From the NCBI RefSeq assembly GCF_004345615.1, contig NZ_SLWK01000002.1, forward strand, positions 310,001 through 374,000: a stretch of DNA of 64,000 nt, written 5' to 3'. The stretch is from Natronoflexus pectinivorans. Its GTDB lineage: Bacteria; Bacteroidota; Bacteroidia; Bacteroidales; Marinilabiliaceae. This document shows, in pieces, positions 1-64,000 of this stretch (its first letter is position 1; each line of letters opens with the position of its first letter). Below the pieces are notes generated by a model. It was not told where the DNA came from. It saw nothing but the letters and a program-made list of their open reading frames with translations, and did no database searches. Made by a program: the position numbers and the translations under genes.

Positions 1-921
1 GTTATTTCGATTATACCTCATGCTTTTGATGAGCAAATTGAACGAGCCTATTTTGCTTTTAACCCAAATGAGATTGACATTGACGACTTATTGCGTCTGG
101 GGGTAGATCGTCGGACTGCAAACAATTGGGTCAGATTTCTGGAAAGAGGTGGCAGGTTTAATGAGCCTACCGATGTTGGGCGGGTGTATGGAGTGGAAGA
201 GGATCTGTTAAACTCTCTTTTACCTTATATCGAAATTCCAGCTCCTTTGATGCCTCAACAACAATCTTTAAGTGAGAATATTAATTCTATACGCACATTG
301 GATCTGAATCGAACTGCACCCGAATTATTGGAGGAAATAGGATGGAGCCAATCCATGATTGACTCCTTTACCAATTGGCAATCCAGCCACTGGTTTCCGA
401 CCAGATACGAGCTTCAAAGAGTGGAGTCCTGGACCATTGATTCCTTAATTATTCTAATACACCCCACATTAATTGCAAAACAGGAACGACACACTTCCGT
501 AATGGATGATTTACGAATCAGCATCAATCTCGCCGATACAGCTCATTGGCAGTTGCTGCGAGGAATTGGGCCGGTTTTGAGCCGCCGCATCGTAGCCTAT
601 CGCCGTGCATTGGGTGGGTTTGTGGACATTAATCAGATATCTGAGGTGTACGGCATTTCACCCGTTTTATTTAGCGACATCAAACCCTATCTTGTTTTAG
701 ATACCATTGTTGTTAACCCAATAAACATTAACACAGCATCGGTTCGACAACTCAGGGAGCATCCCTATCTCAGTTTTTTTCATGCCAAAGAGATTGTCGA
801 TTACAGACAGAAAAACGGAAACATCCGAAATTTAAACGAAATTGAGACATTGAAAGAGTTGAGTGATTTGTCCTGGGAAAGGATGCGTTTTTATTTATGT
901 TTAGGTGTTGATAATGAGTGA
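1..921 (+). CDS. Helix-hairpin-helix (ComEA-like) protein, 5' end outside window
   Basis: The reading frame is open from the first base of the window, so the start lies upstream; the first in-window TTG (91) is a leucine codon inside the gene, not a start. At least 306 residues are present. The sequence contains several helix-hairpin-helix units. One is near the visible start (FNPNEIDIDDLLRLGV), one lies around residues 170-200 (LRGIGPVLSRRIVAYRRALG), and a third is near the C terminus (INTASVRQLREHPYL). Such modules bind DNA without sequence specificity and are typical of ComEA-type proteins, which in Bacteroidota are often multi-HhH proteins. A role in DNA uptake is inference only; no signal peptide can be judged because the N terminus is missing. 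Confidence 0.85.
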   Translation, partial: VISIIPHAFDEQIERAYFAFNPNEIDIDDLLRLGVDRRTANNWVRFLERGGRFNEPTDVGRVYGVEEDLLNSLLPYIEIPAPLMPQQQSLSENINSIRTLDLNRTAPELLEEIGWSQSMIDSFTNWQSSHWFPTRYELQRVESWTIDSLIILIHPTLIAKQERHTSVMDDLRISINLADTAHWQLLRGIGPVLSRRIVAYRRALGGFVDINQISEVYGISPVLFSDIKPYLVLDTIVVNPININTASVRQLREHPYLSFFHAKEIVDYRQKNGNIRNLNEIETLKELSDLSWERMRFYLCLGVDNE

Positions 922-983
922 TTATAAAAAAATATGCAGAAATATTTGCCGCAATGCGGAAACTTCCTTTTCTTTGCATTCTG

Positions 984-1012
984 AAAAAACGCACGTAGGT
1001 GCATTTTTTTTC
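984..1012. terminator. Rho-independent terminator after the HhH gene
   Basis: An A-run, a GCAC/GTGC stem with loop GTAG, and a T-run form a short hairpin in which the A- and T-runs extend the stem. It lies about 65 bases after the HhH stop codon and before the rpsU promoter. Confidence 0.6.
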
Positions 1013-1022
1013 AAATAACAGA

Positions 1023-1052
1023 TTGAACTATTACATATTAATCGTATCTTTG
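1023..1052 (+). promoter_or_regulatory. Promoter of rpsU (Bacteroidota type)
   Basis: TTG at 1023-1025 is followed after exactly 19 bases by TATCTTTG at 1045-1052, matching the Bacteroidota -33/-7 pattern (TTG and TAnnTTTG). The rpsU start codon is 29 bases downstream. Confidence 0.8.
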
Positions 1053-1081
1053 CAAGCCAAAAAAATTAAAAACAAATTGCT

Positions 1082-1273
1082 ATGATAGTAGTACCTATTA
1101 AAGAAGGTGAAAACATTGAGAGAGCTTTGAAGAAATTCAAAAGAAAGTTTGAAAAAACCGGTACCATGCGTGAACTGCGTTCACGTCAGGCTTTCACCAA
1201 ACCTTCTATTGTAAAAAGAGAACAAAAAAAGAAAGCAATTTACATCCAGCAATTGCAGCGCGAGGAAGAATAG
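1082..1273 (+). CDS. rpsU: 30S ribosomal protein S21
   Basis: This 63-residue basic protein matches the bS21 family in length and composition. It starts with the typical MIVVPIKEGENIERALKKFK and has a Lys/Arg-rich second half (VKREQKKKAIYIQ). S21 sits on the small subunit near the anti-Shine-Dalgarno region of 16S rRNA. In Bacteroidota this end of 16S rRNA is sequestered by ribosomal proteins, consistent with the scarcity of Shine-Dalgarno sequences in this window. It has its own promoter and a strong downstream hairpin, so it appears to be mainly monocistronic with some read-through into the recombinase gene. Confidence 0.97.
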   Translation: MIVVPIKEGENIERALKKFKRKFEKTGTMRELRSRQAFTKPSIVKREQKKKAIYIQQLQREEE

Positions 1274-1300
1274 AGATTGCAACATATTTTTTTGCATGAG

Positions 1301-1368
1301 ATGTCTTATTTTTCTCCTTTTTTTTCCTTATATTCGTAAGGAGAGAGGGGACAAATAAGACATTTTTT
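1301..1368 (+). terminator. Long hairpin terminator between rpsU and the Xer gene
   Basis: Perfect 11-base arms at 1301-1311 and 1353-1363 enclose a second smaller stem (TCCTTA and TAAGGA), and the outer arm runs into a T-run ending at 1368. It ends only 4 bases before the ATG of the next gene, so it would have to be read through or bypassed for that gene to be expressed from the rpsU promoter. A weak -7 like TATATTCG lies at 1329-1336 inside the loop region. Confidence 0.7.
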
Positions 1369-1372
1369 GTAA

Positions 1373-2257
1373 ATGCAACATATAGAGGGTTTTCTACATT
1401 ATCTGGAGTTTGAGAAGCGCTGCTCACGACATACATTAACCGCTTACCATGGCGACCTGAAGCAGTTTTTTAGCTTTATGGGCGGCTCAGATATTCACTT
1501 GCTCTCAAATGCCGGACGTGCCCATATCCGAAAATGGATCGTGGAGATGCATGAATCCGGAATGTCTTCTAAAACCATACATCGTAAAATTTCGTCCATC
1601 AAATCTTTCTACAAGCATTTGCAAATAGAAGGACTGGTAGAGAACAATCCAGCGTTAACTGTTAATCTTCCAAAGATTCCCAAAAAGTTGCCTGTGTTTG
1701 TTAAAGAAACCGAGATGACAACCCTTCTTGATATGGTCGATTTCGGATCAGATTATGAAGGTGTGCGAAACAAGTTGGTGTTAGAATTGTTTTATGGTAC
1801 AGGGATGCGTCTAACGGAACTAACCGAATTGAAAGTGCGCGATGTTAATCTGAAAACCGGTTTGGTAAAGGTGCTTGGGAAGCGTAGTAAAGAACGATTA
1901 ATCCCTCTCACAAATGAATCCATATCGCTGTTTAATACGTATTATAAAATAAGGAATGAAACTTTTGGAGAGAATTATTCTCCATGGTTGTTTCTGACTG
2001 CCAAAGGAGAAAAAATCTATAGCAAACTTGTTTATCGAATTGTTAATAGTTCTCTGAAATTGGTTACAACCATAGACAAGAAAAGTCCGCATGTTTTGCG
2101 ACATACATTTGCCACGATTTTATTAAATCGTGGTGCCGATTTAAATGCCATAAAAGAACTTCTGGGTCATGCCAACCTGAATGCAACCCAGATTTATGCA
2201 CATAATACTTTTGAGAAGTTGAATGCTATTTATAAACAAGCTCATCCGCGAGCTTAA
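1373..2257 (+). CDS. xerC: Tyrosine recombinase, XerC/XerD family
   Basis: This 294-residue protein has the Xer length and the two-domain layout. An N-terminal SAM-like core-binding domain covers about residues 1-90 (FEKRCSRHTLTAYHGDL). The catalytic domain carries the full tyrosine recombinase set: R146 (GTGMRLTEL), H240-x-x-R243 (HVLRHTFA), H266 (LLGHANL) and nucleophile Y275 (TQIYAH). The family resolves chromosome dimers at dif together with a partner Xer protein. The position between rpsU and hpf, without phage genes, argues for the housekeeping enzyme rather than an integrase of a mobile element. Whether it is the XerC or XerD partner cannot be decided from one sequence. The ATG at 1373 lies directly after a hairpin, which is unusual, but the N-terminal residues fit the family. 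Confidence 0.93.
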   Translation: MQHIEGFLHYLEFEKRCSRHTLTAYHGDLKQFFSFMGGSDIHLLSNAGRAHIRKWIVEMHESGMSSKTIHRKISSIKSFYKHLQIEGLVENNPALTVNLPKIPKKLPVFVKETEMTTLLDMVDFGSDYEGVRNKLVLELFYGTGMRLTELTELKVRDVNLKTGLVKVLGKRSKERLIPLTNESISLFNTYYKIRNETFGENYSPWLFLTAKGEKIYSKLVYRIVNSSLKLVTTIDKKSPHVLRHTFATILLNRGADLNAIKELLGHANLNATQIYAHNTFEKLNAIYKQAHPRA

Positions 2258-2275
2258 AACTAAGGAGGAGTAATT

Positions 2276-2575
2276 ATGAACATTACTATTCAATCAGTAC
2301 ACTTTGACACTGCCGATCATCTTGAGCAGTTCATTCACCAGAAAGTAGGTAAACTGGAACAGTTTTTTGACGGGATTCTGGGGGCAGAAGTCGTATTGCG
2401 TCTGGACAAATCAGAAACGCTTGAAAACAAATTGGCGGAGATAACCCTCGACATTCCGGGGAATAATTTGTTTGCCAAAAAGCAAAGCAAATCTTTCGAA
2501 GAATCTGTTGATTCTGCCTGCGAGGCGCTTCGTAAGCAATTGGTAAAAAGAAAAGAAAAAATTAAAGCCAAATAA
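2276..2575 (+). CDS. hpf: Ribosome hibernation promoting factor, short form (HPF/RaiA family)
   Basis: This 99-residue protein has the HPF/YfiA fold signature: an N-terminal strand (MNITIQSVHFD), a helix (LEQFIHQKVGKLEQFF), the middle strands (AEVVLRLDKSE) and a C-terminal helix (SVDSACEALRKQLVKRKEK). It is the short form, without the C-terminal dimerisation domain of long HPF. The family binds in the 30S tRNA/mRNA channel and inactivates ribosomes in slow growth. The gene follows the Xer gene after 18 bases. It is one of the few here with a clear Shine-Dalgarno-like AAGGAGGAG before the ATG, and the two are probably co-transcribed. Confidence 0.93.
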   Translation: MNITIQSVHFDTADHLEQFIHQKVGKLEQFFDGILGAEVVLRLDKSETLENKLAEITLDIPGNNLFAKKQSKSFEESVDSACEALRKQLVKRKEKIKAK

Positions 2576-2607
2576 GCACTAAAAGAAAATTAAAAAAGAA
2601 GACAATA

Positions 2608-2639
2608 TTTTGTGTTGTTTGAAAAATATTTTACATTTG
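2608..2639 (+). promoter_or_regulatory. Distal promoter of the tRNA-tuf operon
   Basis: TTTTG at 2608-2612 and TACATTTG at 2632-2639 are separated by 19 bases, an exact fit to the Bacteroidota housekeeping promoter. The transcript would have a leader of about 250 bases before tRNA-Gly. Confidence 0.75.
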
Positions 2640-2679
2640 CACACCATTTTTAGTGTGTAATCTGAAATGTAAGTTATAC

Positions 2680-2712
2680 AATAGGCTGGTTATCAAAGGT
2701 GATCAGCCTATT
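2680..2712 (+). other. Leader hairpin without T-run
   Basis: Perfect 9-base arms AATAGGCTG (2680-2688) and CAGCCTATT (2704-2712) enclose a 15-base interior that can pair further. No T-run follows, so it looks like an RNA structure in the leader rather than an intrinsic terminator. Confidence 0.5.
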
Positions 2713-2869
2713 GGAATGAAATAACGGTTGGTTTTTGTGAAAATTTATCAGGGGATAACATTCAGTTAACCAATGATATAATTAGAATTCATAAGAAATC
2801 AACGAAAATGAGCAAAGCCTGTTAAATAATTTATAATGCTCTTTTAGAGATTTTTTCCTATAAATGCAT

Positions 2870-2877
2870 TAACTTTG
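2870..2877 (+). promoter_or_regulatory. Candidate proximal -7 element before tRNA-Gly
   Basis: TAACTTTG matches TAnnTTTG and lies 17 bases before the mature tRNA-Gly. No TTG is found at the ideal distance upstream, so only the -7 half is supported. Confidence 0.5.
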
Positions 2878-2894
2878 TAGGCTTTGAAATTATT

Positions 2895-2967
2895 GCGGGA
2901 ATAGCTCAGTTGATAGAGCATTAGCCTTCCAAGCTAAGGGTCGCGGGTTTGAGTCCCGTTTCCCGCT
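2895..2967 (+). tRNA. tRNA-Gly (anticodon TCC)
   Basis: The 73-base cloverleaf has a 7 bp acceptor stem GCGGGAA/TTCCCGC, a D-arm with AGCTCAGTTGATAGAGC, anticodon loop CTTCCAA (anticodon TCC, glycine codon GGA) and a T-arm with GGTTTGAGTCC. The CCA end is not encoded. Confidence 0.95.
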
Positions 2968-2976
2968 CAAAATTTC

Positions 2977-3048
<72 letters not shown>

Positions 3049-3113
3049 CATTTAAATAGTTTATATTTATACGGTTTAAATATTGTTCTAATTGTCTTAA
3101 ATAATTTCGTACT

Positions 3114-4301
3114 ATGGCTAAAGAAACATTTCAAAGGACGAAGCCTCACGTTAACGTAGGTACCATCGGTCACGTAGACCATGGTAAAACTACCCTTACT
3201 GCTGCTATTACAACTGTACTGGCAAAAAAAGGTTTTTGTGAAGTAAAAAGCTTCGATTCTATTGACAACGCTCCTGAAGAGAAAGAGCGTGGTATTACCA
3301 TTAATACCGCACACGTAGAATATCAGACAGAAAACCGTCACTATGCACACGTTGACTGTCCTGGTCACGCCGACTATGTTAAGAACATGGTTACTGGTGC
3401 TGCTCAGATGGATGGTGCTATTCTTGTTTGTGCTGCTACCGACGGTCCTATGCCTCAGACTCGTGAGCACATCCTGTTGGCGCGTCAGGTAAACGTTCCA
3501 AAAATCGTTGTTTTCCTTAACAAAGTTGATATGGTTGACGACGAGGAGCTTTTGGAACTTGTTGAAATGGAAGTACGTGACCTGTTGAGTTTCTATGACT
3601 TTGACGGTGACAACACTCCAATCATTAAAGGTTCTGCTCTTGGTGGTCTTAACGGAGAAGCTGAGTGGGAAGAAAAAATTATGGAGTTAATGAACGCCGT
3701 TGATGAGTGGATTCCACTTCCTCCACGTGACGTTGAAAAGCCATTCCTTATGCCAGTTGAAGACGTGTTTTCTATTACAGGTCGTGGTACTGTTGCTACT
3801 GGTCGTATCGAAACTGGTATCATCAAAACCGGAGAAGAGATGCAGATCATTGGTCTTGGAGCAGCTGGTAAGAAAACTGTTTGTACCGGAGTTGAGATGT
3901 TCCGTAAAATTCTTGATGAAGGACAAGCTGGTGACAACGTAGGTTTGTTGATGCGTGGTATTGATAAGAATGAGATCAAGCGTGGTATGGTTTTGGCTAA
4001 GCCAGGATCAATCAATCCTCATACTAAAATCAAAGCTGAGATCTACGTATTGAAGAAAGAAGAAGGTGGTCGTCACACTCCTTTCCATAACAAATATCGT
4101 CCTCAGTTCTACTTGCGTACTCTTGACGTAACTGGTGAGATTACTCTTCCAGAAGGAACTGAAATGGTAATGCCAGGTGACAACGTAACTATCACTGTTG
4201 ATCTTATCTACCCTGTTGCTGTTAACGTAGGTCTTCGTTTCGCTATTCGCGAAGGTGGACGTACTGTTGGAGCTGGTCAGGTTACTGAGATTGTAGAATA
4301 A
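3114..4301 (+). CDS. tuf: Elongation factor Tu
   Basis: This 395-residue GTPase delivers aminoacyl-tRNA to the ribosome. All G-motifs are present: the P-loop GHVDHGKT near residue 19, the switch I region [17 protein letters not shown] around residue 80, NKVD around residue 135 and the SALGG loop around 174. Domains 2 and 3 follow, with the C-terminal tRNA and EF-Ts contact region ([11 protein letters not shown]). Codon use is strongly biased (CGT, GGT, GCT), as expected for a very highly expressed gene. It lies between tRNA-Thr and tRNA-Trp, and the tRNAs must be cut out of the same transcript. Confidence 0.99.
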
Positions 4302-4323
4302 TACGTTTGTATACATAGAACAC

Positions 4324-4361
4324 AATGGTTGAAAGCGGCATAATTGTTGTTTTCAACCATT
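4324..4361 (+). other. Hairpin between tuf and tRNA-Trp
   Basis: Perfect 11-base arms AATGGTTGAAA (4324-4334) and TTTCAACCATT (4351-4361) enclose 16 bases. No T-run follows and tRNA-Trp begins 3 bases later. It may protect the tuf mRNA 3' end after tRNA processing, or act as a partial terminator separating tuf from secE-nusG. Confidence 0.6.
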
Positions 4362-4364
4362 TAC

Positions 4365-4437
4365 ACGGGTGTAGCTCAGTTGGTAGAGCACTGGTCTCCA
4401 AAACCAGGTGTCGGGAGTTCGAGTCTCTCCTCCCGTG
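4365..4437 (+). tRNA. tRNA-Trp (anticodon CCA)
   Basis: The 73-base cloverleaf has anticodon stem CTGGT/ACCAG around CTCCAAA (anticodon CCA, tryptophan codon TGG), D-arm AGCTCAGTTGGTAGAGC and T-arm GGGAG/CTCTC. The acceptor stem ACGGGTG/CTCCCGT has one T-T mismatch at position 6-67. The CCA end is not encoded. tRNA-Trp directly before secE is a conserved bacterial arrangement. Confidence 0.95.
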
Positions 4438-4506
4438 CTTATTGAAAGAAAATGTCAGATTTCCATAAGGTTACCTGAATGATTGATATTAATAAATTAT
4501 CTGAAA

Positions 4507-4701
4507 ATGAACAAGGTAAAGGCGTATTTTAAAGAAGTTCATAACGAATTGATCAACAAAACTTCATGGCCTACCTGGGCTGAATTGCAGAATAGTGCAA
4601 TTGTTGTTATGGTAGCTTCTGTAATTATTGCAGCAATTGTATTTGCCATGGATATGTCTTTTGATACTTTACTGGAGTGGTTCTACGAAAAGTTGTACTA
4701 A
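4507..4701 (+). CDS. secE: Preprotein translocase subunit SecE
   Basis: This 64-residue membrane protein is the single-TM form of SecE. An amphipathic N-terminal segment with the family motif NKTSWPTWAEL is followed by one transmembrane helix (VVMVASVIIAAIVFAMD). It stabilises SecY in the Sec translocon. The ATG at 4507 is chosen because the following MNKVKAYFKEV matches the usual SecE N terminus; the frame extends further only through a TTG at 4483. It is followed by nusG after 21 bases, the standard secE-nusG pair. Confidence 0.95.
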   Translation: MNKVKAYFKEVHNELINKTSWPTWAELQNSAIVVMVASVIIAAIVFAMDMSFDTLLEWFYEKLY

Positions 4702-4722
4702 TTACCTGAGAAACAATTTGTA

Positions 4723-5268
4723 ATGGGTGATATAGAAAAAAAATGGTACGTACTCCGTGCGATTGGTGGTAAAGAAAAGAAGGTTAAGGAGTATATCGAA
4801 AGTGAAATTTCCGGGCTGAAAATGCAGGATTATGTCTCACAGGTATTAATTCCAACCGAAAAGGTTTACCAGATCAGAAACGGAAAAAAAATCAGCAAGG
4901 AAAGAAACTACTTTCCGGGGTATGTTTTGGTTGAAGCAGCACTAATTGGAGAAGTTCCGCACATACTCCGTAATATTCCAAATGTTATTGGGTTTTTAGC
5001 TGATCGAAACGATGTGCCGACACCCCTAAGAATGAGCGAGGTCAATCGCATATTGGGTAAAGTAGATGAACTTTCTGAAACTGCTGAAGAATTAAACATT
5101 CCTTATGTGGTTGGTGAAACAGTGAAAGTTACAGATGGTCCGTTTAACGGGTTCTCTGGTATCATTGAAGAAATCAACGAGGAAAAAAGAAAATTAAAGG
5201 TTATGGTCAAAATTTTTGGCCGTAAAACTCCACTTGAATTAAGTTTTTTACAGGTTGAAAAGGAGTAG
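4723..5268 (+). CDS. nusG: Transcription termination/antitermination factor NusG
   Basis: This 181-residue protein has the NGN domain at residues 5-115 (KWYVLRAIGGKEKKVKEYIE, with the RNAP-contact segment YFPGYVLVE). The C-terminal KOW domain lies around 125-178 (VGETVKVTDGPFNGFSGIIEEI). NusG binds the RNAP clamp, increases processivity and links RNAP with Rho or ribosomal protein S10. Length and domain order are normal for the housekeeping paralogue, not a specialised UpxY-type capsule regulator. Confidence 0.97.
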   Translation: MGDIEKKWYVLRAIGGKEKKVKEYIESEISGLKMQDYVSQVLIPTEKVYQIRNGKKISKERNYFPGYVLVEAALIGEVPHILRNIPNVIGFLADRNDVPTPLRMSEVNRILGKVDELSETAEELNIPYVVGETVKVTDGPFNGFSGIIEEINEEKRKLKVMVKIFGRKTPLELSFLQVEKE

Positions 5269-5280
5269 TATTTTCATTTA

Positions 5281-5315
5281 GTAGCGGGGCTTCCAGGGTC
5301 GTTAACGGCCTCTAC
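5281..5315 (+). other. Possible structured leader before rplK
   Basis: The 105-base nusG-rplK gap holds GTAG at 5281 and CTAC at 5312-5315 as possible outer pairs. Inside is a near-palindrome (GGTCGTTAACGGCC, 5297-5310). This may be an RNA leader controlling rplK-rplA, since L1 family proteins regulate their own operon in other bacteria. The assignment rests on local pairing only. Confidence 0.3.
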
Positions 5316-5373
5316 AAATGAGATGAACAACCTGATTAGATCTGAATTTTTATAACTAACACGAATTGCTACA

Positions 5374-5817
5374 ATGGCTAAAGAAGTAGAAACTTTTATT
5401 AAGCTTCAAATCAAGGGCGGTGCAGCTAATCCGTCACCTCCGGTGGGTCCCGCATTGGGAGCTAAAGGGGTGAACATCATGGAGTTCTGCAAGCAATTCA
5501 ATGCCAGAACTCAGGAGAAAGCCGGAAAAGTACTACCGGTTGTTATTTCAGTTTATAAGGACAAATCATTTGATTTTGTTATTAAAACTCCTCCTGCAGC
5601 GGTACAGCTGTTAGATGTATCTAAAGCAAAAAAAGGTTCTGCCGAACCCAACAGGGTTAAGGTGGCATCTGTTACCTGGGATCAGGTAAAAGGAATTGCT
5701 GAAGATAAAATGGCTGATTTGAATTGTTTTACAGTGGAATCTGCGATGAAGATGGTCGCCGGGACTGCCAGAAGTATGGGAATCACCGTTGATGGTGAGT
5801 TTCCGGGTAACAATTAA
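5374..5817 (+). CDS. rplK: 50S ribosomal protein L11
   Basis: This 147-residue protein has the full uL11 layout. The N-terminal domain carries the proline-rich loop ([15 protein letters not shown], residues about 15-29) contacted by elongation factors. The C-terminal domain binds the GTPase-associated 23S rRNA region ([25 protein letters not shown]). It forms the base of the L7/L12 stalk together with L10 and is needed for stringent factor activation in other bacteria. It is followed by rplA with a gap of 15 bases to the chosen start. Confidence 0.98.
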
Positions 5818-5832
5818 AACTTGTTTGCAAAA

Positions 5833-6528
5833 ATGACAAAACTAACAAAGAATAAGAAGTTAGCTTTAGAAAAGATCGATTCCGACAAGTCGTATACCAT
5901 TCAGGAGGCAGCCAATCTTGTTAAAGACATCACCTTTACTAAGTTTGATGCATCTGTGGATATCGACATCCGTTTAGGCGTAGATCCCCGGAAAGCTAAT
6001 CAGATGGTTCGTGGTGTTGTTACGCTTCCTAACGGAACCGGAAAAGAGACCAAAGTATTGGTGCTTTGTACGCCGGATAAGGAAGATGAAGCAAAAAATG
6101 CCGGTGCTGATTTTGTTGGGCTTGATGACTATATTGAGAAAATCAAAGGTGGTTGGACCGATGTGGATGTTATCATCACTATGCCTAGCGTTATGGGTAA
6201 AGTTGGGGCTCTTGGACGTATCCTTGGACCTCGTGGCTTAATGCCAAACCCTAAAAGCGGTACCGTTACCATGGATATTGGAAAAGCTGTTGCCGAGGTG
6301 AAAGCTGGTAAGATTGATTTCAAAGTAGATCGCTATGGAATTATTCATACCACAGTCGGTAAAGTCTCTTTTACTCCTGAAAAACTAGTAGAAAACGTTA
6401 AGGAGTTTGTAGGAATGGTTCAAAAGTTGAAGCCTTCTTCAGCTAAAGGTACTTATATCAAGAGCATTTATCTGTCAAGTACCATGAGTCCCGGAATTCG
6501 GATTGAAACCAAATCTTTGGAGGTTTAA
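5833..6528 (+). CDS. rplA: 50S ribosomal protein L1
   Basis: This 231-residue protein has the uL1 two-domain fold with the signature RVLGP-like segment ([17 protein letters not shown], near residue 130) and the C-terminal region [22 protein letters not shown]1 forms the mobile stalk that moves E-site tRNA. The frame is open from a TTG at 5821, but the ATG at 5833 ([15 protein letters not shown]) gives the family N terminus and is preferred. It lies in the rplK-rplA-rplJ-rplL block. Confidence 0.97.
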
Positions 6529-6553
6529 TTTTTAATTTTAGAAATCTGGAAAC

Positions 6554-7072
6554 ATGAAAAAGACAGAAAAAGCTACGATAATTAACGAACTTGTAAACAT
6601 CATCGGTGAGTATAGCCATTTTTATATTGCAGATACTCAAGGATTAAATGCAGGTTCTACAAGTGATCTTCGTCGTCTCTGTTTTAACAAGGAAGTTAAA
6701 ATGATGGTTGTGAAAAATTCACTTTTTCAAAAAGCCATCGAGCAGAGTGAGAAAAATATAGAAGGCCTTGATGAGGCTTTAAAAGGCACATCGGCTGTAC
6801 TTTTCTCCAATACAGGAAATTTACCTGCTAAATTGATTAAAGAATTCCGCAAAAAAGCAACCATTCCAATTTTTAAAGGTGCTTTTGTCGAAGAATCAGT
6901 TTATATTGGAGAGAGTCAATTGGATACATTATCCAATATTAAGTCTAAAGAGGAGTTGCTGGGCGATGTTATTGGCCTGTTGCAATCACCAATGAAAAAT
7001 GTTGTTTCGGCACTTCAATCTGGTGGATCAACTATTTCAGGAATCCTCAAGACACTAGAAGAGAGAAAATAA
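6554..7072 (+). CDS. rplJ: 50S ribosomal protein L10
   Basis: This 172-residue uL10 protein has the N-terminal rRNA-binding domain (MKKTEKATIINELVNIIGEY, VKMMVVKNSLFQKAIE) and a C-terminal helix (LLQSPMKNVVSALQSGGST) that carries L7/L12 dimers. It anchors the stalk that recruits translational GTPases. It is 25 bases after rplA and 36 bases before rplL. Confidence 0.97.
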   Translation: MKKTEKATIINELVNIIGEYSHFYIADTQGLNAGSTSDLRRLCFNKEVKMMVVKNSLFQKAIEQSEKNIEGLDEALKGTSAVLFSNTGNLPAKLIKEFRKKATIPIFKGAFVEESVYIGESQLDTLSNIKSKEELLGDVIGLLQSPMKNVVSALQSGGSTISGILKTLEERK

Positions 7073-7108
7073 AAAATTACTAACAGAAATTTATTAACAC
7101 TTACAAAA

Positions 7109-7486
7109 ATGGCAGATATTAAAAAGCTTGCAGAAGAATTAGTTAATTTAACTGTAAAAGAAGTTACTGAACTGGCTGACGTATTAAAAGAAGAATATGG
7201 TATCGAACCTGCTGCTGCTGCTGTTGCAGTTGCTGGTCCTGCTGCTGCCGCTGGTGGCGAAGAAGCTGCTGCTCAAACTGAATTTGATGTAATTCTTAAG
7301 TCTGCAGGTGGTTCAAAATTAGCCATCGTTAAACTGGTTAAAGAAATGACCGGTGTAGGTCTTAAGGAAGCTAAGGAATTAGTTGACAAAGCACCGGCTC
7401 CGATCAAAGAAAAAATTACTAAAGAAGAAGCTGAAGCACTAAAATCTCAATTAGAAGAAGCTGGAGCAGAAGTTGAACTTAAGTAA
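7109..7486 (+). CDS. rplL: 50S ribosomal protein L7/L12
   Basis: This 125-residue acidic protein has the N-terminal dimerisation helices (residues 1-33), an Ala/Gly-rich hinge (about 36-58) and the C-terminal factor-binding domain. That domain carries the conserved [20 protein letters not shown] segment. L7/L12 is the multi-copy stalk protein and needs more product than the following rpoBC genes. The hairpin with T-run after its stop fits that need. Confidence 0.98.
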
Positions 7487-7510
7487 TCAGATACTCCCGA
7501 TTTAGGGAAC

Positions 7511-7549
7511 GGTTTAGGAACCCAATGGTTTGGGATCCTAAACCTTTTT
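7511..7549 (+). terminator. Attenuator/terminator between rplL and rpoB
   Basis: Arms at 7511-7523 and 7532-7544 pair over 13 positions with one A-A mismatch, and T5 follows (7545-7549). This is a normal intrinsic terminator located inside an operon that otherwise continues into rpoBC. Partial termination at this place is known from the E. coli rplL-rpoB gap; the same role here is inferred. Confidence 0.8.
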
Positions 7550-7587
7550 ATGCTTATATGTTTTAAGTTCAATTAATTAGTTGATAA

Positions 7588-10500
7588 ATGACTCCAAATA
7601 CTGCCGAAAGAATTAACTTCGCAACCATCAAGAATCAGTTGCCATACCCTGATTTTCTTGAGGTTCAATTAAAATCTTTCCGTGAATTTTTCCAGTTGGC
7701 ATCTACGCCTGAAGAAAGGAAAATGGAAGGGTTAAACAAGGTGTTTTGGGAGAATTTCCCTATTACTGATACCCGTAATAATTTTGTACTCGAGTTTCTC
7801 GATTACAGCATTGATCCGCCCCGATACTCCATACAGGAATGTATCGAGAGAGGATTATCATATAGTGTTCCGTTAAAGGCTAAACTAAAATTATATTGCA
7901 CCGATCCCGAACATGAGGATTTTGATACCGTGGTTCAGGATGTTTACCTGGGTACAGTACCATACATGACCGATAAAGGCAGTTTCATTATTAATGGTGC
8001 CGAACGGGTTGTGGTATCACAGCTGCATCGTTCACCTGGTGTCTTTTTCGGGCAAAGCATTCATGCCAACGGAACTAAGTTGTATTCGGCACGAATTATT
8101 CCTCTAAAAGGATCATGGATTGAATTTGCAACAGACATCAACAATGTCATGTTTGCATATATAGACCGGAAAAAGAAGCTTCCGGTTACTACTTTGCTGC
8201 GTGCAATTGGTTACGAGAGTGACAAGGACATTCTTGAAATCTTCAACTTGGCCGACGAAATTAAAGTTTCAAAAGCAACACTTAAAAAGGTTGTGGGCAG
8301 AAGGTTAGCTGCACGTGTGCTGAAATCATGGATAGAAGACTTTGTGGATGAAGATACCGGAGAAGTTGTATCCATTGAACGTAACGAGGTGATCATAGAC
8401 AGGGAGACAATTCTTGAAAATGAACACATAGATGAAATTGTAGATTCGGGTGCAAAAACAATTTTGTTGCATAAGGAAATGACCAATGCAAGTGATTTTG
8501 CAATCATCTACAATACTTTACAAAAAGACCCATGTAACTCTGAGAAAGAGGCAGTTGTTCATATTTACCGTCAGCTAAGAAATGCTGAGCCACCTGATGA
8601 AGCTACTGCAAGAGATGTCATAGACAAATTGTTTTTCTCAGATAAAAGATATGACCTTGGAGATGTAGGTCGTTACAGGATTAATAAAAAGCTAAATCTT
8701 GAAACTGATCTTGATACCAAAGTATTAACCAGAGATGATATTATTGCCATTATCGGTTATTTGATTGAATTGGTAAATTCAAAAACTGATGTGGATGATA
8801 TTGACCACTTGAGTAACCGTCGTGTTCGTACTGTAGGAGAACAGCTTGCCAATCAGTTTGGAGTCGGGTTGGCACGGATGGCCAGAACCATTCGCGAGAG
8901 AATGAATGTACGTGACAATGAGGTTTTCACCCCAATTGATCTGATTAATAGCAAAACGTTATCGTCTGTTATTAACAGTTTCTTTGGAACCAATGCGCTG
9001 TCGCAGTTTATGGATCAAACCAATCCATTGGCTGAGATCACTCATAAACGCAGAATGTCGGCATTGGGACCAGGTGGTTTGTCGCGTGAGCGTGCCGGTT
9101 TTGAAGTGCGCGACGTTCACTATACACATTACGGCCGACTTTGTCCGATTGAAACACCAGAAGGACCAAACATTGGTTTGATCTCTTCTCTTTGTGTGTT
9201 TGCCAAGATTAACGATCTTGGATTCATTGAAACCCCATATCGTAAGGTTACTGAAAAGAAAGTGGATTTAACCAATGAAGGGGTGGTTTACCTGAGTGCA
9301 GAAGAAGAGGAAGCACGAACCATTGCTCAGGCTAATGCACCGCTCAATGAGGAGGGATTTTTTGTAAATCCAAGAGTAAAAGCACGTTTGGAAGGTGACT
9401 TCCCTGTTGTTGAGCCTGAGGAAGTTGGTCTGATGGATGTGGCACCGAACCAAATTGCTTCGGTAGCAGCTTCTCTGATTCCATTCCTTGAGCATGATGA
9501 TGCAAACCGTGCTTTGATGGGGTCTAACATGATGCGTCAGGCAGTGCCTCTTTTACGTCCTGAATCGCCTGTTGTAGGAACAGGATTGGAGAGTGTTCTA
9601 ACGCGTGACTCAAGAACTCAGATTGTTTCTGAGGGAGAAGGAGTTGTTGAGTATGTGGATGCTGATGAAATCATCATCCGCTATGACCTGACAGAAGATG
9701 AGCGATTTGTAAGCTTTGAAACTGAGACCAAAAGATATAAACTGACCAAATTCCTCAAAACCAACCAGAATACCAGCGTTAACCTTAAGCCAATGGTTGA
9801 AAAAGGGCAGAGGGTTACTAAGGGACAAATTCTTACAGAAGGTTATGCCACTGAAAAAGGTGAATTGGCATTAGGCCGTAATTTGCGTGTTGCATTTATG
9901 CCTTGGAAAGGATACAACTTTGAGGATGCTATTGTATTGAATGAGCGTCTTGTAAAAGATGATGTGTTTACTTCGGTACATATAGATGAATACTCTCTTG
10001 AGGTAAGGGATACCAAACGTGGTTTGGAGGAACTAACTTCTGATATTCCGAACGTAAGTGAGGAAGCTACCAGAGATCTTGATGAGAATGGGTTGATCCG
10101 CATTGGAGCTCATGTTAAACCTGGTGATATTCTTATCGGAAAAATCACCCCGAAAGGTGAAAGTGATCCAACCCCTGAAGAGAAACTTTTACGTGCGATC
10201 TTTGGCGAAAAAGCAGGAGATGTAAAAGATGCTTCTCTTAAGGCAACTCCTTCACTGTCAGGAATTGTTGTTAATAAAAAGCTTTTCTCAAGGGTAATGA
10301 AGGATAAAAAGTCCAGAACTTCAGATAAACCTTTATTGGCCAAAATTGACGAGGAGTTTAACAGATCTGTAGCAGACCTTACAAATCGATTGGTTGACAA
10401 ACTTTTCTCGTTGATAAACGGAAAAACAAGTCAGGGAGTTAAAGATTATCTGGGAGTTGATGTTATTGCCAAAGGTACTAAGTTTACTCAGAAGATACTT

Positions 10501-11397
10501 CAGGACACTGATTATCTGAACGTCAATCCCAATAAGTGGACAACTGACAAAGAGAAGAACGAACTGGTTCAGCGTGTAATTCACAACTATCGTTTGAAAT
10601 ACAAGGAGTTGGAAGCATCTGAGAAACGTAAGAAATACAATGTTACAATAGGTGATGAACTGCCCGCAGGAATTGTTCAGTTAGCGAAAGTATATATTGC
10701 TAAAAAGAGAAAAATTACTGTAGGTGATAAAATGGCAGGTCGCCATGGTAATAAAGGTATTGTTTCTCGTATTGTACGTCAGGAAGATATGCCTTTCCTT
10801 GCAGATGGTTCGCCTGTAGATATCGTTCTAAACCCGCTTGGTGTACCATCAAGGATGAACCTAGGACAGATATATGAAACTGTTTTGGGTTGGGCTGGAG
10901 ATGTATTGGGCATTAAATTTGCCACTCCAATTTTTGATGGAGCATCAGAGGACGATCTTGAGTATTATACAACAAAAGCCGGAGTTCCAAAATTCGGTAA
11001 AACCTATTTGTACGATGGTGGTACCGGTGAGCGTTTCCACCAACCTGCAACTGTAGGGGTTATATATATGCTTAAACTTGGTCACATGATTGAGGATAAG
11101 ATGCACGCCCGGTCAATTGGACCATATTCGCTTATTACGCAACAACCACTGGGTGGTAAGGCTCAGTTTGGAGGTCAGCGTTTTGGAGAGATGGAAGTTT
11201 GGGCGCTTGAAGCATTTGGTGCAGCCAATATTCTTCAGGAGATTCTTACAGTTAAATCGGATGATGTACTTGGACGCGCTAAAGCATACGAGTGCATTGT
11301 TAAGGGTGATCCGTTACCAACACCTGGTATTCCTGAATCGCTCAACGTACTTCTGCATGAAATGCGTGGTTTAGGATTGAGCGTAAATCTTGAGTAG
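7588..11397 (+). CDS. rpoB: DNA-directed RNA polymerase subunit beta
   Basis: This 1269-residue subunit carries the conserved beta features in order. The N-terminal lobes are followed by the fork and rifampicin pocket region ([28 protein letters not shown]), the link [16 protein letters not shown], the active-site-proximal [15 protein letters not shown], and the C-terminal clamp segment [19 protein letters not shown]. The rifampicin region has the common drug-sensitive residues (QFMDQTN, HKRR, S at RRMSALG). It forms the catalytic core with RpoC. The start ATG is 38 bases after the attenuator. Confidence 0.98.
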
Positions 11398-11404
11398 TAT
11401 ATCA

Positions 11405-11439
11405 CCGGATGGTTAGCCGGTAACGGCTAACCAATTCGG
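11405..11439 (+). other. Hairpin with GTAA tetraloop between rpoB and rpoC
   Basis: The 9-base arms GGTTAGCCG (11411-11419) and CGGCTAACC (11424-11432) close a GTAA loop, a GNRA-type tetraloop. Outer CCGGAT/ATTCGG extends the stem with a bulge. No T-run follows, so it is probably an mRNA processing or stability element between the two polymerase genes. Confidence 0.6.
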
Positions 11440-11473
11440 ATATTAATTTTAATTACTTAATACTCTACTATAT

Positions 11474-14400
11474 ATGGCATTCAGGAGAGAACAGAAAGTC
11501 AAGAGTAATTTTACCCAAATCTCAATAGGTTTGGCATCTCCCGAAGAGATACTCGAACGCTCAAGCGGCGAAGTACTTAAACCGGAGACCATCAACTATA
11601 GAACTTATAAACCCGAAAGGGATGGATTATTCTGTGAAAGAATATTCGGACCTGTAAAGGATTATGAGTGTCATTGCGGAAAATACAAGCGCATTCGTTA
11701 CAGAGGTATTGTTTGTGACCGATGTGGTGTGGAAGTAACCGAAAAGAAAGTAAGACGTGAACGCATGGGACATATTTCCCTTGTGGTTCCTGTTGCTCAT
11801 ATTTGGTATTTCCGTTCATTACCCAATAAAATTGGTTACCTGTTAGGGTTGCCAACAAAAAAGCTTGATTCAATCATCTACTACGAGCGCTACGTTGTTA
11901 TTAACGCAGGAGTAAAGGAGGCAGATGGTGTAAAATACATGGATTTTCTTACTGAAGAAGAATATCTGGATATTCTAGATTCACTTCCAAAAGGAAATCA
12001 GCAATTGGATGATGAAGATCCAAATAAGTTTATAGCAAAGATGGGGGCAGAAGCATTACACATGATTCTTTCGCGCCTCGATTTGGATGATCTTTCTTAT
12101 GACTTACGTCATAAGGCCAATACTGAAACTTCACAACAGAGAAAGAATGAAGCACTTAAGAGACTTCAGGTTGTTGAGTCATTCAGGGAGTCAAAAGGCG
12201 TAAATCGTCCTGAGTGGATGGTTGTAAAGGTTGTACCTGTTACTCCGCCTGAGTTGCGTCCGTTGGTGCCGTTGGATGGTGGTCGTTTTGCTACATCTGA
12301 CTTGAACGACCTTTATCGTCGCGTGATTATACGTAATAATCGTCTTAAGCGATTGATCGAGATCAAAGCTCCGGAGGTAATTCTTCGTAATGAGAAGAGG
12401 ATGCTACAGGAATCAGTTGATTCACTCTTTGACAACTCACGTAAGTCAAACGCGGTTAAAACTGATGCCAACCGTCCGTTAAAATCTCTTTCCGATAGTT
12501 TGAAAGGAAAGCAGGGACGTTTCCGTCAAAACCTTTTAGGTAAAAGGGTGGATTACTCAGCTCGTTCGGTCATTGTTATCGGTCCAGAATTGAGAATGCA
12601 CGAATGTGGTCTGCCAAAAGACATGGCTGCTGAACTGTATAAGCCATTTATCATTCGTAAATTGATAGAAAGAGGCATCGTTAAAACGGTTAAATCAGCT
12701 AAGAAAATTGTAGATCGTAAAGATCCTGTGGTTTGGGATATTCTTGAGAATGTATTGAAAGGACATCCTGTTTTGCTGAATCGTGCTCCAACTCTTCACC
12801 GTTTAGGTATTCAGGCATTCCAGCCTAAATTAATAGAGGGGAAGGCAATTCAATTACATCCATTGGCATGTGCGGCTTTTAACGCCGACTTCGACGGTGA
12901 CCAGATGGCTGTTCACCTTCCATTGGGTAATGCTGCAATTCTTGAAGCTCAAATGTTGATGCTTGGTTCACAGAATATTCTAAACCCTGCAAACGGAGCT
13001 CCTATTACAGTGCCTTCACAGGATATGGTTCTTGGTCTTTATTACATGACCAAAATGAGACCTGGAGCCAGAGGTGAAAACCTCGTGTTCTACTCTCCTG
13101 AAGAGGCAAAAATTGCATATAATGAGAAGAAAGTAGAGCTTCATGCCAAAGTTAAGGTTAAAACCGTTGACCTGAACGATAAAGGTGAACTTGAATTGAT
13201 GTTTGTTGAAACAACCATTGGGCGGATACTCTTTAATGAGGTTGTTCCTAAAGAGGTTGGGTTTATCAATGAACTTTTAACCAAGAAGGCTTTACGTGAT
13301 ATTATTGGTGTTGTACATAAGCGTTGTGGAACGCCAGTAACAGCTGATTTCCTTGATAACATCAAGAACCTTGGTTATAAAATGGCCTTTGAAGGTGGTC
13401 TCTCCTTTAACCTTGAAGATGTTATTATTCCTGAAGAGAAAGCTACTTTGGTAGAGTCAGGATATCAGGAGGTTGAAGAGGTTTTGAATAACTATAATAT
13501 GGGATTCATCACCAATAATGAGCGCTATAACGCCATCATTGATATCTGGACGCACATTAATGCGCGTTTAACGCATATTCTGATGGAACAGCTTAGTTCC
13601 GACCAGCAAGGATTCAACTCAGTATATATGATGCTTGACTCTGGTGCGAGGGGATCAAAAGAGCAGATTCGTCAGTTATCAGGTATGAGGGGATTGATGG
13701 CGAAACCTCAGAAGAGTGGGGCAGAAGGAGGTCAGATTATTGAAAACCCGATCTTGTCAAATTTTAAAGAGGGATTGTCAGTACTGGAGTACTTTATTTC
13801 AACTCACGGTGCTCGTAAAGGTTTGGCCGATACCGCTCTTAAAACAGCTGATGCCGGTTACCTTACTCGTCGTCTTGTTGATGTGTCTCAAGATGTCATC
13901 ATTACAGAGGAAGACTGTGGTACTTTGCGAGGATTAACCGCAACAGCACTTAAAAACAATGAAGAGATCGTAGCTTCTCTTTACGAACGTATTCTGGGAA
14001 GGGTTTCTGTTCATGATGTATATAATCCTTCAACAGGAGAAATAATTGTAAAATCTGGTGAGGAAATTACCGAATCAGAGGCTAAATTAATTGACTCATC
14101 TCCTATTGAGCGCGTTGAAATACGTTCAGTTTTGACTTGTGAATCAAAAAAAGGAGTATGTTCCAAATGTTACGGGCGTAACCTTGCCAATGGACGTTTG
14201 GTTCATAATGGAGAAGCTGTAGGTGTTATTGCAGCCCAATCCATTGGTGAGCCAGGTACTCAGTTAACACTTCGAACATTCCACGTTGGGGGTACTGCTT
14301 CCAACATTACATCTGAGAGCAGTATGTTGGCACGTTACGATGGTGTTGCTGAAATTGATGAGTTGCGAACAGTTCCATTTACCACGGAAGAAGGTGTCGA

Positions 14401-15751
14401 GGTTGATGTTGTAATTGGTCGTTTGGCTGAAATGAGAATTGTGGATAAGAACACAGGTATTGCTTTAACAACGCAGCCTATTCCATATGGAGCAAAGCTT
14501 CACATCAAAAACGGTGCTACCATTGCTAAAGGTGATTTGGTATGTGAGTGGGATCCATGGAATGCATTGATTATTACAGAGAAATCTGGTACCATATCAT
14601 TTGAAAACCTGATAGAGGGTGTAACTTACAAGGAAGAGTCTGATGAACAAACAGGTTTCCGTGAAAAAGTTATTATTGAAACCAGGGATAAGACAAAGAA
14701 CCCAAGTGTTCGAATCGTTGATGGAAAAGGAGAGGTGCTGAGGGTTTATAACTTGCCAGTAGGTGCTCACATATCGGTTGACGAAGGAGAGTCGGTAAGT
14801 CAGGGACAGATTCTTTCTAAAATTCCAAGGGCTATGGGACGTTCCGGAGATATCACCGGAGGTTTGCCTCGAATCACGGAGTTGTTCGAGGCCAGAAATC
14901 CATCAAACCCATCGGTTGTTGCCGAAATTGACGGAGAAGTTACTTTTGGAAAAATCAAAAGAGGTAACCGTGAGATCATTGTAACCACTAAAAGTGGAGA
15001 AGTTAAAAAGTATCTGGTACCGCTTTCGAAGCAAATCCTTGTACAGGAGAATGATTACGTGCGTGCAGGTACTCCACTGTCAGATGGAGCAATTACCCCG
15101 GCTGACATTCTTGCAATTAAAGGACCCACAGCCGTTCAAGAGTACATCGTAAATGAGGTTCAGGATGTTTATCGCCTGCAGGGAGTGAAGATTAACGATA
15201 AGCACTTTGAGATCATCGTACGTCAGATGATGCGTAAAGTTGACATTGACGATCCAGGTGATACGAAGTTCCTTGAAAAGCAAATTGTGGATAAGATTGA
15301 ATTCATGGAAGAGAATGATGAAATCTTTGGCAAAATGGTTGTGGTAGACAGAGGCGACTCACAATCATTACGTCCGGGACAAATCATAACTGCCAGACGA
15401 TTGAGAGATGAAAACTCTCAATTAAAGAGAAGGGATTTAAAATTGGTTCAGGCTCGTGAAGCTGTTGCAGCTACCTCAAGTCAGGTGTTGCAAGGGATTA
15501 CCAGAGCAGCTCTGCAAACCAAGAGCTTTATGTCTGCAGCTTCGTTCCAGGAAACAACAAAAGTTCTTAATGAGGCCGCAATCCAAGGAAAGATCGATCG
15601 CTTGGAAGGTCTTAAAGAGAATGTTATTTGTGGACACCTCATTCCAGCGGGAACCGGTTTGCGTGAGTACGATAAACTTGTTGTAGGATCAAAGGAAGAG
15701 TACGACAAGCTTGTTGGAGGCAAAAAGGATTCTGAGAAGGTATATCAGTAA
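11474..15751 (+). CDS. rpoC: DNA-directed RNA polymerase subunit beta'
   Basis: This 1425-residue subunit has the N-terminal zinc ribbon ([20 protein letters not shown]) and the clamp. The catalytic Mg-binding loop [12 protein letters not shown] is near residue 475. The trigger-loop/bridge-helix region includes [20 protein letters not shown], and a second zinc site is formed by [13 protein letters not shown]. It follows rpoB after 76 bases. The C-terminal part ([29 protein letters not shown]) is standard. No insertion or intein is seen. Confidence 0.98.
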
Positions 15752-15773
15752 AACGATAAACTTTGATATATAA

Positions 15774-15808
15774 CAAAGGCTGCCTGCTAAAGGCAGCCTT
15801 TGTTTTTA
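15774..15808. terminator. Terminator of the rpo operon (bidirectional)
   Basis: Perfect 10-base arms AAAGGCTGCC (15775-15784) and GGCAGCCTTT (15792-15801) are followed by GTTTTT on the plus strand and preceded by A's. It can also serve the convergent DUF302 gene, whose last codons overlap the T-run. Confidence 0.9.
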
Positions 15809-16192
15809 TGCATTATCAAGTGCTGATTTTAATTTCTCTGTTACCTCTTCAGCTATTTGTTGTACTTGTTTGTTTTTGATGGGTAGCATCGCCGCATTGG
15901 CATTGATGATGGCGACTTCAATGGTGCCTTCATCCAACTGCTGAACGATGACATTACATGGTAGAATGGTGCCTATTTTGTTATCAGCTTTGAGAGCTTC
16001 AAATGTGTATTTGGCGTTACACGCTCCAAATACAATATACTTTTTAAAAGTAATATCCAATTTCTCTTTTAGCACTTCATGAAATTTAATCTCAAAAAGG
16101 AACTCAAATCCTTCATCTTTTAAAGAACTTCTGATCCTTTCTTTTGTATGATCAAATGAAGTGGCAAATATTCTGCTAAAATAGTAGCCCAT
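15806..16192 (-). CDS. DUF302 family protein
   Basis: This 128-residue protein matches the DUF302 family. It has the N-terminal strand-helix (FDHTKERIRSSLKDEGF), the conserved middle KKYIVFGACNAKYTFEAL and LPCNVIVQQLDEGTIEVAI, and the C-terminal AEEVTEKLKSAL helix. Structures of the family show a small alpha-beta dimer, but no biochemical function is established. No signal peptide or membrane segment is seen. It converges on rpoC and diverges from the DUF3467 gene. Confidence 0.85.
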   Translation of the reverse strand: MGYYFSRIFATSFDHTKERIRSSLKDEGFEFLFEIKFHEVLKEKLDITFKKYIVFGACNAKYTFEALKADNKIGTILPCNVIVQQLDEGTIEVAIINANAAMLPIKNKQVQQIAEEVTEKLKSALDNA

Positions 16193-16348
16193 GGGTTAAT
16201 AGAGTTTTGATTAGAGAATTACTAAGCCTACTAAAAGGGGGAACATGTCATAAACAGAACGGAAATAGCTGTGAACTATGAAAAAATGAATATATTTATA
16301 CCAGTTAATGCAACATAAATACCGGCAAACGCCTGAAATATTATTATA

Positions 16349-16666
16349 ATGGAAGATACAAAAAAGAAACCACAATTGAAAATTGAGTTGAATGAGGAAA
16401 TTGGACAAGGAATCTATTCCAATTTAGCCATAATCAGTCACTCACCTTCTGAATTCGTTTTGGATTTTGTACGTGTCATGCCCGGGGTACCTAAAGCCCA
16501 GGTAAAGTCCAGAATTGTTCTCACGCCGGAACACGCTAAGCGTCTCTTACACGCTTTGAAAGATAACATCAATAGATTTGAGCAGCAGCATGGCCCAATA
16601 AAGAATATTGAACCACAGGGAGGTGTTAATCCCATGGGATTTGGCGGCCCTGTTGGTCAGGCATAA
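16349..16666 (+). CDS. DUF3467 family protein
   Basis: This 105-residue cytosolic protein has the DUF3467 pattern: IEL-type strand (LKIELNEEIGQGIYSNLAII), HSPSEFVLDFVRVMPG, and KSRIVLTPEHAKRLLHALKDNI. The last 20 residues are Gly/Pro-rich. The family is common in Bacteroidota and its function is unknown. It stands alone between the DUF302 gene and GH3 gene. Confidence 0.88.
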   Translation: MEDTKKKPQLKIELNEEIGQGIYSNLAIISHSPSEFVLDFVRVMPGVPKAQVKSRIVLTPEHAKRLLHALKDNINRFEQQHGPIKNIEPQGGVNPMGFGGPVGQA

Positions 16667-17083
16667 TGTAAAGAGTAGCGTTCTTTTTTTAGTTTTCTTA
16701 GAAGAAACCGATGACTCAACATTAGAGGTGTAACTGAGTTTCGGTTATTTATTTGATAATCTTTGACCAATAGCTCTCCAGTCTTTTCCTTTTACCCTCT
16801 ATTTTAAGCCCTGGATTTTTTCAATTTGCAGGGAAGTGTCATTATGAGACCTTTGCTAAGACGCATTTAATAATGCGTTTAATTATTTGTTGTAATAGAG
16901 GAATGTATGTTGTTAGAATGCGTACATCATATTGGGGTAAGGCATGCAAAGTTTGTTCTATATGGTTGAATTATTCAGGAATCTTTTTTTATAATCTTAA
17001 ATGATCGTAATTTTGAAAGAGTTTGGTTGGCAAACCAAGCTCTTTCTTTGATTATACCTTGATTCTGATTAATTTAAAGTCAA
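16667..17083. other. Intergenic region before the GH3 gene
   Basis: This 417-base gap has no credible gene. It contains a small palindrome ACGCATT-TAAT-AATGCGT (16861-16878), a -7 like TAATTTTG (17008-17015) and a hairpin of 13 pairs at 17016-17045. That hairpin (AAAGAGTTTGGTT pairing into AACCAAGCTCTTT, one G-T pair) ends about 40 bases before the GH3 start. The hairpin could be a leader structure of the GH3 mRNA. Confidence 0.5.
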
Positions 17084-18874
17084 ATGGTTTTTGTGAAATT
17101 GCATAAATATAAAATCTCCGGGTTCATTTTTTTTCTGTTTTTTTTGACTCTGCTATCTCTTAATTGTGGAGAAGCCTATACAGAAAAGAGCAATACCTCT
17201 GATGTTTGTTTCTGGGAAAAACTTAAATCCGAGAGCCGATACTGGGTTGATTCGGTGTACAATTCTCTTACACTTGAAGAACGCATCGCGCAGCTTTTCT
17301 GGATTGCAGTGGAAAATCCAACCAATGCAACAGCCTTTCGAAGAGCGATTTCCGAAACTGAAACATATCAACCCGGAGGAATTCTGCTTTTCAGGATGTC
17401 TCCAGAGACTGCTCTGGAGGTGATTGATGAATTTCAGAAAGTCTCCAATACTCCGTTGTTTGTTTCCATTGATGGGGAATGGGGGTTGGCTATGCGGTTT
17501 CCCGGTGTTGAGCCTTATCCATTTGCCATGACTTTAGGAGCCATTCATAATGACTCGCTCATTTACAGAATGGGAAGAAAAATGGCTCATCAATTCCGGT
17601 TGTGCGGAATTCATGTAAACATGGCTCCCGTTGCCGATGTAAACAGCAATCCTGCAAATCCGGTCATCGGATTTCGTTCATTTGGCGAAGACCCCAAAAA
17701 TGTGGCACGGAAATCCATTGCCTATATGCAAGGGCTACAGGATGGGGGAGTTATGGCAGTTGGGAAACACTTTCCCGGACATGGTGATACTTCAACCGAT
17801 TCGCATAAAACACTTCCACTCGTCGCACATTCACGCCAGCGGCTTGATTCCATGGAGATTTATCCTTTCAAAAGAATGATTGATGAGGGTTTGTGGGCTG
17901 TAATGTCTGCACACATTGAGATTCCTGAATTGGAGAGTGAACCTGGATTACCGGTAAGTTTTTCTCAAAAAGTTTTGAAAGATTTGTTGAGAGATGAAAT
18001 GGGATTCAGGGGTTTGGTAATTACTGATGCTCTGAACATGGAAGGCGCCAGGGTGATGGGGAAACCCGGAGAACGGGACGTGCTTGCGCTTTCTGCCGGA
18101 AACGATATCGTTGAATTTACAGAAGATCTGCCTGCTGCCATCAAAGCTGTTAAAGAAGCCATTAAAAATGAAACTTTATCTTTTGAGGCGATTGAAGATA
18201 AATGTCGGCGTTCGCTGGCATTTAAATATTGGCTGATTGAAAGAAAATCATTGGATGTGGATGCCATCGATGATGATTCAGATTCATTAATGGAGATGAC
18301 ATCTACAGAAAATATTCTGGAACTACTCAATAATGAACAAGTTACTGAATTAAACAGAGAATTGTATGAGGCAGCCCTTACTCTGCTTAGGAATGAGAAT
18401 GATGTTATAAGCTGGTTTGAAAACCAGCAATATGAAGGGGCATTTGTTTTATTGGGAGAAGCGCCTGCTTTACTGAATAAAATCAGCAACCGGTTTGATT
18501 GTCCTGTTTATCAGCTCCCACTGAATAACCCTTCTTTGTTTAGCCAAAGAGTCCGCCAATTAGAAAAATATCAACAAAAGGTCATTGTGATATCTGACAC
18601 CCGTTGGGGAAGCAGGGCGGGTAATGCAATACAGTTGTCTGAGATTGGTGTTTTGGCCGATGAAAACAGTGTCGTTTTCTTTTTAGGGAACCCCTATCAC
18701 CTGATAAACTATGAGGTCTTAACCAATGCCGCAGGGTTAATTGTGGCATATCAGAACAATGAGCAGGCTCAGCTGGCAGTGATTAATGCGTTATCGGGGC
18801 ATATTAATTTCAGCGGAAGGCTTCCGGTTTCGGTGGGTGAATTGTTTGATGCCGGCGATGGAATAAAACGTTAG
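17084..18874 (+). CDS. Glycoside hydrolase family 3 lipoprotein (NagZ-like)
   Basis: This 596-residue protein starts with a lipoprotein signal (hydrophobic FIFFLFFLTLLSLNC, lipobox Cys near residue 28), so it should sit in the cell envelope. The GH3 catalytic domain covers about residues 55-390. It includes GGILLFRMSPE, SIDGEWGLAMRF, the NagZ-type KHFPGHGDTSTDSH (around residues 228-241, providing the His/Asp acid-base dyad) and the nucleophile D315 in VITDALNM. A second alpha-beta domain fills the C-terminal part. Related Bacteroidota proteins often carry a beta-lactamase-like domain after this point; here the gene ends without one. Action on peptidoglycan-derived or chitin-type N-acetylglucosaminides is inferred from the NagZ motif. 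Confidence 0.9.
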   Translation: MVFVKLHKYKISGFIFFLFFLTLLSLNCGEAYTEKSNTSDVCFWEKLKSESRYWVDSVYNSLTLEERIAQLFWIAVENPTNATAFRRAISETETYQPGGILLFRMSPETALEVIDEFQKVSNTPLFVSIDGEWGLAMRFPGVEPYPFAMTLGAIHNDSLIYRMGRKMAHQFRLCGIHVNMAPVADVNSNPANPVIGFRSFGEDPKNVARKSIAYMQGLQDGGVMAVGKHFPGHGDTSTDSHKTLPLVAHSRQRLDSMEIYPFKRMIDEGLWAVMSAHIEIPELESEPGLPVSFSQKVLKDLLRDEMGFRGLVITDALNMEGARVMGKPGERDVLALSAGNDIVEFTEDLPAAIKAVKEAIKNETLSFEAIEDKCRRSLAFKYWLIERKSLDVDAIDDDSDSLMEMTSTENILELLNNEQVTELNRELYEAALTLLRNENDVISWFENQQYEGAFVLLGEAPALLNKISNRFDCPVYQLPLNNPSLFSQRVRQLEKYQQKVIVISDTRWGSRAGNAIQLSEIGVLADENSVVFFLGNPYHLINYEVLTNAAGLIVAYQNNEQAQLAVINALSGHINFSGRLPVSVGELFDAGDGIKR

Positions 18875-18878
18875 CCTG

Positions 18879-21371
18879 CTATTTCTTTCTTTTCACACCT
18901 CTTGTGGCTTTTTCATTCCATGGGTCGTCGGGCCAAACATGCTTTGGATAGCGGCTTTTCAACTCTTTTTTTACTTCAAAGTAGGCGTTGTTCCAAAAAC
19001 TTTTCAAATCGGATGTAACCTGTACGGGCTTAAATCCGGGCGATAAAAGGTGAAGCAAAACTTTGGTGTTGCCGTTGTTTACTTTCGGTGTTTCTGCCAG
19101 GCCAAACATCTTCTGAAGCCTGACTGACAATACCGGTGGTGAACCATCTGAATTGTATTTCAGCTTTATTTCCGACCCGGATGGTACTTGTATGGTTCGT
19201 GGTGCGAGTCTCTCCAACTCTTTTTGTTTCTCCGGCTCCAGATGATAGTGCAGCGCATTTATTAAATCAATTTTAGCTAAATCATCGTTGCGCTTGATGT
19301 TGATTAGATATGGCTCTATCCAGTTTTCACAGTTTTTTAGCAACGCTGAAGTGGATACATCCGGCCAATTCTCTTGCGGATTCCATATTTTCAGACTTAA
19401 AACGCGATTTTGCCACTGTTGTACATCGGGGTTAAAGTCCAAAAGGCGTTCGCCTTCTTTTTTTAACGCCTCCACAATAGCTTTTAAAATCAGTTCAGAA
19501 TCGGGGTTCTCCAGAGGCACTGACTGAAGGGTTATGCTGCCTATTTTCAGGTCTTTTGAAGCAACGAGGCCACCTTTCCGAACGTCCCATGTCACGGTTT
19601 CGGTTGTTTTTACCATGGACGCCAAATCCTTTGGATTAACCGGCGCTGCCAGAAAAATCTTTCCGTCACCTTGTCGTGCATCCATGCTGGCAACCACCAG
19701 CCAGGGTTCGTGGGTCAAATCGTCGGTGTGTGAGGCAATGGCGTAAGTTCCGTTGGAGAGTTGAAACCGTGCGTTGTTTCCCGATCGCGCTGAGGCTATG
19801 CGTTCCGGGTAGGCGAATACCAACAAAAGCCCGGTATCGTATGGGTCGAATAGAGAGTTGGAAGCATCAATATTAAACATTTTTCGGTAGGAAGATGCTA
19901 CTTTATCAATTCGACTCCATATTCTGTTTCCGGATTTTTGGCTTCGGTATCTGCGAAGTGCTTCAATTCTAAGATTGATATCAATTCCCGAATCTCTGCC
20001 TAAAGGGTCTCGCTCTTCAAGAACGGCTGCCAAATCAGTTGCCAATGGCAACTGATTTTCTTCTTCAGCTTTTAATAACATGTGTGCAATACGCGGATGG
20101 CAAGGCAATGCAGCCATCTTTTTTCCATGGGATGTGATTTTTTCATCCTCCAAAGCTCCAAGTTGAGTCAGTGTGTCAATAGCCTGTTGCAAGTGTGAGC
20201 GGGGCGGAGGTGTTAGCCATGTTAATTCATTGATGTTGAGATTTCCCCACTGAGCCAAGTCCAAAACCAACGAACTCAGGTCCGACTCTTCAATCTCTGG
20301 AATTCTGTGAGCCTTCATTCGGTTTTGGTCAGCTTTGCTCCACATTCTGTAGCACTTTCCGGGGCCTAAACGGCCGGCTCGCCCGGCACGCTGGTCGGCT
20401 GTGTCTCTTGTTATTTCAACCGTTGTAAGTCTGGATAGTCCGTTTCCCGGGTTGAATTGCATGGTTCGGCCATAGCCACTGTCCACCACCACCGAGATGC
20501 CTTCAATGGTTAAGCTGGTTTCGGCAATGGAGGTGGCAATCACCACTTTGCGTTTTCCATGTTTGTTTGGCATGATGGCTGCCATTTGAGCGGCGAAAGG
20601 CATTTGGCCGTAGAGTGGATGAATGTTGATTTCCGGTAATGATTTTTTCAAAATCTCTTCACATTGCCTGATTTCTGCCTCTCCGGGCAGAAATACAAGA
20701 ACATCTCCTTTCTCTTTTTGTATGGCTTCACTAACTGTTATGGCTGTTTGTTGGGGCAAGAGAGTCAGGTCTCTTACACCGGTATAAATCGTTTCTACAG
20801 GGAACTGGCGTCCATGAGCTGAAACCAGGGGAGCATTGAGTGTTTTGGTGAGTATTTCGGTGTTTAGCGTGGCAGACATGACGACCAACCTGAGGTCGGG
20901 GCGGATAATTTGTTGAGCCTCGCGGCAAATGGCAAGTGCCACATCTGCAAATAGGCTTCTCTCGTGAAATTCGTCGAAGATAACGAGTCCTGCGTTTTCC
21001 AAACTGTTATCAGACTGAAGCATACGGGTAAGAATTCCTTCAGTCACCACTTCAATGCGGGTTTTTTCCGATGTTTTGTTTTCAAAGCGAATGCGGTAAC
21101 CAACCGTTTCACCTATGTTTTCACCTAGCAAATTTGCCATTCGTGCAGCAATGGAACGTGCAGCAAGCCGCCGTGGCTCAAGCATAATGATTTTTTTGCC
21201 ATCCAGCCATTTTTCTTTAAGCAACGTAAGAGGTAGCATGGTACTTTTACCTGCGCCGGGAGGTGCATGTAAAATAAGCGTGTTCTGTTTGTTTAATTCC
21301 TCTTTTACCTTTGGAATTATTTCATGAATAGGAAGTTTCTGCAGTTCCTGTTGAAAAAGTTGATTGCTCAC
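18879..21371 (-). CDS. hrpB: ATP-dependent helicase HrpB
   Basis: This 830-residue DExH-box protein has Walker A (APPGAGKST, near residue 40), the DEFH box (VIFDEFHERS), motif III SATLN, the RecA2 domain, motif VI (DQRAGRAGRLGPG) and the HrpB-specific C-terminal part ending in PKHVWPDDPWNEKATRGVKR. Length and tail agree with HrpB rather than HrpA. Its cellular role is poorly defined in general. It converges on the GH3 gene with a 4-base gap and no obvious terminator between. Confidence 0.96.
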   Translation of the reverse strand: MSNQLFQQELQKLPIHEIIPKVKEELNKQNTLILHAPPGAGKSTMLPLTLLKEKWLDGKKIIMLEPRRLAARSIAARMANLLGENIGETVGYRIRFENKTSEKTRIEVVTEGILTRMLQSDNSLENAGLVIFDEFHERSLFADVALAICREAQQIIRPDLRLVVMSATLNTEILTKTLNAPLVSAHGRQFPVETIYTGVRDLTLLPQQTAITVSEAIQKEKGDVLVFLPGEAEIRQCEEILKKSLPEINIHPLYGQMPFAAQMAAIMPNKHGKRKVVIATSIAETSLTIEGISVVVDSGYGRTMQFNPGNGLSRLTTVEITRDTADQRAGRAGRLGPGKCYRMWSKADQNRMKAHRIPEIEESDLSSLVLDLAQWGNLNINELTWLTPPPRSHLQQAIDTLTQLGALEDEKITSHGKKMAALPCHPRIAHMLLKAEEENQLPLATDLAAVLEERDPLGRDSGIDINLRIEALRRYRSQKSGNRIWSRIDKVASSYRKMFNIDASNSLFDPYDTGLLLVFAYPERIASARSGNNARFQLSNGTYAIASHTDDLTHEPWLVVASMDARQGDGKIFLAAPVNPKDLASMVKTTETVTWDVRKGGLVASKDLKIGSITLQSVPLENPDSELILKAIVEALKKEGERLLDFNPDVQQWQNRVLSLKIWNPQENWPDVSTSALLKNCENWIEPYLINIKRNDDLAKIDLINALHYHLEPEKQKELERLAPRTIQVPSGSEIKLKYNSDGSPPVLSVRLQKMFGLAETPKVNNGNTKVLLHLLSPGFKPVQVTSDLKSFWNNAYFEVKKELKSRYPKHVWPDDPWNEKATRGVKRKK

Positions 21372-21966
21372 GTTATTGGTGTATTCTGATTAAGTACATC
21401 ACTTAAAAATTAAATTTGGCTACTTGTGTGTATAAAACAACTAAAATCAGTTGATTCTACTATAGAAATCATACTAATAGCGAGATGGATAGTCAATTGT
21501 AGCTACCCAAGTTCCCTTTTGGGTTGGCAGAATGGTTTCAAGTCCTGGTAGTTTTGTCATGAAGAGCCTAGTAATTGTCGAGATTCGCCCATTTCGATAC
21601 TCCTGGAGAAGGGTTTAGGGGAGGGACTCTTTTTTACCTGCTCGAATTATTATCAAGTTTCGGAAGCCCACCTCTTTTCAACATTTCAATAGCCTTTTCT
21701 AATTTTTAGGAAAAAGAATTTTATCGTTGAAAAGGTCCAGTGACTTGTCCACCAACACTAGGGGTTTCTTTTTTGTATTAATGTCTTTTGATCCCATTAT
21801 AGATTTAACGGTCATATATATGAAATGTTTGGGATTGCGGGTGTTATTACTGTCTGTCGTTACAAAAGTTGATGAGGGGCAGTCCCGCATGTGCGAGATC
21901 AAGTGTCTACTTAACCCCCAATGCTTAATACATGATATTAGCGAACGTAGTCAATTAAATTTAATA
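21372..21966. other. Gene-poor region with possible coding debris
   Basis: This 595-base gap between hrpB and the antitoxin gene has no complete gene that I recognise. Two minus-strand open segments look faintly protein-like: 21474-21617 (ending in TWVATIDYPSRY then stop) and 21699-21902 (ending in LVLVDKSLDLFND). Neither has a family assignment. They may be remnants of lost genes or chance. Confidence 0.35.
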
Positions 21967-22527
21967 TCATGACATTTGTAAGTCGAAGTCTTTTTTTGTC
22001 AGCTTTATTTTGTTGTTAGACAGTGACTCCAATGTCTTTTTAATATGGGTCGCTCTTTCTTGTTGTATAAATGTAGGAATTAAATCTTCGAGTTTAATTT
22101 TAAATAATCGGTTGATTATAACTAAATCTTCTTTAGAAAAAGGTCTTAGTCCATTAATCAACTCCGACATATATCCTTTTCTATGTCCAAGAATTTTCGC
22201 CAAGTCATTTTGTTTTAATCCAGTAGCTTGTAGTTTTGTTTTAATTAGTTCTTTTCTTTTTTGATAAAACAGATTTTCTGCTTGAACAATTGCTTCGGCT
22301 AAGTCACTCTCCTTTATTTGATTATCTGTGATTTTATCTTCGTCTGCCCAATTGTTTTGTTCATAATCTTTAATCAATCCACGTAAATGTCTGCGAATAG
22401 GTTCATATGATTTATCTTCTTTTACTAAAACTCGAAGATTTAAATACAAAGATGATGCTTTTTCATATTCAAGTTCACTTGTCAGCGAGTTAATCTTTTC
22501 TATGTTTTGTATTGAAAATTTATCCAT
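21967..22527 (-). CDS. higA: HigA-type antitoxin with XRE helix-turn-helix
   Basis: This 186-residue protein has an acidic N-terminal half of unclear fold and a C-terminal XRE/Cro HTH around residues 97-155 (LKQNDLAKILGHRKGYMSELINGLRPFS). That domain order is typical of HigA-like antitoxins paired with HigB of Bacteroidota. It follows the toxin gene with a single-base gap, so the order is toxin first, as in higBA. It is expected to neutralise the toxin and repress the pair. Functional activity is not shown by sequence. Confidence 0.8.
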   Translation of the reverse strand: MDKFSIQNIEKINSLTSELEYEKASSLYLNLRVLVKEDKSYEPIRRHLRGLIKDYEQNNWADEDKITDNQIKESDLAEAIVQAENLFYQKRKELIKTKLQATGLKQNDLAKILGHRKGYMSELINGLRPFSKEDLVIINRLFKIKLEDLIPTFIQQERATHIKKTLESLSNNKIKLTKKDFDLQMS

Positions 22528-22528
22528 T

Positions 22529-22885
22529 TTATATTAGTTTTTGAACACGTAACCATTTCTCAATTGTTGTCTTATTGCCCTTGAAAGTTTTATCATACTC
22601 ACTATGTGAGCCTGCCCAGATAACTGTTGCCTCGTTTTCCTCAAATACTATCAAAATCATGGTACGGTGAATGTTTATGTCAAAAAAATAAAATCCATCG
22701 CTATGTACACAATCGGCATCTAATCGAGTTTCCTTAATATCAGTCTGTTTTGTCCAGTTGGCATTTTCAATATCTGAGATTAATTTATCAATCGCTTTGT
22801 TCAATTTAGTATTGCCTCGATTCTTGGATTTGAGTTTAAATAGTATGTGTTTTCTTAATAATTCCAAATTTGTAGTTTTAATCAA
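22529..22885 (-). CDS. higB: HigB-type mRNA interferase toxin
   Basis: This 118-residue protein carries the HigB-like signature of the RelE superfamily: NANWTKQTDIKETRLDADCV, the strand YFFDINIHRTMILIVFEEN and the C-terminal WAGSHSEYDKTF. Related toxins cleave mRNA on the ribosome. The only available start giving this N terminus is TTG at 22885, which is rare and might limit toxin production. The next ATG lies well inside the domain. A minus-strand -7 like TAGCTTTG sits 3 bases upstream of the start, so the mRNA could be nearly leaderless. Base composition is AT-rich like the antitoxin, in keeping with a mobile module. Confidence 0.8.
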   Translation of the reverse strand: MIKTTNLELLRKHILFKLKSKNRGNTKLNKAIDKLISDIENANWTKQTDIKETRLDADCVHSDGFYFFDINIHRTMILIVFEENEATVIWAGSHSEYDKTFKGNKTTIEKWLRVQKLI

Positions 22886-23377
22886 TACAAAGCTAAGAAA
22901 TAAGTTTCATATATTATGGAACATCGGTTCATTTCTTTGTAATGGATCTTGTCTGTTTTTTAGCTAACTCATACTTATCAATCATCATTTCTAACCATGT
23001 TTTTACAAAAATCGCAATTTAATCACTAAACTTCTATATTTCCATGAGTCTTCTAGTTTATTGATTTAGTGTTAGTATTTTATAATTTGCTGTTTTTGTA
23101 AATGTGTAAAACGCACAACAGAATGAGCAAATATTTATAAAAAAGCTCAATAAAAAGCGCATTTGTCTGTTTTTTTGCTTGCGAAATTATGTTTTAGAAA
23201 GTCAAGTAAGTAGAAGTAATACAGACCCTCTATTTGGATTATTAAGTTAAATCTAAATTGCCTCCCTCCCTCACACTTAAAAAGCCAAACGCACCAGTTT
23301 ACCAGTTCATTTTATACTTGACTTTACACTAGCATCAAATTTTACTATCTGATTCCAATAAAACCATTCCTCAATTC
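22886..23377. other. AT-rich intergenic region upstream of higB
   Basis: This 492-base region holds a minus-strand -7 candidate at 22888-22895 (TAGCTTTG read on the minus strand). Otherwise I see no gene, RNA or clear terminator in it. Confidence 0.4.
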
Positions 23378-24160
23378 TTATTGATTAATCCACTCCTTAA
23401 AACTTCTTGCTCTTTCCCTGCTTACCACAATTTTTTCAGGGGTTTCGGGTCTGGTTTTAACTATGAGCTTGCCATTGAACCAATTTTCAATTTTATGAAT
23501 TATTTCAATGTTGATGATGTATTGCCTGTTGGCACGATAAAAATAGGAAGGATTTAGTTCGTCTTCAAGTTTTTCCAGCGGAAGGTCAATGATGTGGTGA
23601 GTTCCATCAAAAGTTACGGCTGTGGTAACTTTTTGAGAGCTGTGAAACCACGCCACATCTGCAATTTTTAGTTTGGTATATCCATCTATGGCAGGAACAA
23701 GAATTCTCGATCTGAAAGTTTTTTTTCCTTCTGTGAGTGCATAAGCAAGGTCTTTGATATCGGTAATGTTGGTGGTATGTATTTGAGAAGCTTTCAGCTT
23801 CTCAAACTTTTCTATGGCACTTTTTAAATTTTCCGGTCGCACCGGTTTTAATAAATAATCTATGCTGTTTACCTTAAACGCCTGAATGGCATATTCATCA
23901 TAAGCCGTTGTGAATATAATCATTGAATTCACCTCCGTTTGGTCAAAAATCTCGAAGCTGATGCCATCCGATAACTGAATATCCAAAAACATCAAATCCG
24001 GATGTGGATGGCTTTGCAGCCATTCCACGGTTTCTTCCACTGCGGTTGTGGCGATGACAATCTCCCAATCGGGTCTGATTTTTTCTATCATCCCTTTTAA
24101 AAGCCTTTGTGTAGGAATTTCGTCTTCTGCTATTAATACGGTTGTTTTTATTGTTTGCAT
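23378..24160 (-). CDS. LytTR-family response regulator
   Basis: This 260-residue protein has a receiver domain at residues 5-120 with phospho-acceptor D60 (LMFLDIQLSD), the T/S switch in IIFTTAYDEY and the Lys in LLKPVRP. A LytTR DNA-binding domain lies at about 155-258 (FYRANRQYIINIEIIHKIENW). It follows the kinase gene after 9 bases on the same strand, so the two form a LytS/LytT-like pair. LytTR regulators bind direct repeats in promoters. The targets are unknown; the nearby curli-like operon is a candidate only by location. Confidence 0.93.
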   Translation of the reverse strand: MQTIKTTVLIAEDEIPTQRLLKGMIEKIRPDWEIVIATTAVEETVEWLQSHPHPDLMFLDIQLSDGISFEIFDQTEVNSMIIFTTAYDEYAIQAFKVNSIDYLLKPVRPENLKSAIEKFEKLKASQIHTTNITDIKDLAYALTEGKKTFRSRILVPAIDGYTKLKIADVAWFHSSQKVTTAVTFDGTHHIIDLPLEKLEDELNPSYFYRANRQYIINIEIIHKIENWFNGKLIVKTRPETPEKIVVSRERARSFKEWINQ

Positions 24161-24169
24161 GATGCTTTG

Positions 24170-25234
24170 TTATTTCTCGTTTCCCAATAACGGTAAAGTC
24201 ACAATGAACTGTTTCTCGTTATGAATGATATCCACCTCCTTGTCTGATAGGAATTTATATCTTTTTATGATGTTCTCAAGACCTGTTCCAGTGGAGTAAG
24301 TTGTGGTTTTAGGGTTTATGTTGTTGGTTACGCTTAATGTCTGGTTATTGTTGCTGGTTATTTCAATAACTAACGGGTCTTTTTCGCTCGCACGATTGTG
24401 TTTTATAGCGTTTTCAATCAGTATTTGAAGGGTCATGGGCGGCACGTACAAGGTGAGATGACCGGATTCGATATTGGTTTGCATCTGTAATGCATTTCCC
24501 ATCCTGATATTATGAAGATACCTGAAATCATCGAGAAAATCCAGTTCTTCTTTGAGTGTGGTGGTGAGATTGTTCCGTTGCTGAAGTACGTAACGATAAA
24601 CATCGGACATTTTTTGTGCAAACTCAACAGCACCCGGTGGATTGTATTGAATTTCAGAAATTAAAACACTAAAACTATTGAACAGAAAATGCGGATTCAG
24701 CTGGTTTTGCAGAGCCATATAGTCCGATTTCAGCTTGGCCTGTTTCAGTTCCTCATTTTCAATGAGCGACTGTCGCCAATTGTAGGCAAAGCTACGCATA
24801 ATCAATACGCTGTTGAAACCAAGAATAAAGATTGTTCCAAAAATAAAGGTGATGATGGCATCTTTGGACAGAGAGCGGGGTGCCAGCAGTGAAAAAATAA
24901 CGGTTACAGCAATCAGCCACAGCACACTGATGAATACCTGAATTCTGATTCGTTTGGTGATTTGTGAGAACCAAGGCACTCTTTGGTTTAGTATTCTGTT
25001 GATGATGATGTTGCCTTCGCTCAGCATGTTGATGCCTACCACCGCTAAGATAATAGAGAGTGGCTTGCTGTAGATGTCATCCACATCCAGAACCGCACCT
25101 AAAAAAAGCATTGAAACAATACCCAAAGCTGAAACATAAGCCATTCTCCTGATGGTTGCCATCAATCCGGGATTCATGATTTGATCCTGAAGTTTTTTGA
25201 AATCGTGGGTATTGAATTTTTCTGCTGTATTCAT
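24170..25234 (-). CDS. LytS/YehU-type sensor histidine kinase
   Basis: This 354-residue membrane kinase has about four transmembrane helices in residues 35-150. The His_kinase (5TM/LytS-type) motif follows, with QNQLNPHFLFNSFSVL and phospho-acceptor H182. A C-terminal HATPase domain has LQILIENAIKHN and GTGLENIIKRY. It has no periplasmic sensor domain, so the signal is probably sensed in or at the membrane. It is encoded directly before its LytTR partner. Confidence 0.92.
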   Translation of the reverse strand: MNTAEKFNTHDFKKLQDQIMNPGLMATIRRMAYVSALGIVSMLFLGAVLDVDDIYSKPLSIILAVVGINMLSEGNIIINRILNQRVPWFSQITKRIRIQVFISVLWLIAVTVIFSLLAPRSLSKDAIITFIFGTIFILGFNSVLIMRSFAYNWRQSLIENEELKQAKLKSDYMALQNQLNPHFLFNSFSVLISEIQYNPPGAVEFAQKMSDVYRYVLQQRNNLTTTLKEELDFLDDFRYLHNIRMGNALQMQTNIESGHLTLYVPPMTLQILIENAIKHNRASEKDPLVIEITSNNNQTLSVTNNINPKTTTYSTGTGLENIIKRYKFLSDKEVDIIHNEKQFIVTLPLLGNEK

Positions 25235-25262
25235 TGATTGTGGTTATTCAGATATTTTATTG

Positions 25263-25270
25263 CAAATGTA
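25263..25270 (-). promoter_or_regulatory. -7 element of the kinase-regulator operon
   Basis: Read on the minus strand the site is TACATTTG, matching TAnnTTTG, 29 bases before the kinase start. An ideal TTG is not found at the -33 position. Confidence 0.55.
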
Positions 25271-25359
25271 GTTCTTTCGTAAAGAAAACCATTGCTGAGA
25301 ATAACCGTAACGGATTAATCACAGATTAAACCGTTTGTAAATGAGAGCGGATTAAAGAG

Positions 25360-26847
25360 TTAATCAAACCAATATGGATAATCTGCATCTCCAATGAACT
25401 TTTTTCTTCGCGAACCATCGGGATTCATCATTTTAATGGAACCTATTGCTGTAGTGGAGTTGGATCTGTTTGTGAAAACAATATGGCCTCCATTGGGTGA
25501 ATACATTGCATTTAAGTCATTGGTTCCACTGGATTTTCCCTGTGAAAGATTGGTCAGTTGCCCCGAATTTGTGTTCATTCGATATATTTTGGCATCCAGC
25601 ATTCTTCCCACAGGAGAGTCTGTTCCGCTCATGTCCATAGAGAACAATATGTGGACATTGTCAGGATGAACTGCCAAGCCTTGTATGGCATAATCACTGT
25701 TTTTATAAACTTGTTGCATGTTACTGCCATTGGCGTTGAAGGAGTATATTTGTCTGTTTTTAATGGTGTTACCAATGATCATGACAAACAATCCTGAACC
25801 ATCAGGTTTATATATGACTTCCCTGAAATGAGAACCTTCAGGAGCGACTGCCAGAACTTGCATGCCGGTACCGTCCGGGTTGATTCTGTACAATTTATCG
25901 AAACTTGTAAACACCAGATGGGAACCGTTTGGAGCCCAGTCATATTCAATTTTTTGGTGAAAGTAGCTTCCGATTGGGACTGTCGTTAACCTTTTTACAT
26001 CTGAACCATCCAGGTTCATGGTATAGAGTTGTGGAGCGATGTTTTGAGTAGATTCAAATGCAATTCTTGTTCGCTGATTGTTTATTTTGGCATTCCAGAT
26101 ATGGTGTTTGCTGTTTGTAATTTGAATTATATTGGCTCCTAGTGTGTCTGTTACAAACAGCTGAGATAATTCATTCTCAACTCTTGAAAACAAGATCTGA
26201 TTTTTAGGGAATGATTGAGTTTTGAACTGACGAATTTCTGAAAACACTCGTCCTGCTTCGTTATAGGCCTGAACTTGCCAGTAGTACCAGGTCTCAAACT
26301 TGAGGTTGTTGATGTGATAGAACGTGTCTTCCAAATTTGTATAAATCATTGGATTGCCGAAATGGCCTGATTCATAAACAAGAAGGTCGTAGAATGTAGA
26401 GTCTGTATTCTCTGCTTGCCATGAAATGGTTATTTTTGTGCTGTTTTGGTTACTGTTATTCAGTGGCCAGTGTTTTGACGTGAAAGCAGGTGCATGCTCT
26501 GCCGTGAGATTCTTTTCTATCATAATCTCTACATCCGTTGTTTGGTTATGAAGCACACTAATGGTTACGCTTTGGGATTTAAACCCGCTTTTCCCGGCAA
26601 TGACATTGTATTCCCCTTCATGGATGTTTTCAATATAAAACATCCCTGTTTCATCTGTTCTGACACTTTCACTGTATGGATGGGTTGTGACTCTGACATC
26701 AGGAATGGGATCAAAATTGACGTTGTCAATGACATATCCTTTCAGTTTTCCGGTTAGAGGTGTCTCCAATCTTTCTTCACATCCTGAAAATATAATCATT
26801 GTCAGGAAAATTATTACGTACCAGTTATGAGTGGATTCTATTTTCAT
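25360..26847 (-). CDS. Lipoprotein with carboxypeptidase-regulatory, FN3 and beta-propeller domains
   Basis: This 495-residue protein has a lipoprotein signal (IIFLTMIIFSGC, lipobox Cys about residue 23). A carboxypeptidase-regulatory-like domain follows at about 32-112 (LKGYVIDNVNFDPIPDVRV, GEYNVIAGKSGF), then a fibronectin type III-like domain at about 115-210 (WYYWQVQAYNEAG). The rest is a TolB/DUF5050-like propeller with repeats such as RIAFESTQ..QLYTMNLDGSDVKRL, LYRINPDGTGMQVL and IVFTNRSN..SIKMMNPDG. It is likely anchored in the outer membrane and binds protein or glycan. It lies 179 bases after csgG on the same strand and may be the last gene of the curli-like locus or separate. Confidence 0.85.
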   Translation of the reverse strand: MKIESTHNWYVIIFLTMIIFSGCEERLETPLTGKLKGYVIDNVNFDPIPDVRVTTHPYSESVRTDETGMFYIENIHEGEYNVIAGKSGFKSQSVTISVLHNQTTDVEIMIEKNLTAEHAPAFTSKHWPLNNSNQNSTKITISWQAENTDSTFYDLLVYESGHFGNPMIYTNLEDTFYHINNLKFETWYYWQVQAYNEAGRVFSEIRQFKTQSFPKNQILFSRVENELSQLFVTDTLGANIIQITNSKHHIWNAKINNQRTRIAFESTQNIAPQLYTMNLDGSDVKRLTTVPIGSYFHQKIEYDWAPNGSHLVFTSFDKLYRINPDGTGMQVLAVAPEGSHFREVIYKPDGSGLFVMIIGNTIKNRQIYSFNANGSNMQQVYKNSDYAIQGLAVHPDNVHILFSMDMSGTDSPVGRMLDAKIYRMNTNSGQLTNLSQGKSSGTNDLNAMYSPNGGHIVFTNRSNSTTAIGSIKMMNPDGSRRKKFIGDADYPYWFD

Positions 26848-27026
26848 TGTTTCTTTTTTTAGTTGCCAGATTGAATTCGTCGGGTATAATTTCTAATTAA
26901 TCTTGTTGGCTAAACCAGTAATGCGAAATGTCAGATTTCTGATCGAACATTGGATAGACTCAGTTGATTCTGGGATTCTCATGGCTCGAATTATGGCCTT
27001 TATTTATCGTCCGTTTGAATTGTTAA

Positions 27027-28439
27027 TTATTCGTTTTTAAAAAGATTGAATCTGTATGCTATCCCAAGGCTAAACCCCCATATTCGATCGTTGTATTTTC
27101 CATGAACCATTCCATCAAATTCATCATTTAAAAAATAGTGACAATCTGCCGAGACTCTAATGAACAGTGGTAGTTCCTGCAACTTCCATTGATACCCTGC
27201 GCCAAAATGAATAAACTGAAATATGTTGTTGTTAAAGGAAGGGTCATCGTAAAACCATTTTTCTCCATGTTGGTAGTTGATTCCATATCCGGCTTTCAGA
27301 AATGGCGAGTTTCTATAATGAGGGAAAATGGGGAGGTTCAACGTTAAACTCGACCAGCTTACATTTGAATTGAAATTTCTTTTTGCAGCTACCTTGCCGC
27401 TCCCTATATTTAATGAGAGATTAATGGGTTTGTTTTCAAAGAAACCCAGGCTCACTTCCGATCCCGGCTTAACAACTCCGGAGGCTACGTCGCTGTCAAG
27501 AATCAATCCTCCCATATTTAAACCAACGCAAAACATCTTGTCGTTTTGCATGGAGATATTTCCAAGATGGTCGGTAGCGTAGCTCATCTCCTTTTCTTGT
27601 CTGTAACTCTCAAAAACAGGCATGTTTATATGATCCGGATCCAGAAGCTCCCACAGGTTGTCTTCTATGCCTTCAACAATTAATGCCAGCACGGCTTTGT
27701 CTATGGCCTCCTGAACCGCAACAAATGAAGGCTCGTTATATGTATAGCCGGTTTCAGCCTCCAGAAGTTTTTTTAGCGAAACAAACCTGAAAACGCCCAT
27801 GTCCATTTTTTGTGAAAGGATTGTTTTGGAGGCATGTACTGTTTTAAGGATTCTGCCGGTGCTGGTTGACACCGCTCTTAAATAGACTGTAACCTGATCT
27901 TCCCGATATTGGCCGGAAGCACCGGTTCCGAAGTATCTGGCTCCAACTCCTCCTGTACGAATGTTGGTCTCATAAGCAATGATTCCACCTTCAATAATGA
28001 CTCCTGCGTAGAGTAATGGCGGAAGGTTTCCGCTCCCCTGAAACTGCTCTTGAGTCTGACGAATGATGCGACGTTCATTCAACAGATTCGATAAACCTTC
28101 GCGTTCTATTGTAATGAACCAGTTGGACTCTTCCAGAGATTGTATGAGTACAGAAGTGGCTCCCTGAGTGACAACCGTTGACCAGCTTGAGGAGTGTTCT
28201 GTTAATTTGTACTGTCCCGTTTGATCTCTGAAGCTATAAACTGCTGCATAAATTCGTTCACGGGGAGGAGGCAGTTCACTGATCTCTTTGTGATGTACCC
28301 TGGAGAATTCTCCAAACCTCGCCGGCATTGTTTTAAGTGGGTGTTTAAAAGTACCGGCACAGCCCGTTAGAATATAAATGGTGATTAGGGAAAGCGTGGC
28401 AAATAGTGCACTCCTTTCGTATTTGTGGTGTAGGAACAT
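27027..28439 (-). CDS. csgG: CsgG-type curli secretion pore with extra C-terminal beta-barrel-like domain
   Basis: This 470-residue lipoprotein (YILTGC lipobox near residue 27) carries the CsgG domain in residues about 28-275. The domain has RIYAAVYSFRDQTGQYK, WFITIEREGLSNLLNERRIIRQ, GVIIEGGIIAYETNIRTGGVGARY, QVTVYLRAVSTSTGRILKTV and the closing helix IVEGIEDNLWELL. E. coli CsgG is 277 residues and ends near this helix. Here another 190 residues follow with alternating short strands and an aromatic end (WGFSLGIAYRFNLF), like a small outer-membrane beta-barrel. CsgG forms the nonameric curlin pore; the role of the extension is unknown. It is the last of the csg genes in the operon, 48 bases after csgF. 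Confidence 0.92.
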   Translation of the reverse strand: MFLHHKYERSALFATLSLITIYILTGCAGTFKHPLKTMPARFGEFSRVHHKEISELPPPRERIYAAVYSFRDQTGQYKLTEHSSSWSTVVTQGATSVLIQSLEESNWFITIEREGLSNLLNERRIIRQTQEQFQGSGNLPPLLYAGVIIEGGIIAYETNIRTGGVGARYFGTGASGQYREDQVTVYLRAVSTSTGRILKTVHASKTILSQKMDMGVFRFVSLKKLLEAETGYTYNEPSFVAVQEAIDKAVLALIVEGIEDNLWELLDPDHINMPVFESYRQEKEMSYATDHLGNISMQNDKMFCVGLNMGGLILDSDVASGVVKPGSEVSLGFFENKPINLSLNIGSGKVAAKRNFNSNVSWSSLTLNLPIFPHYRNSPFLKAGYGINYQHGEKWFYDDPSFNNNIFQFIHFGAGYQWKLQELPLFIRVSADCHYFLNDEFDGMVHGKYNDRIWGFSLGIAYRFNLFKNE

Positions 28440-28487
28440 AAGTCAATTCGTATAGTTTTGGGTTGTGTACTCCGGTTGCCGCTTTGT

Positions 28488-28922
28488 TTAAAAATATGGA
28501 ACCGTCACGGTGGTTTTATCACCTGTTGCCGTATCTAGTATTTCTATTTCCAGACCGCCTAATCCTGGTGTTATTTCTATTTCATAACTACCAACATTGT
28601 AATGTCCTTCGTTAAAACCTTCACTAAAATAGTTGCGCATCAGGTTTCGGCTTAACTGGCTCAGTATTTGTCGATTCAGATTCTCTTCAAAGTCCTTGAG
28701 TGGATCCCGGGTCGCTCTTTCTGCTGGCTTTGCTTCGTGGGTATTCTGCACTTGTGCTGAACTTAAAAGCCATTGATAGTTCAGATAGTTTCCACCGAAT
28801 GCCGGATTTACCGGCTGATATACGAAGTTTTGCGCCAATGATGGTCCGGTTGAAACCAAAATCGTTGCGAAAATGGCAAATGCGCGAATCAACTTCCTGG
28901 ATGGAGATGATGGTTGTGACAT
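28488..28922 (-). CDS. csgF: CsgF-type curli assembly factor
   Basis: This 144-residue secreted protein has a signal peptide ending around residue 30 (ATILVSTGPSLAQ). It then has the CsgF signature NFVYQPVNPAFGGNYLN and LLSSAQVQN, which in E. coli CsgF inserts into the CsgG pore. The C-terminal part (YEIEITPGLGGLEIEILD, KTTVTVPYF) matches the family end. CsgF couples the secretion pore to the nucleator CsgB at the cell surface. It lies between csgE and csgG. Confidence 0.93.
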   Translation of the reverse strand: MSQPSSPSRKLIRAFAIFATILVSTGPSLAQNFVYQPVNPAFGGNYLNYQWLLSSAQVQNTHEAKPAERATRDPLKDFEENLNRQILSQLSRNLMRNYFSEGFNEGHYNVGSYEIEITPGLGGLEIEILDTATGDKTTVTVPYF

Positions 28923-28957
28923 AATTGAAATATTATTTAGGTTTTGCAGATTTCGTT

Positions 28958-29497
28958 TTAAAACAGTCCGGTTCCGCTGAAATCATCGCTTTCAAGCTCT
29001 TTTTGAATGAGATCATAATTTATGAAATATGACTCAGCCTGTTGTAAAGCTTTTTCAACGCTTTGTCTTAATTGTTCCTGGTTTGGCCTTACAAAAGATC
29101 GGAAAATATACCGATCTTCGACTCTTATCCATATTTGAGTACCCATACCGGGCATGGGTTGCTCTCCTATAAACATATTTACACCTCTTACATTAGATGG
29201 GTTTTCCCACTCCGAATCAAACATCCGGAAAAAGTCCCCACCGATTTTTGTAATGGTTTCATCAAAAACAAAATTCATGAACTCAACGGCCTCTATGGAG
29301 TTTTCGTTGTTGTTTCCATTCTGATCACTATTACCAGAAAATAATTGTTTCAGAAGTTCAAGTGTTGCATTGTTTTGGATGGAATCATTTTTCTCCTGTG
29401 ACTCCTGATTCTGACCTGTGGCATTTATGCGCATTGCTGTTATACAAAGCATCGTAAGGTAAAATGCAATCAATTTGGTGGAAACAACTATGTTCAT
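28958..29497 (-). CDS. csgE: CsgE-type curli specificity factor
   Basis: This 179-residue protein has an N-terminal signal segment (LIAFYLTMLCITAMRINA), then an Asn/Gln-rich linker. The CsgE domain runs from about residue 65: VFDETITKIGGDFFRMFDSEW, MPGMGTQIWIRVEDRYIFRSF and a C-terminal helix AEQ-type segment (VEKALQQAESYFINYDL). CsgE caps the periplasmic side of CsgG and selects curlin substrates. The linker makes it longer than E. coli CsgE (129 residues). It sits 35 bases before csgF. Confidence 0.92.
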   Translation of the reverse strand: MNIVVSTKLIAFYLTMLCITAMRINATGQNQESQEKNDSIQNNATLELLKQLFSGNSDQNGNNNENSIEAVEFMNFVFDETITKIGGDFFRMFDSEWENPSNVRGVNMFIGEQPMPGMGTQIWIRVEDRYIFRSFVRPNQEQLRQSVEKALQQAESYFINYDLIQKELESDDFSGTGLF

Positions 29498-29612
29498 CTC
29501 TCTATTAAAATATCCTGACTGTCTGATCTGATATAAATTTCCAAATTTATTTCAGACCAAATGATGAATATTGGTAAACAGCAATTAATTAAGGGTAAAC
29601 GGTAAAAAATGA

Positions 29613-30032
29613 TTATCGCATTTCCTTGTTGCGAATGGTGTCGCCTGCCACCATTTGATGCTTGTAGTAGATCAGCAATATGGCTTCCCACTTTTCGTCC
29701 TTGTTGCAGTTGATGGAACTGTATGACAATTGCGTAACCATTCCGGGTAGTGCAGTAACACTTCCTGCCTGGTTGCTTTGGCTGGTTCCTGAAGAACTCT
29801 GTCTTACAACTTTGAGGCGATAATCAAAGGGAAGTTCTAACTCTTCATAATTAATGAGTTTCCCTGTAAAAGTATATTGATCTGAAATCTCTCTGATTTC
29901 TATCCACGACTTTATGCGCACAGGAGCTTCCGGACTTCCTTGAGCTGAGAGAGAGATGAGGGATCCGGAAAATGCGACAAAGAAAAGAGACCCCATCATT
30001 AATTGTGGATTAATAATGAATTTGAGAAGCAT
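29613..30032 (-). CDS. CsgH-like curli-associated periplasmic protein
   Basis: This 139-residue protein has a cleavable signal peptide (FFVAFSGSLISLSAQG, cleavage near residue 31). It then has a small Ig-like beta-sandwich region with FTGKLINYEELELPFDYRLKVVRQ and SSGTSQSNQAGSVTALPG. The Gly/Ser-rich stretch followed by a Gln-x-Gly turn resembles CsgH of alphaproteobacteria and more distantly CsgC, which keep curlins soluble in the periplasm. No name can be assigned by sequence reading alone. Its position between the csgB-like gene (21 bases) and csgE fits a chaperone or amyloid inhibitor of this operon. Confidence 0.7.
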   Translation of the reverse strand: MLLKFIINPQLMMGSLFFVAFSGSLISLSAQGSPEAPVRIKSWIEIREISDQYTFTGKLINYEELELPFDYRLKVVRQSSSGTSQSNQAGSVTALPGMVTQLSYSSINCNKDEKWEAILLIYYKHQMVAGDTIRNKEMR

Positions 30033-30053
30033 GTTGTTTAGACTTTTGGTTGA

Positions 30054-30635
30054 TCAGGGATAGGCTTTTTGATGCTCAATAATTATTCTCATGCCACTAC
30101 TGCCGTGTTGGTGAATCTGGTAGGCAGGAGATGTTCCATCTTTTTCGATCTGGATTACTTCGTGGTTGTTCCCTTCCTGGATAATGTCCAGCTTCATTCC
30201 ATTGCCTTCCAAATCCTGTATGACTCGGTTGTCATTCCCCAGTTGTAAAACCCTGATCAGATTCTCCTCTCCAACCAGAACACCCTGGTAGAAATTAGCA
30301 TCACCATATTGCAATAGTCCAAAACTGTTGCGATCGCCGGTTTGTTCCCATGTGGCGGTATTGTTATGTCCTTCCTGAATGACAATGCTATGATTATTGG
30401 CTGCAGGAATTGCTCCCGGAAATATCAATTGATACTCCTTGTTTTGAATAAACTCATTGATGTTTACAATGGAGCCTTCGCTTTCGGACTGAATTATTCC
30501 ATTGAGCAAGCCGAGTTGTCGCAATTCAACAACCTCTTCCAGCTGTTCATCTTTTTCGGTTTGCTGGGCAGTTAGCGTGGTTGTAGCTAACATACACATA
30601 AGTAGTGTGAAGAAAATCAGAAGTGGATTTTGCAT
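30054..30635 (-). CDS. csgB: CsgB-like minor curlin / nucleator
   Basis: This 193-residue secreted protein has a signal peptide (LIFFTLLMCMLATTTLTAQQ). It has an acidic N-terminal region and then about nine degenerate half-repeats, for example NNHSIVIQEGHN, NTATWEQTGDR, NSFGLLQYGDA, NLIRVLQLGND and KLDIIQEGNN. The last unit ends in basic/aromatic residues (MRIIIEHQKAYP), reminiscent of the less regular end of E. coli CsgB that anchors to the cell. The ATG at 30635 is preferred over an upstream in-frame TTG (30674), which lies inside the preceding hairpin. It follows the large curlin gene by 103 bases. Confidence 0.85.
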   Translation of the reverse strand: MQNPLLIFFTLLMCMLATTTLTAQQTEKDEQLEEVVELRQLGLLNGIIQSESEGSIVNINEFIQNKEYQLIFPGAIPAANNHSIVIQEGHNNTATWEQTGDRNSFGLLQYGDANFYQGVLVGEENLIRVLQLGNDNRVIQDLEGNGMKLDIIQEGNNHEVIQIEKDGTSPAYQIHQHGSSGMRIIIEHQKAYP

Positions 30636-30664
30636 TGTTGAATTATTAAGGAGTTGTTGAATGA

Positions 30665-30694
30665 ATTCCCGCAAGCAATTTTGCTTGCGGGAAT
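30665..30694 (-). other. Strong intra-operon hairpin between csgA and csgB
   Basis: Perfect 14-base arms at 30665-30678 and 30681-30694 (core CCCGCAAGCAA) leave a 2-base loop, effectively a 12-13 bp stem with a 4-6 base loop. No T-run follows on the minus strand, so it is more likely an mRNA 3' end stabiliser or processing site for csgA mRNA than a full terminator. Confidence 0.7.
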
Positions 30695-30738
30695 CTCTCT
30701 TAATTAACGCCCATTATAACAGAAAATTAACATTTCTC

Positions 30739-32289
30739 TTAAAATTGAGTTTGTACGATTGTTGAACTGTTTCCAAATCCATTTTGAGTGGAAGATGCAA
30801 AGTTAGCAACGCCGGTTTGTGTTTGTTTAGCTATGTTAGCTGTACCAAATTGTTCAATTAGTGCCGTATTGCCTGCTCCATCTTGAGTTTGGAATGCTTT
30901 GTTGCAATCTCCATTCTGAAGAATTGTAGCTTCATTACCCATACCCCATGCACCGGAATGGTTTTGTGTTTGTTCAGCAAGGTTTCCAGCACCACCCTCT
31001 TGGGTAATGGTTGCTACATTTCTGTACTGTCCAACGATAAAACCTAATCCTGAAGTTTGTGTTTGAATAGCTTCGTTATTGGATGATGATGCCAATTGAT
31101 TAATTGTGGCATTGTTTTTTGCGCCAATCTGAGTTTGTAATGCATAATCATCAGCTCCGCTTTGATTAATTAATGCAACACTGTATGTGCTTCTCATTTG
31201 CTGGTTTTGTATTGCTTCGTTACCAGTAGCTCCATCATTTTGGTTTATGGTGGCAAGGTTTCCGGAGCCATCCTGAACCTGAAGAGCTGAATTATTATGT
31301 CCTGCCTGCATAATAAATGCAGTATTGAAGCTGTTTTCATAATTCTCAGCATCTCTTAGGTCTTGCTTTTGGATAGCTGTATTTCTGTTCCCTATTTGAT
31401 CAATTGTTGCATTATTACCTAGTCGCTCCTGATATTGTTCGGCTACGTTTTTAGAACCACTTTGATCAATAGAAGCTTCGTTACCTCCATATAATCGATC
31501 AACTACGTTTTGCTCCTGTAAAGCAGAGTTTAAGCTTCCACTTTGATCAATATCAGCAAGATTACCTTCTGCATATTGAGTTTGTGTTGCTACGTTAACA
31601 TCTCCTGATTGAAATATTATCGCTTCATTGTCTTTTCCATCCTGATATTGTTCTGCTTTATTGTAGTCCCCAGTCTGAGTAATCAAAGCATCGTTTTCCT
31701 CACCATGCTGAGTTTGTTTAGCATCATTAACATACCAAAAACTAGGACTTGATTGCTGATTAATGACAGCTATATTTTTATCTCCTTCCTGGTATTGAAC
31801 AGCAGTGTTTTTACCATGGATATCTTGATTTATGAATGCTTCATTCTCATCACCTTTTTGAGTCTGAGTAGCTCTGTTAAGGATGGTTGCGTCCCCTTCA
31901 GTATCCTCATTTGCTCCCTTTTGAATAATTGAAGCCTCATTACCATCTCCTCTCTGATATTGTGTCGCACTGTTTCTCCATCCCAGTTGATCAATAACCG
32001 CACTGTTTCCTTGTCCAATCTGCTCTTGCGTGGCTATCACATTCTGAACCCCATATTGTGTAATGGTAGCAGTGTTTACGGCTGGTCCACTTTCGTTGGT
32101 TTGCTTTTGATCTGCTACATTGAGTTTTCCGGTTTGAACAACCTCAGCGTTATTGTGCGAACCGTTCTGAGCAGTTGTCGCTTCATTTGATGTTCCCTCT
32201 TGGGTATGAGTTGCTTCATTGTTATATTGAGCAAATAGCAATCCTGAGCATAGGAATGTTGCTGCTGTAAATAAAAATAACTTTTTCAT
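30739..32289 (-). CDS. csgA: Giant CsgA-like major curlin (about 40 half-repeats)
   Basis: This 516-residue secreted protein has a signal peptide (FLFTAATFLCSGLLFAQ). Almost the whole mature part is then made of about 40 units of the type N-x-A-x-x-x-Q-x-G, each about 11 residues. In E. coli CsgA, five 19-23-residue repeats form a beta-solenoid amyloid, so this protein would have about 20 repeats. The units alternate between an Ile type (NEASIDQSG, NLADIDQSG) and a Gln type (NVATQTQYA, NSATQYQRG). The few long loops include SSPSFWYVN, DLRDAENYENSF and SGLGFIVGQYR. The C terminus is NSSTIVQTQF. Only two Cys are seen (one in the signal peptide, one near the end). It is first in the csg operon and is expected to be the main fibre subunit. 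Confidence 0.93.
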   Translation of the reverse strand: MKKLFLFTAATFLCSGLLFAQYNNEATHTQEGTSNEATTAQNGSHNNAEVVQTGKLNVADQKQTNESGPAVNTATITQYGVQNVIATQEQIGQGNSAVIDQLGWRNSATQYQRGDGNEASIIQKGANEDTEGDATILNRATQTQKGDENEAFINQDIHGKNTAVQYQEGDKNIAVINQQSSPSFWYVNDAKQTQHGEENDALITQTGDYNKAEQYQDGKDNEAIIFQSGDVNVATQTQYAEGNLADIDQSGSLNSALQEQNVVDRLYGGNEASIDQSGSKNVAEQYQERLGNNATIDQIGNRNTAIQKQDLRDAENYENSFNTAFIMQAGHNNSALQVQDGSGNLATINQNDGATGNEAIQNQQMRSTYSVALINQSGADDYALQTQIGAKNNATINQLASSSNNEAIQTQTSGLGFIVGQYRNVATITQEGGAGNLAEQTQNHSGAWGMGNEATILQNGDCNKAFQTQDGAGNTALIEQFGTANIAKQTQTGVANFASSTQNGFGNSSTIVQTQF

Positions 32290-32641
32290 GATACTTGAGT
32301 TTAAAGTTTAGTAGATGAGTTGCCTCTGGGCAACGAATGAAATAAAATTGTTTTTCGTAGGTTTTGATTGGTTTAAGGCTTTGCTTTTGGGTTTTTCTAG
32401 CCAGGTTCGAGTTTTCTGTTGAATTGTTTTTGTCTTTCCATAATTATATTGTTTTGGTGAACAATTATGAATTTATTTACATGAAATTTAGAGCGACTTT
32501 ACAGCGATTGCATCTTTAATTTGTTAACAACCGAAATCTGTTTGTGAATTGCATTTTTTATTTTTTTTGGAAGATGTTGAGCAATGTGGAAGTTGATATT
32601 TAGTGAAAAATTCCGGTTATCCTCAATTTATTATACACATC
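32290..32641. other. Upstream region of the csg operon
   Basis: This 352-base region should hold the csg promoter on the minus strand. I find no match to TAnnTTTG in it, so the operon may use another sigma factor or a weak regulated promoter. A small stem GTTGCC-TCTG-GGCAAC (32319-32334) lies 30 bases before the csgA start and may be part of its leader. Confidence 0.4.
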
Positions 32642-33358
32642 TTAAACCATTATATCTCTTTGTTTTATGTGTTCTTTAAATTTATTCAGGTAGGTTCTTC
32701 CAATGGGAATGTTGGTTGAGTTAATGTGTATGCTTTCCCTGGAAAAAAAATCGATTTTTGAAACCGCCACGATAAATGATTTATGAACCCTTATGAATTC
32801 ATGACTGTCGAGTTTTTTCCCTAGGTACTTAAGATTTTGATGCGTGATGTGGCTTCTCTCTTTGGTGTGTATTTTGGCATAATTATCTAATGCTTCAATA
32901 AAGAGTATTTCTGAAGTTTCTATTTTTATGTTTTTGTACTCAGATTTCACAACAATGTACTCCTGACTGCCATTGATTATTTGTTGTTTTAGCTTTTTAT
33001 ATTCAATGATTTCCCTGGCTTTGCAAACTGCTTGTTGAAATCTCTTAAAACCGTACGGTTTTAAGAGATAGTCTGTGATGTTGAGTTCGAATCCATCAAA
33101 AGCATAATGTTTATATGAAGTAGTGAAAATGATCATGCTTTCATTGGAAAACTCCCTTGCAATTGCCAATCCGGAAATCTCCGGCATTCCAATATCAAGA
33201 AAAATAATATCCGGTTTATTGTTTTTTAAATGTACCAGCGCATCCCATGGATTGTTAAATGCTTCTGTGAGTTCAATAAAGGAGATTTTTTTGCAGAATT
33301 TTTCCAGAATAGATAATGAAAGGTTATCGTCGTCTATGGCGATGCAAATCAAATTCAT
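32642..33358 (-). CDS. LytTR-family response regulator (orphan, near csgA)
   Basis: This 238-residue protein has a receiver domain with D55 (IIFLDIGMPEISGL), IIFTTSYKHY and LLKPYGF. It also has a LytTR domain (EFIRVHKSFIVAVSKIDFF, INSTNIPIGRTYLNKF). It is encoded 350 bases upstream of csgA on the same strand with no kinase next to it. It is closely similar in sequence and layout to the neighbouring regulator at 33752-34444, so the two look like a local duplication. Control of the csg operon is a reasonable guess by location. Confidence 0.92.
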   Translation of the reverse strand: MNLICIAIDDDNLSLSILEKFCKKISFIELTEAFNNPWDALVHLKNNKPDIIFLDIGMPEISGLAIAREFSNESMIIFTTSYKHYAFDGFELNITDYLLKPYGFKRFQQAVCKAREIIEYKKLKQQIINGSQEYIVVKSEYKNIKIETSEILFIEALDNYAKIHTKERSHITHQNLKYLGKKLDSHEFIRVHKSFIVAVSKIDFFSRESIHINSTNIPIGRTYLNKFKEHIKQRDIMV

Positions 33359-33751
33359 TTCTCTTTAGCTTTATTGAGTTTTGGCCTGTAATAATTGGTC
33401 TGTAGATTGTTTTTCGTCAACGGGTTGATTTATGACGATTTTAAAATCAATCATAAGTTATGGCGAAATTTGACCAGCGTTGGAGAAATAGTTGTTAACT
33501 ACCGGAAATTGAAGGTGAATAACATTTTCTGAAATGGTTCGATGGGATAGATGATTTGGCGTACTTTTTAGATAGGATGGTTTCGGTTTTTCCAGATTGA
33601 GAATGTCTGGATTTAAAGTACATGGTTGATTTTCTCAGTTTTGATTATTGGCAGAACAAGTACGAGATATTTCAAAGAAGAGGGGTGAAGAAAGCATGAA
33701 TGAGGACTAAAAAAGTCCTCATTCCATAGTGTCGTTCGCATTTATATGGTG
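33359..33751. other. Intergenic region between the two LytTR genes
   Basis: This 393-base region contains a hairpin near the end of the 34 kb regulator gene (33699-33723, listed separately). I find no other gene or recognised site. Confidence 0.5.
33699..33723 (-). terminator. Hairpin after the second LytTR gene
   Basis: Perfect 10-base arms AATGAGGACT and AGTCCTCATT flank a 5-base loop, 28 bases after the stop of the upstream regulator gene on the minus strand. No T-run follows the stem, so termination is probable but not certain. Confidence 0.5.
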
Positions 33752-34444
33752 TTACTTTACTTTTTCATGAAAATTTTGAGCATATGATCGGCCTATTGGA
33801 ATTTCCCGTCCATTAATGCGGAGTTGATCACGTGAAAAGTACTCAATTTTTGAAACCGCTACGATGTATGATTTATGTACCCTTACAAAATCTCCATTTA
33901 ATCTTTTGCTGAAGTGTTTAAGATTTTGAAGCGTCAGGTAATTTCGTTTTGCGGTGTGAATTTTTACATAATTATCAAGGGCTTCAATATATTGTATTTG
34001 TGAAAGCTTTAGTTTTATGTTTTTGTACCCCGATTTAATTATCACATGATTGTTGTCTTCAAAGGATAGCTTTTTCAAAGCCTTGAATTCAATACGATCC
34101 TTTGCCTTACATACCGCCTGAAAAAACCTTTCAAAATTAAGAGGCTTTAAAAGATAGTCGGCTGCATTCAGTTCAAAACCTTCAAGAGCAAAATCTTTAT
34201 GGGAAGTGGTAAAAATAATGGTGGTCTTATGATTGTAAATTTCAGCAATTCTAATGCCTGATATCTCAGGCATATTGATGTCCAGAAAAACAATGTCCGG
34301 ATTTATTCTGTCCAGGTGAGGCAATGCATCTGTAGGGTTTTCATAAGCTCCTCTTAGCCGCAAACTTGGAACTTTTTGGCAATACTTCTTTAAAATTGAT
34401 AAACAAAGGGGATCATCATCAATGGCAACACATTTCAGTAACAT
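33752..34444 (-). CDS. LytTR-family response regulator (orphan, paralogue)
   Basis: This 230-residue protein has a receiver domain with D55 (IVFLDINMPEISGI), IIFTTSHKDF and LLKPLNF. It also has a LytTR domain (DFVRVHKSYIVAVSKIEYF, INGREIPIGRSYAQNF). The pattern of residues is nearly shared with the regulator at 32642-33358, including the same MPEISG and HKS-IVAVSKI segments. No cognate kinase is adjacent; the nearest one in the window (24170-25234) already has its own partner. Confidence 0.92.
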   Translation of the reverse strand: MLLKCVAIDDDPLCLSILKKYCQKVPSLRLRGAYENPTDALPHLDRINPDIVFLDINMPEISGIRIAEIYNHKTTIIFTTSHKDFALEGFELNAADYLLKPLNFERFFQAVCKAKDRIEFKALKKLSFEDNNHVIIKSGYKNIKLKLSQIQYIEALDNYVKIHTAKRNYLTLQNLKHFSKRLNGDFVRVHKSYIVAVSKIEYFSRDQLRINGREIPIGRSYAQNFHEKVK

Positions 34445-35036
34445 ACGCTTTTGGTTTGATAACAGTGAATAATCTCTTTATCAAAATTCTATTAGGTTTA
34501 ATAGTGGTGGTGATGTTGATTTTTAATAGTTTGTTAATATTTCCTATTAACTAGATATATTAGGTGTATAATAATTTGCTTAAACTGAAAAACTTTCTTA
34601 AAAAAGTGTTTCCTCTTATCTAATATCTGATCCCGAGATATTCGGGACCGACGATCTGTTTTTTAATACATAGAATTCCTGTTTCCCGATTTAAATCGGG
34701 AAAAATTTAGAGAATCATTTGAATAGTATCTCATCAAATGCTTCAAAAGAAATAGTCTGGTTTTAAATTTAAATTTCGAACTAAATTGTTCTGTTGTCAA
34801 CTAGATATTTTTTTGATTTGATTAAGTGTGATTTTTAAGTGATGAATTGCCCGTTTTATTTGACAACTGAATATAAGGCGAGTAAGCACGAAAATACTAT
34901 AATGCTTTTTTCACAACAATTATATAACCTTAACCGTTATTTTCTTGTAGAAATGGATGATGTTGTAATTTTGCAACGTTATATTTTAAGTATGATATTA
35001 TCTCATAATATTATGCAGAATTAAGAAGGGAAAGAG
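34445..35036. other. Intergenic region with two small palindromes
   Basis: This 592-base region holds TCCCGA-GATAT-TCGGGA (34631-34647) and the palindrome TTTCCCGATTTAAATCGGGAAA (34682-34703). It also holds a copy of TCTAATATCTGA, shared with the gap before trkH, and the metallophosphoesterase promoter. No credible gene is seen. Confidence 0.5.
34945..34973 (+). promoter_or_regulatory. Promoter of the metallophosphoesterase gene
   Basis: TTG at 34945-34947 and TAATTTTG at 34966-34973 are separated by 18 bases, close to the Bacteroidota optimum. The start codon is 64 bases downstream. Confidence 0.65.
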
Positions 35037-36299
35037 ATGCATTATCAAAGTGGCCTGATTTACCTGATGATTTTTTTAGTTTTAGCCATTGATGTTTTTT
35101 TATTCTGGCGATGGAAAAAAGGAGGTTTAAACAGGCATATTCCCGGCCGTACTTTGGCCATTTTACTATTTGCGGTTCTACCGCTGTTTTCAATTGCAGG
35201 TTTTATTTACATTGGTTACCGCCTGCCTCATGTTGACAACTCACTTATTTATCGCAATTTTGGATGGATTCTGTTTACTTTTCTAAGTATATACTCTTTT
35301 AAACTTATTTACTCTGCTTTTCATGGGGGAGGATTGTTGATTTTTAAAAGATCAAGCGAAGAAAAAGCTAATAAACGCCATTATCCCCGAATTACCCGTC
35401 GTAAGTTTTTAAGTCAGGTTGGCATCATCATGGCAACAGCGCCGTTTGTGTCATTGATGTTTGGTGCTTTCAGAGGGCGATTTGCATTTTACACCCGCCA
35501 TGTCAGACTCTCATTTCCAAACCTGCCGGAGGGTTTCGATGGGGTGAGAATTGCTCATATTTCCGATCTGCATTTGGGCAGTTTTGGTAACAACCGGGAG
35601 CCTCTTCGCGAAGCTGTAAAGTTGATTAACGCAGAGCATCCCGATTTGATTCTGTTTACCGGAGATATGGTGAACAATTTTGCCGGAGAAATGGATGGTT
35701 GGGAAAGCATCTTCTCAAAACTGAAAGCTCCTATGGGGAAATTCTCAGTGTTGGGAAATCATGATTATGGCAATTACAGCCGATGGCAATCGAAAGCTGA
35801 GAAGGCAGCAAACTTTGATGGCATCATTGCAGGTCAGGAACGGATGGGGTTTAAGGTACTCAAAAATGAGTCGGTCATTCTTACACGCAACGGTGATTCA
35901 ATCGGATTAGGCGGTGTGGAAAATTGGGGGACTGCCTCATATCCCAGAAATGGAGATTTGGATAAAACATCACAAGATATTAAAGGACAATCTTTTAGTG
36001 TGCTGATGTCTCACGATCCTGACCATTGGGATCAGAAAGTTCTGAAACATGGCCGGTTTGATTTAACTTTATCTGGCCATACCCATGGAATGCAATTTGG
36101 GATAGAACGGGGAGATTTCCGCTGGAGTCCTGCACAGTATGTTCAAAAAAGATGGGCCGGACTTTATCAGGAGGACGATAAGTTCTTGTATGTAAATCGC
36201 GGTTTGGGATATCACGGATTGCCGGCTCGCGTAGGTATGCCGCCAGAAATTACTATTATTGAATTGAGTCGGGGTGCATCGGGCACTGAACCCATGTAG
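35037..36299 (+). CDS. Membrane-anchored metallophosphoesterase
   Basis: This 420-residue protein has about three to four N-terminal transmembrane helices (residues 5-130). A twin-Arg-like segment RRKFLSQVGIIMA precedes another hydrophobic stretch. The calcineurin-like phosphoesterase domain carries all metal motifs: D177-x-H179 (HISDLHLGS), GDMVNN, the GNHD box (LGNHDYG), SHDPDHWD and SGHTHGMQF. The group includes YaeI/YkuE-type enzymes acting at the envelope, in some cases on lipid-linked pyrophosphates. The substrate here is unknown. It has its own promoter and is alone in its transcript. Confidence 0.92.
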   Translation: MHYQSGLIYLMIFLVLAIDVFLFWRWKKGGLNRHIPGRTLAILLFAVLPLFSIAGFIYIGYRLPHVDNSLIYRNFGWILFTFLSIYSFKLIYSAFHGGGLLIFKRSSEEKANKRHYPRITRRKFLSQVGIIMATAPFVSLMFGAFRGRFAFYTRHVRLSFPNLPEGFDGVRIAHISDLHLGSFGNNREPLREAVKLINAEHPDLILFTGDMVNNFAGEMDGWESIFSKLKAPMGKFSVLGNHDYGNYSRWQSKAEKAANFDGIIAGQERMGFKVLKNESVILTRNGDSIGLGGVENWGTASYPRNGDLDKTSQDIKGQSFSVLMSHDPDHWDQKVLKHGRFDLTLSGHTHGMQFGIERGDFRWSPAQYVQKRWAGLYQEDDKFLYVNRGLGYHGLPARVGMPPEITIIELSRGASGTEPM

Positions 36300-36491
36300 T
36301 GGTGTTTCATGCTGAATTCCATTTTATCCATATTGGTTATCTGGTTGAATGATTAGATTTTGGCAATCAGGGTTTCTGTTATGCTGCAATCACTCTGTCT
36401 TAAGTTTTATCTTCTACCATTTGTTTTAAAAATTCAGGGAGCTTGCAATTTTTAATAAAAAGTGCTTATTTTGATAACGGCATTAATTAAT

Positions 36492-36517
36492 AAAACACCA
36501 TTTTAATGGTGTTTTTT
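36492..36517 (+). terminator. Hairpin with T-run upstream of the M16 gene
   Basis: Arms AAAACACCATT (36492-36502) and AATGGTGTTTT (36505-36515) with a TT centre are followed by T's. It probably ends the metallophosphoesterase transcript. It includes an in-frame GTG (36506), which is therefore unlikely to be the M16 start. Confidence 0.7.
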
Positions 36518-36541
36518 GTTTTATCTCTAATCCTTTTCAAA

Positions 36542-39370
36542 ATGAAACTCATTTCTAAGAATTTACTAACTGTTTTAGGCTGTTTCTTTGCCTTTTCTTC
36601 ACTTACTGCTCAAAATCTTGCAGAAATACCCGTTCCGTTAGACCCAATGGTGCGAACAGGCACATTGCAGAACGGTCTCACATATTACATTCGCTATAAC
36701 GAAGAGCCACAAGATAGAGCCAGTTTCTATATTGTTCAAAATGTGGGAGCACTTTTGGAAGAGGATCATCAAAATGGGTTGGCTCATTTTCTGGAGCACA
36801 TGGCTTTTAATGGCACAGAAAATTTTGAAGGGAAGGGAATTCTCAATACGCTCGAACGTCATGGAGTGGCTTTTGGTCGTAACATCAATGCATTTACCTC
36901 TTTTAATGAAACTGTATATAACATCAGTGATGTGCCGGTTAATCGTCCCGGTATTCTTGATACCTGTCTGTTGATTCTTTATGATTGGAGCAACGGACTA
37001 TTGCTTACCGACGAAGAAATTGAACTGGAGCGAGGCGTGATTCTTGAAGAGTGGCGAACCAGAAGGAACTCCAATGTCAGGATGAGAGATCAATGGTTCC
37101 CGGTTTTATTTGAAGGGTCGATGTATGCAGTTCGTGATGTTATTGGCGACACAACGGTAATTAAATATCATGACCCTGAAGTACTCAGACAGTTTTATCA
37201 TGATTGGTATCGAACCGACTTGCAGGCCATTATTATGGTTGGTCAATTTGATGTGGATGAAATGGAGGAAAAAGTTATTGAACTTTTTTCAAAAATTCCA
37301 GCAGTAGAAAATGCCATGGAACGACCGTTTTTTGAAATCCCAGAGCGGGAAGGCACCGCATTTGTTGTGGCCACCGATAGAGAAGCCACTCAAACGAGCA
37401 TCACCATTTATATCCCGAGAAGAAACTTGGATTTGCAAAATAAAACTCTTGAAAATTTGAGGTCCGGATACATACGCTCTCTGTATAACTCAATGACAAG
37501 TGCTCGAATTCAGGAACTATTGCAACAGGGAACACCTCCTTTTATAAATGGTTACACACAGGCTGGTGGTTTTATGAGGGGTTACGATTCTTATGCTATT
37601 GGGGTTACTGCGAATCCCGGAGAAGCAGAAAAGGCTCTTGAAGCCATAATGATTGAAACAGAGCGTGTTTTAAGGCATGGGTTTACCGAAAATGAGTTGG
37701 CAAGAGCCAAATCCAATATTCTCACAAACCTGGAGAGTAGGTATAATGACAGGGGGAAGATTCGAAATGATGTATTTGCACGACAATTGCAGAATCATTA
37801 CCTGATTAATGCTGTAGTTCCAGGCATTGAGTTTGAGTATGAATTTGCCAATCAGGTAATTCCCGGAATCACTGTTGAAGAAGTTTCTGCAATAGCGCGG
37901 GAGTGGATACGCGAAGATAACCGAACCATTGTTGTGACTGGTCCTGATAATATAGAACACATAACAGAGGCAAGCGCCCTATCTATAATGGATGGTGTTA
38001 AACTTGCCGAAATTGCACCATATGAGGATCGCTTGCTCGCTGAGAGCCTTATTGAAGAGGGCTTGCCCGGATCCTCAATTGAGAAAACTGTAATTCTTGA
38101 AGATTTTGATGCCGTGGAATGGACGCTTTCAAATGGTGTTCGTGTGGTGTACCGACATGCTGATTATGAAAAGGATAATGTGTTGTTGTCCGCCTATAGC
38201 CCGGGTGGCTCTTCTGTTAAGGGAAATGATTTTGTGCCATCAATTACGCTTTTTAACGAGCTGATAACCAGTTATGGTGTAGGTGATTTTGATGCCGTTT
38301 CATTGCAACAGATGCTATCCGGGAAACGGGTTTCGGTGCGCCCCATGGTTTATGATTTTTCGGAAACCATAAGTGGCAATGCCGCGCCACGCGATTTTGA
38401 AACCATGATGCAACTGGTTTATCTCTATTTTGAGCAGCCAAGATTCGATGAGGAAGCACATAATGCATTGATGTCGCGCTATGTTTCGTTTGTATCCAAT
38501 ATGCAGAATGAGCCTCGCAAAATAATGAGTGATTCTATCACATTATTATTGTCAGATTTTCATCCCAGAGTGAGAAACTTAGATGTTTCATTGATTAATG
38601 AGGTCTGTTTTGAGCAGATTAGAGCGATTTATCAGGATAGGATTCAAGATGCTTCTGATTTTGTTTTCTTTATCGTTGGTAATATGGATGAAGATGTTGT
38701 CAGGTTAATGTCGAAGCAATATCTGGGTTCCTTAACCAGCACCGGCCGTGAAGAGACATGGGTTGACCATGGCATAAGGTTTCCTCAAGGCCAACAGAAA
38801 AAGCAAATTGAAATACCATTGGAAATACCCAAAGCCAATGTAAATGTGTTCTATTCACGGGAAATGGACTACAGTCCTGAAAATTTGATGTATCTGCGCG
38901 TGTTGAGAGGAATCCTTAATTTGAGATACATTGAGACCATTCGTGAAGACGAGGGAGGCACTTACGGAGTTTCTGTTGGCTGGTCGATGAACCGTAAACC
39001 GGTTCAAACGGGAGGGATACAGATGAGGTTCGAAACAGACCCTGAAAGAGTTGACCATCTGAAACCAATTCTTTACAGAGAGATTGAGAAAATCATTGCA
39101 GAGGGTCCCACGCAGGATGACTTCCAAAAAACCATTGAGAACATTTTGAAGGACAGAGAGCAGGCACGCCGGCACAATTCGTTTTGGCTTAATTCGATTT
39201 ATAACTTCTATAGAGAAGGGGTTAATCATGCGGATGAAGAGAACTTTGAAGAGATTGCCCGTAACATGACTTTGGATGATATACATCAGTTTGTTATAGA
39301 GTTTTTTAATGAAGCTGATTTGATGGATATACTATTTCTGCCACAGGCAGAAATAGTATCTGCTAATTAA
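36542..39370 (+). CDS. M16 family zinc metallopeptidase (pitrilysin-like)
   Basis: This 942-residue exported protease has a signal peptide (LTVLGCFFAFSSLTAQ) and the inverted zinc motif H82-F-L-E85-H86 (GLAHFLEHMAFNGT). The third ligand lies in the segment ELERGVILEEWR. The second, inactive M16 half starts about residue 530 (WTLSNGVRVVYRHADY) and has no HXXEH. The layout matches the long Bacteroidota M16 peptidases that degrade peptides in the periplasm. The ATG at 36542 is chosen because it begins the signal peptide. Its last codons contain a perfect hairpin that may serve the convergent gene. Confidence 0.94.
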   Translation: MKLISKNLLTVLGCFFAFSSLTAQNLAEIPVPLDPMVRTGTLQNGLTYYIRYNEEPQDRASFYIVQNVGALLEEDHQNGLAHFLEHMAFNGTENFEGKGILNTLERHGVAFGRNINAFTSFNETVYNISDVPVNRPGILDTCLLILYDWSNGLLLTDEEIELERGVILEEWRTRRNSNVRMRDQWFPVLFEGSMYAVRDVIGDTTVIKYHDPEVLRQFYHDWYRTDLQAIIMVGQFDVDEMEEKVIELFSKIPAVENAMERPFFEIPEREGTAFVVATDREATQTSITIYIPRRNLDLQNKTLENLRSGYIRSLYNSMTSARIQELLQQGTPPFINGYTQAGGFMRGYDSYAIGVTANPGEAEKALEAIMIETERVLRHGFTENELARAKSNILTNLESRYNDRGKIRNDVFARQLQNHYLINAVVPGIEFEYEFANQVIPGITVEEVSAIAREWIREDNRTIVVTGPDNIEHITEASALSIMDGVKLAEIAPYEDRLLAESLIEEGLPGSSIEKTVILEDFDAVEWTLSNGVRVVYRHADYEKDNVLLSAYSPGGSSVKGNDFVPSITLFNELITSYGVGDFDAVSLQQMLSGKRVSVRPMVYDFSETISGNAAPRDFETMMQLVYLYFEQPRFDEEAHNALMSRYVSFVSNMQNEPRKIMSDSITLLLSDFHPRVRNLDVSLINEVCFEQIRAIYQDRIQDASDFVFFIVGNMDEDVVRLMSKQYLGSLTSTGREETWVDHGIRFPQGQQKKQIEIPLEIPKANVNVFYSREMDYSPENLMYLRVLRGILNLRYIETIREDEGGTYGVSVGWSMNRKPVQTGGIQMRFETDPERVDHLKPILYREIEKIIAEGPTQDDFQKTIENILKDREQARRHNSFWLNSIYNFYREGVNHADEENFEEIARNMTLDDIHQFVIEFFNEADLMDILFLPQAEIVSAN
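39329..39359. terminator. Hairpin inside the 3' end of the M16 gene
   Basis: Perfect 14-base arms at 39329-39342 and 39346-39359 flank a 3-base loop ACA. It lies within the last M16 codons and 17 bases past the stop of the convergent gene on the minus strand. The two genes are separated by only 6 bases. Confidence 0.55.
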
Positions 39371-39376
39371 TTCTAA

Positions 39377-42334
39377 TCAGTTCACCAAAAAACTATTAAA
39401 GCCCGTTCTCAGAATAAATTCATGGAAAGGTTCATTGTCGAAACTTCTTATTCCAAACCGGTATCCTAAACTAAAAGGAAGAACAAAGCGGAAAAAATGA
39501 GTGTCGGCGTGTAATTCGGTTCCATAGGAAGAGAAGTTGCGTTGGTTTTTCGTGATTTCACCGGTTTGGGCATCGGTCAATGAATAGTTGACAATGGCTG
39601 CATCGTAAAACAGGTTTAATCTCAGCCGTTTAATGTATGCAAACGCCCCCATTGAAACATCAGGATTCCAGAGTGGCAGCATGTAGGTGTTTCGCATAAC
39701 ATACATTTCATCGTTGTAAATGGATGAGTAGCCTCGCGGATAACCCAGCACATCGTTGTATCTGAAATAACGGACGAAATCGTCACCATTTCCGGATTCT
39801 TCTCCGTTATTTTTTATCTGATAGTTGTTGTCGATGGCAATAGCGTGGTGTTGCATTATGCCCGGGAAATACAGCCTGGAGAACAGGCCAAAAATATTTC
39901 CTCTGTCCAGGTCACCATGGATTGAATGCCTGTAAACTCCTTGAATTACCTGACCCATGCGAGGTGCAACATCACGGGATGCACCGCGTCTGATGTTTTG
40001 AAAATAGAGACTGTACTCCATGCTGTAAAAATCATAACCGCGACGTGTCTCTTGTTTGGTAACTCCTGTCGGAATAAGCTGATTGGCTTGCAAAATATAT
40101 TGCGTCATAGGGAAGCTGATGCCGGTCTGTTTTTGCCATGAGAGGGTGACTTCAGGCGATAAAAACCTGCTGTAATTTCCTCTGCTAAGGTTCAGCGGCA
40201 CCTGCATTCCTAACTCAATTCTGGTATGGTTTATTTGCTGGTCGGTATCAATAAAATATATTTCATCATCTAATTGATAAAATCCACTGCGTTCAAATTG
40301 AGATTCACCTGCTCTGATTCCCAGTTTCAGCACTGGAAACCAGGCACGATAAATCATTTGAAGGTGATATTTTTCGTGCGATTGAGACGGATCGGCATTA
40401 TATCCTGCCGAAAAGATTGCTGTACCAAGTAGATTTTGTGACATTACAGAAACGCCGGTATGAACCTCACTGCGGTCGAAATCTGCATAAACCGGAGCCC
40501 AGCTGTGGACGTTAAACAGGTTCCATTTGCTGTATTTTTCAACTTCATATTCGGTGTTTGGGACAGGCGTCGGTGTGGTATCTTTCTGTACTATGATGCT
40601 GTCAATGAGGTTGTCGATGAATGAATTGGTCTCTGTTGTCGCTTTTTTCGATGGGTTGTCATTGTATAGCGCCAAAGAAAACCCGCGACTGTTATATTGG
40701 CTGTAAACTATTTGATTGCTTTTTGAAACGGCAGGGAACATCGCCCCAAATCTGGATGAAGTCAACTGTTTTTTTTGGCCTGTTTGGATGTTGATGGAGA
40801 ATATTTCATCACTGATTGCACCTTTGGCATTGTACCAGATGGTGTCTCCGCTTTGTGCCGGATGTCTGATTTCATCAAACCCCGGTGAGGTAATCTGTCG
40901 CCACGTTTCTGATTCAGGGTTTAGTGTATAAATTGCTTTCCCCCCCGGGGAAAGCAATACGCAAACAATGTTTTCTCCATTCAGATTCCATGATGGTGTG
41001 AGCGGAAAGTAGTTTTCCGGAGTTGAAATTTCTTTTAATTTCTCACCTGTTTTACCATCAATCAAGGTGATGAAAAACCTGTAATCGGGTGTTGATTCAA
41101 CAACGGCTATTCTATCTTCTAAGGGATGCAAGGCAGGTGCAAAGAAATTGGTTTTTTGAGTAATGGTTGAGGTTTTTCCCGTTTCCAGATGATGGGTTCT
41201 GATGACCGACCATGATTCATTTTCCCATCGCGGATGGTACACCAGTTCACTCCATGCCACAAGGTTGCTGTTGGCCGATATGGGTTCAGCTTCACGTATT
41301 CCCGTGTAAACAAGAGTTTCAGTTTGTCCGGTATGCAGATTCACTGAAACTATTTGCGAACGCAACGCCGGCCCGCGCAGCTCTGCAACCACCATTGAGT
41401 CAGAGATGAATTGCGGATGTGTGTAGCGAAGATAATCGGTGTGCAAAGCAGACACAGAGTCATACCGCGTAAAATTTTGTGCAGCTATTTCATTTTCCCA
41501 TTCACGGGTTAATTGCTCAAACATGTTGTTGTAAAGCCGTTTTTGATTCAAACCGGTATGTTGGCGTATGGCACGATTAAAGGGGGTCAGCATCCAGCTG
41601 TTTCTACCGCTGTTTCTAATGGTTTTTTCCCAGAGCTCGGCGCCATAAGTCTGCCTTGCCATAGCAGTGAGCGGGTAACCCATTTTGTAATAATCAGGCA
41701 CATGGTCTCTGAATGAACCCATATATGCCTTATCGTAGCTGAATTTTCCTTTTTCAACCAGCTGCGCTTTCAGCTCACGGTTAAACTCGAAAGAACGGCC
41801 ACGCCCACTGTTTGTAAGGGCTGTTTCAGCAATGATGGCATCACCCTCCAAAAACCACATGGGTAAATACATTCCCAACACTCCGCCCACAGCCTGTTGA
41901 CCGGTAAAATAGCTTAAAATTCGAGTGAAACCCTGGTTGAGTTTGTCAATCTGCACAACATGCCTGTATTCGTGAATGGCTAAATGTTCAAGCCAATCAG
42001 TTGAGCCGATGTTTTGATGGGGAGTTGAAAAGAATTCAGTTCGCCGGGGAGCCCACGAAACAAAACCATTTGAATATACTGTATGATTGTGAATGAGCAC
42101 ATCAACCCTTCGGGGTTGATGTTTCAACGTTCCTGAAATATGCGGAGCCATGCTGTCGATGAAAGCCGCCAGCCGTAACGCTTCTTTTTCTAAGCTCTCC
42201 TCAAAAACAATGCGAATCGCCGGTGTTTTTATCTGGTTCCATCTGAGTCTTGCAGGGTCTGAACCTGATGAGTAATACTGCGACAATACCGAAAAACTTA
42301 ATACCAGAAGGACAAAAATGGCAGTATATCTCAT
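39377..42334 (-). CDS. Outer-membrane HEXXH metallopeptidase with beta-propeller and C-terminal barrel
   Basis: This 985-residue exported protein has a signal peptide (FVLLVLSFSVLSQ). Its gluzincin-like peptidase domain carries H121-E-Y-R-H125 (LAIHEYRHVVQ) and E163 in WFLEGDAI as likely third zinc ligand, the usual spacing. A beta-propeller follows at about 290-590 (for example FFAPALHPLEDRIAVV, YFPLTPSWNLNGENIV, MFPAVSKSNQIVYS). The last 350 residues have barrel-like alternating strands ending in FILRTGFNSFLVN. It is often annotated loosely as TolB-like, but it is a different protein from TolB. The substrate is unknown. Confidence 0.85.
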   Translation of the reverse strand: MRYTAIFVLLVLSFSVLSQYYSSGSDPARLRWNQIKTPAIRIVFEESLEKEALRLAAFIDSMAPHISGTLKHQPRRVDVLIHNHTVYSNGFVSWAPRRTEFFSTPHQNIGSTDWLEHLAIHEYRHVVQIDKLNQGFTRILSYFTGQQAVGGVLGMYLPMWFLEGDAIIAETALTNSGRGRSFEFNRELKAQLVEKGKFSYDKAYMGSFRDHVPDYYKMGYPLTAMARQTYGAELWEKTIRNSGRNSWMLTPFNRAIRQHTGLNQKRLYNNMFEQLTREWENEIAAQNFTRYDSVSALHTDYLRYTHPQFISDSMVVAELRGPALRSQIVSVNLHTGQTETLVYTGIREAEPISANSNLVAWSELVYHPRWENESWSVIRTHHLETGKTSTITQKTNFFAPALHPLEDRIAVVESTPDYRFFITLIDGKTGEKLKEISTPENYFPLTPSWNLNGENIVCVLLSPGGKAIYTLNPESETWRQITSPGFDEIRHPAQSGDTIWYNAKGAISDEIFSINIQTGQKKQLTSSRFGAMFPAVSKSNQIVYSQYNSRGFSLALYNDNPSKKATTETNSFIDNLIDSIIVQKDTTPTPVPNTEYEVEKYSKWNLFNVHSWAPVYADFDRSEVHTGVSVMSQNLLGTAIFSAGYNADPSQSHEKYHLQMIYRAWFPVLKLGIRAGESQFERSGFYQLDDEIYFIDTDQQINHTRIELGMQVPLNLSRGNYSRFLSPEVTLSWQKQTGISFPMTQYILQANQLIPTGVTKQETRRGYDFYSMEYSLYFQNIRRGASRDVAPRMGQVIQGVYRHSIHGDLDRGNIFGLFSRLYFPGIMQHHAIAIDNNYQIKNNGEESGNGDDFVRYFRYNDVLGYPRGYSSIYNDEMYVMRNTYMLPLWNPDVSMGAFAYIKRLRLNLFYDAAIVNYSLTDAQTGEITKNQRNFSSYGTELHADTHFFRFVLPFSLGYRFGIRSFDNEPFHEFILRTGFNSFLVN

Positions 42335-42366
42335 TGGAGTGGTTTCTTATTCAGTTTATATTGTGT

Positions 42367-42374
42367 CAAATATA
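42367..42374 (-). promoter_or_regulatory. -7 element before the HEXXH-propeller gene
   Basis: On the minus strand the site reads TATATTTG, 33 bases before the start codon. No matching TTG is seen at the -33 distance. Confidence 0.5.
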
Positions 42375-42599
42375 ACAATAGATGATTAAATTTTGGGTGT
42401 GGATGAAGTTGGATGTTAATCATCACATCTAAAATTGTCCATTTTTCTATACTGAAAACAATCGGGTTTCGCCGATTGTTTAAGCCATATATATTAGTTT
42501 GATTAATCTGTTTTGTTGAACAATGGAAAATTAATCTCAAAAATATCATATTTTTACCTCGATGTTTTTTTTAGTGGTTTTGAAGGGAAGAAATTCAGG

Positions 42600-44306
42600 A
42601 TGGATAAACACAGGTTTGTAATATACCAGTTGTTGCCACGTTTGTTTGGTAACACAAAGAGTGTCAATGTTCCCAATGGAAACATTGACCAAAATGGATG
42701 CGGAAAATTTAATGATATCAGCAAGGAAGCGTTGATTTCTATTGCCGGATTGGGTGCCACGCATGTATGGTACACCGGAGTGATTGAGCATGCCACATGC
42801 AGTGATTTCTCCAAATATGGTATTGCAGCTGATTCCCCCGATGTGGTTAAGGGACAGGCCGGGTCTCCTTACGCCATAAAGGATTATTACGATGTAGCTC
42901 CTGATTTAGCCGTTGATGTAAACAACCGAATGGCTGAATTTGAAAACCTCATTACAAGAACACATGCTGCAGGTTTAAAGGTGATTATTGATTTAGTGCC
43001 CAATCACGTAGCAAGAAATTACAACTCCGATGCAGCACCAAAAGGCATTGAGCCTTTTGGGAAAAAAGATAATAAAAAGGTCTCTTTCGCAAAAGACAAC
43101 AACTACTACTATTTACCCGGTACCACATTCAAACCTCCTTTGCAGATTTCCAACGAAAAACCATGGAAAGAAACACCTGCCAGAGCTACCGGAAATGATT
43201 GCTTTTCGCCGACTCCATCGGTAAACGACTGGTACGAAACGGTGAAACTGAATTACGGAGTGGATTATCCGGGAGATACTCAGGTTGATTTTGAGCCCGA
43301 ACCGGACACCTGGAAAAAAATGCTCGACATCGTACTTTATTGGTCTCAAAAAGGGGTGGATGGATTCAGGTGTGACATGGCCGGGATGGTTCCCGTTGAG
43401 TTTTGGCGCTGGATGATTGGTGAGGTACGCTCTAAGTTTCCGGAGATGCTTTTCATCGCCGAAATTTATGAGGCTGACAGGTATCAGGATTATATTTTTA
43501 AAGGAGGATTTGATTTTCTGTACGATAAAGTGGTGCTTTACGATGCTTTGCGTGATGTCATGGAGGGAAAGGTTCCGGCATCCGGGTTGACAGATTGTTG
43601 GCAAAAAACTGACGGGCTGCATCATTTTCTTCTCTATTTTTTGGAAAATCATGATGAGCAGAGACTTTCCAGTGACTTTTTTATGACCGTAGGTCATAAA
43701 GCCATTCCCGGAATGACTGTGGCCGCCACCATGTTTAATAACCCTTTGCTCATCTATTTTGGTCAGGAACTTGGCGAGAGAGGAATGGATGAAGAGGGTT
43801 TCAGTGGTCGGGACGGACGTACCACCATTTTTGATTACTGGAGTCTGAAATTAATTCAAAATTGGCGTTCAAATGGCGATTGGACGGGTGCGGATTTGCC
43901 AAAAGCGGCCGCTGAATTACGCAGTTTTTATCAAAAACTGCTAACCATTATCCATCAAAAACCTGCATTTTACAAAGGTCGCTTCTATGATTTGATGTGG
44001 GTGAACAGACATGAATCATTCTGCCACGACAAAATTTATGCATTTATGCGATATGAAGGAGGCCATTGTTTTCTCATATTGGCCAATTTCTCAGACAAAC
44101 AGCAATCCTATAAACTGAAAATCCCTTTGGATGCCATGGATACTTGTGGCATGGAGAAAGAACTGTTCTATAATGGGATTGACTTGCTTGGATTTAACCG
44201 TCCACTTCAATTTCCTGCCGCTGTTGCTTTAAATGGAGGGATAGGAGGTCGTTTGGAGCCCTATACAGCCTCAATTTACGAGTTAAAGGGGTATGTATTG
44301 GATTGA
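42600..44306 (+). CDS. Alpha-amylase family glycoside hydrolase (GH13)
   Basis: This 568-residue enzyme has the GH13 barrel with the conserved regions in order: DLVPNHVARN (region I), GFRCDMAG with nucleophile D259 (region II), FIAEIYE with acid/base E288 (region III) and LENHDEQR with D352 (region IV). A C-terminal beta-sandwich (about residues 470-568) ends in RLEPYTASIYELKG. No signal peptide is seen with the ATG at 42600, so it is probably cytosolic and acts on maltodextrin or glycogen. The frame is open from 42513, but the extra residues match no family start. The specific GH13 subfamily is not decided. Confidence 0.92.
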   Translation: MDKHRFVIYQLLPRLFGNTKSVNVPNGNIDQNGCGKFNDISKEALISIAGLGATHVWYTGVIEHATCSDFSKYGIAADSPDVVKGQAGSPYAIKDYYDVAPDLAVDVNNRMAEFENLITRTHAAGLKVIIDLVPNHVARNYNSDAAPKGIEPFGKKDNKKVSFAKDNNYYYLPGTTFKPPLQISNEKPWKETPARATGNDCFSPTPSVNDWYETVKLNYGVDYPGDTQVDFEPEPDTWKKMLDIVLYWSQKGVDGFRCDMAGMVPVEFWRWMIGEVRSKFPEMLFIAEIYEADRYQDYIFKGGFDFLYDKVVLYDALRDVMEGKVPASGLTDCWQKTDGLHHFLLYFLENHDEQRLSSDFFMTVGHKAIPGMTVAATMFNNPLLIYFGQELGERGMDEEGFSGRDGRTTIFDYWSLKLIQNWRSNGDWTGADLPKAAAELRSFYQKLLTIIHQKPAFYKGRFYDLMWVNRHESFCHDKIYAFMRYEGGHCFLILANFSDKQQSYKLKIPLDAMDTCGMEKELFYNGIDLLGFNRPLQFPAAVALNGGIGGRLEPYTASIYELKGYVLD

Positions 44307-44405
44307 TTATTCTGGTTCGATTCTGACCAGGAACTATTTACATTCACTCGTTTTGTTTGTATATTATAGAAGTTATCATTTACTAAACTTCTAAACACAC
44401 AAAAA

Positions 44406-44738
44406 ATGGGGAAAATTAATTTCACTTTTAACATTGCCCTGGATGAGCAGGAATTTGTGAGGGTTGACGACTATATTTTTACCACCAGGGAAACTTTAAG
44501 GAGGGAAGAACCAAAGGTTCAACTGATTTGTGAGAAATTTCTTTCTACGCTTAAAGAGTTTGAAGGACAGCTTACCATGAAAATAGTTGAAGAGTACCTT
44601 CTTTTATCAAGAGCTTTAGACCAAACCTGCAGTTTTGAGAACAATTGGGACGATAAAAAAATCCTCACCGAATTAATCAATGGAGCAGACCACCCGGTTA
44701 GCTGGTACGCACGTAATTGTAAAATGGCTTGTGTTTGA
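44406..44738 (+). CDS. Small conserved-looking protein of unknown function
   Basis: This 110-residue soluble protein has mixed charge and three Cys residues (LICEKF, CSFENNW, CKMACV). It has no signal or membrane segment. It starts with a strand-like MGKINFTFNIALDEQEF and continues as helices. I do not recognise the family. It lies between the amylase gene and ndpA on the same strand and shares no obvious function with them. Confidence 0.7.
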   Translation: MGKINFTFNIALDEQEFVRVDDYIFTTRETLRREEPKVQLICEKFLSTLKEFEGQLTMKIVEEYLLLSRALDQTCSFENNWDDKKILTELINGADHPVSWYARNCKMACV

Positions 44739-44776
44739 TTAATCTGATTTTTGCTCAGTAAGTTCCTGATATTTTA

Positions 44777-44784
44777 TATTTTTG
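44777..44784 (+). promoter_or_regulatory. Candidate -7 element of ndpA-rsmF
   Basis: TATTTTTG matches TAnnTTTG. A TTTTTG lies 23 bases upstream, a longer spacer than normal. The RNA would begin at the large hairpin 44786-44837. Confidence 0.45.
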
Positions 44785-44785
44785 T

Positions 44786-44837
44786 ACAACATCTGTTCAA
44801 AAGGGTTTTTTAAAGCTCTTTTAAACAGATGTTGTAT
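44786..44837 (+). other. Large hairpin at the predicted 5' end of ndpA mRNA
   Basis: Perfect 12-base arms ACAACATCTGTT (44786-44797) and AACAGATGTTGT (44826-44837) are followed inwards by AAAAGGG/CTCTTTT with one G-T pair. There is no T-run. It lies 29 bases before the ndpA ATG. Confidence 0.6.
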
Positions 44838-44866
44838 TGTTAAATGATATTCAATTCAATAAGAAT

Positions 44867-45916
44867 ATGATAGAAAGTTCGCAGGTGATAATCGAAGATG
44901 TGGTGGTTCACCACATCGGAGCTAAAGCTGAAGGTCAGCCGGTTCGATATTCAAAAAATGCGCTTAAACTTCAGGATGAAGAGTTGGTTGGCAACGTTCT
45001 GAAAAGTTATTTTTTTAACGCCTTTAAAACCGAAGCTTATTTTAATTTTATTGGAGCAGAGGAAGGTGCAGCCGGAAAGGTATATCAGTTAGCCTGTGAG
45101 GTTTTTGACGATTCTTCGTTGTTTTACAATACGTCTCTTCAATTTGCCGAATTTTTGCACGAACAAAGCAATCATCCAAAAATAAGAGGTGGCGAGTTTT
45201 ACCTGGCTCTGTTTCGCAATTGCGTGGTGGATGGGGAGGTTGTGGATGGCTTAGGACTATTTAAATCTGAAAATAAGGAAACGTTCCTGAAGGTATATCT
45301 CAAAGAGCAAAATTTTGAGTTGGGAACCCAGGAGGGAATCAACATCCGAAAGCTCGACAAAGGGTGTATTATTTTTAATACCGAACGCGAACAGGGTTTC
45401 AAGTGTGTAATGGTTGATAACATCAACAAAGGAAATGAGGCTCGTTTCTGGAAGGAGGATTTTCTGGGGTTGCAACCACGTGAGGACAGCTACTATTTTA
45501 CACAAAACTACATGGATGCCTGCAAAGGGTTTGTGAAGGATGTTTATAACAATGAAAACCAGGTTTCCCGCCCTGAGCAGTTCGACTTTCTGAATCGTTC
45601 ACTGGACTTTTTCGATAATAAACCCAATTTTAAACAGGAGGATTTTGAGAGGGAAGTGGTTCGCTTTCCCGAAGTTTCTGAAGCATTTGCCGATTATCGT
45701 CAGCAATTCGAACAGGATAGGGGTATTCCCTTAAACGACAGTTTTGATATATCAAAAAGCGCTGTTAAAAGTGAGAAGAAACACTTTAAATCGGTACTCA
45801 AACTGGACAAGAATTTCCATGTTTACGTGCATGGAAAACGCGATTACATAGAAAAAGGATTCGATTCCCAAAAGGGGATGAATTATTATAAACTCTTTTT
45901 TGAACAGGAGTTGTGA
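44867..45916 (+). CDS. ndpA: Nucleoid-associated protein, NdpA/YejK family
   Basis: This 349-residue protein matches the 37 kDa nucleoid-associated family (NA37). It has the start VIIEDVVVHHIGAKAEG, a middle region FYLALFRNCVVDGEVVDGLGLFKSENKETFLKV, LDKGCIIFNTEREQGFKCVMVD, FWKEDFLGLQPREDSYYFTQNYM and the C-terminal VLKLDKNFHVYVHGKRDYIEKGFD. The function in E. coli is poorly known beyond nucleoid association. The ATG at 44867 is preferred to the in-frame TTG at 44837, which lies in the hairpin. Its TGA overlaps the ATG of the next gene by one base. Confidence 0.9.
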   Translation: MIESSQVIIEDVVVHHIGAKAEGQPVRYSKNALKLQDEELVGNVLKSYFFNAFKTEAYFNFIGAEEGAAGKVYQLACEVFDDSSLFYNTSLQFAEFLHEQSNHPKIRGGEFYLALFRNCVVDGEVVDGLGLFKSENKETFLKVYLKEQNFELGTQEGINIRKLDKGCIIFNTEREQGFKCVMVDNINKGNEARFWKEDFLGLQPREDSYYFTQNYMDACKGFVKDVYNNENQVSRPEQFDFLNRSLDFFDNKPNFKQEDFEREVVRFPEVSEAFADYRQQFEQDRGIPLNDSFDISKSAVKSEKKHFKSVLKLDKNFHVYVHGKRDYIEKGFDSQKGMNYYKLFFEQEL

Positions 45917-47283
45917 TGCATTCCCGTTTTCCTGCAGAGTTCATACAAAGAATCAACCAGCAATTTGGAGATGATGCCAATGCTTTTCTGGGCGCTCTCT
46001 CCAACGATGTTGTAACGTCGGTACGTTACAACCCCAACAAAATGCAGGCATCTTACGAATTGGGAGCAGAGCCTGTTCCATGGTGTAAAGATGGGGTTTA
46101 TCTCTCTGAAAAACCAGTTTTCACTCTCGACCCTCTTTTTCATGCAGGATGTTATTATCCTCAGGAGGCTTCGAGCATGATTCTCGATTGGGTTTTGCAA
46201 AACCTTACAGATTTGCCTGAACATCCGCATGTTCTTGATTTATGTGGTGCGCCGGGAGGTAAAAGCACACTGATGGCCTCTTTTCTTGCAGGGAAAGGTG
46301 TTTTGGTGGCCAATGAAGTCATAAAAAGCAGAGCCAATGTGTTGGCAGAGAATCTGATGAAATGGGGTTATTCAAACTGTGTGGTAACCCGAAACGACCC
46401 TTCGGATTTTAGCCGTTTACCATCACATTTTGATGTGATGGTGGTAGATGCACCATGTTCCGGTGAGGGGATGTTCAGAAAAGATGAACGTGCCATTGAA
46501 GAGTGGAGCCAAGGCAATGTCGCGATGTGTGCATCGCGTCAAAGGCGAATATTGGCCGACGCATGGCCGGCTCTCAAGCCTGGTGGTTACCTGGTTTATA
46601 GTACTTGTACCTTTAATCCGGATGAAAATGAGGAGAACATCAGGTGGCTGTGCGAAGGAAACAGAGCTGATATCATTTCATTAAATGCACCAAATGATTG
46701 GTGCATTTCTTCGGTAAAGATTGCCAATGGCGAAGCATTGGCATTTTATCCCCACAAATCGAAAGGGGAGGGTTTGTTTGTCGCTCTATTGAGAAAAAAT
46801 GATGAAGATTCTACAATATCCTTTCCAAAAAAGATTAAAAACAAAGAGAAAAACAAAGCACCCGGTGCTTTGACGCAGTGCTTTAAAAATGCCCCAGCTT
46901 TTTTCTTCTCTGAAGAAGCAAACGGTTGGAGAGCTTTTCCGGCTGAGTTTAAAAATGACCTCTTTCAGTATCAGAAGAATTTGTCAGTATTGAGATATGG
47001 AGTAGAAGCCGGTCAGGTTATCAGGAACCGCTATCAGCCGTCACATGAATTGGCGATGAGTGTCGATTTGCAACCCGAATCCTTTGTTACCTGTAATTTG
47101 TCGCTCAAGGATGCATTGAAATACCTGAAAGGTGAGGTTCTGGTGCCGTCGACAGGATTGGAGACTGGCTTTGTTCTGATGAATTACAATGGGGCTCCGC
47201 TTGGTTTTGCAAAGAACATTGGCACCCGGATGAATAATCTGTATCCATCATCGCTGAGGATTCGTATGGCATTGCCGGACTAA
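45916..47283 (+). CDS. rsmF: RsmF-type rRNA (cytosine-C5)-methyltransferase
   Basis: This 455-residue enzyme has the NOL1/NOP2/Sun fold. The SAM-binding motif is DLCGAPGGKSTLMASFL, and motif IV is DAPCSGEGMFRKDE, whose Cys releases the product. Motif VI is VYSTCTFNPDENEENI, with the catalytic Cys. C-terminal RsmF-like domains follow, including LKYLKGEVLV and NYNGAPLGFAKNIGTRMNN, close to RsmF of E. coli. It likely methylates 16S rRNA. The ATG overlaps the ndpA stop as TGATG, so the two are translated in a coupled way. Confidence 0.9.
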   Translation: MHSRFPAEFIQRINQQFGDDANAFLGALSNDVVTSVRYNPNKMQASYELGAEPVPWCKDGVYLSEKPVFTLDPLFHAGCYYPQEASSMILDWVLQNLTDLPEHPHVLDLCGAPGGKSTLMASFLAGKGVLVANEVIKSRANVLAENLMKWGYSNCVVTRNDPSDFSRLPSHFDVMVVDAPCSGEGMFRKDERAIEEWSQGNVAMCASRQRRILADAWPALKPGGYLVYSTCTFNPDENEENIRWLCEGNRADIISLNAPNDWCISSVKIANGEALAFYPHKSKGEGLFVALLRKNDEDSTISFPKKIKNKEKNKAPGALTQCFKNAPAFFFSEEANGWRAFPAEFKNDLFQYQKNLSVLRYGVEAGQVIRNRYQPSHELAMSVDLQPESFVTCNLSLKDALKYLKGEVLVPSTGLETGFVLMNYNGAPLGFAKNIGTRMNNLYPSSLRIRMALPD

Positions 47284-47578
47284 AGGTTTAGGTAATATTG
47301 TTCTATCGATTTTAATTATAACGAGTCTATTGTTCTTAAATTCTAATAATCTCATCATCTGTTCTAACTTTTAATGTATACATTTGCGCCGCTGAAAAGG
47401 GTTTTGTAGCTTTATTCTTTCTTATTTAAAGTGATATAAGGTTGTTAATCTTTTTTTTGTCCGTATGATAATCAGGTGTTTATGAATTTTGCAAACGTAG
47501 AGTTCAATCGTCTGATAATAAAAATCTTGCTTATATCTTAAATCTAATATCTGAAAGTCTAACGTTCTATTGATAGTG
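47284..47578. other. Intergenic region before trkH
   Basis: This 295-base region holds a -7 like TACATTTG (47379-47386) and one copy of the interspersed repeat TCTAATATCT..AAAGTCTAACG (47543-47570). No gene is seen. Confidence 0.5.
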
Positions 47579-49030
47579 ATGAACATTCGCTTTATAATAA
47601 ATATTTTTGGACGAGTCCTTATTTTGCTGGGCTTGTTTATGTTAACCCCCATTATATGGGCCTTTGTGTATGGTGAAGATACTGTGGGAGGCATTCTTGC
47701 ATCTTCGCTTATCACACTTGCAGCCGGAACGGTCATGTATTTTGGCTCCTTAATTAATCTTAGAAAAGAGTTGGGGCTTCGCGACAGCTATTTTACGGTT
47801 ACGTTTACCTGGGTGGTTATATCTTTGTTTGGCATGTTGCCTTATATTTTTACAGGCACCATCGTGGGTCTGCCAAACATCTATTTTGAAACAGTTTCGG
47901 GTTTTACTACCACCGGTTCGTCTATCTTAACAGATATTGAATCTTTACCAAAGAGTGTTTTATTTTGGCGCAGTTTAACTCACTGGATTGGAGGTATGGG
48001 AATCATTGTTCTTGTAGTAGCCATTCTACCACTATTGAGAATTGGAGGATATAACCTTTTTAAAAATGAAGCGTCCGGTATTTCTTACGAGAAACTGACT
48101 CCTAAAACGGCCAGCACCGCTAAAAGATTATGGGGGGTGTATGTGGCTTTGACATTTATAATGACTGCGGTTTTAATGTTTGGAGAAATCAACTTGTATG
48201 ATGCACTTAATCATGCATTCAGCACGATGGCAACAGGAGGTTTCTCTACTAAAAATGAGAGTGTTGGTGCTTTTTCTGCTTACGTGCAATATGTTGTAAC
48301 TTTCTTTATGTTTTTAGCCGGAGTCAACTTTTATTTACACTATCACTTTATAAAAGGTCGGTTTAAAAGAGTGTTTTCCAACGTTGAATTGCGAACTTAT
48401 GTAACAGTAATTCTTACTGTTACCATTATGATTGCTTTGGTAATTCTTTACGCTGACCATGCACCTATTGAGCATGCATTCAGAGATGCTCTTTTTCAGG
48501 TGATTTCAATAATTACAACTACCGGATTTGCCACCTATGATTATCTTCAATGGCCAACACCTGCATGGACTTTGATTTTTCTTCTGATGTTTGTTGGTGC
48601 CTGCGTGGGAAGTACCGGCGGTGGAATTAAAGTCATTCGGCATGTGGTATCTTTTCGTAATGTTGTATTGCACTTTAAGCGTATGCTGCATCCCAATAGT
48701 GTCAGTTTGTTGAAAATAAACGGGGAGGTCATTGATGATGAAAAAGTGAGCAGTTTGATTACTTTTCTGGTGCTTTATCTGTTTACATTTATTTCCGGAT
48801 CAATTATTATGGTATTTTTAGGCACCGATACACTCACAGCCGTAGGTGCTGTGGCTGCCAATCTTGGTGGTGTAGGGCCTGGTATTGGAACGGTTGGTCC
48901 TGCTTCCAACTATTATCATATTCATGATGCCGGTAAGATTGTACTCTCTTTTTTAATGATTATTGGCCGATTGGAACTTACCACGGTTATCATTTTGTTT
49001 ACAAGTATGTTTTGGGATAAATACAGGTAA
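47579..49030 (+). CDS. trkH: Trk/Ktr-type potassium transporter, TrkH subunit
   Basis: This 483-residue membrane protein has the four membrane-pore-membrane units of TrkH. The four pore loops are SGFTTTGSSIL, HAFSTMATGGFST, ISIITTTGFATYDY and AANLGGVGPGIGTVG, each with the filter glycine. K+ uptake by TrkH needs the cytosolic TrkA, which is not next to it. The ATG at 47579 gives a direct start into the first helix (IIWAFVYGED follows); the TTG at 47570 adds three residues only. Confidence 0.93.
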   Translation: MNIRFIINIFGRVLILLGLFMLTPIIWAFVYGEDTVGGILASSLITLAAGTVMYFGSLINLRKELGLRDSYFTVTFTWVVISLFGMLPYIFTGTIVGLPNIYFETVSGFTTTGSSILTDIESLPKSVLFWRSLTHWIGGMGIIVLVVAILPLLRIGGYNLFKNEASGISYEKLTPKTASTAKRLWGVYVALTFIMTAVLMFGEINLYDALNHAFSTMATGGFSTKNESVGAFSAYVQYVVTFFMFLAGVNFYLHYHFIKGRFKRVFSNVELRTYVTVILTVTIMIALVILYADHAPIEHAFRDALFQVISIITTTGFATYDYLQWPTPAWTLIFLLMFVGACVGSTGGGIKVIRHVVSFRNVVLHFKRMLHPNSVSLLKINGEVIDDEKVSSLITFLVLYLFTFISGSIIMVFLGTDTLTAVGAVAANLGGVGPGIGTVGPASNYYHIHDAGKIVLSFLMIIGRLELTTVIILFTSMFWDKYR

Positions 49031-49157
49031 CCGGGAGTTCTTGAGGAAGGTTTTCTTTTGGGGATATTTTTATGTTGCCAGTCAGGTAAGAAATAGAAAA
49101 TCAACAGTTCATATGACAATTTTCGAATTCTAATTTATATTTGTAAAAAATGAATCT

Positions 49158-49400
49158 ATGGACTTACAAACAAGAAAACTCAAAGCTATTGAATATCTAA
49201 TTGGACTTCGGGATGAAAAGTTATTCAGAAAGATTGAATCAACTATTGTTGAAGTCCAAAAACAACAGACCTCTCACCGTAGTGAGAAACCTTTTTCTGT
49301 TGAACAATTAGTTGACAGAGCGAACAGGTCAACAAGAGATTATCTTGCTGGCAATTATAAGACTCAAGAGCAGCTTGAAAAAGAATCAGAAAATTGGTAA
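49158..49400 (+). CDS. Putative antitoxin of a ParE/RelE pair
   Basis: This 80-residue protein is helical and charged (MDLQTRKLKAIEYLIGL, IESTIVEVQKQQ, QLVDRANRSTRDYLAG). Its position directly before a RelE-superfamily toxin with a 4-base gap identifies it as the antitoxin. It resembles the short antitoxins of Bacteroidota whose N-terminal part forms a dimer and whose C-terminal tail (YKTQEQLEKESENW) wraps the toxin. No specific family name is certain. Confidence 0.8.
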   Translation: MDLQTRKLKAIEYLIGLRDEKLFRKIESTIVEVQKQQTSHRSEKPFSVEQLVDRANRSTRDYLAGNYKTQEQLEKESENW

Positions 49401-49404
49401 TTAT

Positions 49405-49722
49405 ATGAAAATAGTCTGGTCTGACTTTTCAATCGAAATGCTTTTAGAAATTTATTCTTACTACAAGAAAAAAGCAAGCCCTTCAATTGCAAAGAAGATT
49501 AAGACAGAAATTTTGACTGCGACCAATCAATTGAAAAAACATCCAACGTCAGGGCAAATTGAAATGAATCTTGAAATGTTGAATGAAGGGCATCGTTATT
49601 TAGTAAAAGGAAACTACAAGATTACTTACAAAGAAATACCAGAAGGACTGCTTATTACTGACGTTTTTGACACAAGGCAAGACCCAATAAAAATCAACGA
49701 CGAGAAAAGAGAACCCAGCTAA
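49405..49722 (+). CDS. RelE/ParE-superfamily toxin
   Basis: This 105-residue protein has the RelE/ParE layout: start MKIVWSDFSIEMLLEIYSYY, helices with KKIKTEILTATNQLKKHPTSG, and the C-terminal strands RYLVKGNYKITYKEI and LLITDVFDTRQDPIKI. The DTRQDP end is typical of ParE-like toxins of Bacteroidota. Whether the target is gyrase or mRNA is not decided. The ATG at 49405 is chosen because the earlier in-frame start (49312) overlaps the antitoxin and gives a non-matching N terminus. Confidence 0.85.
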   Translation: MKIVWSDFSIEMLLEIYSYYKKKASPSIAKKIKTEILTATNQLKKHPTSGQIEMNLEMLNEGHRYLVKGNYKITYKEIPEGLLITDVFDTRQDPIKINDEKREPS

Positions 49723-49816
49723 TATCAAGTATTAAATAAGTTATGCAATGAATAAGCTGTAATGAGAAACGGGATCTAGCAATTCTATACAAATCATCCC
49801 GAAGGGATAAAATACA

Positions 49817-49848
49817 AAAAAACACCACATATACATGCGGTGTTTTTT
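49817..49848. terminator. Bidirectional terminator after the toxin gene
   Basis: Arms AAAAAACACCACAT (49817-49830) and ATGCGGTGTTTTTT (49835-49848) pair with one mismatch and a 4-base loop, with A- and T-runs on the two sides. It lies between the toxin and the convergent nitrilase gene. Confidence 0.8.
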
Positions 49849-49864
49849 GTATGACTGTGTTTTT

Positions 49865-49887
49865 ATTTATCCACGAAGTGGATAAAT
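49865..49887. other. Perfect palindrome near the nitrilase stop
   Basis: ATTTATCCAC-GAA-GTGGATAAAT has perfect 10-base arms. It lies 11 bases past the stop codon of the minus-strand nitrilase gene. There is no T-run on that strand, so it probably acts together with the hairpin 17 bases further on. Confidence 0.55.
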
Positions 49888-49897
49888 GGCATTAAAT

Positions 49898-51424
49898 TTA
49901 TCCATTCTTCAATTTCAGGTCAAATACATCAGTCCTTCTATCCTTGAGATTTCGCACACTTCCGTATGTGTGCAGCTCCGATAGCAAATCCAAATCCACA
50001 TCAGAAACCAAAATCATTTCTGTATTAGGTGTGGCTTCGGTTTTTACCCCGTTGGTAGGAAAAGGAAAATCGCAGGGTGTGAACACTGCCGACTGTGCAT
50101 ACTGAATGTTCATGTTGTGAACTTTTGGAAGGTTTCCAACCGAACCGGCAATGGCTACAAAGCATTCGTTTTCGATGGCTCTGGCTCTTGCACAGTAACG
50201 AACACGACTGTATCCGTTTTGCGTATCAGTAAGGAACGGCACAAAAAGTATTTTCATCCCCTGGTCGGCCAGGATTCTTGGTAGTTCCGGAAACTCCACA
50301 TCGTAGCAAATCAAAATACCTATTTTGCCGCAATCGGTTTCATACACCTGTAGTTTATTGCTTCCAGATAGCCCCCATGCCTTGATTTCATCAGGAGTAA
50401 CATGAATCTTTTCATAAGAATCAAAAGTCCCGTTCCTCCTGCAGAGATACCCAACATTAAAGAGTTTGTCATCCCGAATCAGTGGCATGCTGCCTGTTAT
50501 GATGTTTACGTTGTAGCTGATGGCCAGCTGGATGAAACGATCACGGATATCTTCTGTGTATTCTGCCATCTTTCTGATGGCATCGGGCTCCGACAGGTGG
50601 TTGTATTTTGCCATCAATGGTGCGTTGAAGAACTCCGGGAACAATATAAAATCACTTTTATAGGCCGAAACGGCATCTACGAAATACTCAATCTGTTCGT
50701 ACATATCCTCTGAGGTAGCGTAATGGCGCATTTGCCACTGCACCAATCCGAGTCTGATGACTGATTTTTGCTGTTTTAGTTCTTTGGTCTTTTTGGTATA
50801 GTAAATGTTGTCCCACTGCATCAGAACCGCATACTCTTTCGACTCTTTATCCCCCGGTAGGTAATCAGTTAAAATCTTTTTAACATGAAAATCGTTTGAG
50901 AGCTGGAAAGTAAGCGTTGGGTCGAACAGTTCTTTGTCTTTAACTTTTTGGATGTATTCCCTTGGTGTCATTTTTGAAGCGTGGATGTGATATTCAGGAA
51001 TACGTCCGCCAAAAACAACGGCTTTCAGATTCAGTTGTTCACAAAGTTCTTTTCGTGCATCATACAACCTTCGTCCTAATCTTAACCCTCTAAACTCAGG
51101 ATGAATAAACATATCGATGCCGTAAAGAACATCTCCACGCGGGTTGTGAGTGGTAAATGTGTAGTTGCCGGTAATTTCCTTATATGAATGTTCGTCTCCG
51201 AACAACTCGTATTTTACACAAATAGAGAGAGCACAACCAACAATAACTCCATCCACCAAAACAGCTAATTGTCCCATTGGGAAAATATTCAACAGCGTTC
51301 TGATTTCGTGCTCACGCCAGTATGATTCCTGCCAGTTTGAATAGGCTTTTAGCATGGCAGCTTTCAGTTCTTCGTAATCGTCGATGTTAAGATTGCGCAG
51401 TTCTACATTTTTAATGTCGGTCAT
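49898..51424 (-). CDS. GNAT acetyltransferase fused to a carbon-nitrogen hydrolase
   Basis: This 508-residue protein joins two domains. The N-terminal GNAT domain covers about residues 5-200; the acetyl-CoA loop is FRGLRLGRRLYDARKELC. The C-terminal nitrilase-superfamily domain covers about 222-505 and carries the catalytic triad E264 (LFPEFFN), K339 (YEKIHV) and C373 (LICYDVEF). Fusions of this type are widespread in Bacteroidota and often annotated together, but the substrates are unknown. The nitrilase half resembles amidases that split small amides, so acetyl transfer and amide cleavage may act on one metabolite. No signal peptide is seen. Confidence 0.92.
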   Translation of the reverse strand: MTDIKNVELRNLNIDDYEELKAAMLKAYSNWQESYWREHEIRTLLNIFPMGQLAVLVDGVIVGCALSICVKYELFGDEHSYKEITGNYTFTTHNPRGDVLYGIDMFIHPEFRGLRLGRRLYDARKELCEQLNLKAVVFGGRIPEYHIHASKMTPREYIQKVKDKELFDPTLTFQLSNDFHVKKILTDYLPGDKESKEYAVLMQWDNIYYTKKTKELKQQKSVIRLGLVQWQMRHYATSEDMYEQIEYFVDAVSAYKSDFILFPEFFNAPLMAKYNHLSEPDAIRKMAEYTEDIRDRFIQLAISYNVNIITGSMPLIRDDKLFNVGYLCRRNGTFDSYEKIHVTPDEIKAWGLSGSNKLQVYETDCGKIGILICYDVEFPELPRILADQGMKILFVPFLTDTQNGYSRVRYCARARAIENECFVAIAGSVGNLPKVHNMNIQYAQSAVFTPCDFPFPTNGVKTEATPNTEMILVSDVDLDLLSELHTYGSVRNLKDRRTDVFDLKLKNG

Positions 51425-51840
51425 ATATTCAGTTTTTGCTTTTTTGAAGTAACAATTTTACGGGTTTTAAAACCCGTAAAATCTACTAGAAAAGTATATA
51501 AAATAAACTTCTTAAGCAATGGATTGTTTAATTTCTAAGTCATCAATAATATTTTGGATTAACGACCGTTGAGTTAGAGTTTATTTTAACAGATCATTCT
51601 TCTATCCCTAAATTGATAGATATTAATGATTATGATTCTTAAAGGAACCAAGTTTGATAAACCTACTTTCTTTCTAAACTAATTAGTTCATCTCAATATC
51701 CAGGGGCATAGTATTAAAATTGTGGAGACAATTCATTTCTAAATGAATCCGAGATGAATTCAAAACAATATATATTGCTTTTAAAGCTAAGAAATATTTC
51801 GTAAATTTAAATGGATTGAAGTTCAATGCAATAAGAATAT
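51425..51840. other. Intergenic region with a 28-base perfect palindrome
   Basis: This 416-base gap between divergent genes holds the palindrome at 51455-51482, described separately. No gene is visible. Confidence 0.5.
51455..51482. repeat. 28-base perfect palindrome
   Basis: ATTTTACGGGTTTT is followed immediately by its reverse complement. It starts 31 bases upstream of the nitrilase start. It could be an operator, an mRNA hairpin (with loop TTAA) or a dispersed palindromic element. Confidence 0.75.
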
Positions 51841-52410
51841 ATGAAAACAATAAAATACTTATTTCTTCTTTTGATTGTTGTTTCCGGTTGTGGAACTGAC
51901 ATTGAGACAATCACCATGCAGCGGGAAGGCATTCTGACCTTTAGGGTGGAAGGTTCTGACGAAATTTGGAGGAGTCGTGATATGATTTTTTATCCCGGAC
52001 AATCTGTGGTAGTGGAGTTTGACGATGAAGAGACGCCGGCTGTGCTGTTTCGTCGATATTATCTGGTTTTTGAAGGACGGTCTCCCGATGGAATGGACTT
52101 TGAACTTTCGTTCTCAATTGATGTTAATGACGAGGATGATATGAGGCACCGATATACTAAAAACTATCATCCTAAACGAGGCGGTCTGCACAATGTCTCT
52201 CTGATATTAATTGAAAAAGAGAACCCCATTCGCTATTTCATGGCTGAGTTATGTAAAGATAGCATGGAGGATGCTTTTTTTGAAATCGACAGGCAGAAAT
52301 CTGATGAGCGTATAATTGCCGGAGTCCTTGGAGCGAGTCTCTGTTTTATTCATGACTCTGACTCCCTGTTTTCTATATATAATGCGGAATTCAAAGATAT
52401 TGAATATTAA
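51841..52410 (+). CDS. Lipoprotein of unknown function
   Basis: This 189-residue protein has a lipoprotein signal (YLFLLLIVVSGC, lipobox Cys near residue 17). A mixed-strand domain follows with RVEGSDEIWRSRDMIFYPG and acidic stretches (FDDEETP, DVNDEDDM). I do not recognise the family. It lies 11 bases before an outer-membrane protein gene on the same strand and is probably in one operon with the two following genes. Confidence 0.75.
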   Translation: MKTIKYLFLLLIVVSGCGTDIETITMQREGILTFRVEGSDEIWRSRDMIFYPGQSVVVEFDDEETPAVLFRRYYLVFEGRSPDGMDFELSFSIDVNDEDDMRHRYTKNYHPKRGGLHNVSLILIEKENPIRYFMAELCKDSMEDAFFEIDRQKSDERIIAGVLGASLCFIHDSDSLFSIYNAEFKDIEY

Positions 52411-52421
52411 ATAAATGATGT

Positions 52422-53327
52422 ATGAACAGATTATACCTTGCTATATTATTTCTTTCAGTAATTGGTTGTTTAGAATCTCATGCTCAGGTTACCGATGTGC
52501 GGCCTGCAGGTTTTGATGTGATTGTTAAAACCAATGGTGAAATAGTTTACGGAAAAGTAATAGAGGTAAGTAGAACGCAGGAATTGGTTCGCTATAAGCG
52601 AACCGATATTCCCGATGGGCCTGTGTATGAACTTTTCTGGGATGAGATATATGCCATCAGCTATCGGAATCAGCTAACTGAATATTTTGTTGAGAATGAG
52701 CATGAAACTTTTCGAAGTCCTGTCCGTTGGCCTTTTGGCAGGTCAGCAGTGGTTGAACCCACAACTGATTCCGATGAAACGCTTTGGTTCTCGGAAATTG
52801 ACAATGGAGAGTTACGCATAGGATTTGGATTGCTCAGGCAGTATTCAAAAGTTTCAGAAATTGATGATTATCGGGACAGGACGGGGTTTCCATCAATGGC
52901 GATTACATATCTGTTTCCTTTTCGAGAAAATATTGAGTTGGGAACCTCCATTAGTTGGGCCAGTTTTAAGTATTCGGACAGAACTTTAAGTGAATATGAC
53001 CAACTTTTAACGCAACGTGATATAACTGAAACGCTTTTCACATTTGCATTGGTTGGCCGTTATTATATTGATATGGATTTGTTCAGACCATATCTTTTAA
53101 CAGGGTTGGGTTATACAAATTCGAGTGTAAGAACCGATGGCCTCATTACCTTTACCGATGATGAACGTTCTGTTTTGGTTCAGGGTGGTGCTCGCAGTGG
53201 GAGTTTTGGAGTTCCTTTGCGTGCGGGTTTTGATGTTCGTTTGAGCGAGAAAGCAGGAGCTTATGTGGACATTGGAACAGGTTTGACTTTGTTACAAATT
53301 GGGGGAGTTTTTAAAATAGGAAAGTGA
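52422..53327 (+). CDS. Outer-membrane beta-barrel protein with N-terminal domain
   Basis: This 301-residue exported protein has a signal peptide (LYLAILFLSVIGCLESHAQ). A small N-terminal domain at about 25-90 contains DVIVKTNGEIVYGKVIEVS and ELFWDEIYAISY, as seen in other Bacteroidota surface proteins. A beta-barrel-like region of about 180 residues ends in YVDIGTGLTLLQIGGVFKIGK. The function is unknown. Its stop codon overlaps the ATG of the next gene by one base, so the two barrels are co-translated. Confidence 0.75.
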   Translation: MNRLYLAILFLSVIGCLESHAQVTDVRPAGFDVIVKTNGEIVYGKVIEVSRTQELVRYKRTDIPDGPVYELFWDEIYAISYRNQLTEYFVENEHETFRSPVRWPFGRSAVVEPTTDSDETLWFSEIDNGELRIGFGLLRQYSKVSEIDDYRDRTGFPSMAITYLFPFRENIELGTSISWASFKYSDRTLSEYDQLLTQRDITETLFTFALVGRYYIDMDLFRPYLLTGLGYTNSSVRTDGLITFTDDERSVLVQGGARSGSFGVPLRAGFDVRLSEKAGAYVDIGTGLTLLQIGGVFKIGK

Positions 53328-53914
53328 TGAAGGGAATTTTAATACTTTTAGCGTCTTTTTTGATGATTTGTTTTCCATATAATTCGGAAGCTCAGACATC
53401 AGAAGGTAAAGAAAGCGGTGGCCTTGCTATGTTTTTCGGGCCATCTGCTACCTATTTTCATGGAAAACACTCTGATGAATTTGATTCTTTTGAAAGTGAC
53501 AGGTTAAACTGGCAACTGGATGCTTTTCTGGGATTTTATTCAGGCCAAAGAGATGGCGGAACTGCCATTGGTGTTTTTGGCACAGCCGGATACAGTAATA
53601 GGAATACAATTAGGGAGATGAGTGGGTATGCAGGTTTTGAGTTGGATGATGTGATTGAAAGCCGGTTTAACTCCTTTTATCAAATTGAGGGAGGATTTTT
53701 GCTGGCCAATGTTTTACGATTAAGTACGGGAGTGGGTAAACAGTATTATACAACAACCGGCGGTGACAATAGTTTCAACTATCTGTCGACCACCGCCGGA
53801 TTTCTTATTAATATGGGTAAGGTATCGTGGAGTATAAATGCCAACCTCAATTACGGCAGAGACTATTCGGATACCATTCTAAGATTATCTACAGGATTAA
53901 TGTTCGGGTTCTAG
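53327..53914 (+). CDS. Outer-membrane beta-barrel protein
   Basis: This 195-residue exported protein has a signal peptide (LLASFLMICFPYNSEAQ). Eight or so alternating amphipathic strands follow, ending in DTILRLSTGLMFGF with a C-terminal Phe, typical of outer-membrane barrels. It has no recognised family. The ATG at 53327 overlaps the previous TGA (TGATG). It converges on menB with a 5-base gap. Confidence 0.75.
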   Translation: MKGILILLASFLMICFPYNSEAQTSEGKESGGLAMFFGPSATYFHGKHSDEFDSFESDRLNWQLDAFLGFYSGQRDGGTAIGVFGTAGYSNRNTIREMSGYAGFELDDVIESRFNSFYQIEGGFLLANVLRLSTGVGKQYYTTTGGDNSFNYLSTTAGFLINMGKVSWSINANLNYGRDYSDTILRLSTGLMFGF

Positions 53915-53919
53915 TTTTA

Positions 53920-54738
53920 TCAAGGAAATTTTGGGAATTTTTTGAAGTCGGGGTCTCTTTTTTCCAGAAAGGCATTTCTACCTTCCTGTGCTTCCTCCAT
54001 GAGGTAAAACATCAGGGTAGCATCACCGGCCAGTTCCATGATTCCCGCTTGTCCGTCGAGTTCGGCATTGAGGCCTCGCTTTATCATTCTCAGTGCCATA
54101 GGGCTGCGCTGGAGTATGATTTTGCACCATTCAATGGTCTCTTCTTCAAGAATATCCAAAGGAACAACTTTGTTGACAAGTCCCATTTTTTCAGCTTCTA
54201 CTGCGGAATATTGTTTGCACAAAAACCATATCTCACGAGCTTTCTTTTGTCCAACATGCCTGGCCAGATACGAAGAACCAAAACCGGCATCGAAGCTACC
54301 CACTTTGGGACCACTTTGTCCAAATATGGCATTCTCACTGGCAATGGTGAGGTCGCACACCACATGTAAAACATGGCCGCCACCGATGGCATACCCGTTT
54401 ACCATAGCCACCACAGGCTTTGGAAGGGAGCGAATGCGCTTGTGTAAATCAAGCACATTGAGCCGTGGAACCCCATCTTCATCGATATAACCTCCATGTC
54501 CTTTTACATTTTGGTCGCCACCCGAGCAAAATGCTTTATCTCCTTCGCCGGTAAGAACAACCACGCCAACATCCTGCCGTTCCCTGCAAATATCAAAGGC
54601 TTCAATGAGTTCTTTAACGGTTTGTGGACGAAATGCGTTGTAAACGCGTGGTCGGTTGATGGTAATTTTAGCAATCCCTTCCCAGGTTTCCAACCGGATG
54701 TCTTGATATTCCTTTTCTGATATCCAATTACGTTCCAT
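53920..54738 (-). CDS. menB: 1,4-dihydroxy-2-naphthoyl-CoA synthase
   Basis: This 272-residue crotonase-family enzyme has the MenB features: the oxyanion-hole segments [11 protein letters not shown] and [16 protein letters not shown], the loop [13 protein letters not shown], and the C-terminal [24 protein letters not shown]. It cyclises o-succinylbenzoyl-CoA in menaquinone synthesis. It is the last of the menF-menD-menB run. Confidence 0.97.
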
Positions 54739-54757
54739 TTCTTTATTTTTTTACCAC

Positions 54758-54780
54758 ATCAGAAACATAAGGTTTCTGAT
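54758..54780 (-). other. Hairpin between menD and menB
   Basis: Perfect 9-base arms ATCAGAAAC and GTTTCTGAT enclose a 5-base loop in the 98-base menD-menB gap. The same gap holds CTTATGTG twice. No T-run follows on the minus strand. Confidence 0.5.
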
Positions 54781-54836
54781 AATAATTATTACAGACTTCC
54801 TTAATATTTTCTTATGTGCCTTATGTGTTATACAGA

Positions 54837-56531
54837 TTAAATCTCGTTTTTCAAAAACTTAAAATATTGTTTCAGCAATTTACCACTTTCTACGTTAGGA
54901 GTAAATACCTCCATAACGGCAGGTTTGTTTGAAGGGTTAAAAAAGGTTTTTAATTGCTCAGCCACATCCTCAGCATTTTTACACGAGTAGTAATCAAGTC
55001 CAAAAGTGCGGGCTATTCCTTCGCTGCTGTGGGTGTGTTTTGCTTCAAAGAACTCTTCCAGCTCTTCTGTGTCTGTGGGGCCGGGAATAAACCTAAAGAT
55101 TCCACCCCCACCATTATTGACAATGATAACTCGGAATGATGGGGGCAGGTATTTGTGCCAAAGTCCATTGCTATCGTAAAGAAAAGAGAGGTCTCCGGTT
55201 ATCAGCAGCACAGGTATCTCTGAACCATAAGCTGCTCCCGCAGCAGTACTTACACAGCCATCAATGCCGCTGGTTCCACGATTTGCATACCAGGTATTTC
55301 CTGTATTCCAGTTAAAAAGTTGTGCATATCGCACCGGTGTGCTATTACCCAGATGTATCTGCCTGAAGGAGAGGTTGGTTTCACTCAGTATTTTAAAGAA
55401 TTCCAGGTCGCACCATCCCAATTTGTCAAAGAATTGGGTGTGCCTTTCGGCGGATAAGGTTGCACGTTTATTCCATGTGTCTCTAAACCGCTTTTCCCGC
55501 TCCTCCATTTTGTTGGCTACCTGTTGAAGAATTTGCGCAGCATTTCCTTTTATAATCCTTGAAAGTGCCTGATAGGTGTCGGTTATTTGATGATGATTTG
55601 AGAAGTGCCAATGAATTTTAGGCTTGGTTTTTCGTAGTATCTTTTTTATCATCTTCGAAAGCACAGGAACATCAAGGGTGATCAGCATGTCGGGGCTGAA
55701 AAAAAGATGCTCGTCTTCGGTAATGGTGGAGACAATTCTGTCCATATTGCCAATGAAATTGTCGCTTTCCAGATTGGATAAGGTTTCTGTAAGCACAACC
55801 ACTCCCTTTTTTGCAAGCAACTCCAGTGCGTTTTTAAGTTCAGGTTGATGATACATGGCTCCGGTAATTACCATGACCCGCTCGTACCGTTCAATCTCTG
55901 ATGTTAAAAGAGAGATGGCCTCTTCCGACAATTGACTGTCGCCGGTTAATAACTCAATTTTTCTGGCTGTTTTTTCGGGGTAGACCGTTCTTCCATAAAG
56001 CGGTTCGCGCATGGGAACGTTGATGTGAATGGGGCCACGTACTGTTCCGTTGCATTTCTGAAAAGCTTCATTAAGCATACGATTCATGTACCACTCATCA
56101 TCGCTGTGTCCTCCTGAAAGTGGCAGGGTGCATTGATGGCGAATAAAGTTATTGTAAATCCCTGGCTGGTCAATGGCCTGACCGTCTGCCTGGTTAATCC
56201 ACTCTTTGGGGCGGTCGGCAGTGATTACAACCAATGGGATTTTTTGATAGTAAGCTTCTGCGACTGCAGGTGCGTAATTGAGTGCAGCTGTACCGCTGGT
56301 ACAGACCAAAGCCACGGGCTTTTTCTTTTCACGGGCCAGTCCCAATGCAAAATAAGCCGCGCTGCGCTCATCCACAATGCTCAGGCATTCAAATTTTTCG
56401 CATCCGTTAAAAGAAATAATCAGGGGAGCATTTCGTGAACCCGGTGAGATTATAACCTGCTCAACACCATGAAGGTGACATAATTCTACTAGTGCTTTAA
56501 CAATTGGTTTATCAGAAATTGGTTTACTCAT
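54837..56531 (-). CDS. menD: 2-succinyl-5-enolpyruvyl-6-hydroxy-3-cyclohexene-1-carboxylate synthase
   Basis: This 564-residue thiamine-diphosphate enzyme has the MenD layout: the N-terminal VEQVIISPGSRNAPLIISF, the TPP-proximal VCTSGTAALNYAPAVAEA, and the Mg/TPP motif GDLSFLYDSNGLW. It makes SEPHCHC from isochorismate and 2-oxoglutarate. The ATG at 56531 starts MSKPISDKPIVKALVE, as in the family; the longer frame to 56609 would overlap menF and has no match. It lies 46 bases after menF. Confidence 0.97.
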   Translation of the reverse strand: MSKPISDKPIVKALVELCHLHGVEQVIISPGSRNAPLIISFNGCEKFECLSIVDERSAAYFALGLAREKKKPVALVCTSGTAALNYAPAVAEAYYQKIPLVVITADRPKEWINQADGQAIDQPGIYNNFIRHQCTLPLSGGHSDDEWYMNRMLNEAFQKCNGTVRGPIHINVPMREPLYGRTVYPEKTARKIELLTGDSQLSEEAISLLTSEIERYERVMVITGAMYHQPELKNALELLAKKGVVVLTETLSNLESDNFIGNMDRIVSTITEDEHLFFSPDMLITLDVPVLSKMIKKILRKTKPKIHWHFSNHHQITDTYQALSRIIKGNAAQILQQVANKMEEREKRFRDTWNKRATLSAERHTQFFDKLGWCDLEFFKILSETNLSFRQIHLGNSTPVRYAQLFNWNTGNTWYANRGTSGIDGCVSTAAGAAYGSEIPVLLITGDLSFLYDSNGLWHKYLPPSFRVIIVNNGGGGIFRFIPGPTDTEELEEFFEAKHTHSSEGIARTFGLDYYSCKNAEDVAEQLKTFFNPSNKPAVMEVFTPNVESGKLLKQYFKFLKNEI

Positions 56532-56577
56532 TATATGGTTTTGATTATATACGAAAATAGATAAATGCTTAAAGGAA

Positions 56578-57669
56578 TCAAGCTTGAGCCTGTTGAAGGC
56601 TTTGCTCAATAGCTGAAAGCATCATGTGGCTCTTGAGAATTGTTTCATCCCACTCTTCTTGGAGTACAGAACGTCGTGTAAGTCCGCCTCCTGCAAATAT
56701 AGTACTATGATTTTGGTTAGTTTTCATGCAACGGATGTTTACGAAAAGATGCAGCCCGTCTCTGTTGACAGGACCTAAAAAACCACCATAATATTCTCTT
56801 TTATGTGATTCGGTTTCCCGAATCAGTTGCATGGCTTTTTCTTTTGGCTCTCCGCACAGAGCTGGTGTAGGGTGAAGTTGTTCTATGAATTCTCCGGTTT
56901 TGTTTTCTATATTGGAATATGGAAAAGAATACAAGGTTTTAAGATGAGTCACATTGCCTGCTTTCACTACTGAAGGTCCAATCTTCTTATAGTTGTTGAT
57001 TTTACTTCTGGTTAATAATTCATCAATGTAGTTGCTGACCATTTGTTGTTCTTCCTGTTCTTTTCCTCCCCATTTGTACATTTCGGAATCATAAATCCGG
57101 CGTGTGCCGGCAAGTGATACCGTTGTAACGGTATCATCTGTTTTGTCCAGTAAAATTTCGGGTGACGCTCCAATCCAAATGCCGGTTTGGGGTGTGTGCA
57201 GCAGATAAACAAAAGCGTTGGAGGCTGTACGGCATAAATTAAGGTATATTTTAGCCAAGTGTGGTATAAGGTTCTGTTCAACTTGTATTTTGCGCGATAA
57301 AATTACTTTTTGAACAGTTTCTTCTTCAAGAGCTTTAGCCATTTTTTTGAACTGGTGTGTATAGGTTTCAAATGTGTTTTCGCAAATTACGGTTTCGTTC
57401 TGGACAGCAATTAGTTTTGGAAAGCTCTTATTTTCTGGCTCAAATTGGTTCTCGGTTGTTTCAAACCACCAGGCTTTTTCACTTTTTGTGTCAAATGGGA
57501 ATAGGAAAAATCCCTTGAGGTTAAGATAACTATCGAAGTCCTTATGCGTTACTTCAATGCTCCTTTTTATTGAGCAAAACGTTAATTTGCCATCGCGGGG
57601 AAGCCGGTAAATGATGCAGGATTCCTTTTGCAGTTGTTTATTTATTTCTGAGATGATGTTGGTTTCCAT
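56578..57669 (-). CDS. menF: Isochorismate synthase
   Basis: This 363-residue chorismate-binding enzyme has the conserved active-site block: VQKVILSRKIQV, GIWIGASPEILL, VSLAGTRRIYDSEM, LHPTPALCGEPKEKAMQLI and the C-terminal FAGGGLTRRSVLQEEWDET. It converts chorismate to isochorismate, the first menaquinone step. The gene order F-D-B fits the pathway, but menH, menC, menE and menA are not in the window. The ATG at 57669 is preferred to the upstream TTG (57684). Confidence 0.95.
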   Translation of the reverse strand: METNIISEINKQLQKESCIIYRLPRDGKLTFCSIKRSIEVTHKDFDSYLNLKGFFLFPFDTKSEKAWWFETTENQFEPENKSFPKLIAVQNETVICENTFETYTHQFKKMAKALEEETVQKVILSRKIQVEQNLIPHLAKIYLNLCRTASNAFVYLLHTPQTGIWIGASPEILLDKTDDTVTTVSLAGTRRIYDSEMYKWGGKEQEEQQMVSNYIDELLTRSKINNYKKIGPSVVKAGNVTHLKTLYSFPYSNIENKTGEFIEQLHPTPALCGEPKEKAMQLIRETESHKREYYGGFLGPVNRDGLHLFVNIRCMKTNQNHSTIFAGGGLTRRSVLQEEWDETILKSHMMLSAIEQSLQQAQA

Positions 57670-57688
57670 TTTGTCTTTGTACAATTTG

Positions 57689-57696
57689 CAAAGATA
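57689..57696 (-). promoter_or_regulatory. -7 element of the men operon
   Basis: On the minus strand this reads TATCTTTG, 20 bases before the menF ATG. The -33 TTG is not clear. Confidence 0.55.
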
Positions 57697-57760
57697 ACCA
57701 ATTTGAGGTAGTTTGTGTTGAATTTGGACACGAAGAGATTCTCAAAAATGATAAAAAAAT

Positions 57761-57862
57761 AACCACAAAGACCATTGAGTGTTACACAAAGTTCACAAGG
57801 ATTGTATGTTGGGATATTTACCTTTGTGAGTCTTTGTGTATTACTTCGCGTTCTTTGTGGTT
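57761..57862. repeat. 102-base nested inverted repeat
   Basis: Three arm pairs are nested: AACCACAAAGA/TCTTTGTGGTT at the ends, TACACAAAG (57783-57791)/CTTTGTGTA (57832-57840), and TCACAAGG/CCTTTGTGA with a one-base bulge. The element fills the gap between the TonB receptor and menF genes and has no coding frame. It looks like a dispersed non-autonomous repeat, or a large RNA hairpin. Confidence 0.7.
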
Positions 57863-57886
57863 AAATCTTAATAATTACTCTCGTTC

Positions 57887-60304
57887 TTAAAATATGAACT
57901 GTATTCCACCCAGATATAATGCACCAATGTTATCCATGTAGCCAAATTCAGGGGAATCATTGTTGATTAAGTTACGGGCATTAATAAAAATACTCAGGTT
58001 GTCTGTAGCTTTGTACGAAATCTTGGAGTTCAGAATTATTTTGCTGTCAATATTAACATCACCGTTGATTGTTTGATAGGTCTGACTGCTGTAAAAATAT
58101 GTGTCCGAAGCAATTGTCAGCTTGTCGGTTGGCCTGTAAATAATTCCTGCCATTCCCCAAAACGAAGGAGTGTTCTTGTGTTTTACACCATCTTCAAATT
58201 CTGTTGGTTGCCAGTCTGATGTTACAGGTTGTAGATTCTCAGCTGTTGGCTGAATCTGTCCTGCCATAATTCCTCCAATCAGATTTGTTAAATTCTCTCC
58301 TGCGGTTAACAATTGTCGCTGCGTGATTTGATTTCTATTTATGTTTGAGTAGTTGTCAAGTTTAGTGTGTTGAATCGTTCCATGAAAACGTGTGATGATC
58401 TTTTCTGAAATGATATAGTCGAGGTTAAAACTGGCTCCTATTTGTGTGGCTTCCAAATCCATGTTGTTGTATGTAATGTAAACATGTGTTTCTGGGGTTT
58501 GAGTCTGCCCTGTTACCAGTTCCATGACATTGAATATCCCTGAATAATCTGTCATCAAAGCACCAAAATTTTGGGTTTTTGAGGCGAATAACTCTAAATC
58601 CAACAATATTCTATTGTTTGGTCGCACTCTGTATCCAAATTCCACCATGTCAGTTGTTAGCAGGTCTGCTTCGGGGTTTCCATTAAAATGGACAAAGTTT
58701 GGAGGTGTTCGCCCAGTTCTATCCCAAGTGTAATTTGAATGTGCATTTACAATAAAGGAAGACCTGTTGGCTCTTGAGTAAACAGCACGTACGGTCTGAT
58801 TTTCGTTTATGGGCAGTGTTCCGGCAAATTGCCAGGAGGTATACCATTTATCAGGATTGTTATATTTTTCAGTACGCAATGCTGAGATAAGTCTTATTCT
58901 ATTGAACAACATATAGTCGAGACGCAGACTTAAGCCAAGAGTGTTAAGCTCTCTTTTAGCATTCAGATAGCCATCCTCTCCTGTTTCAAGATATGGTGTA
59001 TCATCATAATAGAGATTTTGGTAGCTTACCCCTGGGCGGATGTTAAATGAGTTTATATGGAAGTCATATTCTGCATTGGCATTGAACTGACCCATATCGA
59101 TTTTAAAACCTGTTTCACCGGTAGAAAAATCCTGCACTCCCCCCATGTAATTAGATTGAACTCTTAAATCACCCAAATTAGCTATCAGGTTAAAATAGCC
59201 GGTGGATGATTTTCTGCCAGCCAGTGCTCGGGGAAGATCTCCAACCGGAGAACTATTAACATAAGAGTTTTGGTATCCACCGCTTAAATCAATGCTTGAA
59301 TTGGTAGAAATATCATAGTTTATATATGCATTTACGCCAAGATTTTCTCTTCCCAATCCAGGATCCGGAAAGAGGTTGTCAATGTCGTCGGTTAACAGGT
59401 TGAAATAATGCCCCTGATAAAGTTGGCGAAGGTTTTGATATTGATTTACGGGAAGAAAACCACCATTAAATGGTTCATATTCATCTTCTCCTGTCTGCAG
59501 ATACATTTCACCAAGATCAAAGAAATTTACTTTATCGGTTTCTCTGTCTCGCATCTGGAAATTGGTTGTAACCGCTGCTGAGAGCCTTTCATTAAAAGAC
59601 CTCCTGATAGACAAATCACCCGTGTATGTGTTCATGCTGCCCGCTTGTACCGAACCCGAAACCAATGGTGACTGACTGGTCGTTTTTGAGGTCAGGATGT
59701 TAATGACGCCATTCACTGCGTTAGAACCATAGAGCGCGCTGGCAGGTCCGCGAACCACTTCGATACGCTCAATGTCTTCAAATCCAATTGGCAAAGATTC
59801 CCAAACTATCGCTCCGTGAGCATAGTTAAATACAGGTCGTCCATCAATCATCAGAAGTGTATTGGTGTTTTCTGAGTAAAGCATCATATTGTGAGTCGGC
59901 AAATTGTCCAGCCCTCTTAAATGCACATCAAAATTGCCATTGGTTTTTTGGCGGACAATGATTCCCGGAATTAATCTTAATGCTTCTTCAATTGTTGTGG
60001 CACCGTAATCTCGAATTTCCTGCCGGGTAAGTACGCTCGAAGATAGAGGGGATACCATGGTACTCTCATCTCGACCAGAAGCTGAATAAACGTTTCTATT
60101 GATAAGCAGGTCGATTAGCTCTTCAAGACTTGATACACCCATTAAATCCATGGCGGCCATGAGTTCTTCCAGATCAAGATCCGCAAGATCTTCAATTGAC
60201 ATTTCTAAAACGGCTTCTCTGGTTAATGGAGCTCGGTCTGGTTGTTGCGCAATGGTATTAACTGAGATAAAAAGTATAATAAGTATTGATATATATTTCT
60301 TCAT
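57887..60304 (-). CDS. TonB-dependent outer-membrane receptor
   Basis: This 805-residue receptor has a signal peptide (ISILIILFISVNTIAQQ) and an acidic Leu/Asp/Glu-rich N-terminal segment (LADLDLEELMAAMDL). The plug domain is at about 80-210 (YSASGRDESTMV, GATTIEEALRLIPG, VVRGPASALYGSNAVNG). A 22-strand barrel ends in GALYLGGIQFIF with terminal Phe. The short acidic segment replaces a CarboxypepD domain. It follows the YfiR gene after about 50 bases, so the two form an operon. The ligand is unknown; there is no SusD partner. Confidence 0.93.
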   Translation of the reverse strand: MKKYISILIILFISVNTIAQQPDRAPLTREAVLEMSIEDLADLDLEELMAAMDLMGVSSLEELIDLLINRNVYSASGRDESTMVSPLSSSVLTRQEIRDYGATTIEEALRLIPGIIVRQKTNGNFDVHLRGLDNLPTHNMMLYSENTNTLLMIDGRPVFNYAHGAIVWESLPIGFEDIERIEVVRGPASALYGSNAVNGVINILTSKTTSQSPLVSGSVQAGSMNTYTGDLSIRRSFNERLSAAVTTNFQMRDRETDKVNFFDLGEMYLQTGEDEYEPFNGGFLPVNQYQNLRQLYQGHYFNLLTDDIDNLFPDPGLGRENLGVNAYINYDISTNSSIDLSGGYQNSYVNSSPVGDLPRALAGRKSSTGYFNLIANLGDLRVQSNYMGGVQDFSTGETGFKIDMGQFNANAEYDFHINSFNIRPGVSYQNLYYDDTPYLETGEDGYLNAKRELNTLGLSLRLDYMLFNRIRLISALRTEKYNNPDKWYTSWQFAGTLPINENQTVRAVYSRANRSSFIVNAHSNYTWDRTGRTPPNFVHFNGNPEADLLTTDMVEFGYRVRPNNRILLDLELFASKTQNFGALMTDYSGIFNVMELVTGQTQTPETHVYITYNNMDLEATQIGASFNLDYIISEKIITRFHGTIQHTKLDNYSNINRNQITQRQLLTAGENLTNLIGGIMAGQIQPTAENLQPVTSDWQPTEFEDGVKHKNTPSFWGMAGIIYRPTDKLTIASDTYFYSSQTYQTINGDVNIDSKIILNSKISYKATDNLSIFINARNLINNDSPEFGYMDNIGALYLGGIQFIF

Positions 60305-60353
60305 CTTAAGAATTATTAGTGTTGAATGATTAGGTTTAAAATTGCAACATCAT

Positions 60354-60866
60354 TTATCGTACCTCGTCACCAAGGGCAATAAGTCGACTGGAGGTGTTTA
60401 GTCCATGTCGCTCTATGTTTTGAGGGCTGATTTGGAAACGCAATCTCCCATCACGCATTAAAAAAGAAATCCCGGCACCTTTTTCACATAAGCCCTGTTC
60501 GCCTCCAACAATCAATACCGGTTCGTTCTGTTTTAGCGAAATCAAATCAGGTAAAATACCACATCTGTCAGGAGCCAAATATATGATGTGGGTTTTGTCT
60601 ATGCTACCAATAGACTCAGCACTTCGAACCACAAGTCTGTTTCCGCCGATAGTTCTGGATTGTGAAAGTTCTGTGAGTTCTCTGACAATTTCATTGTCTC
60701 CAACAATGGTGATGATGAAATCTCCGGAATTCGCGTCTCCGGGCCATCCGATGTTTTGAGCAAAATTGAAAAGGAAGAGTGCTTTAAATTTTGCTATTTG
60801 CCCGGCTGAAGTTGCTGCCGGACAAAGCAATGCTAACATGAATAACAACAAAAGTGTTTTTTTCAT
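60354..60866 (-). CDS. YfiR family protein (DUF4154)
   Basis: This 170-residue periplasmic protein has a signal peptide (LLLLFMLALLCPAATSAG). It then has the YfiR/DUF4154 pattern: KFKALFLFNFAQNIGWP near the start, FIITIVGDNEIVRELTELSQ, LAPDRCGILPDLISL, ILIVGGEQG-type segment and FQISPQNIERHGLNTSSRLIALG at the end. In Pseudomonas YfiR controls the cyclase YfiN; in Bacteroidota the domain is often next to TonB receptors and a sensor kinase, and its role is unknown. It is the first gene of the two-gene unit with the TonB receptor. Confidence 0.88.
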   Translation of the reverse strand: MKKTLLLLFMLALLCPAATSAGQIAKFKALFLFNFAQNIGWPGDANSGDFIITIVGDNEIVRELTELSQSRTIGGNRLVVRSAESIGSIDKTHIIYLAPDRCGILPDLISLKQNEPVLIVGGEQGLCEKGAGISFLMRDGRLRFQISPQNIERHGLNTSSRLIALGDEVR

Positions 60867-61021
60867 AAGTTCATAATTGTTAAGATTTGTAGATTGAGTT
60901 TAATATAATTAAAATATTTTTTGCTCTATAATTCTGAAAGTTATACTTTAAACATGATTGCGTTTACGCAATTTTCAATGGCAAGGGTTCGTTATTTAAT
61001 CAAAGATTACATACTGTTCAT

Positions 61022-61057
61022 AAAAAAAAGAGAGCCTTTCGTCAGGCTCTCTTTTAA
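61022..61057. terminator. Bidirectional terminator between YfiR and DUF4625 genes
   Basis: Perfect 12-base arms AAAAGAGAGCCT (61026-61037) and AGGCTCTCTTTT (61044-61055) flank loop TTCGTC, with an A-run and T-run on the sides. A second inverted repeat AAATGTCATAA/TTATGACATTT lies at 61071-61104. Both lie downstream of the DUF4625 gene on the minus strand. Confidence 0.85.
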
Positions 61058-61133
61058 ATTGAGATATTAGAAATGTCATAAATAAAAATGTGCTTATGAC
61101 ATTTCATAAAAAATATGACAAACTAATCCAAGA

Positions 61134-61631
61134 TTAGTGATCGTGGTGGTGATCGTCATGATGATCATCATCTTCCACTTCAATTTCGATGAATTTTTGC
61201 GCTTGATTTCCGGCTTTATCCACTGCAAAAACACCTAAATGGTATTCCCCATGCTTTGCATCATCTGGAATTTCCAACTCTAATTTAAGTTCATAGGTCT
61301 TTACATTTCCTTCAATTACTCCATCTTTGTGCACATGCCACTCTTTTTCACCATGATGGTGATCATGATCTCCATGTTTCAGAGTGATCACCTGGCTGTG
61401 CGTGTGACCATCGCTGTTGTAATGGATGTCAATTTTCCATGAAGCCAACTCCGTGTCATCGGTAATAATGGCATGCAAGTGAATGGTTTCTCCGGGATGA
61501 AACTCTTCATGATCCTCTGGTGAGATGATTTCAATGACTGGGGCAGTGGTATCTACATCGTCGTCGTCACTGCAAGCAGCAAACAAGCCAAGAGCCAATA
61601 TGGCTGGTAATATATATTTAAGTTTTTTCAT
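61134..61631 (-). CDS. His-rich DUF4625 lipoprotein
   Basis: This 165-residue lipoprotein (LALGLFAACSDDD, lipobox Cys) has an Ig-like DUF4625 domain (TAPVIEIISPEDHEEFHPGE, GVFAVDKAGNQAQ). It is unusually rich in His, with the internal runs HGDHDHHHGEKEWH and a tail DDDHHDDHHHDH. Such clusters bind Zn, Ni or Cu in other proteins, which suggests surface metal capture. The ATG at 61631 starts the signal peptide. It lies near a small Cys/His protein and a TonB receptor on the same strand, so a metal-uptake function is likely but not shown. Confidence 0.85.
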   Translation of the reverse strand: MKKLKYILPAILALGLFAACSDDDDVDTTAPVIEIISPEDHEEFHPGETIHLHAIITDDTELASWKIDIHYNSDGHTHSQVITLKHGDHDHHHGEKEWHVHKDGVIEGNVKTYELKLELEIPDDAKHGEYHLGVFAVDKAGNQAQKFIEIEVEDDDHHDDHHHDH

Positions 61632-61926
61632 TTTGTAAATTCTTAATATGATATAAATCAATGAATATTCTATATTATTAATAGTTCGTTAATCTTTTTT
61701 ATTCATCTAATTATCAAATATTTACGAATTCGCTGTGAAATTATCCAATCAGATGAAAATAAGAAGATTACTTGTGTCTAATATCTAATAATCTAAAAGT
61801 CTAACGATCTATTGTATTATCTCCTGCCCTGTAAAAGATGTTTCGTCTCTAACGAAGCAAAAAATAACTGGCATTATCCCATTTTCTTGAGATTTTTCCG
61901 GACAGAAGTGTTGCTTTAACTAATTT
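61632..61926. other. Intergenic region with interspersed repeat
   Basis: This 295-base region holds a copy of the repeat TCTAATATCT..AAAGTCTAACG (61777-61814), also present near 47.5 kb. No gene or clear promoter is seen. Confidence 0.5.
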
Positions 61927-62256
61927 TTAAAGGCAAGGAGGGCCTCTCAGCAGATAGTAAACAATTGCCTGACAATAGATTTTCTTCTCGGTGGATGATA
62001 TTATTCTTTCTTCTCTTTCAAGTGGTATGCAGCACAAGGGTGGTTCAGATACCGACGCCGGAAAAAACTGAATTTGGCTGAAAACACAAGTTTCATCCTC
62101 TTCATTTTGATTGTTAGAAACATCGCAATGATGATGGCAGTTTTCATTGTGTACCGGAGCCAAATGATACATAACAAAATGCAAACCCTTTCCTGCTTCA
62201 GTAAGCAGGAAAGAAGCAGCCAAAAATAAGGCCGGTATTTGCAGTTTTTGTATCAT
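61927..62256 (-). CDS. Small Cys/His-rich exported protein
   Basis: This 109-residue protein has an N-terminal hydrophobic segment (IPALFLAASFLLTEAG) and then conserved-looking metal ligands: NENCHHHCD, CVFSQ and a PPLCC motif. I do not know the family; similar small proteins accompany TonB receptors and heavy-metal efflux genes in Bacteroidota. It is one base away from the TonB receptor stop codon, hence in the same transcript. Confidence 0.75.
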   Translation of the reverse strand: MIQKLQIPALFLAASFLLTEAGKGLHFVMYHLAPVHNENCHHHCDVSNNQNEEDETCVFSQIQFFPASVSEPPLCCIPLEREERIISSTEKKIYCQAIVYYLLRGPPCL

Positions 62257-62257
62257 A

Positions 62258-64000
62258 TTAAAATTCGATCTTTAGTAATAATTGAATGTTTCTTCCAGGT
62301 TCCGGAATTTCCAGGTTTCTGTAAAAACTGATGTGGTTGTAATATCTTTTATTCAAAAGGTTGTGTCCGGTTAAATTGAGCTCTGAATTTAATCCGCTTA
62401 TTCTAAAAGGAACTGAAATTGCTGAACCAAACAGGATGTAACCCGGTGTTGTTTTCTCGTTTCTTGCAATTCGGTTTTGAGAAGCTGCCACCCGCGAATT
62501 GAGCGATAGGCGTACCCGAGTGTCATTGGTCGAGTATCTAAATAATCTTGTTAATTCAATAAAACCATTGGCAGGGGGAGAAAAGGGCAGGGGATAGGCT
62601 GCATTGTTTGTTTGAGCAATTTGTTGATTGTAAAGCCATTCGGCGTTGATTTCAATTTCCCATCCCGGATGCAACTCTTCAAAATAACTGATCTCTACAC
62701 CAGACATAACTGCTTCTGATTCTGAAAATCTAAAGATTTGCCCTGTATGCGGAAGATAGCTCCACTCTCCTGTTGGCCGCAGAAATATGTAATTCGAAAA
62801 ATGATAAACATAGGGCGACACACTGATTTGGCGTCTATAGGTTTTATAATTCATGGTAACATCGGCAAAGAACCCTCTTTCCGGTGAAAGATGAGGATCT
62901 CCCAGCTCGTGACGAAAGGAGCCGTGATGAACTCCATTGGCTCCCAGTTCAATTGCTGTTGGAGCACGAAAACTCTCTCCCAGATTCAGAGAAAGTTTTA
63001 TGTTTTGACCAGCATTCCATGTGGCACCAACCAGCCAACTGTAATTGTTAAACTTTCTATCGGTTTCAATGGCTCGTGTAGCATAAAAGGCTGCTGTTTC
63101 AGCACTTCTTCCCTGATTCAGCATGTATTGCTGTAATATGGGATCAAAATACCCTTTTGTCTCTAACGAGATTAGATCGTATCTGATCCCACCATTGAAC
63201 TTCCATCTTCTGTTGGGCTCATAGTCATATTTTATGAATGCTCCGTTGGCAGATCGTTTATACTCAGGAAGCAGAAAAGCATATCCGTCTGTCTCATTTT
63301 TTTGCCATTGGGATTGTATGCCTGTGGTTATGGCGTGATTGGGTGTAAATCTGAAATTCCATCTACCGTTGGCACTATAGGTAATCAGGTTAAAATCCAG
63401 TTCCAGGTCGGGATTGGTTTGTGGTGGAGGCTGGTTTCCAAAATGTGTGTGAAATTCGGCCCATTCCTGTCGGTGATTATTTTGAACACCCAAATCCAGC
63501 ATAATTGTGGAATGGGGAGTGTGAATGGTGGTGTTGGATGTCATGCTTATGTGTTCCACATTTTGATGTGGAAGTTCAATGTTTCTGTAATTTCCATCGT
63601 CCTTAACCCGCCTCAAATCGGGGATTCCATGCGCTCCTGGAAAAAAACCGGATTTTTGCCAAACTCTTGATGCCGTGATGCTGGTTCTCCAAAATTCACC
63701 CAGATAACCTGCCTGAAAAAAGAGATTGTAGTCATGTCCGGCACTGTTTTTTAGCCTTCTGTTGTGAATGGGGATGTTTCTTGTAAGATATACAATCGAG
63801 TCGGTTGGAATGCGGTAATCGCCGTATTCCATGAGGGTTAACCGGCTTTTGAAAAAAAGCCGGTTGTGTCTTCCCTGCAAAAAGAGAGAACCTCCTACAG
63901 TTTCATTTACTGATTTTCCCAGAAGATGAAAAGAGCCGCTGATCCCTTCATCTGGAGGTCTGCGGTTGGATATTTTCAGAATCCCTCCAATGGCATCACT
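62258..64000 (-). CDS. TonB-dependent receptor, N terminus outside window
   Basis: The frame is open from the last base of the window (64000) to the stop at 62258, giving 580 residues. The TTG at 63880 is a leucine codon inside the gene, not a start. The visible part begins in the end of the plug domain (SDAIGGILKISNRRP) and continues as barrel strands, with FRAPTAIELGANGVHHGSFRHELGDPHLSPERG, to the C-terminal aromatic end LLLKIEF. The motif NGVHHG(S/T)xRHExGxxxLxxE is typical of receptors of the ZnuD/heavy-metal type. With the small Cys/His protein and the His-rich lipoprotein downstream it probably takes up zinc or another metal. Confidence 0.88.
   Translation of the reverse strand, partial: SDAIGGILKISNRRPPDEGISGSFHLLGKSVNETVGGSLFLQGRHNRLFFKSRLTLMEYGDYRIPTDSIVYLTRNIPIHNRRLKNSAGHDYNLFFQAGYLGEFWRTSITASRVWQKSGFFPGAHGIPDLRRVKDDGNYRNIELPHQNVEHISMTSNTTIHTPHSTIMLDLGVQNNHRQEWAEFHTHFGNQPPPQTNPDLELDFNLITYSANGRWNFRFTPNHAITTGIQSQWQKNETDGYAFLLPEYKRSANGAFIKYDYEPNRRWKFNGGIRYDLISLETKGYFDPILQQYMLNQGRSAETAAFYATRAIETDRKFNNYSWLVGATWNAGQNIKLSLNLGESFRAPTAIELGANGVHHGSFRHELGDPHLSPERGFFADVTMNYKTYRRQISVSPYVYHFSNYIFLRPTGEWSYLPHTGQIFRFSESEAVMSGVEISYFEELHPGWEIEINAEWLYNQQIAQTNNAAYPLPFSPPANGFIELTRLFRYSTNDTRVRLSLNSRVAASQNRIARNEKTTPGYILFGSAISVPFRISGLNSELNLTGHNLLNKRYYNHISFYRNLEIPEPGRNIQLLLKIEF

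Follow-up and report, generated by a model that had tools for sequence, protein, structure and literature searches.

Published curlins span 4 to 62 repeats, and the distribution has secondary peaks around 15 and 22 (PMC10192328, section 6), and curlins of up to 22 repeats and up to 529 residues are described in PMC3521004. In a curlin strand, the residues at positions 1, 3, 5, and 7 face the core, and those at positions 2, 4, and 6 face away from it (PMC10192328, section 6). For the inner positions psi1 and psi2, the motif of Sleutel et al. 2023 gives A, I, V, L, F, S, or T, and Gln is absent from the residues listed there (PMC10192328). The same source distinguishes centrosymmetric, non-centrosymmetric, and degenerate classes of curlins and describes Gln ladders, at Gln-7 and Gln-18, for the curlin R15.5 (section 7). 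The order of subunits in the CsgA structure 8enq is disputed, and the current fibre model is stated in PMC12345197.

Analysis of the window, a stretch of 64,000 nucleotides of Natronoflexus pectinivorans DNA, revealed a csgA gene for the major subunit of curli, a fibre of bacterial biofilms. We read its product as a curlin of an established kind whose core deviates from the published motif by a buried glutamine ladder on one sheet. The best explanation overall, to which we assign a probability of about 0.75, is a secreted curli CsgA folded as a two-sheet solenoid, in which a buried Gln column on one sheet lies beside the Gln-7 column.

The curli locus and the repeat array of CsgA

The csgA product matched the Pfam model Curlin_rpt (PF07012) with 152.3 bits (cut-off, 20.7) in 8 stretches. 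By this score and by its encoding together with csgG, csgE, csgF, and a second curlin, it belongs to the curlins (CsgA/CsgB). The genes are located on one strand in the order csgA, csgB-like, csgH/csgC-like, csgE, csgF, and csgG, with csgA in first place, and this run makes up a complete curli system (Table 1). In the csgB-like reading frame, an ATG 13 codons in from the TTG is, in our judgment, the likelier start. A regular Gln column was not found in the sequence of the csgB-like product, in which two degenerate strands can be read with Gln at position 5.

A CsgH/CsgC-like gene is present in this Bacteroidota curli operon, and relatives of it are located beside csg genes in four further genomes (G001, G005, G606, and G780); its reading frame gave no Pfam match. 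The Bacteroidetes genera covered in PMC3521004 are described as being without csgC and, Spirosoma excepted, without csgD. The C-terminal stretch of CsgG resembles an outer-membrane beta-barrel domain (PF13505; E = 0.0013, below its cut-off), and the CsgG reading frames of the panel described below (n = 21) have 456 to 503 amino acids. Two LytTR response regulator genes lie directly upstream of csgA, and a sensor kinase and a response regulator are encoded downstream of csgG. A relative of the upstream regulator was detected beside csgA in G001, G008, and G005; of these genomes, G001 and G008 also have the kinase/regulator pair. The upstream regulators and the downstream pair are candidates for a replacement of CsgD. 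The frequency of promoter-like sites did not exceed that in shuffled sequences.

Table 1. Features of the curli locus and of the csgA reading frame in window coordinates
Feature	Position	Strand	Evidence
LytTR response regulator	33752..34444	(-)	
LytTR response regulator	32642..33358	(-)	
csgA, major curlin, 516 aa, 40 strands = 20 curlin repeats	30739..32289	(-)	ORF; PF07012, E = 2.9e-45; unit table
First repeat, aa 24-41, position 5 = H, T (neither Gln nor Ile)	32167..32220	(-)	Unchanged in G001
Strict Gln/Ile alternation, 35 strands, aa 57-491, 18 Gln and 17 Ile rungs	30817..32121	(-)	Unit table; conserved in G001
11-strand core fragment, aa 188-309	31363..31728	(-)	AlphaFold model, 85-row alignment
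Last repeat, aa 496-513, position 5 = S, I, pattern broken	30751..30804	(-)	Unchanged in G001
csgB-like minor curlin, 206 aa from TTG	30054..30674	(-)	PF07012, E = 1.2e-7; CsgB model, E = 1.3e-7, below cut-off
CsgH/CsgC-like chaperone, 139 aa	29613..30032	(-)	NF041112, 34.9 bits (cut-off 35, just missed)
csgE	28958..29497	(-)	PF10627, E = 1.9e-21
csgF	28488..28922	(-)	PF10614, E = 4.8e-37
csgG, secretion channel, 470 aa with C-terminal extension	27027..28439	(-)	PF03783, E = 3e-67, aa 57-264
Sensor kinase and response regulator	23378..24160, 24170..25234	(-)	Named from sequence alone

Parsing of the csgA product into N-x-A-x-x-x-Q units revealed 40 strands between residues 24 and 513; a further parsed unit (residues 15 to 21) was dropped, as it lies inside the presumed signal peptide. 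Read along these strands, position 5 is H, T, and V, then follows the strict Gln/Ile alternation over 35 strands, and the series ends with S and I. Counted from the presumed mature start, repeats 2 to 19 have Gln on their second strand, and repeats 3 to 19 have Ile on their first. The original prediction had been made of about 40 half-repeats, or about 20 curlin repeats, with some 35 units of unbroken alternation, and the parsing agrees with it on both counts, the run being exactly 35 strands long. The term "giant curlin" used there does not hold given the published range of repeat numbers (PMC10192328), and 20 repeats is an ordinary size for curlins outside the Enterobacteria.

Within each parity of the 35-strand run, positions 3, 5, and 7 are invariant, and positions 2, 4, and 6 carry 2.2 to 3.2 bits. 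Shuffling of the 18 Gln and 17 Ile residues would give strict alternation with a probability of 2.2e-10, a null model that is too easy because a curlin repeat consists of two strands. Comparison with the published motif placed the protein outside it, with Gln as psi2 in 18 of the 40 strands. The protein falls into the non-centrosymmetric class, with position 5 being Ile on one strand and Gln on the other through the 35-strand run and positions 1, 3, and 7 being alike; the degenerate class would also suit, given arcs of up to 14 residues.

Position-5 Gln in other curlins

Of the genomes searched by profile, 7 of 393 in the order and 11 of 395 in the class contained curlin repeats, and a search with the window CsgA gave a match in 8 of 61 relatives. 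Curlins with at least 5 regularly spaced neighbours formed a panel of 65 proteins from 23 different genomes, of which 49 proteins (17 genomes) had been found by profile and 16 by the search with the window CsgA. A DNA pattern scan of named genomes added at least 118 stretches, each chosen for containing a Gln-then-Ile neighbour pair, with 196 curlins among the matches listed. The non-redundant union comprised 229 of 291 proteins.

In the panel, a Gln strand was followed by a Gln strand, on the opposite sheet, in 1 of 143 cases (within-protein shuffle mean, 0.31), and Gln recurred two strands on, on the same sheet, in 86 of 113 cases (within-protein shuffle, 0.32). The single panel exception (G561; SVMVQAQ and DIILQEQ) involves units without the leading Asn. 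The profile-found genomes, taken without the window and G001, gave 1/89 for the next strand and 49/65 for two strands on; the corresponding values were 0/849 and 552/694 for the pattern-found curlins among the matches listed and 1/858 and 556/701 for the 229 non-redundant curlins. These results show that curlins with Gln at position 5 put it on one sheet only, as far as sheets can be predicted from the order of strands. A parser artefact was rejected as the cause of this exclusion, since a plain regular expression applied to 263 proteins without the parser agreed, with 0 Gln-Gln and 318 Gln-Ile neighbours. Other identical pairs on successive strands were found among the 229 curlins in 68 of 318 (Thr), 382 of 910 (Val), and 291 of 1030 cases (Ile). 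Ser-Ser (1/138) and Ala-Ala (9/270) pairs were also rare; thus, part of the exclusion may stem less from a peculiarity of Gln than from each turn requiring a large hydrophobic residue.

The position of Gln along the array and the residue at position 3 were also compared. The terminal strands of 85 Gln-rich curlins carried Gln in 36 of 340 cases, whereas 1000 rotations gave 117 on average and never fewer than 99. Among the matches listed of the pattern-found set, Ala occupied position 3 with a frequency of 0.82 on the partner strands and 0.63 on the Gln strands, and it was favoured on the partner strand in 78 proteins versus 20, with 30 equal. The same bias in the panel (8 versus 4 proteins, 2 equal) was not significant (p = 0.39).

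A column, defined as at least 4 successive Gln on the same sheet, was present in 13 of the 65 panel proteins and 10 of the 23 genomes; restricting the count to the profile-found genomes gave 10 proteins (n = 49) and 7 genomes (n = 17). Most panel curlins (52/65) lack it, and 13 of the 23 genomes have none of at least 4 Gln. According to the record titles, several of which denote metagenome bins, such columns occur in Bacteroidota, Pseudomonadota, Nitrospirota, Thermodesulfobacteriota, Campylobacterota, Myxococcota, and Balneolota. The expectation that homologues would share the alternation of the window CsgA was correct for some of them: the series is exact in G001, has breaks in G008, and is reduced to a short stretch in G005, a genome of the same family, and in one of the five curlins of G012. 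It failed for G020, G026, G035, and the other four curlins of G012, which have no column of 4 Gln.

A CsgG tree was built from 21 rows, representing 20 of the 23 panel genomes; CsgG was not found in the examined pieces of G312, G382, and G561. The Gln-column label needs 5 changes on this tree, at least 3 of which are forced by well-supported branches, and it is weakly clustered (40 of 500 shuffles were as low). The clade comprising the window, G001, G008, and G005 consists entirely of Gln-column members (support, 100), and the adjacent clade of four relatives does not.

Two further observations concern individual groups. Many Flavobacterium curlins (e.g., L062, L063, L068, and L076) have a Gln column of about 4 rungs followed by His at position 5, and their position-5 series end with QAQHSVV, as though column length and end residue were fixed. 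The gene of an uncultured Flammeovirgaceae (L057, positions 5904 to 6763), which encodes 25 Gln rungs, contains DNA tandem arrays of 81, 162, and 324 bases and is perhaps a Gln-column curlin that is still growing by duplication.

The distribution also bears on an alternative in which the columns are a code for sheet identity and register, marking the sheet to which each strand belongs, preventing half-turn slips in a protein of 40 strands, and limiting co-assembly with other curlins. Gln-column proteins are indeed longer than the others (median of 36 units, n = 13, versus 25 units, n = 52; p = 0.014, without control for phylogeny), the column stays clear of the terminal strands as if the ends must remain compatible, and cross-seeding specificity has been put forward by Sleutel et al., as a speculation, as a possible effect of the curlin classes (PMC10192328, Discussion). 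However, curlins of 42 to 57 parsed units without the column exist in G012, G020, G035, and G762, so that length does not require the column, and its role as a requirement for long curlins is unsupported. We regard such a code as possible but doubtful.

Structure models and selection on the core

A full-length model of CsgA was generated with AF2 from an 8-row alignment (pLDDT, 80.6; pTM, 0.81). All 40 units were in strands, no other strand occurred between units, and DSSP fused two neighbouring strand pairs (residues 46 to 64 and 72 to 91). No curli structure was among the matches of this model, and the best alignments were to other beta-helices; sparse alignments often yield the other handedness for curlins (PMC10192328, section 8). 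The model of the core fragment had a pLDDT of 93.6, with its 11 units forming 11 separate strands. Only 2 of its 118 Foldseek matches had E values of 0.001 or lower, and both were CsgA, from E. coli (8enq_A) and Pontibacter korlensis (8c50_A). VIA comparison gave a Z of 19.5 and 1.2 Å over 109 residues for 8enq_A and a Z of 14.5 and 0.9 Å over 118 residues for 8c50_A; in Foldseek's own superpositions, the rmsd was 12.5 Å and 10.2 Å, respectively. FapC (9u4u_A) reached a Z of only 4.8. Likeness to the two-sheet beta-solenoid of solved CsgA was therefore found for the 11-strand core fragment, the full-length model being without a CsgA match. The rows of the 85-row alignment had been picked for Gln on the same sheet, and its Gln asymmetry is thus present by construction.

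If each turn has two strands, as it does in solved CsgA, one sheet receives all 18 Gln of the run and the opposite sheet all 17 Ile, and because positions 1, 3, 5, and 7 face inward in curlins, both residues are read as buried in one core. Position-5 Ile and Gln are thus probably buried on opposite sheets, an assignment made by strand counting. The original prediction of a beta-solenoid with two chemically different sides, to be checked with AlphaFold, agrees with the models in having the units in strands of a solenoid and, by strand counting, Ile and Gln on different sheets. Both residues are read as facing the core, however, and an Ile-lined face and a Gln-ladder face are not supported. Two outer surfaces, one lined by Ile and one by Gln and serving separate contacts, would fit this difference in sheets, but position 5 shares its parity with N1, A3, and Q7, which point inward in curlin structures and models (PMC10192328), and the variable positions are 2, 4, and 6, so that we consider this picture very improbable.

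Comparison with G001, a genome of the same genus whose CsgA is 87% identical to that of the window, revealed that none of the 160 core-facing residues (four in each of the 40 strands, at positions 1, 3, 5, and 7) differs, in spite of 39 synonymous changes at these sites. The outward sites (positions 2, 4, and 6) differed in 25 of 120 residues. Position 5 taken by itself showed 0 amino acid changes in 40 sites and 10 synonymous changes, and the dN/dS values were 0 for the core, 0.33 for the outward sites, and 0.21 for the loops. These results confirm that the Gln/Ile pattern in the window CsgA is real and selectively maintained, and they bear out the earlier claim that its strictness goes beyond random drift and implies selection on both the Ile and the Gln column. 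No tandem array was detected by TRF between positions 26000 and 37000. The third-position identity of same-residue codons in units of the same parity was 0.41 to 0.60 depending on distance, compared to 0.46 in random draws. The CsgA repeats are old and not recent copies. Recent amplification of one 22-residue unit, with the alternation as a copying artefact, was rejected as next to impossible, since, although L057 with the longest alternation seen carries tandem arrays, the window csgA has no such array (nor does L091), its synonymous codons are near random, positions 2, 4, and 6 vary, and position 5 has accumulated only synonymous changes relative to G001.

A proposed Gln ladder and its relation to known curlins

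In the preferred reading of a buried one-sheet ladder, CsgA would leave the cell by way of CsgG, and its subunits would stack head to tail to give an extracellular functional-amyloid fibre. Each repeat would contribute an N-x-A-x-I-x-Q strand to one sheet and an N-x-A-x-Q-x-Q strand to the other. The position-5 residues would then stack into a 17-rung Ile column on one sheet and, on the other, into an 18-rung second Gln column beside Gln-7. By analogy with the Gln ladders of R15.5, each buried Gln side-chain amide may bond to the Gln residues one turn above and one turn below. A buried Gln would be tolerable only with amide bonds in the same column, and the column would for this reason be all-or-none along the fibre axis, which would explain its strictness. 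The opposite sheet would have to keep a hydrophobic or small residue at the same level, and Gln would hence be barred from both sheets at once, as a second Gln across would bring a pair of large polar side chains together at the centre of the core. The generic end repeats may allow the subunit to dock on CsgB and on the next subunit.

A second buried row of Gln in an amyloid core ought to be costly, and the window CsgA nonetheless keeps 18 in a perfect column. The one-sheet rule, with 1 exception in 858 neighbour pairs, links sequence to the architecture of functional amyloids in a simple and testable way. The Gln column is also a marker for a curlin subclass that is absent from the published motif, and a description of such a column was not found in the open-licence PMC literature. 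It offers a handle on why bacteria differ in the co-assembly of curli subunits and in fibre robustness. A more far-reaching design rule for functional amyloids, in which a second buried Gln ladder is confined to one sheet, is internal with generic ends, has repeatedly been gained or lost in different phyla, and serves as a code for sheet identity that sets fibre stability and determines which subunits can co-polymerise, is put forward tentatively, and we think it unlikely to hold as a whole.

Among solved structures, P. korlensis CsgA R15.5 (8c50) is the best sequence match of the window CsgA (E = 2.6e-24). Both are long curlins with two N-x-psi-x-psi-x-Q strands per repeat. R15.5 is a centrosymmetric example with a hydrophobic psi1/psi2 core and a terminal half repeat (PMC10192328), whereas the window CsgA has Ile or Gln as psi2 and 40 strands. 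E. coli CsgA (8enq), which is non-centrosymmetric, resembles the window CsgA in having unlike core residues on the paired strands of each repeat; it has 5 repeats and an asymmetry of bulky versus small hydrophobic residues (PMC10192328), in contrast to Ile versus Gln in the window CsgA. The one-sheet Gln column itself is shared with the curlins of two uncultured Flammeovirgaceae (L057 and L106), with 25 successive rungs each, with that of an unclassified bin (L091, 13 successive rungs), and with those of a Bacteroidales bin (L083) and a Sulfurovum (L123), with 9 rungs each. Unlike the pure Ile column of the window CsgA, the partner column in L057 and L106 mixes I, V, A, and other residues, and L057 differs further from the window csgA in its DNA tandem arrays.
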